Shown one piece after another: positions 1 to 24,526 of a stretch of DNA of 24,526 nt. Location: the IMG/VR virus record IMGVR_UViG_3300035698_024710, positions 1 to 24,526 of that record. The stretch is one strand, 5' to 3'. The first letter of the stretch is position 1, and each line of letters opens with the position of its first letter. The stretch comes from a virus. The position numbers and the translations under genes are program-made. Below the pieces are notes generated by a model. It made no database searches and was not told the DNA's origin. It saw nothing but the letters and a program-made list of their open reading frames with translations.

Positions 1-3000
1 AACAATATCACTCAAACAGTTTCCATTATTAACACAAACATCATTTCCAGAAGTGACGCTGATATTACCAACAACCTCAAGTTTGTCACTTGCATTTATT
101 AATCCAATTCCCACATTTCCACTGGAACCTATAACCATATGGAAGTTTGCATTATCAGACGAGAAACGTAAGCTTTGATCTTCTTCCTGACTTATCACAC
201 CATCAACAACCACAGAATTATTATGTGATTTAAAAACTATAGCTGCCCTTTCAGTAGTTTCAGTTGTTTCTACAATTAAGATATTACCACCAGCTTGACT
301 TCCGTTAATATGTAAATCAGCTTGAGGCTCCAACGTCCCTATACCTACCCTCTTAAGCAAATCAGAATTGACTATGATTCCGTTTGTAACATTAAAAGCT
401 GTGCTGTTCACATTACCTGTTGCAGCAGTAATGATTTCTGCAGATGTGTTAGTTAAATTAGTGTCTATTGCAATTTTGATAAAAGTATTATTATTCACGA
501 CAACAAAAATCTCATCGCTTGTGTTAGTAGCAAGATAAGCTGTAACATTAGCTAGTATGTTAACAACATTTGTTGTTTCATTAGTTTCTACAGCTCTAAT
601 AGTTGCATTAAGCACTGTGCTATTTAACAACAAGTCTGCATCTCCATTCGTGGTTCCTCCTGTAAGGTAAGGGCCGTCTGTAGTTACTGCAGTGATGTCT
701 CCTCCACCTGCTGGAGTTGAACAAGTCACGCTTCCATTACCTTGAACGGTAGTCATGAAATCTCCAGCAACACAAGTGTCAATCACATCAATCTGAAAGG
801 TTCCATTGTCAACAGCATTAAACATATTATCTGTAGTATTATAATTATCCACACAATTAAGAGTGTCTCCTACAGCAAGGACTGCTTCTCCAGCAGCACA
901 AGTTGAAGGATAAGAATCATGAGTAGTCCAATCACCTCTAGCAACGTACAAGCTATCCCCTAAAGTTTCGTTCCAGCTTCCATTCTCTATAGCTCTCGCA
1001 TCAATTGTAGCGTTAAGAACTGTTTCATTAAGTAAAAGATCTGCATCTCCATTCGTGGTTCCTCCTGTAAGGTAAGGGCCGTCTGTGCTTACTGAAGTAA
1101 TATCTCCACTACCTGCAGGCGCTTCACAGTCAAGAGTTCCGTCATTGTTCACTCCTTTGACGAACGTCCCAGCAGCGCAATCTGCGCCTATTTCTCTCTG
1201 GAAAGTTCCGTTGTTCACTACAAGCCAAATTTCATCAGAGCTATTCAAGCGAGCATCAATCGTTTCGTTATTGAACGTGTCATTAAAAGTCATAGTCTTC
1301 GAATTATTGCTCAAGTAAGGACCCGCACCAGCTTTAGACTGATCCCTATCATCAATAGATAAGTTAAGGAATGTATCGTTCACAGAAATATTCTTTGAAG
1401 TGTTGATCAAATAAGGACCCAAACCTACAGCGTGCTGTAAGTCTTGTATTTGCGACTCATTAACAGTGAGAGCACCTTCATGCTGAGTGACTGAACCTTC
1501 GCTGATTCTTGCATTAGCAAACGTTCCAGTAGTGATGTTTGCTGCATCATGCAAGTGACCAAGAAGCGAATACAAAAGACCTCCCCTGGATTCATTCCAA
1601 GTATTATTCCCTGCATCCGCCCACGTGTTTATAGCAACACCATCCAGGACCATGTTGTTTAAAAAAGTAGAAATACCACCTACTCTCAAATTATTACTAA
1701 GATTAGTGTTCAAACTAGCATCAATCGTCAAAGCATCATCTCTTCCACTACCGCTCTTAAAACCTATAGCAAACGTAGCTCCAGCAGTTGGTTTAGTTGT
1801 TCTAAAATAAAAAGGAAATTTAGTCTGAGCAATCAATAACCCAATATCTATCACTGTACCGCAAGAATCTCCAATAGCGCAAGTGGTTGTGTTAGTATTG
1901 CCTAACTCAAGGAATTCTCCTCCTACACTTAAGTTACCAAGTAATATAACGTTACCATTGTCAGTGATGTTCATTTGTTTATTGCTTGAAATAAGAGAAG
2001 TACCTGCGTCCGTCCAGATGCTAGTAATATTAATTTCATCCCAACCGCTAATCTGAGAATCAGCTAAAGTTAAAGAAGACGCAAGATTAATCGATGGAGC
2101 GTTAATGTTTCCAGATGAATTAAACACACCATTATTTAAACTGAAAGAGAACTTCCTACTGCCTTTAACACCTGATGTTTTCTGAAACAATGAAAGTAAG
2201 TTATCACTACCTACTCTAGCAGTTTCTAAAGTTATAGGAATGTAAAGACTTGAAAAGACAAGACCAAGATCAAGATCTGAACCAGCATCACTGCCAGTAC
2301 TTTGGTGGCCTAGCTCGCTTTGATCACCTAAAGCTATTAGTTTATTGTCAATCGTGACGTTACCATCATCATAAATGTGCATTGCTCCGTTAGAATCCTC
2401 AATCACACCACTGTTATTCTCCCAAAGATTAACTCCAGAAAGAGCGTTAATAGTTGCGTTCAGTTCAGTGTCATTGAACAAAAGACTCACTGCTCCGCTA
2501 GTAGCACCACCATCAAGCCAACGATCAGGAGTGTTAACAGCAGTGATATCACCACTTCCAACTGGCGTGTCACAAACCATACTACCATTATCAAGAACGC
2601 TAGTAGCGAAATCACCACTAACACAAGTGTCCACAACATCGATTTGAAAGGTTCCATTATTAACCACGTTCCAGATTTGATCTGAACTGTTCAGTCTATT
2701 ATCAATTGTAAGATTGTTGAATGTATCATTAAAAAATATTGTAGTTGAATCATTGTAAAGGTAAGGTGCGCTTCCTTCTTTTACAAGACTTGATCCTCCA
2801 GAACGAGCATCAATACTTTGATTAAGTTGGGCTTCATCGAGGGTGATAACATTATTTATTAAGTTCAAGAATACACCGTCAACGAGAGGTGTACTGCAAG
2901 TAACTGTATCGTCAAGCGTACTGATGAAGCTTCCACTAGGACATCCAGCAGGGTAAGTGTGCAAGCCAGCCCAAGGCATACTTGAAGCGTTGTCCGAGAA

Positions 3001-3282
3001 AGTCGAGTGATTAACGTTTAGTCCGCTAACTGCACTGCCGCCTACAAACAAATTATCGAAGTCAGCTGTAGTTCCGTTAATGTAAGTCACGTTAGAAATA
3101 TTATAACCTGTAGAAATAATGTTTCCATTAAGGCTAAACCCGTCAACATAATTTACTCCACTAATATTCCACCTGTCGTTCATCTCAATGTTTCCACCAG
3201 GCTTGAAATCTACAGCGTTCGTTGCATTGACAACTATACAAAGTAAGAACACAGCCATCAAAAACAATATATCTTTTCTCAT
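1..3282 (-). CDS. Giant repeat-rich extracellular fibre/adhesin with signal peptide, partial (C-terminus beyond left edge)
   Basis: The frame is open from ATG at 3282 to base 1 (1094 codons, no stop). The start overlaps the stop of the upstream gene as ATGA. Residues 1-23 form a signal peptide: basic start, hydrophobic core, small residues near NATNA. The rest is low in charge, rich in Asn, Thr, Ser and Gly, and carries several dozen N-x-S/T sequons. A module recurs about three times (near residues 210-280, 690-755 and 825-890): NGTFQ, a DTC/DC cysteine pair, GSGDIT, then a DGPYLTGGTT-like segment and LNATI. Near residues 984 and 1057 are VGIGTLEP-like motifs (VGIG-x5-A-x-L-x-V/I), typical of tail-fibre regions preceding an intramolecular chaperone (peptidase S74 type). 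That domain, if present, lies outside the window. Likely a receptor-binding tail fibre; the signal peptide is unusual for a virion protein, so a secreted or host-surface adhesin is possible. Confidence 0.8.
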   Translation of the reverse strand, partial: MRKDILFLMAVFLLCIVVNATNAVDFKPGGNIEMNDRWNISGVNYVDGFSLNGNIISTGYNISNVTYINGTTADFDNLFVGGSAVSGLNVNHSTFSDNASSMPWAGLHTYPAGCPSGSFISTLDDTVTCSTPLVDGVFLNLINNVITLDEAQLNQSIDARSGGSSLVKEGSAPYLYNDSTTIFFNDTFNNLTIDNRLNSSDQIWNVVNNGTFQIDVVDTCVSGDFATSVLDNGSMVCDTPVGSGDITAVNTPDRWLDGGATSGAVSLLFNDTELNATINALSGVNLWENNSGVIEDSNGAMHIYDDGNVTIDNKLIALGDQSELGHQSTGSDAGSDLDLGLVFSSLYIPITLETARVGSDNLLSLFQKTSGVKGSRKFSFSLNNGVFNSSGNINAPSINLASSLTLADSQISGWDEINITSIWTDAGTSLISSNKQMNITDNGNVILLGNLSVGGEFLELGNTNTTTCAIGDSCGTVIDIGLLIAQTKFPFYFRTTKPTAGATFAIGFKSGSGRDDALTIDASLNTNLSNNLRVGGISTFLNNMVLDGVAINTWADAGNNTWNESRGGLLYSLLGHLHDAANITTGTFANARISEGSVTQHEGALTVNESQIQDLQHAVGLGPYLINTSKNISVNDTFLNLSIDDRDQSKAGAGPYLSNNSKTMTFNDTFNNETIDARLNSSDEIWLVVNNGTFQREIGADCAAGTFVKGVNNDGTLDCEAPAGSGDITSVSTDGPYLTGGTTNGDADLLLNETVLNATIDARAIENGSWNETLGDSLYVARGDWTTHDSYPSTCAAGEAVLAVGDTLNCVDNYNTTDNMFNAVDNGTFQIDVIDTCVAGDFMTTVQGNGSVTCSTPAGGGDITAVTTDGPYLTGGTTNGDADLLLNSTVLNATIRAVETNETTNVVNILANVTAYLATNTSDEIFVVVNNNTFIKIAIDTNLTNTSAEIITAATGNVNSTAFNVTNGIIVNSDLLKRVGIGTLEPQADLHINGSQAGGNILIVETTETTERAAIVFKSHNNSVVVDGVISQEEDQSLRFSSDNANFHMVIGSSGNVGIGLINASDKLEVVGNISVTSGNDVCVNNGNCLSDIV
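635..1086 (-). repeat. 47-bp perfect direct repeat within the fibre gene (635-681 and 1040-1086)
   Basis: Bases 635-681 and 1040-1086 are identical over 47 positions, and the copies lie 405 bp (135 codons) apart in the same frame. They encode the DGPYLTGGTTNGDAD core of the repeated module. The third module near 2450-2530 is recognisable in protein only, so these two copies arose by recent duplication or are kept alike by gene conversion. Confidence 0.9.
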
Positions 3283-3605
3283 GTGAAGTATGTCACCCTT
3301 ATAGTATCTGTATCATCTACGTACCCTAGGAAAGTAATCGTGCTATTCGCAGCAAGATGAGACCAAGTAACCTCACTATTGTGTAAAGGACGTCCATTAC
3401 GAATAACCGACCAGCCGCTTGATTTGGTTGTCGTAGTGTTAGCCAAAGTGAGGATTCTGTTCTTAGTACCCGTGCTGCCAGATAAATCGCTGCCATCCGC
3501 ATTTTTCTCTCCAGGAACAGCCCTAGTCTTTTGATCCGTGACCATGCTATTCCAGTCAGCACTAGCAATCAAATCACCTGGAACTTTCGTATCGTCAAAT
3601 GCCAT
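3279..3605 (-). CDS. Small predicted virion protein
   Basis: 108 aa, soluble, with no membrane segment. The N-terminus has the pattern PGDLI-x-A-x-DWN-x-M (about residues 9-21), a short helix-like segment I associate with small virion or tail-associated proteins. The C-terminal half (residues 50-108) is beta-rich and ends in alternating T/V residues. It lies between the connector gene and the fibre gene and overlaps the fibre start as ATGA, so the two are translationally coupled. Possibly a tail or fibre-attachment protein; the function is inferred from position only. Confidence 0.75.
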   Translation of the reverse strand: MAFDDTKVPGDLIASADWNSMVTDQKTRAVPGEKNADGSDLSGSTGTKNRILTLANTTTTKSSGWSVIRNGRPLHNSEVTWSHLAANSTITFLGYVDDTDTIRVTYFT

Positions 3606-3609
3606 CTTA

Positions 3610-3825
3610 TCATTCTTTCATAAACTTTCTTATTTCCTCATCTGTCATACCTTTACTCATCAAGTACTGCATGACATGAGCGCTTCCAACTTTGAACACG
3701 TTCTCTTTAATCCAAATCTCAAGATCAATAATGTTAATACTGTTCTGAACAGCAACTATGCACTTTATTGCATCAGTAGAGTAAACAAGATTACTTGCCT
3801 TTATGAACTGAAGTGTAACGCTCAT
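3610..3825 (-). CDS. Small hypothetical protein in the structural operon
   Basis: 71 aa. The N-terminal 35 residues look beta-rich and end near a KCIVAVQ segment; the C-terminal 30 are helical and finish with KGMTDEEIRKFMKE. The start overlaps the stop of the connector gene in an ATGA, and the stop is 4 bases from the next start, so it belongs to the late operon. No recognisable family. Position after the connector suggests a head-completion or neck protein, but nothing in the sequence proves that. Confidence 0.65.
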   Translation of the reverse strand: MSVTLQFIKASNLVYSTDAIKCIVAVQNSINIIDLEIWIKENVFKVGSAHVMQYLMSKGMTDEEIRKFMKE

Positions 3826-4649
3826 CTTATGCTTGGCCTTCTACCAATCTGCAAGACCAACTGAGCTTTTTCTCTATTAAGCTGAATTGCGCTTTCTCGC
3901 CATTGAGTGTAAGGCTCTCCTTTTTGTACTTGTAAATCGCCAATAGTGTAACCAGTACGCTCATCGAAGGATTGTCCCACAACCCTAGCTATTACTGCCA
4001 AGCTTGCAACAACTTCAATAAGTCTGTTCACTGTATTGTTAATCTCTAATTTTCTGATAAGGCTGCCGCTTTCATGAGTCCAACCAAGTTCATCAACAGT
4101 TATTTCATTAGTGTCAGTTCCAGTAATTTGTGCAGCTTCATAATGACCATCAGTGCTTTCAATCCAGATCCAATCACCAGTAGTGAAATCTGTCTCAGAA
4201 GTTACTGCTATCGCAACACTTGTGCCTGCAACTGTAGCTGCAGTGCTTGTAGTTTCTGTTACTCCAAGCCATTCAACCATTCCAGTCACGTACTTAATCC
4301 GTGTCTTTTCTGGAAGATTACTAAAAGATCCTATAGTGGACTCAGTAGTTAATCGAATAACTCCGCTTTCTTTTTGGAAATTAAGGTTATCAATTGTTAA
4401 AGTAGTAGAATTAGTGATCAATGCACGAACAGACAAGACAGGCAATTGATGTACTCGAATAACTTGACTTAACCATTTACCAGTGAGTGTTTCAATAACG
4501 ACACGTGGAGTGAAAAAAGTGTTCATTTCTTTTTCTACACCGTACTCAACATCTTCAATGATCTGAGTCATGTCTGTATCATCTACAAGAGTACTGGAAA
4601 CACCACTTACTGCTCTAACTTGAGCTACCGTAACATATCTAATAGCCAT
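3822..4649 (-). CDS. Head-tail connector (gp6/gp15-like adaptor) with inserted beta domain
   Basis: 275 aa. Residues 1-50 have the usual start of phage head-tail connector proteins: a Val-Thr-x-x-x-Val segment, then an acidic DDTDMTQIIEDVEYGVEKEMN helix and an FFTPR turn. Residues 205-275 return to the helical core (NRLIEVVASLAVI, then the YTIGDLQVQKGEPY segment and a final arginine-rich helix). Between them, roughly residues 130-200, sits a Thr/Val-rich beta domain with a GDWIWIES...AAQITGT...ITVDELGWTHESGS pattern, longer than in compact 100-120 aa connectors. The protein would bind under the portal and close the head. Stop and next start overlap (ATGA). Confidence 0.75.
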   Translation of the reverse strand: MAIRYVTVAQVRAVSGVSSTLVDDTDMTQIIEDVEYGVEKEMNTFFTPRVVIETLTGKWLSQVIRVHQLPVLSVRALITNSTTLTIDNLNFQKESGVIRLTTESTIGSFSNLPEKTRIKYVTGMVEWLGVTETTSTAATVAGTSVAIAVTSETDFTTGDWIWIESTDGHYEAAQITGTDTNEITVDELGWTHESGSLIRKLEINNTVNRLIEVVASLAVIARVVGQSFDERTGYTIGDLQVQKGEPYTQWRESAIQLNREKAQLVLQIGRRPSIR

Positions 4650-4653
4650 TAGT

Positions 4654-5055
4654 TTACCATCCGATTAATTTTTCTATAAATTGTTTAATCATGCCTTTTA
4701 AACTCTTCCTACGATCAAGACTTATGTCCATCCCAGCAGCAAATTCGTCTAGCAATTCTTTGCTTTCGAACCCTTTAGCTTTTTCGATGAGTTCTTTTTG
4801 CTCTTCGTTAAGTTCTGTGTCTTCTTCAATTGCTTCTCGTTCAACAACATCCACTGGGGTGACATCTTTATTAATGATGACAACATCATCTTTTTTCTTA
4901 CCATATATAGCCTCCAAACTTTCAGCTTGATCCCAAGGCAGATCAGTTTCGCACCCTGGTCTTAAACTCTTCCAGTGGTACTCACCACGTTTTTCTTCAT
5001 ACCTGACTTGTATGTTCTCCTCTGTTTCATTCTTAAAAATTACCATTACATTCAC
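4654..5055 (-). CDS. Hypothetical late protein with acidic C-terminal helices
   Basis: 133 aa. Residues 1-60 form a beta-rich domain (MVIFKNETEENIQVRYEEKR..., LRPGCETDLPW), followed by a strongly acidic helical stretch (residues 70-100) and a Lys-rich end. I do not recognise the family. A small folded domain plus charged helix fits a virion accessory or assembly protein. The gene is 3 bases from its upstream neighbour and 4 from the connector gene, so it is co-transcribed with them. Start ATG at 5055 follows an AGAGGTGAATGTA ribosome binding site; a second in-frame ATG at 5049 is possible. Confidence 0.7.
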   Translation of the reverse strand: MNVMVIFKNETEENIQVRYEEKRGEYHWKSLRPGCETDLPWDQAESLEAIYGKKKDDVVIINKDVTPVDVVEREAIEEDTELNEEQKELIEKAKGFESKELLDEFAAGMDISLDRRKSLKGMIKQFIEKLIGW

Positions 5056-5058
5056 CTC

Positions 5059-5457
5059 TTAGTATGTCTCAAAGTACAAGTAAGCAGTAACAGCTTTACC
5101 TGCAGTCTGATTAGCTACTGTTATTGTAACACGACCATCCACTACAAACTCAGTGTATATTTCGTTAGTACCATCAAACGTGACATCCGTATCTGTAGTG
5201 TCTTGAGCTGGCGTTCTAGGGTACAACCATTTACTTGTATTGGCATTAGCTAAAGTAACTAATGTCTGAGCGGCACTCGCTGCTATGTCCGCAGGAGTGG
5301 TTATTGTGACATCCGTACCTGCAGCACTAGAAGCATCATAAACTACTTGCACCGCTAATAATCGCCCTTTAACAGGGACAGATGTTGCAACTGCATCTCC
5401 ACTTCCATCAGCCACTCCGCTTGCGAGGATCAGTCTCTTGTTTTTTGACGCTGGCAT
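5059..5457 (-). CDS. Beta-rich predicted virion protein
   Basis: 132 aa, rich in Ala, Thr, Val and Asp and nearly free of Cys and Met. After a short basic N-terminus (MPASKNKR) the sequence alternates strands and turns to the end, closing with VTITVANQTAGKAVTAYLYFETY. This is typical of jelly-roll or Ig-like virion proteins such as head decoration or fibre subunits. There is a GGTGAGAAT ribosome binding site before ATG. Its place among capsid-proximal genes supports a structural role; which role cannot be decided from sequence. Confidence 0.75.
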   Translation of the reverse strand: MPASKNKRLILASGVADGSGDAVATSVPVKGRLLAVQVVYDASSAAGTDVTITTPADIAASAAQTLVTLANANTSKWLYPRTPAQDTTDTDVTFDGTNEIYTEFVVDGRVTITVANQTAGKAVTAYLYFETY

Positions 5458-5475
5458 ATTATTCTCACCTTCCTT

Positions 5476-5799
5476 TTACTCAACAAACTTTTCGTAGATT
5501 GTTAAGTGTTTTTCTTCAAGCTTCTGACTCTTGTCAAGCTCTTTGAGCTTTGCAACAATCAAATCTTTTATGAAATCACTAAACTCAATTTCAACTTCAT
5601 CATCTGAACTTTTAGGGTCCCAATGAATTTGGTCACCTTCTTGATGAACATCATACTTTTTCAGTTCATCATCATTTAATGATAAACTTTCTCTAATTGT
5701 TCTAACGCTCTTCAGCGTTACAATATTCCCTTCCTGTGGGAGTACGTTAAGCAATGCAAATCGCTCAACCAAACTCACTTTCTTCTTCACTTTTTCCAC
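5476..5799 (-). CDS. Small conserved-type virus protein, acidic
   Basis: 107 aa, helical and acidic. Recognisable pattern: an N-terminal RFALLNVLPQEGNIVTLKSV segment (residues 13-32), then RESLSLNDDEL, a central QIHWDPK turn, and a final amphipathic helix ending HLTIYEKFVE. I know this arrangement from small proteins of many bacterial and archaeal head-tailed viruses, but it has no assigned function. It is preceded by a gap holding the terminator of the gene at 5836, so it may depend on read-through or its own promoter in the AATTAATTAAAT stretch near 5805-5825. Confidence 0.75.
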   Translation of the reverse strand: MEKVKKKVSLVERFALLNVLPQEGNIVTLKSVRTIRESLSLNDDELKKYDVHQEGDQIHWDPKSSDDEVEIEFSDFIKDLIVAKLKELDKSQKLEEKHLTIYEKFVE

Positions 5800-5815
5800 C
5801 CCGTTGAATTAATTA

Positions 5816-5847
5816 AATAAAAAAAATAGATGCTTTTAACTTGCATC
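5816..5847 (-). terminator. Hairpin plus T-tract overlapping the end of the 5836 gene
   Basis: In transcript sense GATGC (5847-5843), a 9-nt loop and GCATC (5833-5829) form a 5-bp stem followed by TATTTTTTTTATTT. The stop codon TAA is in the loop. It is the first of three similar elements at consecutive gene ends. Confidence 0.65.
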
Positions 5848-6492
5848 ATCCGCTACTAACAAATATTTGGTGTCTGCACCAATCTTAATTTTAAGAGTAG
5901 CATCTCCTGTTGCCCCACTTGCACTTGTATCATATAGATCTCCTGAAGCTGCTGTCAATCCTTGGATAGACATCAAAAATGCATCAGTTTCTAAATCATC
6001 AATACCTGCTTGTGTTCCACCTGCAGCTACCCTGATAAATGATATTTCTGTAAGTCCATCAGAATCGCTTGCAGCACCATCACACCAAATTTCAGCTTGA
6101 ATAGAAGCTAAAGTTCCACTTGCCCATCCAGCATCACTTGGAACGTGTAATGTAGCTCTCATAGCAACACCAAGTCCAGATAATTCTCCAGTAGTATCTC
6201 CAGCGAAGTTCAAAGAAATGTGCGCTCCGTGAGCAGTACCGCAAGCAGCACGAACAGTAGTAAATGCTCTTATAGCTTCACCACCACTTCCAGCACCATC
6301 TAAATAAAGTCGAGTGTACCTTGTTCTGTTATCTCCACTAGTAGCAGTAACGCTGCATCTTTCTTCAAAGAATTTAGTATTAGCAACAGCACTCACTATC
6401 GGATTGCTTGCGCTTCCAGCTTGTAATCCTCTATGAATTTTTCTCCTGACCTTGCCAAATACGCCAACGCCAGTACTTCTTGTATTAACCAT
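5836..6492 (-). CDS. Predicted virion protein (capsid-associated)
   Basis: 218 aa, rich in Gly, Ala, Ser and Thr. A basic N-terminus (TGVGVFGKVRRKIHRGLQAGS, residues 7-27) leads into a beta-rich body with TRYTRLYLDGAGSGGEAIRA (58-77), an AHGAHISLNFAG strand, LGVAMRATLHVP and a C-terminal KIKIGADTKYLLVADD strand. Comparable proteins occur near the capsid gene in head-tailed virus genomes and are thought to be virion components. The ribosome binding site is GAGGTGAAAAAAT before ATG. The gene ends in a hairpin terminator, suggesting its transcript level is set separately from downstream genes. Confidence 0.75.
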   Translation of the reverse strand: MVNTRSTGVGVFGKVRRKIHRGLQAGSASNPIVSAVANTKFFEERCSVTATSGDNRTRYTRLYLDGAGSGGEAIRAFTTVRAACGTAHGAHISLNFAGDTTGELSGLGVAMRATLHVPSDAGWASGTLASIQAEIWCDGAASDSDGLTEISFIRVAAGGTQAGIDDLETDAFLMSIQGLTAASGDLYDTSASGATGDATLKIKIGADTKYLLVADDAS

Positions 6493-6520
6493 ATTTTTTC
6501 ACCTCAAGTGATTTTTTTTG

Positions 6521-6558
6521 TAATAAAAAATACCATCAAATTATATTGTATCTGATGG
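6521..6558 (-). terminator. Hairpin plus T-tract overlapping the end of the 6541 gene
   Basis: In transcript sense CCATCAGAT (6558-6550) pairs with ATTTGATGG (6541-6533) over 9 bp with one G-U, around an 8-nt loop, followed by TATTTTTTATTA. The last codons and TAA stop of the gene lie inside the stem-loop. Confidence 0.7.
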
Positions 6559-6873
6559 GTTTGGCACAGCAAAACCTTTGATTAAGATGTACCTATTATC
6601 ATCGTCAGATCCACCAGTTGCAACAACAAGAGTTATAGTTCCTGAACTCACAGTAGTAGTGTTAACTTCAGCAGCAGCAACACTATTAGCTGTAGTATGC
6701 ACGTAAGACTCAACACCCATAAGGCCAGTTGCGTTTATCCCATACTTTGTCATATCAACTTCAATCTCATCATCAGCATCCACCGTGTTAATGGTTTTTA
6801 TAACTATTGTGTTATAAACATCTCCACGCTGCACTCCTGTGATCTCATAATCTGTTCCTTCTGTTAATGTAAT
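6541..6873 (-). CDS. Small predicted virion protein, paralogue of the 6928 gene; likely ATT start
   Basis: The ATG/GTG/TTG-bounded ORF begins at GTG 6834 (97 aa), but the frame is open upstream to TGA at 6882. The 13 preceding codons read xTLTEGTDYEITG, matching LLVEGTGYEITG at the start of the paralogue at 6928. No ATG, GTG or TTG lies in that stretch. An ATT at 6873 sits 7 nt after GAGGTG (6886-6881), ideal spacing, and gives 110 aa against 109 aa for the paralogue. I therefore place the start at ATT 6873, or infer an ATG-to-ATT change. The body shares VDMTKYGINATGLMGV and the ending GFAVPNPSD with its paralogue. Both follow the capsid gene; decoration proteins are a reasonable guess. Confidence 0.7.
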   Translation of the reverse strand: MTLTEGTDYEITGVQRGDVYNTIVIKTINTVDADDEIEVDMTKYGINATGLMGVESYVHTTANSVAAAEVNTTTVSSGTITLVVATGGSDDDNRYILIKGFAVPNPSDTI

Positions 6874-6904
6874 TTTAATTCACCTCGTATCCTTTGGTTC
6901 AATA

Positions 6905-6944
6905 AATAAAAAAATAAAAACATCAGATCAAATTTCATCTGATG
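6905..6944 (-). terminator. Strong hairpin plus T-tract overlapping the end of the 6928 gene
   Basis: In transcript sense CATCAGAT (6944-6937) and ATCTGATG (6928-6921) form a perfect 8-bp stem around an 8-nt loop, followed by TTTTTATTTTTTTATTT. The TGA stop (6930-6928) is partly within the stem. It is the strongest terminator in the window and separates capsid plus first small protein from downstream structural genes. Confidence 0.8.
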
Positions 6945-7257
6945 GGTTTGGCACAGCAAAACCTTTGACCAAAATGTATGTCTGATCATTGGTAGCAGTT
7001 CCTAAAGTTAAGGTAATGCTTCCAGATGCAACAGTTGTTGTTGGATCTGTTTGCACAACCACAGAGTTTGCAGTTGCTTGGACATAGCCCATAACACCCA
7101 TAAGTCCTGTTGCATTGATACCATACTTAGTCATGTCAACAACTATTGTATCGCCAGTGTCCACTGTGTCGATTGTTTTAATAACAATTTCATTAAAGAC
7201 ATCTCCACGCTGCACGCCAGTGATCTCATAACCTGTTCCTTCTACTAAAAGTCCCAT
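6928..7257 (-). CDS. Small predicted virion protein, capsid-gene neighbour
   Basis: 109 aa, beta-rich. ATG 7257 follows a near-perfect AGGAGGTGAT ribosome binding site. Key segments: EGTGYEITGVQRGDV (residues 6-20), VDMTKYGINATGLMGV (about 42-57), and a closing ILVKGFAVPNPSDEI. It is about half identical to the next gene (6541) and arose by tandem duplication. A small, highly translated beta protein placed directly after the major capsid gene suggests a capsid decoration or cement protein, but no motif proves this. Confidence 0.75.
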   Translation of the reverse strand: MGLLVEGTGYEITGVQRGDVFNEIVIKTIDTVDTGDTIVVDMTKYGINATGLMGVMGYVQATANSVVVQTDPTTTVASGSITLTLGTATNDQTYILVKGFAVPNPSDEI

Positions 7258-7270
7258 TCTTCATCACCTC

Positions 7271-8341
7271 CTATGCGATATTATCAATAAAGCTGTTGAA
7301 TGTTGGCGCTCTAAAGATAAGTGCTTCGTAAATCTTTAACATAAACTTCTCGGAATCGTTTACTTTTCCAAGACGTTGGAATGTCATGTCCTGTAAGACT
7401 CTCATTTCGATAAAGTCCATATCTAGGAAATAGATTTGTTTAGCACCAGTAGTGTTGCTCAAGTACATACTAGGAATAACCGTGATAGGTCCAACCATAG
7501 ATTGTATTTGAATTGCTGACGGAACACCGAAAGGTAAGTTCTGTGCAGCTATGTCTCCTGGACGGAAATTGAACGTGTCCACCATTATTTTTCTGATGTC
7601 TGTAACAACCGCAGAACTTGCAACAGCAAGGTTAGGTCTTCCACCATTATCAAATGCTGACTGGACTGTTTCTTCAATATCGTCCCATGATAGAGCAGCA
7701 GCAGCCAAATCATTTTGGTTAGTTGTGCTTTGTAAAGCTACAATACCATCGAAGTTTGTTGCATCAGTAGCAATAGCTCCGTTAATGATTTGTGATTCTT
7801 CTAACTCTTTCATAGCTCTAGCTTTAACCTGGATTTCAAGTTGAAGTCCGTTAGGTGCAGCTGCGCTAGCGAAAGGATTACCTGCTTGCATTCCTGAACC
7901 AGTTGCTGTGAATCCTTCAAGTGTGTATGAGGGAACTGCAGCTTCCATTGGGCCAAGGATACGTCCTACACTGTACAAAAACTTAATTGACACACTTTCT
8001 CTGTCATAAGTATCGTCAGTTTCTGGCAATGCAGCATCAGGGTTAGCTGTGTAACCACCACCTTTTGCGGTAATAACGTTAAAGTCAGCTGTAAGTCCTT
8101 GATTTGTTACTCTAGGGATAAGTTCCACTAAAGGCGTGTACTTTTTGGATCTGTCCGTAATGATTTGCGAAACGTACACAGGTACGATTGCGCTTGTTCC
8201 AGCAGTTCCAGCTCCTCCAGTTGATGTGTCTATAGCTTTACCATGAAATACAGGTCTAGCTTCCGGTCTAATATCAGTTCCATGCCAAGGATCATAATAT
8301 CGAGTTTGACTTTTTAATTGCCCGAACGATTGTTGGTACAA
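7271..8341 (-). CDS. Major capsid protein, HK97 fold (main frame)
   Basis: 356 aa from a TTG at 8341. Supporting features: size, position right after the protease/scaffold, an N-terminal arm (about 1-60), conserved-type segments such as SVSIKFLYSVGRILGPMEA, a helix with KARAMKELEESQIING (spine-helix region), a Gly/Ala-rich P-domain-like stretch with FDGIVALQSTTNQ, and a C-terminal IYFLDMDFIEMRVLQDMTFQRLGKV followed by the FMLKIYEALIF strand typical of SU10/HK97-type capsid proteins. The TTG has no ribosome binding site. The natural N-terminus appears to be encoded in another frame (see 8314-8403), so this frame probably lacks its first 20-21 residues through a one-base shift near 8342-8346. 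It would form the icosahedral shell after protease cleavage. Confidence 0.85.
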   Translation of the reverse strand: MYQQSFGQLKSQTRYYDPWHGTDIRPEARPVFHGKAIDTSTGGAGTAGTSAIVPVYVSQIITDRSKKYTPLVELIPRVTNQGLTADFNVITAKGGGYTANPDAALPETDDTYDRESVSIKFLYSVGRILGPMEAAVPSYTLEGFTATGSGMQAGNPFASAAAPNGLQLEIQVKARAMKELEESQIINGAIATDATNFDGIVALQSTTNQNDLAAAALSWDDIEETVQSAFDNGGRPNLAVASSAVVTDIRKIMVDTFNFRPGDIAAQNLPFGVPSAIQIQSMVGPITVIPSMYLSNTTGAKQIYFLDMDFIEMRVLQDMTFQRLGKVNDSEKFMLKIYEALIFRAPTFNSFIDNIA

Positions 8342-8403
8342 CTTTGTGAGTCAACATACTCGTATGCTCCGTTAACAGCAGTTAATGTTTCTTTGTTTTC
8401 CAT
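8314..8403 (-). CDS. N-terminal piece of the major capsid protein, out of frame
   Basis: ATG 8403 has a good ribosome binding site (GAGGTGAAGTCACA). It starts a 29-codon frame reading MENKETLTAVNGAYEYVDSQ and then nonsense to TAA at 8316. The start LTAVNGAYEYVD resembles the N-termini of HK97-type capsid proteins. Adding one base in the AAA run at 8343-8345 would join DSQ to KLYQQSFGQ of the main capsid frame. No canonical X XXY YYZ slippery heptamer is present (the local sequence is TCA CAA AGT). A sequencing or assembly error in the A run, or a real mutation, is more likely than programmed shifting. Confidence 0.65.
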   Translation of the reverse strand: MENKETLTAVNGAYEYVDSQSCTNNRSGN

Positions 8404-8420
8404 TGTGACTTCACCTCGAT

Positions 8421-8723
8421 CTAGCAAGATAGTAACACGTCTCGAACGGGTGCGCTCTTAACTTGTGTTTCTTGCTGTTCTTTTTCTGCACCAAGTCCTT
8501 TCATTTGGGGTTTCGCAAGTGCTTTTTCTATAACTTCAATTCGCTTCTCGAAAGCATCCTCCTTGGACTTAACTTCTTTTTCTAATTCCTCAATCTTTTT
8601 GCTTTTAACTTCTAGTTCGGCTTTAAGGGATTCCGATAATTCTTCAGCTTCAGATTTTGCTTCCTTTGCAGGTTCTTCTGTAGGGGCAGGCTCTTCAGCA
8701 GGTTTAACTTCTTCTTCTGCCAT
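8421..8723 (-). CDS. Nested scaffold protein (internal in-frame start)
   Basis: Within the protease gene, ATG 8723 (Met248) is preceded by AGAGGTGAAACAC, a strong ribosome binding site with 6-nt spacing, as good as those before separate genes here. The product would be 100 aa: an acidic EEP-repeat N-terminus, then a Lys/Glu coiled coil (about residues 30-70) and a C-terminal QVKSAPVRDVLLSC segment. This matches the known protease/scaffold nesting of lambda C/Nu3, where the scaffold is made in excess from an internal start. Confidence 0.65.
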   Translation of the reverse strand: MAEEEVKPAEEPAPTEEPAKEAKSEAEELSESLKAELEVKSKKIEELEKEVKSKEDAFEKRIEVIEKALAKPQMKGLGAEKEQQETQVKSAPVRDVLLSC

Positions 8724-9464
8724 GTGTTTCACCTCTGACGTTTCATCTTTTTTTGTGAGATCAAAAATTAATTCTCTTAAATCATTAATTCTCTGTTCGA
8801 TCTCTGGATGATTATGATTTCCTAAAGGTTCCCCTTCAGTGTGTGCGTGGGCCCCATCTTTTTCGTAAGCTTTCTTTTCTTCTAAGTAATCGATAGATTT
8901 TGCGATTGCGCCTCTCATTCCAAAGCTTGTGGCTTTAGCTGTAGTGTTAACAGGATTGCCTGTTAAGGCTACATTAATAAGATCTAGTTCATCAAGGAGT
9001 CTGATTTGTTCATCTCCTTTCTTTACGAATTCTGTTTTGCGTGGGACGAATGCAATGCTGAAAGCATCTAAGAACTTGTTATTAATACTTTTCCAAACGT
9101 CTTTGAATGATTTAACTACGTTGCCTTTCTCGTCTGTTTGATGCCATCCAGTGTTTAACACTGCTGTGACTTTAACGCCTTTAGCGTCGAGGGTTGGTTC
9201 GGTTAGTCTTCCGAGTGGTTCTTTTGTTTTGTTCACTTCACGATCAAAGTTTGTGTTTCCTCGTAGGCTTTCGTGATCAAAATCAAGCTTGACGTTACGA
9301 TTCTTCAGTTGTGAAAACATACTTTTCATAGCGTTTTGTGTGACAATATCGTTAACTAAATCCTTATCTCCTGTAGAAATGTGTCCACTAATAGTAAAGT
9401 TCTCTCCTTCCGCCTTACACTCAAAACTATCTGAATGAAAGCAAAAAATTGGGGGGGCTTTCAT
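8421..9464 (-). CDS. Prohead protease with C-terminal scaffold region
   Basis: 347 aa. Residues 20-185 match the herpesvirus assemblin/HK97-type prohead protease: ISGHISTGDKDLVNDIV, LDFDHESL with candidate catalytic His64, GRLTEP (85-90), FLDAFSIAF with candidate Ser136, and LDLINVALTGNPVN (160-173). Residues 200-225 form a His-rich GAHAHTEGEPLGNHNHPE linker, followed by charged coiled coil to the end. The protease matures the capsid by cleaving scaffold and capsid protein arms; the C-terminal region serves as scaffold. Start ATG 9464 follows CGGAGTTGATATTTA. A run of seven G at 9452-9458 (plus strand) near the start is an indel risk. It heads a probable transcription unit with the promoter at 9488-9510. 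Confidence 0.9.
   Translation of the reverse strand: MKAPPIFCFHSDSFECKAEGENFTISGHISTGDKDLVNDIVTQNAMKSMFSQLKNRNVKLDFDHESLRGNTNFDREVNKTKEPLGRLTEPTLDAKGVKVTAVLNTGWHQTDEKGNVVKSFKDVWKSINNKFLDAFSIAFVPRKTEFVKKGDEQIRLLDELDLINVALTGNPVNTTAKATSFGMRGAIAKSIDYLEEKKAYEKDGAHAHTEGEPLGNHNHPEIEQRINDLRELIFDLTKKDETSEVKHMAEEEVKPAEEPAPTEEPAKEAKSEAEELSESLKAELEVKSKKIEELEKEVKSKEDAFEKRIEVIEKALAKPQMKGLGAEKEQQETQVKSAPVRDVLLSC
8730..8735 (-). promoter_or_regulatory. Internal ribosome binding site GAGGTG for the nested scaffold
   Basis: GAGGTG (8735-8730) lies 6 nt before ATG 8723 inside the protease frame, where codon need alone (SEVKHM) does not require it. It decides the nested start. Confidence 0.65.
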
Positions 9465-9487
9465 TAAATATCAACTCCGTTTGTTTT

Positions 9488-9510
9488 TTATATAAACCTT
9501 ATTACGCTCA
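9488..9510 (-). promoter_or_regulatory. Probable promoter of the protease/capsid unit
   Basis: In transcript sense TGAGCGTAATAAGGTTTA (9510-9493) runs into TATAAAA. A TATA-box with a purine-rich BRE-like flank about 28 nt before ATG 9464 fits an archaeal promoter. The same 18 bases recur at 13761-13744 before the portal gene. Confidence 0.65.
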
Positions 9511-9516
9511 AAAATA

Positions 9517-10233
9517 TTATTCATACTTCCAATCTTCTAATTTTCTAATAAGACCAGGTGGATCTACTGGAGCATGCCATTTGCTTCCAAGATCAAATAA
9601 CTCCCAGTTATCCACTCCGCTTTGTTGATCCCAAGGGTTATGCTCATGGAATGGTACAAAATTAATCCATTGATTATCCTCACCGTACAAGTCTTTGCTA
9701 ATACTAAAATTACGAAGTGTAGGTTCTATGTCAGGAATGGTTTGTAAATCATTACCTTCTCCATCCTGAAAATAATTCATGATCGCTTCTTGAGTGACTC
9801 CTTTAACACTGTACACATTAACTTCATTCCCTAACAAATTATTCCCGTTATCAACAAGAGTGCCTATATCAGTTCCTCGCTCACAACGAACACCAATAGG
9901 GTTACCTTTAACTACATTTTCTCTAAGAACAGGTGGAATAACCCCTTCAGAATCATATACTAAAATCCCTACGTCATCACATTTAACAACAGCGTTTCCT
10001 TCAAGAACAGCGTTATCAGCAGGTGGAGTGACTATCACCCCATAATGCATTCCTCTAACTAAACTGTTCACTAATCGATTAGAACTTCCATTAAGTAAAA
10101 CACCACCCACTCCATACTTATCAACTTGCACAACAACCCCATCTAAACTACTATTTCCATCAAGTCTTAAACTTCCAGCAATAACAGTGTAAGGTCCAGT
10201 TACGTTAGCATAATCAGATCGTACTTCCATCAT
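9517..10233 (-). CDS. Parallel beta-helix protein (probable tail spike or surface protein)
   Basis: 238 aa. Residues 15-150 show the repeating pattern of right-handed beta-helices (PbH1/pectate-lyase-like): SSLDGVVVQV, NRLVNSLVRGMHYGVIV, NAVLEGNAVVKCDDVGILV, RENVVKGNPIGVRC, with Asn/Gly at turns roughly every 20-23 residues. The C-terminal 80 residues are aromatic and acidic (WINFVPF, NPWDQQ, WELFDLGSKWH) and do not continue the helix. There is no signal peptide of its own. Start ATGATG at 10233 overlaps the stop of the small zinc-finger gene. Such helices in virions usually bind or cut surface glycans; no catalytic residues are evident. Confidence 0.75.
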   Translation of the reverse strand: MMEVRSDYANVTGPYTVIAGSLRLDGNSSLDGVVVQVDKYGVGGVLLNGSSNRLVNSLVRGMHYGVIVTPPADNAVLEGNAVVKCDDVGILVYDSEGVIPPVLRENVVKGNPIGVRCERGTDIGTLVDNGNNLLGNEVNVYSVKGVTQEAIMNYFQDGEGNDLQTIPDIEPTLRNFSISKDLYGEDNQWINFVPFHEHNPWDQQSGVDNWELFDLGSKWHAPVDPPGLIRKLEDWKYE

Positions 10234-10361
10234 CTGTCTTCTCGTCTAATACTTACTGCATTGCAACGATCCCTAGCCTTATGCCGTCTCATATTGTTAA
10301 CATAAATTCCGCACACTTCACACTTAACCTTTTTGTCCTTACTCTGTTCATAATCCTTCAT
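10230..10361 (-). CDS. Small zinc-finger protein, 43 aa
   Basis: ATG 10361 follows TTTTGAGGTGATATGA, a strong ribosome binding site. The sequence is basic and holds one zinc site: CEVC (C14, C17), then H27 and C33 (C-x2-C-x9-H-x5-C), with a KARDRC end. Small fingers of this kind bind nucleic acid or stabilise small proteins. The stop overlaps the ATG of the beta-helix gene (ATGATG). The same frame upstream of the in-frame TGA at 10364-10362 encodes another CDVC segment, suggesting the gene is a remnant of a longer two-finger protein. Confidence 0.65.
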   Translation of the reverse strand: MKDYEQSKDKKVKCEVCGIYVNNMRRHKARDRCNAVSIRREDR

Positions 10362-10366
10362 TCATA

Positions 10367-10579
10367 TCACCTCAAAATTGTATGGTCTACGGCACACGTC
10401 ACAAACCAAACTCTTATTCTTTCTGTACTATAATGTCCTGGTTTCATAACAACACTAATCCCTTGGTTTTTATCAAAAAACTCTCGCAGATTGACTGATT
10501 CATCAATAACAACATCCTGAGCAGTCACTGCTCTTGCAATCAAAAAAGGCAATCCTAATCCTAACATTTTCTTAATCAT
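10367..10579 (-). CDS. Short secreted protein or truncated beta-helix N-terminus
   Basis: 70 aa from ATG 10579, which follows GGAGGGAGTTAAAAAA; a longer frame to 10684 lies inside the upstream gene and is not used. Residues 1-20 (MIKKMLGLGLPFLIARAVTA) form a signal peptide. Residues 22-52 (VVIDESVNLREFF..., ISVVMKPGHYS) look like the first strand and coil of a beta-helix protein. The last 17 residues differ in character and overlap, out of frame, a CDVC-containing sequence. It may be the detached, frameshifted N-terminus of the downstream beta-helix protein; it could also be a genuine small secreted protein. Confidence 0.55.
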   Translation of the reverse strand: MIKKMLGLGLPFLIARAVTAQDVVIDESVNLREFFDKNQGISVVMKPGHYSTERIRVWFVTCAVDHTILR

Positions 10580-10583
10580 TTTT

Positions 10584-11084
10584 TTAACTCCCTCCAAACG
10601 GTACGTAACACCTGTAAGCTTGTGTTCCACTAGTACAAAGGTAACCTGGTTCAACGCCAAGGCTATTACTTCCATAAGTATCAATAGCGTTAGTCATACA
10701 ATTTTCTCCACCAAGAGAATATGCATCAAAAATCCATTCTTCATCATCACCTTCGTCAGTAAGAGCGTACTCTGTGAACCCAATATATTCTTCTCTTTGA
10801 AAAGGAAGTCTTCCCCCATAATTACTATTACAATTACTTAAAGCATCCACATAAGTATCAGTACCTTCTTCAGCAGTTTGTAAACAACCAAAACCAATAT
10901 GAGTGAAACTACTAGGACAACCATTAACTATTAACCTACCAGTAAGCGTTGAGGTCCCATCAACTATTAGATTATCAGTTCCTGGATCAACAGTACCTCC
11001 TACGTGAGCACCGCCAATGAAAACTGCATAATCACCAACTCTTAACCTATTCGTTCCAGGATACACACCTGCTGCGAAAGCCAT
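10584..11084 (-). CDS. Predicted receptor-binding/tail-fibre protein with C-type-lectin-like C-terminus
   Basis: 166 aa. Residues 1-55 are Gly/Thr/Asp-rich strands (GGTVDPGTDNLIVDGTSTLTG) like fibre shafts. Residues 58-166 have a cysteine-bearing globular domain: GFGCLQTAEEG, ALSNCNSNYGGRLP, YIGFTEYALT, acidic EGDDEEWIFDAY, GGENCMTN, and a closing YRCYVPFGG. The order GGRLP...W...RCYVP resembles C-type-lectin/FGE-like folds at the tips of fibres. ATG shares its A with the TAA stop of the upstream gene. It likely sits at the virion surface; the fold is inferred from pattern, not proven. Confidence 0.65.
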   Translation of the reverse strand: MAFAAGVYPGTNRLRVGDYAVFIGGAHVGGTVDPGTDNLIVDGTSTLTGRLIVNGCPSSFTHIGFGCLQTAEEGTDTYVDALSNCNSNYGGRLPFQREEYIGFTEYALTDEGDDEEWIFDAYSLGGENCMTNAIDTYGSNSLGVEPGYLCTSGTQAYRCYVPFGGS

Positions 11085-11383
11085 TATCTACTCACCACTC
11101 TCATGATCTTTTCTATTAATAAACCGAATTGGTTGAACCATCTCATGTGAGAATCTTTTCCCACGTAAGATAATCTGTTGCCTGGTAGAACTCCTACTAA
11201 ATGCCGCTCTGCGAGAAGAAGATCCTGTTCTGCAATGCCTGTCTTAAACACTACTTTACGGTAAAGAATATGGTTGAAGAAATAAATCTCCCACCTGTTC
11301 TGAAATTCTAAATAGAACTCACCACTCTTAGGATTACCAATTGCAGCATAATTTTCTAACGCAAGATCAAGTATTGGAATCAA
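11084..11383 (-). CDS. Hypothetical protein after the portal gene
   Basis: 99 aa with an aromatic N-terminal half (NRWEIYFFNHILYRKVVF, beta-like) and a helical C-terminus (NQFGLLIEKIMRVVSR). It overlaps the portal-MuF gene by 17 bases and abuts the next gene (TAATG), so it is part of the portal operon. I do not recognise the family; a head-completion or portal-accessory role follows from place only. Confidence 0.7.
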   Translation of the reverse strand: MIPILDLALENYAAIGNPKSGEFYLEFQNRWEIYFFNHILYRKVVFKTGIAEQDLLLAERHLVGVLPGNRLSYVGKDSHMRWFNQFGLLIEKIMRVVSR

Positions 11384-13697
11384 AATTCTCTCCCTCCTCT
11401 GGAACGAAGACTATAAGCTTATCCCTCTCATTCACGTGGAAAGGAGGGCTTTGTCCACTAATACTCTTCCCACTAACTGTCACTTGAAAATCATCATTTA
11501 AAGGAATACTTTTTTGTCTGCTTCCGTACTTTCGATCCATAGCTTTACTAATCTCACTAGTTCGATCGTCTTCAGTCACTATCAAATACTTACGAGCACC
11601 GTCCACTCCACTACTCTTGAACGCTTCTAAATTGCCCATGTTCTCAGCACGGTTAGTTTCCGTTCTTGCAATAGCTTTAGCTCGCACTTTACCCACGTCA
11701 AACACTTTCTGCACTCTAGCCTTCAATTGTTCCGTGCCTTCACGATTCATGATACCACGTTGCAATTCCTGTCTTAAATCGTCTGATACTTCATCCATTA
11801 AACCCTTCACGTTGTCAAATGTATAATCTTGAATAAATGTTAAAGCACGCTCATTAAATTGAACGTTCATGTCTAATTGTTCTTCTGCAGCGTCCACTCC
11901 TTTAACGAAATGAGATTTAATAACTGAGTTAACAATACCTTGCAATACACCAACACTGAACAATTCTTTAACACGATCAGTCACGTCAATAGCAGCTTTT
12001 AGCTCGCTAACCTTCTTAATGGCATCTTCTTCCTCACCAATGAACGATTCAACAGCTGTCTTTGCCTTATTGAGTACTGATCCAATTGCTTTCTTAAGAT
12101 CTTCTTCAGTTTCCTCTCGTTCTCCTGGACCGAGTAACAGAGCATCTTCTTCAGTTGCCTTCTTTTCTTTGTTGTTAGCTTCTTTTTCCACGCTTTCTTC
12201 TTTTTTAGAGATATCATCATCCATGAAAGTAGGACTACGCCCGAACAAGGAGCTTTCAGGATCCTCGAAAGGACTTTCCCTGTATTCTGGGGGTGGCATA
12301 TCGCCCCATTCTAGTTCGTCTTCTCCTTCTTGATTACGGATTTCATTAATCATTTTGGCTCCGCTCTTAATTTGTAAATCGAATAATTCGTACTTGGCTC
12401 TTTCTGCGTCAACATCGAACTTCTCGAACTTCCACATGACATCATCGTACCCGAACTCACTCACTAACTCTTGGTTGATACGGTATTCTTCTAAGTGTAG
12501 TACTGGGTTAATGACTAATTCTCTCACTTCTCTAGATTGCACGATTTGGTTGCTCATTCCTTTTGCATCTTCAGTGAATCCAACAGATGATGAGGTTACT
12601 CCGTACACTGCCCAGACTAGTTTGGTGAACCATTTCTGTTGAGCTATGAAATCCAATTCTTGAGGGGTAAGGTCGAAACGAGTAAAACTTGTTGGAACGT
12701 TAACGATAGGCACTTCATGCCAGTTATTACGCCATTGACCCACATCATCCTTCACTCGCATTTGTTCTCTGAAACTATCCCTGAAAGCTTTCAAGGTGTC
12801 ATCGGTTACTCCATCTAATGCAACCACTCCTTTTGGCATAGCGTTAGTGTTGTAGAACTCAAGTTCATGATCGATGTTATAAATTAGAAGTTGAACGGTC
12901 TTAAGCAAAACCTCCATAGGAGTAAGTCCATAAGGCGTCTCGTTCTGTGGACGCATCTCAAACCAAATGATTTCTTTACGACCAAAAGGAATCGGGGACT
13001 GTGCTGTGGTGAAACTGAACTGATAATAAGCTGCATCTTCAGCTCTGAACGTACTTCCTCGGTGCGGTTCTGCGTTCACGCCTAGTGCTGCTGCGCTCGC
13101 ATTTTGTCCGAAGTTATCTTTCTGTACTGGATCTGGCTCGTTCATGAAAATGATGTCTTCTTTGTTCGTGAACGTTCCGTGAATGTCAGGATTTTTAGTG
13201 AAGCTTATGCCGTCTCGTGTCATTATCTGAGTGAGTTCACCCTTAAGATTGAATACCTTCTGAATGATACCAGCCTCAAGAGTCAACATATCTCTTAAGT
13301 ACTTACGTCTTAGAATAGAGAAATCTTCTTTATTATTATTCGGGTTATCAAACAATGCCTGCACGTGTTCCATGTGAGCTTTTAGTCCAGGGTTCTTTTC
13401 TGGATCGGCTTCTGGATCTTTAGGAACGATCTTTCCTTCAAAACCACATAATCTGTTGATTATAGCGTTAATGACTATTTCTACGAAAGGACTCTTAGCC
13501 AATCTTCTAAGATTCACTAGGTCCAAACGTCTTGGATAACCGAAAGGTGGTTTGAACATGAACTGAGGAATGAACGCTTTTTGCATTCCATCCCTTGTTT
13601 CACTAGCTAAGAATTCTAGACCAACGACATCCTTAAGAACAGGATTGAGTACAGGTTCTGATTTCTTGCCTAAAAAATCAAACAGTTTTATAGCCAT
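11367..13697 (-). CDS. Portal protein fused to a MuF-like minor head domain
   Basis: 776 aa, against about 400-500 for a plain portal. Residues 1-470 are portal (phage portal/HK97 gp3-like): KSPFVEIVINAIINRLCG, PYGLTPMEVLLKTVQLLIY, the GVTSSSVGFTEDAKGMSN turn and the VINPVLHLEEYRINQELV stem region. Residues about 480-600 are a Lys/Glu-rich linker. Residues about 620-776 form a MuF/SPP1 gp7-like domain: LRQELQRGIMNREGTEQL, the signature RAKAIARTETNRAENMGNLEAF, a DDRTSE turn, and PPFHVNERDKLIVF. The portal ring is the DNA gate and packaging-motor dock; MuF domains act inside the head. The fusion fixes one MuF domain per portal subunit. Start ATG 13697 is preceded by the promoter motif at 13744-13761. 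Confidence 0.9.
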   Translation of the reverse strand: MAIKLFDFLGKKSEPVLNPVLKDVVGLEFLASETRDGMQKAFIPQFMFKPPFGYPRRLDLVNLRRLAKSPFVEIVINAIINRLCGFEGKIVPKDPEADPEKNPGLKAHMEHVQALFDNPNNNKEDFSILRRKYLRDMLTLEAGIIQKVFNLKGELTQIMTRDGISFTKNPDIHGTFTNKEDIIFMNEPDPVQKDNFGQNASAAALGVNAEPHRGSTFRAEDAAYYQFSFTTAQSPIPFGRKEIIWFEMRPQNETPYGLTPMEVLLKTVQLLIYNIDHELEFYNTNAMPKGVVALDGVTDDTLKAFRDSFREQMRVKDDVGQWRNNWHEVPIVNVPTSFTRFDLTPQELDFIAQQKWFTKLVWAVYGVTSSSVGFTEDAKGMSNQIVQSREVRELVINPVLHLEEYRINQELVSEFGYDDVMWKFEKFDVDAERAKYELFDLQIKSGAKMINEIRNQEGEDELEWGDMPPPEYRESPFEDPESSLFGRSPTFMDDDISKKEESVEKEANNKEKKATEEDALLLGPGEREETEEDLKKAIGSVLNKAKTAVESFIGEEEDAIKKVSELKAAIDVTDRVKELFSVGVLQGIVNSVIKSHFVKGVDAAEEQLDMNVQFNERALTFIQDYTFDNVKGLMDEVSDDLRQELQRGIMNREGTEQLKARVQKVFDVGKVRAKAIARTETNRAENMGNLEAFKSSGVDGARKYLIVTEDDRTSEISKAMDRKYGSRQKSIPLNDDFQVTVSGKSISGQSPPFHVNERDKLIVFVPEEGENFDSNT

Positions 13698-13743
13698 GAT
13701 TATGAAAGAGATGCCTGAGTTGATAGATTAAATGCTTTCTTTT

Positions 13744-13761
13744 TAAACCTTATTACGCTCA
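13744..13761 (-). promoter_or_regulatory. Probable promoter of the portal unit, shared 18-base motif
   Basis: TGAGCGTAATAAGGTTTA is identical to the element before the protease gene, followed here by AAAAGAAAG. It begins at the TGA stop of the large terminase and ends 46 nt before ATG 13697. Positional repetition before two structural units argues for a late promoter with BRE/TATA character. Confidence 0.6.
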
Positions 13762-15165
13762 CCCGAAAGCGAACAAGAATGGTTTTGCATCTTCCCACAC
13801 TAAATACGTCAAACAATCAGCAAAATCAGGACTCTTGTCTGGGTCCACTATCTTAATGTTTTCGCTGCCTGTCTTCTCCCACTTAATGTTTACTAACTCT
13901 CTCATGAGTGTTGGGTGTTCAGGAACGTCAATCCTTCCTTCCTTCATGATCTTACTGAGCCTAAAGTAATTCTTAGCTTTTAAATTCCTGTATATTTGTT
14001 TATCAGAGTCCGCTACTGCACCGCCAAACATACACTCCTTAACCGCTACATCGATCTTGTTATCATTCTTGATCTGTCGCAACCTACTAACTACTCCAAT
14101 CCCTAAGCCATGCCCGTCTACACGCCATTCGTCCGCTCCACCTAATTGTTTATGAATGTCATACATCTTACTAGCTACTTTCATGTTATCGCTCACAGCC
14201 TCCGAATACAAGTCTATAACTTGATACTCGTTGCCCTTCTGTATTCCCCACATTATAACCGTGAAATCAAGTCCTTTGTCAGCTGGATCGCAGGCAATAA
14301 TGAGTTTGAACTTCTTAAGCTCTTTAACATTTTTTTCTTCCCTAAACATTTGGTACTGCTCCCATAGCCCAAAATTATAGGATTGGCATTGTTTGATCCA
14401 TTTGATATTGAAAAGAGAGTCTTCTGGTTGGTCAGGGAAGTCCGAATCGTACAGTACAGTAAACGCTAAGGGCGGTAGTCGTTCTCTTTGTTCTTCCACA
14501 AACTCTTTAGTGATTCGTCCTTCTTTGATAGCTACGCTGTAAGGAACGTGTATTGTGTGAAATTTACCGCTCACCCAATCATCGTAAGCCATGTTATCAG
14601 TATCCCAAGGATTGAACAATTCAATAAAGATTGCTCCTTCTGGATTGTCTCCAAGCATACGACTAATCTTACTATCCGCCTCTCTAGAAATAAGGCAGGC
14701 TTCGTCTTTAATGACTAAATCACCACCGAAACCCATAAGTCCAGTGGCTTCACCATGAGCAGTAAAAACTTGATACTCACAACCGTTCTTAAACGTCTGA
14801 CGTTTCTTTGAAGCTTCTTTGCCTAAAGTATCAATCTTAGCACCACCCATGTCCAGTAAGCTTTTTAGTGGTTCAAACACGTTAATAATCTCCATCAAAT
14901 AATTTCTTAGAATAAACGCTTGTTCTATCTTAGGAGCTATTAAAGCAATCTTCTTATTCTTATTAATCAAAAGGTAAAGGCATACTGCAATTGCAACGCA
15001 CTGAGTCTTACCATACCTAGTCATTGCGCAGATAGCGAACCGTTTCTCTTCAGAATAAGCTATCTTTCGTACGATCTCGCACTGAGTAGGGGTGAGCTTA
15101 AATCCCATGTAATAATCAGCAATAAAATAAACATCCTGATTCTCAATAGCATCATTTAACGTCAA
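13759..15165 (-). CDS. Terminase large subunit (packaging ATPase/nuclease)
   Basis: 468 aa, usual length. ATPase domain: Q-motif-like LTPTQCEIVRKIA (25-37), a Walker A of the deviant form AMTRYGKTQ (47-55), Walker B DLVIKDEA with D154/E155 (149-156), and a coupling motif FNPWDTDN near 184-191. Nuclease domain (RNase H fold): ACDPADKG (D293), VDGHGLGIGVV (D350) and PDFADCLTYLVW (D447/D450) supply the metal-binding acids. It drives DNA into the prohead through the portal and cuts concatemers. Its ATG overlaps the stop of the 66-aa gene (ATGA), so translation is coupled. The gene order TerS-nuclease-TerL-portal is close to the usual layout but interrupted by accessory genes. Confidence 0.95.
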   Translation of the reverse strand: MTLNDAIENQDVYFIADYYMGFKLTPTQCEIVRKIAYSEEKRFAICAMTRYGKTQCVAIAVCLYLLINKNKKIALIAPKIEQAFILRNYLMEIINVFEPLKSLLDMGGAKIDTLGKEASKKRQTFKNGCEYQVFTAHGEATGLMGFGGDLVIKDEACLISREADSKISRMLGDNPEGAIFIELFNPWDTDNMAYDDWVSGKFHTIHVPYSVAIKEGRITKEFVEEQRERLPPLAFTVLYDSDFPDQPEDSLFNIKWIKQCQSYNFGLWEQYQMFREEKNVKELKKFKLIIACDPADKGLDFTVIMWGIQKGNEYQVIDLYSEAVSDNMKVASKMYDIHKQLGGADEWRVDGHGLGIGVVSRLRQIKNDNKIDVAVKECMFGGAVADSDKQIYRNLKAKNYFRLSKIMKEGRIDVPEHPTLMRELVNIKWEKTGSENIKIVDPDKSPDFADCLTYLVWEDAKPFLFAFG

Positions 15166-15362
15166 TTTGTGACTATTTCTCCAATATCTTTAAGACGCTT
15201 TTGAATGAATATAAACGTTACTCTTAACCTAATTTGTTCTTGAACCTTTTCTGAAGATTCACAATATTCTGAATAATCCTTATCACTCAGTACTTCTTTA
15301 AGATCAATAGTCTGATCATTAGTCATCGGCCCTGAAATCTTCAAATATCGTTCAACTTCCAC
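15162..15362 (-). CDS. Small helical protein coupled to the large terminase
   Basis: 66 aa from GTG 15362, preceded by GGAGGGAGAAA. It is highly charged and helical: ISGPMTNDQTIDLKEVLSDKDY, then SSEKVQEQIRLRVTFIFIQKRLKDIGEIV. The stop overlaps the terminase start. There is no known family. It could be a terminase accessory protein, but the true small-terminase candidate is the gene at 16864. Confidence 0.65.
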   Translation of the reverse strand: MEVERYLKISGPMTNDQTIDLKEVLSDKDYSEYCESSEKVQEQIRLRVTFIFIQKRLKDIGEIVTN

Positions 15363-15456
15363 TTTCTCCCTCCACCTCTTTTAGTACAAATCTTGCTTTC
15401 TTCTTTCGCTCAACCTGCTCACACAAATCAAACTCCCTCAACAAATCCTTAAACAT
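15352..15456 (-). CDS. Possible 34-aa charged protein
   Basis: ATG 15456 overlaps the end of the membrane-protein gene by 8 nt, and the stop TGA lies 8 bases inside the next gene, filling an otherwise empty 86-bp gap. The product is basic and acidic by turns (LREFDLCEQVERKKKARFVLKEVEGE). The ribosome binding site is weak (AAAGAAGA). It fits the overlapping style of this genome but could be chance. Confidence 0.4.
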   Translation of the reverse strand: MFKDLLREFDLCEQVERKKKARFVLKEVEGESGS

Positions 15457-15733
15457 TCTTCTTTGAATCAGGCTTTTGTAAATGCTCTATTGTTATACCA
15501 GGATTAAAAAAATCATCCATATCATTAAGGTCTTTTTCCATCTCTTCCTGTGGCTTTTCATCTAAAGGACCATCACAAACACCAAAACCAGTACATTCCT
15601 CTCGCAAACTAACCCCTACAAGCCTAACTCCTTCTTCACGATTTAATAGCCAAGTAGCTAATGCACCTGATAGTATACCAATCGCAGCAGATCCTAATAA
15701 CAATCCTTTAATAAACTCAATCATTTTCTCCAT
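15449..15733 (-). CDS. Small single-pass membrane protein
   Basis: 94 aa. One transmembrane segment, IKGLLLGSAAIGILSGALAT (residues 8-27), follows a short N-terminus; then a soluble tail with two cysteines (ECTGFGVCDG) and a very acidic stretch (EEMEKDLNDMDDFF). ATG 15733 has no clear ribosome binding site, whereas the ATG at 15724 (Met4) is preceded by GGAG, so the true start may be 15724. Position just ahead of the packaging genes does not reveal a function; holin or entry roles are possible but unsupported. Confidence 0.65.
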   Translation of the reverse strand: MEKMIEFIKGLLLGSAAIGILSGALATWLLNREEGVRLVGVSLREECTGFGVCDGPLDEKPQEEMEKDLNDMDDFFNPGITIEHLQKPDSKKNV

Positions 15734-15890
15734 TCTTTTTATTTATATTGCCAGGAGCAAAGAGACGCCGAATACTCTTTGCAGGTTCCTGTTTCGAGCG
15801 GCTACGTATGCATCCGTTGGTGTACCTTTTTCCCTCTTGACAATTCCTTCTTCCATTTTTGTATAATAGTATAATTTCCGCTAAGAGTAC
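15734..15890 (-). other. Intergenic segment with a bulged hairpin
   Basis: Transcript-sense GCAAAGAG (15782-15775), a 10-nt loop and CTCTTTGC (15764-15757) form a perfect 8-bp stem, extended by CAGGA/TCCTG (15791-15787 with 15756-15752) across a 4-nt bulge. No T-tract follows, so it is not a simple terminator. TATA-like ATATAAATA (near 15738-15747) lies just before the membrane-protein start. A 37-codon frame (15743-15856) crosses the hairpin without a ribosome binding site and is probably not translated. The element could be a leader structure or a packaging recognition site. Confidence 0.45.
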
Positions 15891-16571
15891 TTATGCGAAC
15901 TCAGTTAATCCTTTCTGCCCAATTAAACACACTTTCCTCAATGTCTCAATCTGCTTTTCTAACTTGTTAAGGTCTTTCGCAATACATTTGTAATGATAAG
16001 GCACATCAAACCCGACTAATAAAGACTTTTGTTTATCTGAAAATGGGTAATATTTCTCAAACCGTTTCGTGTTGAATCCTTCATGTGTTGCAAAGAATCG
16101 GTTAAATAGTATGTTTCTTCGGATGCTTCCAACCAACCTAAGAGCTTCTCGTGTCTTTGTTGATGTAATACCCAGTCCATTACTTCTAAAGAGCGCATCC
16201 CATTCGTAATCAGTAGATATATATAAGGGATCTTCGAGGTAGCTCGTCTCTTCAATGTATACAATGTATACAATGTATACAATGTATACATCACCATTTT
16301 CAAACACTCTCATTATGCCGACGTTTTTTGGTGTCCATTCAGGACTTTTTTTCTTATGTAATACTAAATAAATTTCTTCAAATGTGAACATATAAGCTCT
16401 GAACTGTCCTTTTAATCTTGAAAAATTATCTGTATCTCCTTTAATCTCAAAACCATGTAATTGCAAACTATTCTCATCTCCCACAATAAGATCAAATGGG
16501 TTTTCGTTTATACCTCTTACATTGCGTTCTGTTGTGAACTTCAAATTTGTGCTTTTGAGTTTATTAATCAA
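15891..16571 (-). CDS. PD-(D/E)XK nuclease-like protein with in-frame tandem repeat; start uncertain
   Basis: 226 aa counting from TTG 16571. The N-terminal 60 residues carry the nuclease core: E15 in a TTERNV helix, D27 in NPFDLIVGD, E42-x-K44 in GFEIKGD, then Q56 in RLKGQFRAY. The pattern is that of endonuclease-like folds used in recombination, restriction or homing. Residues about 94-106 read VYI four times, encoded by a 9-bp repeat. The C-terminal 120 residues are unfamiliar. The open frame extends upstream to TGA near 16653 with plausible coding (NSANEHYANKGDDILNIL) but no ATG/GTG/TTG before 16571, and the ribosome binding site AAAGGAGATGAT lies far from the TTG. A lost start or frameshift is likely. 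Confidence 0.7.
   Translation of the reverse strand: MINKLKSTNLKFTTERNVRGINENPFDLIVGDENSLQLHGFEIKGDTDNFSRLKGQFRAYMFTFEEIYLVLHKKKSPEWTPKNVGIMRVFENGDVYIVYIVYIVYIEETSYLEDPLYISTDYEWDALFRSNGLGITSTKTREALRLVGSIRRNILFNRFFATHEGFNTKRFEKYYPFSDKQKSLLVGFDVPYHYKCIAKDLNKLEKQIETLRKVCLIGQKGLTEFA
16254..16289 (-). repeat. Four perfect copies of a 9-bp tandem repeat in the nuclease gene
   Basis: Unit AATGTATAC on the plus strand at 16254, 16263, 16272 and 16281; coding sense GTATACATT (Val-Tyr-Ile). Copy-number change keeps the frame and adds or removes a strand-forming VYI triplet. Each unit contains the palindrome GTATAC. Confidence 0.95.
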
Positions 16572-16621
16572 TATGTTGAGTATATCATCTCCTTTGTTCG
16601 CATAATGCTCATTAGCGGAAT

Positions 16622-16702
16622 TTATTCTTCTTCTAAATCTTCATATGTACTAAAAGGTTCAAAATATTCTTGTACATCCTCTTTCTCAATTTTAGCTCTC
16701 AT
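16622..16702 (-). CDS. Possible 26-aa acidic peptide
   Basis: ATG 16702 follows AAAGAGGGAAA, a good ribosome binding site, 9 bases after the previous stop. The product is MRAKIEKEDVQEYFEPF then STYEDLEEE, acidic and helical. No family is recognised. It may be the beginning of the nuclease gene displaced by a frameshift, since the next open frame starts within its last codons. Confidence 0.4.
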   Translation of the reverse strand: MRAKIEKEDVQEYFEPFSTYEDLEEE

Positions 16703-16711
16703 TTTCCCTCT

Positions 16712-16867
16712 TTATGTTATTGTACTAATATCAACCAATGGTTTAAACGGTTTTGTATATAACAATTTAAACATATCCAAGCAATAATTCTCCTTTGACA
16801 AACGCTCCAGATTCTTCAACCGTCTAGCTGTCTTTGCAATCACAGCATCAATCTTAACTTTCATCAT
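16712..16867 (-). CDS. Small basic protein, 51 aa
   Basis: ATG 16867 overlaps the stop of the small-terminase gene (ATGA) and follows GGGGTGGA. The sequence begins MMKVKIDAVIAKTARRLKNLERL, an amphipathic basic helix, then LDMFKLLYTKPFKPLVDI. Coupled translation and coding-like composition support it. Function unknown; possibly DNA binding because of the basic helix. Confidence 0.6.
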   Translation of the reverse strand: MMKVKIDAVIAKTARRLKNLERLSKENYCLDMFKLLYTKPFKPLVDISTIT

Positions 16868-17238
16868 TCCACCCCTTTGTCTTCCTTCTTCTTAAGGTAA
16901 GCTTGATAAGCAGCTCTAGCCCCTTCCCCAACATCCAACTTAGTTTCTTGCTGCACTTCTTGTCTCTCAGTATAACCCCTGTCCTTCCCTTTAGTCTTCA
17001 TAACAAATTGGACCTGTTTTGGATCTCCAAATAAAGATTGATCATATAACTTATTCTCAACTACATCTAAGAAATTTTCTACCTCATCTTCTATCAGTTC
17101 CTTAACGTCTTGATGCTTCTCTGCGTATCTGTAAACACTTTTACGATCTACTTTTATTCTGTCAGCTATTGTTTTGATTATTCCTCTACTACCTGTTATG
17201 GCTTTTTTGATGTTTTCTTTCTTAATTCGGAATCCCAT
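16864..17238 (-). CDS. Terminase small subunit-like DNA-binding protein
   Basis: 124 aa. Residues 5-42 make a helix-turn-helix (KKENIKKAITGSRGIIKTIADRIKV then DRKSVYRYAEKH). Residues 43-75 form a central oligomerisation helix (LIEDEVENFLDVVENKLYD). Residues 76-98 contain QVQFVMKTKGKDRGYTERQE, a segment typical of small terminases and related phage HTH proteins, where the form is FxLKTKGKxRGYxER. This subunit recognises viral DNA and hands it to the large subunit. Its start lies 17 bases inside the T5orf172 gene, so the two are co-translated. Separation from the large terminase by accessory genes is a little unusual. Confidence 0.8.
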   Translation of the reverse strand: MGFRIKKENIKKAITGSRGIIKTIADRIKVDRKSVYRYAEKHQDVKELIEDEVENFLDVVENKLYDQSLFGDPKQVQFVMKTKGKDRGYTERQEVQQETKLDVGEGARAAYQAYLKKKEDKGVE

Positions 17239-17824
17239 TTTGTGACCTTTGTGGCTCTGGTTTGAATACGTCCTCGAGTATTTGTTTTACTTGTGGTATT
17301 GGTTGGTAGCATTCTGTGCTTGTTTTGCCGTTTAGTTTGATGATTTGTGCTAGGTGTTGCTTTAATTTGTGTTTTATGCCTGTTTCTAGGTGTCCTTCGT
17401 TGTATCTTATTTGTAGTAGTTCAAATTCTTCTCCGAACTCTACGTCTTTTAGGTTTAGTAATCTTTTCTTTATATTCCTTGTTATTCCTATCTTGTAATA
17501 TCCTTTATTTTTTGATTTTAGCCAGTAAAGGTGTGATTCTTTTGATTTCTTTCCAATTCTGGAGTTACTAGAGATGTCAAATAAGTCCAAGTATTCTCCA
17601 AAAATTGCGTCTGTTACTCTACCATATATGTACATCATGTATTCATCCTTCCTTCTGAAGAAATATGCTATCATCCATCCTAAGTATTGAAGCTCACGTG
17701 CCCTTTCTTGAAAAGTATACCTTGCTTGGAATCCATAATAGTACAAAATCTTTCCATTTTCAAGTGTTATAGGAAGATAGTCTTCAGACTTTTTCTCAGT
17801 TGAAATCAATATTTGTTCTACCAT
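17222..17824 (-). CDS. T5orf172/Mug113-type (GIY-YIG-like) domain protein
   Basis: 200 aa. The C-terminal domain, residues about 99-178, matches T5orf172: LYWLKSKNKGYYKIGIT (Y110, KIGIT 111-115), R121 in NIKKRL, FELLQIRY, the helix with E147 and H152, and TECYQPIPQV. This family is distantly related to GIY-YIG nucleases and is common as a fusion partner in virus genomes. The N-terminal 95 residues (aromatic, YYYGFQARYTFQ...) are not recognised and may bind DNA or a partner. It overlaps the small terminase gene by 17 bases. It could be a homing-type or DNA-modifying nuclease; activity is not certain because some members lack it. Confidence 0.8.
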   Translation of the reverse strand: MVEQILISTEKKSEDYLPITLENGKILYYYGFQARYTFQERARELQYLGWMIAYFFRRKDEYMMYIYGRVTDAIFGEYLDLFDISSNSRIGKKSKESHLYWLKSKNKGYYKIGITRNIKKRLLNLKDVEFGEEFELLQIRYNEGHLETGIKHKLKQHLAQIIKLNGKTSTECYQPIPQVKQILEDVFKPEPQRSQNGIPN

Positions 17825-17835
17825 CTTTGTTTTTT

Positions 17836-17852
17836 GCTTAAAGGTTTTAAGC
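17836..17852. promoter_or_regulatory. Perfect short palindrome before the T5orf172 gene
   Basis: GCTTAAA-ggt-TTTAAGC, 7-bp arms with a 3-bp centre, lies 12-28 nt ahead of ATG 17824. It is too close to be followed by a T-tract. It may be an operator over a TTTAAG TATA-like element. Confidence 0.45.
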
Positions 17853-17880
17853 GTTGATTGTGTTGTTTGATCTTTGATTA

Positions 17881-18073
17881 TGGGTTGTGCCCGATTCGAA
17901 CGGGAGTTTACATGCCAGAAATGCCAACTACCAAAAAAGGCATAGCAGGGAGGTTATTAAAGAACAAAGGCTGAAAAACCCATGACAGAAACGTCATTGG
18001 TAAAAAGACCTGCTTGCTCTTCTTCATTGGCCCACATAAGTCCTTTCCAAAAAAGGACTAGTAACCACAACCC
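17881..18073 (-). ncRNA. tRNA-like structured RNA with long interior and internal ORF
   Basis: Transcript-sense ends: GGGTTGTG (18073-18066) pairs perfectly with CACAACCC (17889-17882), followed by discriminator A (17881). Adjacent is CCCG-TTCGAAT-CGGG (17904-17890), a canonical T-arm with a 7-nt TTCGAAT loop. Acceptor plus T stem total 12 bp (8+4), as in tRNAs. A further stem GTTAC (18065-18061) with GTAAAC (17911-17906, one bulge) closes a three-way junction. The interior of about 150 nt has a hairpin AGTCCTTT/AAAGGACT (18059-18039) and an ORF from ATG 18037 (MWANEEEQAG...) that ends in tandem UAA UAA at 17959-17954. No D-arm or anticodon arm is evident and no CCA is encoded. It may be a tmRNA-like RNA, a tRNA with a large intron, or a new structured RNA. 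The gene-free stretch 17825-18082 holds only this and the palindrome. Confidence 0.55.
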
Positions 18074-18082
18074 GATAAATGT

Positions 18083-18373
18083 TTAACCGTTAGGGAACAC
18101 GATCTCTGCTTGATTGTTAATTCCTACCAAGCAAATAGTTTGTTCTTCTAAAATCCCACAGCTAAAGCATAAGGCTTCTTCCCCACTCGTAGTGTTTGTT
18201 GGCATGAAACAAGCATACGGTTCTGAACTCTCGCTTCGTTCTTGCATACACTCTTGGTAACTGAAGCTGTTATCTCCAATTTCACAAGGCGATCCACTCA
18301 CTAAGTATAATGTTAAAGAAATAATTATTATCAATCCTATTACTGCGATCAATACATAGTTTATTGTTTTCAT
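18083..18373 (-). CDS. Membrane-anchored or secreted cysteine-rich protein
   Basis: 96 aa. Residues 5-27 are a long hydrophobic segment (YVLIAVIGLIIIISLTLYLV), either a signal anchor or signal peptide. Outside it are six cysteines (C30, C42, C55, C69, C72, C81), including CFSC, likely paired as disulfides or bound to metal in the extracellular space, and one N-x-T sequon. ATG overlaps the previous stop (ATGA). No family is recognised; a host-envelope protein of the virus, for example for superinfection exclusion, is a guess. Confidence 0.7.
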   Translation of the reverse strand: MKTINYVLIAVIGLIIIISLTLYLVSGSPCEIGDNSFSYQECMQERSESSEPYACFMPTNTTSGEEALCFSCGILEEQTICLVGINNQAEIVFPNG

Positions 18374-18510
18374 TTTTGCACCCCTGCTTCAATCTTTTGG
18401 TCGATCATACGAATCATGAAATCATGTTCCTCACGACTAATTGCTCCTTTTCGCAATCTATCATCTAAAATACTTTTTTGGTTTATATATATCTCGGTTT
18501 TTTGGTCCAT
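18370..18510 (-). CDS. Small SHOCT-like helical protein, 46 aa
   Basis: ATG 18510 starts a frame whose C-terminal half, ILDDRLRKGAISREEHDFM (residues 14-32), fits the SHOCT pattern: a short helix, Gly-Ala-Ile-Ser turn and second helix. Such motifs occur at the ends of membrane or oligomeric proteins; here it is almost the entire product. The stop overlaps the next start as ATGA. A TATA-like ATATATATAAA inside the gene may drive the membrane protein downstream. Confidence 0.6.
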   Translation of the reverse strand: MDQKTEIYINQKSILDDRLRKGAISREEHDFMIRMIDQKIEAGVQK

Positions 18511-18518
18511 TATCATCA

Positions 18519-18662
18519 CTAATGTTCTTGTTCTAAACGATCAGCCCAATGTCTGAGGTTACGAATCAAATCTTCTCTGTCCCAAATCTCATCAGCAATG
18601 TTTGCAGCCCACCCTACAAGATTACAAACCGTGATCAAATCTAACTGTTCAAGCTCTAACAT
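18519..18662 (-). CDS. Small acidic helical protein, start uncertain
   Basis: The frame is open from 18785, but its first 41 codons overlap the nuclease gene and look like a shadow of it. ATG 18662, 11 bases after the nuclease stop, gives 47 aa: MLELEQLDLITVCNLVGWAANIADEIW and a final charged helix LIRNLRHWADRLEQEH. There is no clear ribosome binding site; an alternative TTG at 18689 lies just after GGAGGGA. No family is recognised. Confidence 0.5.
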   Translation of the reverse strand: MLELEQLDLITVCNLVGWAANIADEIWDREDLIRNLRHWADRLEQEH

Positions 18663-18672
18663 ATCAGAATTG

Positions 18673-18957
18673 TTACACGAGACGTTCAATCCCTCCAGGC
18701 GTAACGATATACCCTTGATCACACACCCCTTCACTGATTGCTCTACTGACTTGTTTGATTGCTGTTTGCCTAAGTTTTTGTCCATCGTGACTTTTCACCT
18801 CATAATAACTTCTAATTCCGTACTCATTAGTTACTAAAATGTCCATTTCCCCTTTAGGATAATAAACATGTTTCTGAACTCTTAAATCCTGATCAGTAAA
18901 GTGAACAAACGCATTAAATGTGATCTCCACCAAAGTCTCGTGTTTGCCCATCATCAT
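18673..18957 (-). CDS. Small PD-(D/E)XK nuclease-like protein
   Basis: 94 aa, essentially only the catalytic core: EITFNAFV helix (E11), GEMDILV (D39), YYEVKSHDG with E53-x-K55, a QVSRA helix (Q69) and GYIVTPGGIERLV. This is the minimal core of archaeal Holliday-junction-resolvase/RecB-like nucleases. It may act in viral recombination, replication or defence. ATG triplet at 18957 follows AAGGGAGTTATTGT. It overlaps the upstream gene by 44 bases. Confidence 0.75.
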   Translation of the reverse strand: MMMGKHETLVEITFNAFVHFTDQDLRVQKHVYYPKGEMDILVTNEYGIRSYYEVKSHDGQKLRQTAIKQVSRAISEGVCDQGYIVTPGGIERLV

Positions 18958-19213
18958 ACAATAACTCCCTTTCTAAAGGTTCATAACCTCTGCTCTGTCT
19001 GTAAAACTGAACAGACTCCCACTGATAATTTACTTTATCCCACATCTTCTTCAAGTTAGCAACTGCACTCCCATATTTCTTTTTATGTTCATTATACGCT
19101 GCATGCCAAATGTTCATACAATCCAATCTTAACTCTTTTTCTTCACAACCAACTATAACTTCCAAATCTTTATCTAATTGCTCATACGGGTAAGTATGAC
19201 GTTGTGATGGCAT
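18914..19213 (-). CDS. Hypothetical protein, 99 aa
   Basis: The frame is open to 19318, but ATG 19213, 4 bases after the upstream stop and following AAGTAGGATC, is the better start. It is helical and aromatic: TYPYEQLDKDLEVIVGCEEKE, DCMNIWHAAYNEHKKKYG, MWDKVNYQWESVQFYRQSRGYEP, and an acidic end. No family is recognised. It overlaps the nuclease gene at its 3' end. Confidence 0.6.
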   Translation of the reverse strand: MPSQRHTYPYEQLDKDLEVIVGCEEKELRLDCMNIWHAAYNEHKKKYGSAVANLKKMWDKVNYQWESVQFYRQSRGYEPLERELLYDDGQTRDFGGDHI

Positions 19214-19217
19214 GATC

Positions 19218-19445
19218 CTACTTGATGTTTCTGGACTGCTTCCTCCAAGGATCTTCACAAGCGGCTGTCTTAATACATTTAGATGTCTTAATAAACCGTT
19301 CGACTTGCTTGAATTCATTTTGTGTCAACTCCATGTAATGACCCTGATTCTGCCAAATGAGATTAAACCCGAACCATCTCTTCTTTACTGGCTTATTCCA
19401 TCCTGTGTATATCTTTACTCTTTTCGTGTTTTTTCTTTTTACCAA
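19218..19445 (-). CDS. Small basic protein, probably TTG start
   Basis: TTG 19445 follows AGGGGTGAAAAGA, a strong ribosome binding site, giving 75 aa; an earlier TTG at 19508 has none. The N-terminal half is very basic (KRKNTKRVKIYTGWNKPVKKRW), the middle aromatic (FGFNLIWQNQGHY), and the end is MELTQNEFKQVERFI plus a cysteine pair. A nucleic-acid-binding role would fit its charge. It overlaps the 42-aa frame at 19393-19521. Confidence 0.5.
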   Translation of the reverse strand: MVKRKNTKRVKIYTGWNKPVKKRWFGFNLIWQNQGHYMELTQNEFKQVERFIKTSKCIKTAACEDPWRKQSRNIK

Positions 19446-19521
19446 TCTTTTCACCCCTAGATTTTGTGACGTAAGGCTTCTTCTCCTTCTCCATCCTTTT
19501 TGTTTCAATAACAGTTCTCAT
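19393..19521 (-). CDS. Possible 42-aa lysine-rich protein
   Basis: ATG 19521 overlaps the stop of the 19518 gene as ATGA, the common coupling of this genome. The product is strongly basic (MEKEKKPYVTKSRGEKIGKK). It overlaps the next small basic gene in another frame for 53 bases, so one of the two may be spurious. Confidence 0.4.
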   Translation of the reverse strand: MRTVIETKRMEKEKKPYVTKSRGEKIGKKKKHEKSKDIHRME

Positions 19522-19865
19522 TTTTTTGGTCTTCTCGTGTCTAACTTTAGTTTCTTCGCAATCTGTAACTGCGCACTCTCGTAAGCTTTCTTATTAATGC
19601 TATCTATACCATCCATGTAAGGTTTCATTTCCTTAAGCTTCCTTTGTAATTCCGCTCGATCCTGTCTGGCTTTGTTCAGGTTCTCCTCGCTTAATGTCTC
19701 GTCCATCATGTCTATCTTTTTCTGATGCTCGTTCACCCAGCTTTGAAAGTCCCTTAGGTCGTACTCCACCTTTGTTGTTATTACTTGCTCCACTGTTACC
19801 TTCTTTTTTTCCTTGTCCAGAACCACTGTTCGTATCTCTTCTGGGCGTCCTATCATTTCTGTCAT
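19518..19865 (-). CDS. Coiled-coil protein overlapping its upstream neighbour
   Basis: 115 aa from ATG 19865, preceded by AAGGAGGAAAAAAAAC. Residues 10-40 give beta strands (IRTVVLDKEKKKVTVEQVITTKVEY); residues 45-105 form a long heptad-like coiled coil (FQSWVNEHQKKIDMMDETL, LNKARQDRAELQRKLKEM). This pattern is known for small phage proteins of unknown function. It overlaps the last 233 bases of the 19633 gene in another frame. The clear secondary-structure periodicity here makes this the more convincing of the two frames in the overlap. Confidence 0.7.
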   Translation of the reverse strand: MTEMIGRPEEIRTVVLDKEKKKVTVEQVITTKVEYDLRDFQSWVNEHQKKIDMMDETLSEENLNKARQDRAELQRKLKEMKPYMDGIDSINKKAYESAQLQIAKKLKLDTRRPKK

Positions 19866-20448
19866 GTTTTTTTTCCTCCTTCGGGTTGTCTGAATCAATA
19901 ATGCTGATTAATTGCTCCAGGACATCTACTATATTATTGCCTTTTTGTGTTAGACTTATGTCAAATGAACTTTCCACAGGAGTCTTGTTGATTATTCCTT
20001 CTTTGTACCATTGAGAAACAACAATCACCATCTGTGGGTAGTGTTTCCCGATCTCTTTAGACCAAGCTCTAATGTTTAAAGTCTTGTTTCTCATGCCAAT
20101 TAACATCTTAGCATATTCTTCTCTTAGAACAAATCTATACATAATGTCACCCAATTTTTCTTCTTCCGCATCAACAACTTTTGTTTTATCATCTGTTATC
20201 ATTATTGCTGGAGCAGTCCAAAGAATTCTTCTTTTTGCTTCATCCAAGAACTTATGAACACGTTTTAGTTCCTGATTTGTAGCATTAGGAATTTCAACTA
20301 TATAAATTTTTGTTTGATCCAACGCTTCCAGGTGTTCGATTAAGTATTCTATCGTGTTAGATTGTAACAAATTTATTTCTTTCCTCATATTAATTAAGGT
20401 TTTACTTTCTCCGTTAATCGTTTCCCAAACATTTGTGAGCCACTTCAT
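19633..20448 (-). CDS. Predicted winged-helix-like protein with disordered tail
   Basis: 271 aa. Residues 1-185 look globular and helical, with a central IRAWSKEIGKHYPQMVIVVSQWYKEGII segment and FDISLTQKGNNIVDVLEQL (about 127-180), which resembles the recognition helix and wing of winged-helix regulators. Residues 190-271 are disordered, rich in Gly, Asn, Ser, Lys, Arg (TNSGSGQGKKEGNSG, RASEKDRHDGRDIKRG) and coincide with the coding region of the next gene in another frame. Either the tail is overprinted or a frameshift has extended the protein. Its start lies 35 bases inside the zinc-ribbon gene. Function unknown; DNA binding is possible. Confidence 0.65.
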   Translation of the reverse strand: MKWLTNVWETINGESKTLINMRKEINLLQSNTIEYLIEHLEALDQTKIYIVEIPNATNQELKRVHKFLDEAKRRILWTAPAIMITDDKTKVVDAEEEKLGDIMYRFVLREEYAKMLIGMRNKTLNIRAWSKEIGKHYPQMVIVVSQWYKEGIINKTPVESSFDISLTQKGNNIVDVLEQLISIIDSDNPKEEKKHDRNDRTPRRDTNSGSGQGKKEGNSGASNNNKGGVRPKGLSKLGERASEKDRHDGRDIKRGEPEQSQTGSSGITKEA

Positions 20449-20701
20449 TTAGTCTACCTCCATTTATTTTTTTAATATGTTCTGATACTTCTAAAGCATT
20501 AAAGTACGGTCCCCAACACTTCAAACTCATTCCTAAAAGTTTCTTCTTGAATATTGGAGTTGTTCTTGGACAATGAAAGCATTTGAATACAACAGGATTA
20601 TCTCTTGTTACTTCTCTCCTGAACTCTTTACCTCTCACTGTTCCACACTTGTCGCACATCAAAATGTAAATTATCATCTGTACTTTCTTTTCTTCTTCCA
20701 C
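20414..20701 (-). CDS. Zinc-ribbon protein
   Basis: Up to 95 aa from GTG 20701; an ATG at 20677 (Met9) overlaps the previous stop as ATGA and may be the real start (87 aa). One zinc site is clear: C16-x2-C19 in MCDKCGTVRG and C41-x2-C44 in KCFHCPRT, 22 residues apart. The C-terminal half is helical (ALEVSEHIKKINGG). It may be a transcription or replication accessory protein; no specific family is recognised. Confidence 0.7.
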   Translation of the reverse strand: MEEEKKVQMIIYILMCDKCGTVRGKEFRREVTRDNPVVFKCFHCPRTTPIFKKKLLGMSLKCWGPYFNALEVSEHIKKINGGRLNEVAHKCLGND

Positions 20702-20811
20702 TCATATGTTCTGAATAATGTCCAGAACTGTTTTAGTGTCCATACAACGACGATACCTGCTACAGCAGATAAAACCCCAAAAGTACTTAACCCAAACTCA
20801 ACACATATCAT
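20674..20811 (-). CDS. Small membrane protein, 45 aa
   Basis: ATG 20811 follows GAGTGAGGATGATATT. Residues 9-28 (STFGVLSAVAGIVVVWTLKQ) are a single transmembrane helix, followed by a very basic tail (EWKKKRKYR), so the C-terminus faces the cytoplasm. Its coding region overlaps the zinc-ribbon gene by 28 bases. Confidence 0.65.
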   Translation of the reverse strand: MICVEFGLSTFGVLSAVAGIVVVWTLKQFWTLFRTYEWKKKRKYR

Positions 20812-20821
20812 AATATCATCC

Positions 20822-20992
20822 TCACTCAAATTCTTTCCTGTAATCTTCTATAGGACAATCTGTGAAATTAAACTTAATTTCATCATACCAAGGCCCAATA
20901 TCTTTTATCTTAATCTCTCCAAAAGTAAGAGAAAAATTTCTGCTTAGCCTACATCCAAGAAAGTTATTCTTAACCTCTTCTACAGAAGGCAT
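20822..20992 (-). CDS. Small hypothetical protein, 56 aa
   Basis: ATG 20992 follows GATGGAGAG. The product has strand/turn character: VEEVKNNFLGCRLSRNFSLTF, then IKIKDIGPWYDEIKFNF and an acidic end. No family is recognised. A 21-codon frame just upstream (20980-21045, MAQLIKIEMYM...) overlaps its start and may be the true N-terminus separated by a frameshift. Confidence 0.55.
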   Translation of the reverse strand: MPSVEEVKNNFLGCRLSRNFSLTFGEIKIKDIGPWYDEIKFNFTDCPIEDYRKEFE

Positions 20993-21048
20993 CTCTCCAT
21001 CTTCTCAGGCAGCATATACATCTCAATTTTTATCAACTGTGCCATTTT

Positions 21049-21273
21049 TTACCCCAATTGTGCTTGTACATCTGTGCTTTTCCTAATACAAATCAGTTTA
21101 AGCCCTAACTCCCCCAAGCGCTTCTCTTTCTTTTGAATACTCAATTCACCTTCAGTCACTGCAACTTCAATAGCCCACTTTGGCTTTGGAGCGTACACGT
21201 CCACTCTGTTTCCGTTCTCCATTACAGCTTCAGTGTAAAAATCAATCCCTAACTCCTTAAGTCTCACGCACAC
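21049..21273 (-). CDS. Restriction-endonuclease-fold-like protein, 5' end in frame with upstream gene across TAG
   Basis: GTG 21273 gives 74 aa, but the frame is open upstream through 13 codons (DNQTTEHQFLKYK) to TAG 21315-21313, which is the stop of the preceding gene in the same frame. The upstream codons look like the first helix of the fold. Core: LKELGIDFYTEA (E15), RVDVYAP (D25), WAIEVAVTE (E36), followed by KKEKRLGELGLKLICIRK. The usual E-x-K is E-V-A here, so catalysis is doubtful. No ATG/GTG/TTG exists before 21273 and the GTG lacks a ribosome binding site, so translation may depend on TAG readthrough or the gene has been cut by a nonsense mutation. Confidence 0.6.
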   Translation of the reverse strand: MCVRLKELGIDFYTEAVMENGNRVDVYAPKPKWAIEVAVTEGELSIQKKEKRLGELGLKLICIRKSTDVQAQLG

Positions 21274-21312
21274 TTTGTACTTTAAGAACTGGTGTTCTGT
21301 TGTTTGATTGTC

Positions 21313-21591
21313 CTAAATGCTCATAGTGTTCTTATGTAATTTGTACCCTTTATGCAATACATTCTTTTCTTCTTTGTATCCTGTTACCATTTTCATTGCT
21401 CTTATAGCGAAACAGTCAACGTTCCAACTTTCTCCAAGACATTCACACATCCAGATTTTCTTTCTTTTATCATACCTTACAGGATGTGCATGTCCTTCAA
21501 CACTGTACTCAACAAGATTTCTCCCGTCGTACAATGTTGTATACTTATTGTTTTTTGCTATGAAATAAGCTTTGAGACTACTCTCACTCAT
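21313..21591 (-). CDS. Hypothetical protein with C-x-C...C motif (SWIM-like), ends at TAG
   Basis: 92 aa. Beta-rich N-terminus with TTLYDGRNLVEYSVEGH and VRYDKRKKIW, then CECLGESWNVDC (C49, C51, C60) leading into a helix (FAIRAMKMV). The layout is reminiscent of SWIM zinc fingers, though the final C-x-H is replaced by CFA. The start overlaps the upstream gene by 8 bases. The stop is TAG, with the nuclease-like frame continuing beyond it. Confidence 0.6.
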   Translation of the reverse strand: MSESSLKAYFIAKNNKYTTLYDGRNLVEYSVEGHAHPVRYDKRKKIWMCECLGESWNVDCFAIRAMKMVTGYKEEKNVLHKGYKLHKNTMSI

Positions 21592-21838
21592 CTTTTGGTT
21601 TGTTTTTTCTTGGCTTCATTGCTTCAAACTCATCTATAGTCATTTGTGGTTTATCAATATTTAACCTGACTAATTGTCCAGCTTTAAGGTCATCAAAACC
21701 TTCAGGATTTCTTATTGTTACTTGCACTAAACCTAAAGCATCTCTTCCTGATAGAATAAATGATTCTGTTTCTGTGCCATTCAATTTTTCTTTATTCACT
21801 TTTGATATTTCCAATATTTGTATTTCCATTTGTTTCAT
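21584..21838 (-). CDS. Small beta-barrel-like protein
   Basis: 84 aa from ATG 21838, preceded by GGGGTGAAATTG with correct spacing; a GTG at 21847 would add three residues but sits on the ribosome binding site. Strand-rich: MEIQILEISKV, FILSGRDALGLVQVTIRN, AGQLVRLNI, resembling a small OB-like barrel, with a Lys-rich tail. Possibly nucleic-acid binding; not proven. Confidence 0.55.
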   Translation of the reverse strand: MKQMEIQILEISKVNKEKLNGTETESFILSGRDALGLVQVTIRNPEGFDDLKAGQLVRLNIDKPQMTIDEFEAMKPRKNKPKDE

Positions 21839-21843
21839 CAATT

Positions 21844-22257
21844 TCACCCCAATATTTTCATGTTCTTTTGTGCTTGTGTCTTAGGATCTATCTTATCAAT
21901 AAAATACACTGTTTGAGTGTCAGAACCTTGTCTTTTAATCCTCAAATGAAGAGAATTAATTCCAGCACTGTCAGCTTCCAAAATTTTATCTCTGATAGCT
22001 CGTTGAAAAGGCTTGCTCGTTACATCAATAATCTTCTCACCAACTTCATACTTAGTACCGCTCACGTGTAAAACATCAGCGACAAAAGCAGGTTTGATCA
22101 CTTCAGTACCGTCTTTCTCAACTACTTTCTTATCCTTTTGATACCATCCAGTAATGATCACTTCTTTCTCTTCCCCATCTTTCCAGTACAAGTGTAAACC
22201 ACTGCCAAACTCTGGATCAATCGGTCTTTTAATCTCTAATTCTTTATCAGTCGACAT
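21844..22257 (-). CDS. Conserved-type virus protein, possible ssDNA-binding
   Basis: 137 aa from ATG 22257 following GGAGGGATACGAAA; the longer frame to 22302 lies within the upstream gene. Features: IDPEFGSGLHLYWKDGEEKEV, IITGWYQ, PAFVADVLHVSG, VGEKIIDVTSKPFQRAIRDKI, LHLRIKRQG, TVYFIDKID. It reads as a beta-barrel with one inserted helix. Its neighbours (coiled-coil protein upstream, small barrel downstream) suggest a replication or recombination cluster. The family is not recognised by name. Confidence 0.6.
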   Translation of the reverse strand: MSTDKELEIKRPIDPEFGSGLHLYWKDGEEKEVIITGWYQKDKKVVEKDGTEVIKPAFVADVLHVSGTKYEVGEKIIDVTSKPFQRAIRDKILEADSAGINSLHLRIKRQGSDTQTVYFIDKIDPKTQAQKNMKILG

Positions 22258-22663
22258 TTTCGTATCCCTCCAATCTTTCTTCAGGTAATTTGTGAGTTCC
22301 AACTATGAAGCTTAAGTGACGATCTATAGTTCGCCATTCTCTAACTAAACATTCATAACTTACTTTCAGTTCCCTATTTTCCTGTGTGTTTTTTTGCAGT
22401 TCTTGTCTCATCTTCACTATACCAGGATCTACTGCACTCCTACTTTCTGTTTCTGCTTCTCTAGTTTGAGCGTTCTTAAATCTTGGTTTTGCATCTTTGA
22501 GAATTCCGTCTGTTTCTTCGTTCACTTCAATGAAGATTCTTCCTTCAATCAGTTTGATCTGACCGTTTAATTCTTTGATTCTTTCATCCTTTGCCAGGAG
22601 AAGAAGTTGCGTGTCCTTAATCCTGTTTGGTAATTTGTAAAATCTCACTAATGTATTTTTCAT
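22247..22663 (-). CDS. Coiled-coil protein
   Basis: 138 aa, nearly all helical and charged: RIKDTQLLLLAKDERIKELNG, then FIEVNEETDGILKDA, and a second coil MRQELQKNTQENRELKVSYECL. ATG 22663 overlaps the stop of the upstream small gene (ATGA) and follows AAGGAGGTTAAAAGACA. It overlaps the next gene by 11 bases. Unknown function, perhaps a recombination accessory protein given its partner. Confidence 0.65.
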   Translation of the reverse strand: MKNTLVRFYKLPNRIKDTQLLLLAKDERIKELNGQIKLIEGRIFIEVNEETDGILKDAKPRFKNAQTREAETESRSAVDPGIVKMRQELQKNTQENRELKVSYECLVREWRTIDRHLSFIVGTHKLPEERLEGYENVD

Positions 22664-22821
22664 TGTCTTTTAACCTCCTTGTTTTCTTCAATTACTTTTA
22701 ATAATCGATCTACAATATTTGTTCGATCTCGAATTATATCATCAAGCTCTGCTCTAGTCATAAAAACACCCTCTTGTGGTGGTAAAAGTTCCACTAACTG
22801 TACTTCAGTATTTAAACACAC
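22660..22821 (-). CDS. Small acidic helical protein, 53 aa
   Basis: GTG 22821 follows GAAAGGAAAAAAA; a later ATG at 22761 gives 33 aa. The C-terminal helix is TRAELDDIIRDRTNIVDRLL followed by KVIEENKEVKRQ. The stop overlaps the coiled-coil gene start (ATGA), supporting it as real. Function unknown. The 60 bases upstream (22822-22881) show no gene. Confidence 0.5.
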   Translation of the reverse strand: MCLNTEVQLVELLPPQEGVFMTRAELDDIIRDRTNIVDRLLKVIEENKEVKRQ

Positions 22822-22881
22822 TTTTTTTCCTTTCAATAAAGCCTATATCATCTGAATACTCATTCTATATCTTAGCATTTT

Positions 22882-23271
22882 TCATTTCACCCCGTATGCT
22901 AGTGCCTGGTACTCCATCAAATAACTCTGCCTATCCCCAAAGTACCACCTTAAAGTTTCTTCCTTAAACTTTCGTGCATGCCATACTTTCGGATCAGTTG
23001 GAAGCAGGTCAGGGAAAGCGGCAACTCCCCCTTCCTTTACTTCCTGAAATAAACGTCTCGATCTAGTGATACTTTCTGGCTTAATCATATCTTTCATTGC
23101 TTCATAAGGAATGAATACTTTAATCTGTTGTTTTCTTTGCCAAATCTGAAGTATCAACCACAAATCATCGTTTCTAGCTCGCTCATCTTCTTGAAGTACT
23201 TGTTTAACTAAATCTTTAGTCCGCACATAATCATCGATGATTCGCTCTGCTTTCTCGTAGTCGTCACTCAT
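22882..23271 (-). CDS. Conserved-type helical protein of phage early regions
   Basis: 129 aa. N-terminal acidic helices (YEKAERIIDDYVRTKDLV, then QEDERARNDDLWLILQIW), then YEAMKDMIKPESITRSRRLFQE, and DLLPTDPKVWHARKFKEETLRWYFGD. The pair PESITRSRRLFQ and PTDPKV is a pattern of small phage proteins that lie beside regulatory or replication genes; no biochemical role is known to me. The start overlaps the upstream stop (ATGA). Confidence 0.65.
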   Translation of the reverse strand: MSDDYEKAERIIDDYVRTKDLVKQVLQEDERARNDDLWLILQIWQRKQQIKVFIPYEAMKDMIKPESITRSRRLFQEVKEGGVAAFPDLLPTDPKVWHARKFKEETLRWYFGDRQSYLMEYQALAYGVK

Positions 23272-23450
23272 TGTACTAACACCTTTGCTTCTTCTGCTTT
23301 GAACTCTCTAACAATTTTGGCCCAGCGTTGCTCAACACTTCCAATACTTCTATCCATTTCTTTAGCGATCTCAGTGTTAGTTTTCTTAAGGTCTTTCATC
23401 ATTTGCAATGTGGTGTCTTCAACATTTGTCCAGGTAATGTAGTTTCTCAT
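23268..23450 (-). CDS. Myb/SANT-like helix-turn-helix protein
   Basis: 60 aa. One DNA-binding unit: ITWTNVEDTTLQMMKDL, then TNTEIAKEMDRSIGSVEQRW, with spaced Trp residues and a recognition helix ending QRWAKI, as in Myb/SANT and GcrA-type domains. ATGA overlaps on both sides couple it to the HIRAN gene upstream and the next gene. Likely a regulator of viral or host genes. Confidence 0.75.
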   Translation of the reverse strand: MRNYITWTNVEDTTLQMMKDLKKTNTEIAKEMDRSIGSVEQRWAKIVREFKAEEAKVLVQ

Positions 23451-23746
23451 TTTACTCTCCAGCAGTAAATATTGACTCCTACGTTTTGGTCATCTCCACC
23501 TGTTACGTTCTGACAATTGCAAGCGTACACGTAACCTTCTTTATACAATGGACTCATTTGTTCAGCTAACTCTTTACTAAGATAGCCTAATTGTCCATTA
23601 CGACAATACACTGCCATAGCATTAGAGTCTACTTTATTGTGTGGTTCTGGCACGAGCCAGAGCATTTCTCCTTGTGGAATCTTACGTGCGTACTCTTGAC
23701 CGTTGCCAAAAGTAATCCCCCTAATTTTTGTATTAAATTCTTTCAT
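23447..23746 (-). CDS. HIRAN domain protein
   Basis: 99 aa, almost exactly one HIRAN domain: FNTKIRGITFGNGQEYA (3-19), LWLVPEPHNKVDSNAMAVYC (29-48; the E-P-x-N-x-x-D-x-N-A-x-A-V pattern), GQLGYLSKELAEQMSPL, and a closing CNCQNVTGG...GVNIYC strand. In eukaryotic HLTF the domain binds free 3' ssDNA ends; stand-alone HIRAN proteins are common in phages and likely act in recognising damaged or replicating DNA. It starts 3 bases after the RHH gene. Confidence 0.85.
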   Translation of the reverse strand: MKEFNTKIRGITFGNGQEYARKIPQGEMLWLVPEPHNKVDSNAMAVYCRNGQLGYLSKELAEQMSPLYKEGYVYACNCQNVTGGDDQNVGVNIYCWRVK

Positions 23747-23749
23747 TGT

Positions 23750-24076
23750 TCAATACCTCTCTTTTTGTACTAATTCAGACTTGATAGTGTCTATTTTGTC
23801 TTTGATTCTTTCAATTTTTCCAGTGTATTCTTCTTTAAGCTCAACTTCTTTCTTGTTGAGTTCTATAGCATACATCCTTCCTTGTCTTTGTAATAGCTCT
23901 AATTCTTGTTCAGGGGTCTTAGCTAAACCATAATGCTGAACTAAAAGCCTACTTATAACATTGCTAGCTCCAGAGTTTGTTCTTGTCAGTCCATCATAAA
24001 TTTTCTTAGCTGATGCGCTTAAGTATACACAAACTGTCGTTCCATTATAGCTTGATTTTCTTCTTCCTTTTTTCAT
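23750..24076 (-). CDS. Ribbon-helix-helix-like regulator with coiled-coil tail
   Basis: 108 aa from ATG 24076; a TTG at 24091 would add five residues. Residues 11-47 match a ribbon-helix-helix: TTVCVYLSASAKKIYDGL then NVISRLLVQHYG. Residues 50-108 form a charged coiled coil (QELELLQRQGRMYAIELNKKEVELKEEY). ATG lies about 25 nt from TATATATAC, consistent with leaderless archaeal initiation. RHH proteins usually repress their own promoters, and the inverted repeat at 24094-24121 overlies this TATA element. Confidence 0.7.
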   Translation of the reverse strand: MKKGRRKSSYNGTTVCVYLSASAKKIYDGLTRTNSGASNVISRLLVQHYGLAKTPEQELELLQRQGRMYAIELNKKEVELKEEYTGKIERIKDKIDTIKSELVQKERY

Positions 24077-24093
24077 TGTTTTTTGCCCCAAAT

Positions 24094-24121
24094 AGTATAT
24101 ATAACTCGGTCTATATATACT
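24094..24121. promoter_or_regulatory. Perfect inverted repeat over the RHH promoter TATA region
   Basis: AGTATATATA-actcggtc-TATATATACT: 10-bp arms, 8-bp spacer, perfect. The minus-strand TATA element lies about 25 nt before ATG 24076. Two opposed TATA-like elements in one palindrome suggest an operator, probably bound by the RHH protein. Confidence 0.6.
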
Positions 24122-24287
24122 TTATTTTATCCTTCGTTGTTTGTTGTTTTAGCCCTTGTCGGGTTTAAATTCGTTTTTTATTTCTATCTTTATCTCTAGC
24201 TTAAATTAATAATATACTAATGTATGTTTTTTGGAATCACAGTTTTTGTCTAACACAACTCATCCGTTGAAGTGTATATAGAGTGAG
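24122..24287. other. AT-rich gene-free stretch between the two palindromes
   Basis: About 165 bp with no credible ORF, several T-runs and TTAATAATATAC-like tracts. It holds the upstream region of the RHH gene and the 3' end of the rightmost small gene. No RNA gene or repeat is seen apart from the palindromes at its borders. Confidence 0.6.
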
Positions 24288-24296
24288 TTATATACA
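24273..24296. promoter_or_regulatory. Second TATA-type inverted repeat
   Basis: TGTATATA-gagtgagt-TATATACA: 8-bp perfect arms with an 8-bp spacer, the same spacer length as the palindrome at 24094-24121. It overlaps the stop of the 24288 gene. Likely a second copy of the operator. Confidence 0.5.
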
Positions 24297-24440
24297 TTTT
24301 TGCACTTGGAACTTTTGTCCCATATTTAACGCTTTTTCTTCTAATCTCTTGTATTGAATATAATGCAATTTCATGTTTTCTTTGCATTCTTCTTCGTTCC
24401 TGAACTCTCCGTTTAATCGACTTTTCCATTTCATGTACAT
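24288..24440 (-). CDS. Small basic protein near the window end
   Basis: 50 aa from ATG 24440 (or 24434): MYMKWKSRLNGEFRNEEEC followed by KENMKLHYIQYKRLEEKAL and a Lys/Gln end. Helical and charged. Its first part is copied, inverted, in the right arm at 24460-24516 with one change (Glu to Lys). The longer frame to 24509 runs through that inverted copy and is an artefact of the palindrome. Function unknown. Confidence 0.5.
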   Translation of the reverse strand: MYMKWKSRLNGEFRNEEECKENMKLHYIQYKRLEEKALNMGQKFQVQKCI

Positions 24441-24516
24441 TAGTTTGTGATAAAAGGAGAGTCGATTAAACGGAGAGTTCAGGAACAAAGAAGAATGCAA
24501 AGAAAACATGAAATTG
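24366..24516. repeat. 57-bp inverted repeat at the right edge (24366-24422 / 24460-24516)
   Basis: The arms are reverse complements with one mismatch (24395 against 24487) around a 37-bp spacer. After the right arm, the last 10 bases (AAAAGTCGAT) return to the beginning of the same unit, as if the sequence were starting another copy. This looks like a terminal fold-back, a hairpin end or a chimeric assembly. Confidence 0.9.
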
Positions 24517-24526
24517 AAAAGTCGAT

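Follow-up and report, generated by a model that had tools for sequence, protein, structure and literature searches.

The question raised by this locus is what kind of RNA carries the amino-acid end of a tRNA at its two termini while no tRNA body can be recognised between them. The window, that is, the whole stretch of 24,526 nt that was analysed, is a 24.5-kb tailed-virus record that encodes a protease, a portal, a terminase and a major capsid protein belonging to the SU10/phage-capsid families; it is probably a fragment, the records of relatives reaching 35-44 kb. The predicted RNA of 193 bases is read on the minus strand from 18073 to 17881 and is contained in the intergenic gap 17825-18082 (258 nt), the largest internal gap of this compact genome. 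The upstream gene ends 9 nt before the RNA and the next gene starts 56 nt after it, the RNA having the direction of the virus genes here, all of which are on the minus strand. A gene for a T5orf172-domain (GIY-YIG-like) nuclease lies directly downstream of the RNA (17222-17824).

All elements named in a preliminary description of this DNA (an acceptor stem, a stacked T arm, a discriminator A, an ORF and tandem stops) were located, and all lie on the minus strand. GGGTTGTG (18066-18073), the 5' strand of the acceptor-like stem, forms eight of eight Watson-Crick pairs with the 3' strand, CACAACCC (17882-17889), and is followed by an insert of 161 nt (17905-18065) in the place of the D and anticodon arms. 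The T arm (CCCG-TTCGAAT-CGGG, 17890-17904) has a canonical loop on a 4-bp stem, and an A at 17881 takes the discriminator position; CCA is not encoded, the next bases being TAATC. The 8-bp acceptor stem is set directly on the 4-bp T stem, giving a continuous tRNA-like helix of 12 bp in which the boundary between the two is shifted by one pair (8+4, as against 7+5 in tRNA). A U:C mismatch at 49:65 occupies the place of the fifth T-stem pair, leaving a T stem weaker than normal, and position 8 is G, not U, and pairs with C65. The acceptor stem, the T arm with a TTCRANY loop and the discriminator expected of a tRNA were all found, as was the acceptor/T-arm helix without a decoding half expected of a tRNA mimic. 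Since the RNA has no anticodon arm, it cannot decode.

The tRNA likeness was evaluated with a scan that requires a canonical T loop, a fully paired stem below it and, continuing that stem, an acceptor strand whose partner lies at most 400 nt upstream; the score is by pair strength. The window RNA scored 33; among the dinucleotide shuffles made of the whole window, 2500 in number, the best scored 31, which puts the probability of the likeness arising by chance below about 4e-4 for the whole window. In the predicted ensemble the acceptor helix has a pairing probability of 0.95-1.0, and the predicted fold of the whole 193 nt has -63.7 kcal/mol (z = -3.6). The insert had been described as a structured spacer of about 150 nt; it measures 161 nt, and its stability when folded alone is only moderate for its composition (z = -2.05), so that much of the excess stability is supplied by the tRNA-like helix. 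The first hairpin of the insert, AGTCCTTTT-TTG-GAAAGGACT (18039-18059), is present in both the minimum free energy and the centroid structures and might stand in for a D arm. Further on, a possible stem AGCAGG/CCTGCT, taken from the stem list and only partly present in the predicted fold of the 193 nt, would close the stretch 17944-18014, which contains the tandem stops and the greater part of the ORF. The predicted frame, 26 codons (MWANEEEQAGLFTNDVSVMGFSAFVL) from an ATG at 18037 with AAAGGA before it and then TAA (17957-18037), is followed by a second TAA (17954-17956); by themselves, the ORF and its tandem stops are no evidence, since 26 codons easily arise by chance in an AT-rich stretch.

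Relatives of the terminase were found in MAGs named Woesearchaeota, Nanoarchaeota and Bathycorpusculum, in some named as bacteria, and on many IMG/VR contigs. The related viruses carry ordinary and intron-bearing tRNAs, among them a tRNA-Met with a 27-nt intron beside the anticodon (L025:12037-12137) and, in L205/L206, a tRNA-Thr and a tRNA-Met with introns of 76 nt and 33 nt, respectively, likewise beside the anticodon (in L205 at 5085-5232 and 5347-5450). Because these introns adjoin the anticodon, the position of archaeal tRNA introns, an archaeal host is likely; the earlier suggestion of an archaeal-type virus fits both these introns and the terminase relatives in archaeal MAGs. One tRNA-like gene of a relative, L223:12524-12602, has a normal D arm and an enlarged anticodon loop (CCTAGGTTAAAACAGTA), and the ARAGORN call of tRNA-Ser with an 8-nt intron is doubtful for it.

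In 2.02 Mb of non-redundant relatives, the scan by which the structure is itself defined picked out four structures without a tRNA body at scores of at least 30, where the expectation from 24 shuffled sets is 0.25: the window RNA (33), L042 (33.5), L194 (33) and L208/L209/L211 (30.5), the last three being identical over the compared stretch and counted once. Three of the four scored at least 33, with 0.04 expected at 32 or above in the shuffled sets, and the score of the L042 RNA was reached in none of 4000 shuffles of L042. Nearly all other matches scoring at least 29 are genuine tRNAs, a sign that the scan works as intended. All four structures lie outside proven reading frames and on the coding strand, and no ARAGORN or Rfam call was obtained for the L042, L194 and L208 RNAs.

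L042 is the nearest relative of the window virus by terminase (49%); with its own terminase as the query, distant terminases only were recovered. Its RNA (L042:66-232) lies just upstream of the terminase gene, stopping about 10 nt short of the likely terminase start, and consists of eight or nine acceptor pairs, a 4-bp T stem with a TTCGATT loop, an A discriminator and a spacing of 142 nt. It has the G8:C65 pair and the U at position 49 in common with the window RNA, and a pseudoknot of CATACG/CGTATG with GGCCGGG/CCCGGCC is a possible model for it. A reading of the L042 RNA as tRNA-Ala(UGC) or tRNA-Gly(CCC) with odd arms was rejected, its excision score not being above controls (27/100 at or above). 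The RNAs at L194:2370-2475 and L208:4757-4861 have perfect 7+5 acceptor/T-arm helices, lie in intergenic gaps and have no recognisable D arm; they could be very divergent tRNAs with long variable arms, and they are less clear cases than the window and L042 RNAs. The insert sequence is not shared among the four examples, and its stability also differs (z = -1.45 in L042; the L194 and L208 inserts are not stable). A separate intergenic RNA candidate of about 230 nt was seen at L013:486-721 (z = -3.3; no Rfam match), where a tRNA-like minihelix of 8+5 pairs with a TTCAAAT loop (L013:492-534) precedes a structured RNA stretch of about 190 nt, made up of a domain closed by CGCAGCACG/TGCGTGCTGCG and then a third domain. 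The helices of the window, L042, L194, L208 and L013 are all fully paired with bases differing at 10 of 11 pairs, which is not independent evidence of pairing, since pairing was what they were selected for and they do not come from an alignment of homologues. Searches by DNA similarity in a phage collection, 371 genomes of the archaeal phylum and the fetched loci gave short chance matches only (the best-looking, L318, was rejected because its T loop is missing), and an exact-motif scan of viral contigs gave no match; the search for homologues in related contigs, which had been proposed as a check on the stems, thus returned none alignable in sequence in these collections.

Among the alternatives proposed at the outset was a viral tRNA with a large intron; the form weighed here is a functional tRNA with several or oddly placed archaeal introns that would be normal after splicing. 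The archaeal setting and the introns of 27, 33 and 76 nt in tRNAs of relatives speak for it, and archaeal tRNAs with bulge-helix-bulge introns (PMC4090602) likewise have a long interruption between the tRNA ends. For the excision test, every single segment whose removal leaves 70-97 nt was removed and the product scored with ARAGORN, with shuffled middles as controls. The tRNA-Thr and tRNA-Met of L205 and the tRNA-Met of L025, used as positive controls, beat 100/100 shuffled-middle controls, whereas the score of the window RNA (95.2) was matched or beaten by 86/100 controls with shuffled inserts; the corresponding counts of controls at or above the score were 27/100, 9/100 and 48/100 for L042, L194 and L208, respectively. 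On removal of two segments, 13 of 32 controls scored at least as high as the window RNA, so that, unlike the archaeal intron-containing tRNAs, it yields no tRNA after one or two excisions. No D arm and no 7-nt anticodon loop on a 5-bp stem was found in it, directly or after excision, nor any anticodon stem suitably spaced from the T arm that has U33 and R37, and G at position 8 also argues against a functional tRNA. The covariance check that had been suggested, carried out with ARAGORN (introns up to 250 nt) and Rfam, called neither a tRNA nor a tmRNA in the window RNA, and we consider the intron reading improbable. Still lower in probability, and the lowest of the readings weighed here, is a reduced form of tmRNA, or a tmRNA-like RNA, that carries a tag frame (ANEEEQAG... 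TAA TAA), a reading that the preliminary description had put forward on the grounds of the tandem-stop ORF within a tRNA-like frame. Separated acceptor and T arm, a long structured insert, a short ORF and tandem stops are indeed features shared with tmRNA (RF00023 and relatives), and phage tmRNAs are known, including that of phage DS6A, which has no tag frame and inhibits the endogenous tmRNA (PMC11915505); this is a point in favour. The window RNA is, however, half the usual length, has no D-loop analogue and no G-U at the third acceptor pair, and matched no Rfam tmRNA model even at lax E-values; sub-threshold RF00023 matches in archaeal MAGs were short stretches, probably of ordinary tRNAs. 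SmpB was not found in 10 virus records (window included) or in two archaeal MAGs by a search that was positive for 10/10 bacteria and 0/4 archaea. There is no proven archaeal tmRNA, and 73 detections in MAGs of archaea may result from misbinning (PMC11915505). In the L042 RNA, compared as the second example and not an alignable homologue of the window RNA, no clear counterpart of the tag-like frame was seen.

The main rival is a decaying viral tRNA pseudogene, which needs no function: insertions and mutations would have removed the body, decay not yet having reached the acceptor and T arm. Relatives carry many tRNA genes near packaging genes, some of them with odd arms (L223, the tRNA-Thr of L205), and the differences in insert sequence and stability between the examples are also in keeping with decay; the four examples may be independent events or decayed tRNAs. 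Neutral decay would not, however, leave 12 pairs, the T loop and the discriminator intact and the rest unrecognisable, and the same state, with the top half intact and the body gone, recurs in four non-redundant relatives; we regard decay as unlikely, though well ahead of the two readings that follow. Attachment sites in tRNAs usually have TTCGAAT together with an acceptor 3' end as their core, and the presence of this combination here is a point for a host tRNA gene's 3' end having been copied and used for integration, with a complement upstream by chance. That would leave the perfect 8-nt partner on the 5' side unexplained, no integrase family was found among the scanned proteins of the window (a fragmentary record), and no similar tRNA 3' end was present within 3 mismatches in the 371 genomes of the phylum; an attachment site is accordingly given very little probability. 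The same small probability is assigned to a short protein gene with a leader hairpin and a merely fortuitous tRNA likeness, for which the 26 codons and the AAAGGA before the ATG would speak, against which stand the low chance of that likeness in the window and the lack of a homologous peptide frame in L042.

The reading as a new tRNA-mimic RNA, one of the options originally listed, is the best of these, because the top half is intact, there is no tRNA body and relatives have RNAs of the same build. On this architecture and its recurrence, we give an even chance to the window RNA being a non-coding viral RNA that mimics a tRNA's top half. It probably descends from a viral tRNA gene that lost its lower half or had it replaced. 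For RNase P, tRNase Z and the CCA-adding enzyme, the acceptor/T-arm helix is the main site of action and the anticodon arm is not needed, so that excision of such an RNA from the operon transcript and a CCA end would be expected. The likeliest course for the window RNA would be that host RNase P and tRNase Z, reading this helix, cut it from the transcript and that CCA is then added; the helix would give a small RNA stable, tRNA-like ends. It could serve as a decoy or effector engaging a host factor that reads the elbow and acceptor of tRNAs, the insert being a domain particular to the virus, and such a role at the host tRNA-handling machinery would be its most likely use, as a weakly supported guess.

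Mimicry of tRNA is known from RNA viruses, tmRNA and some cellular RNAs; the 3' ends of plant RNA viruses and mascRNA are acted on by tRNA enzymes because they imitate the acceptor/T helix. The window RNA imitates this helix likewise, but it belongs to a DNA virus, probably of archaea, its acceptor strands flank a long insert, and it has no sequence relation to those RNAs. No report of tRNA mimicry in archaeal viruses was found in the part of the literature covered. With the tRNA genes of archaeal tailed viruses (e.g. HGTV-1, PMC8651126) it shares the acceptor stem, T arm and discriminator, and it lies within reach of the packaging genes, as do tRNAs in several relatives; it differs from them in having no D or anticodon arm, in its length of 193 nt, in the 8+4 in place of the 7+5 arrangement and in receiving no tRNA call from ARAGORN or Rfam. 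The grouping of the four modelled RNAs into one class is tentative, since the insert is unconserved among the examples, no close relative was found in the collections searched, the record is probably a fragment and the RNAs are predicted. That they represent a recurrent tRNA-mimic class of DPANN-type archaeal tailed viruses, with an intact helix and diverse inserts, matured by the host and aimed at translation or defence, is a doubtful proposal, if one that we rate slightly above decay of a tRNA gene. If real, such RNAs would be a class missed by tRNA finding with ARAGORN and Rfam, would reveal what portion of a tRNA is required by processing enzymes of archaea, and would offer a route to viral RNAs acting on translation or on tRNA-cutting defences in uncultured archaea.

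Three further features of the window were recorded. A short tandem repeat (16253-16291) inside the ORF 15891-16571 gives YIVYIVYIVYI in the protein. Near the contig end, a HIRAN-domain gene is located at 23447-23746. At the contig end itself (24366-24516), a 57-bp inverted repeat, 98% complementary and with a 37-nt loop, is the reason for the matches of several plant miRNA models to this stretch, and is a hairpin of the terminus or of replication, or else an artefact of fold-back assembly.
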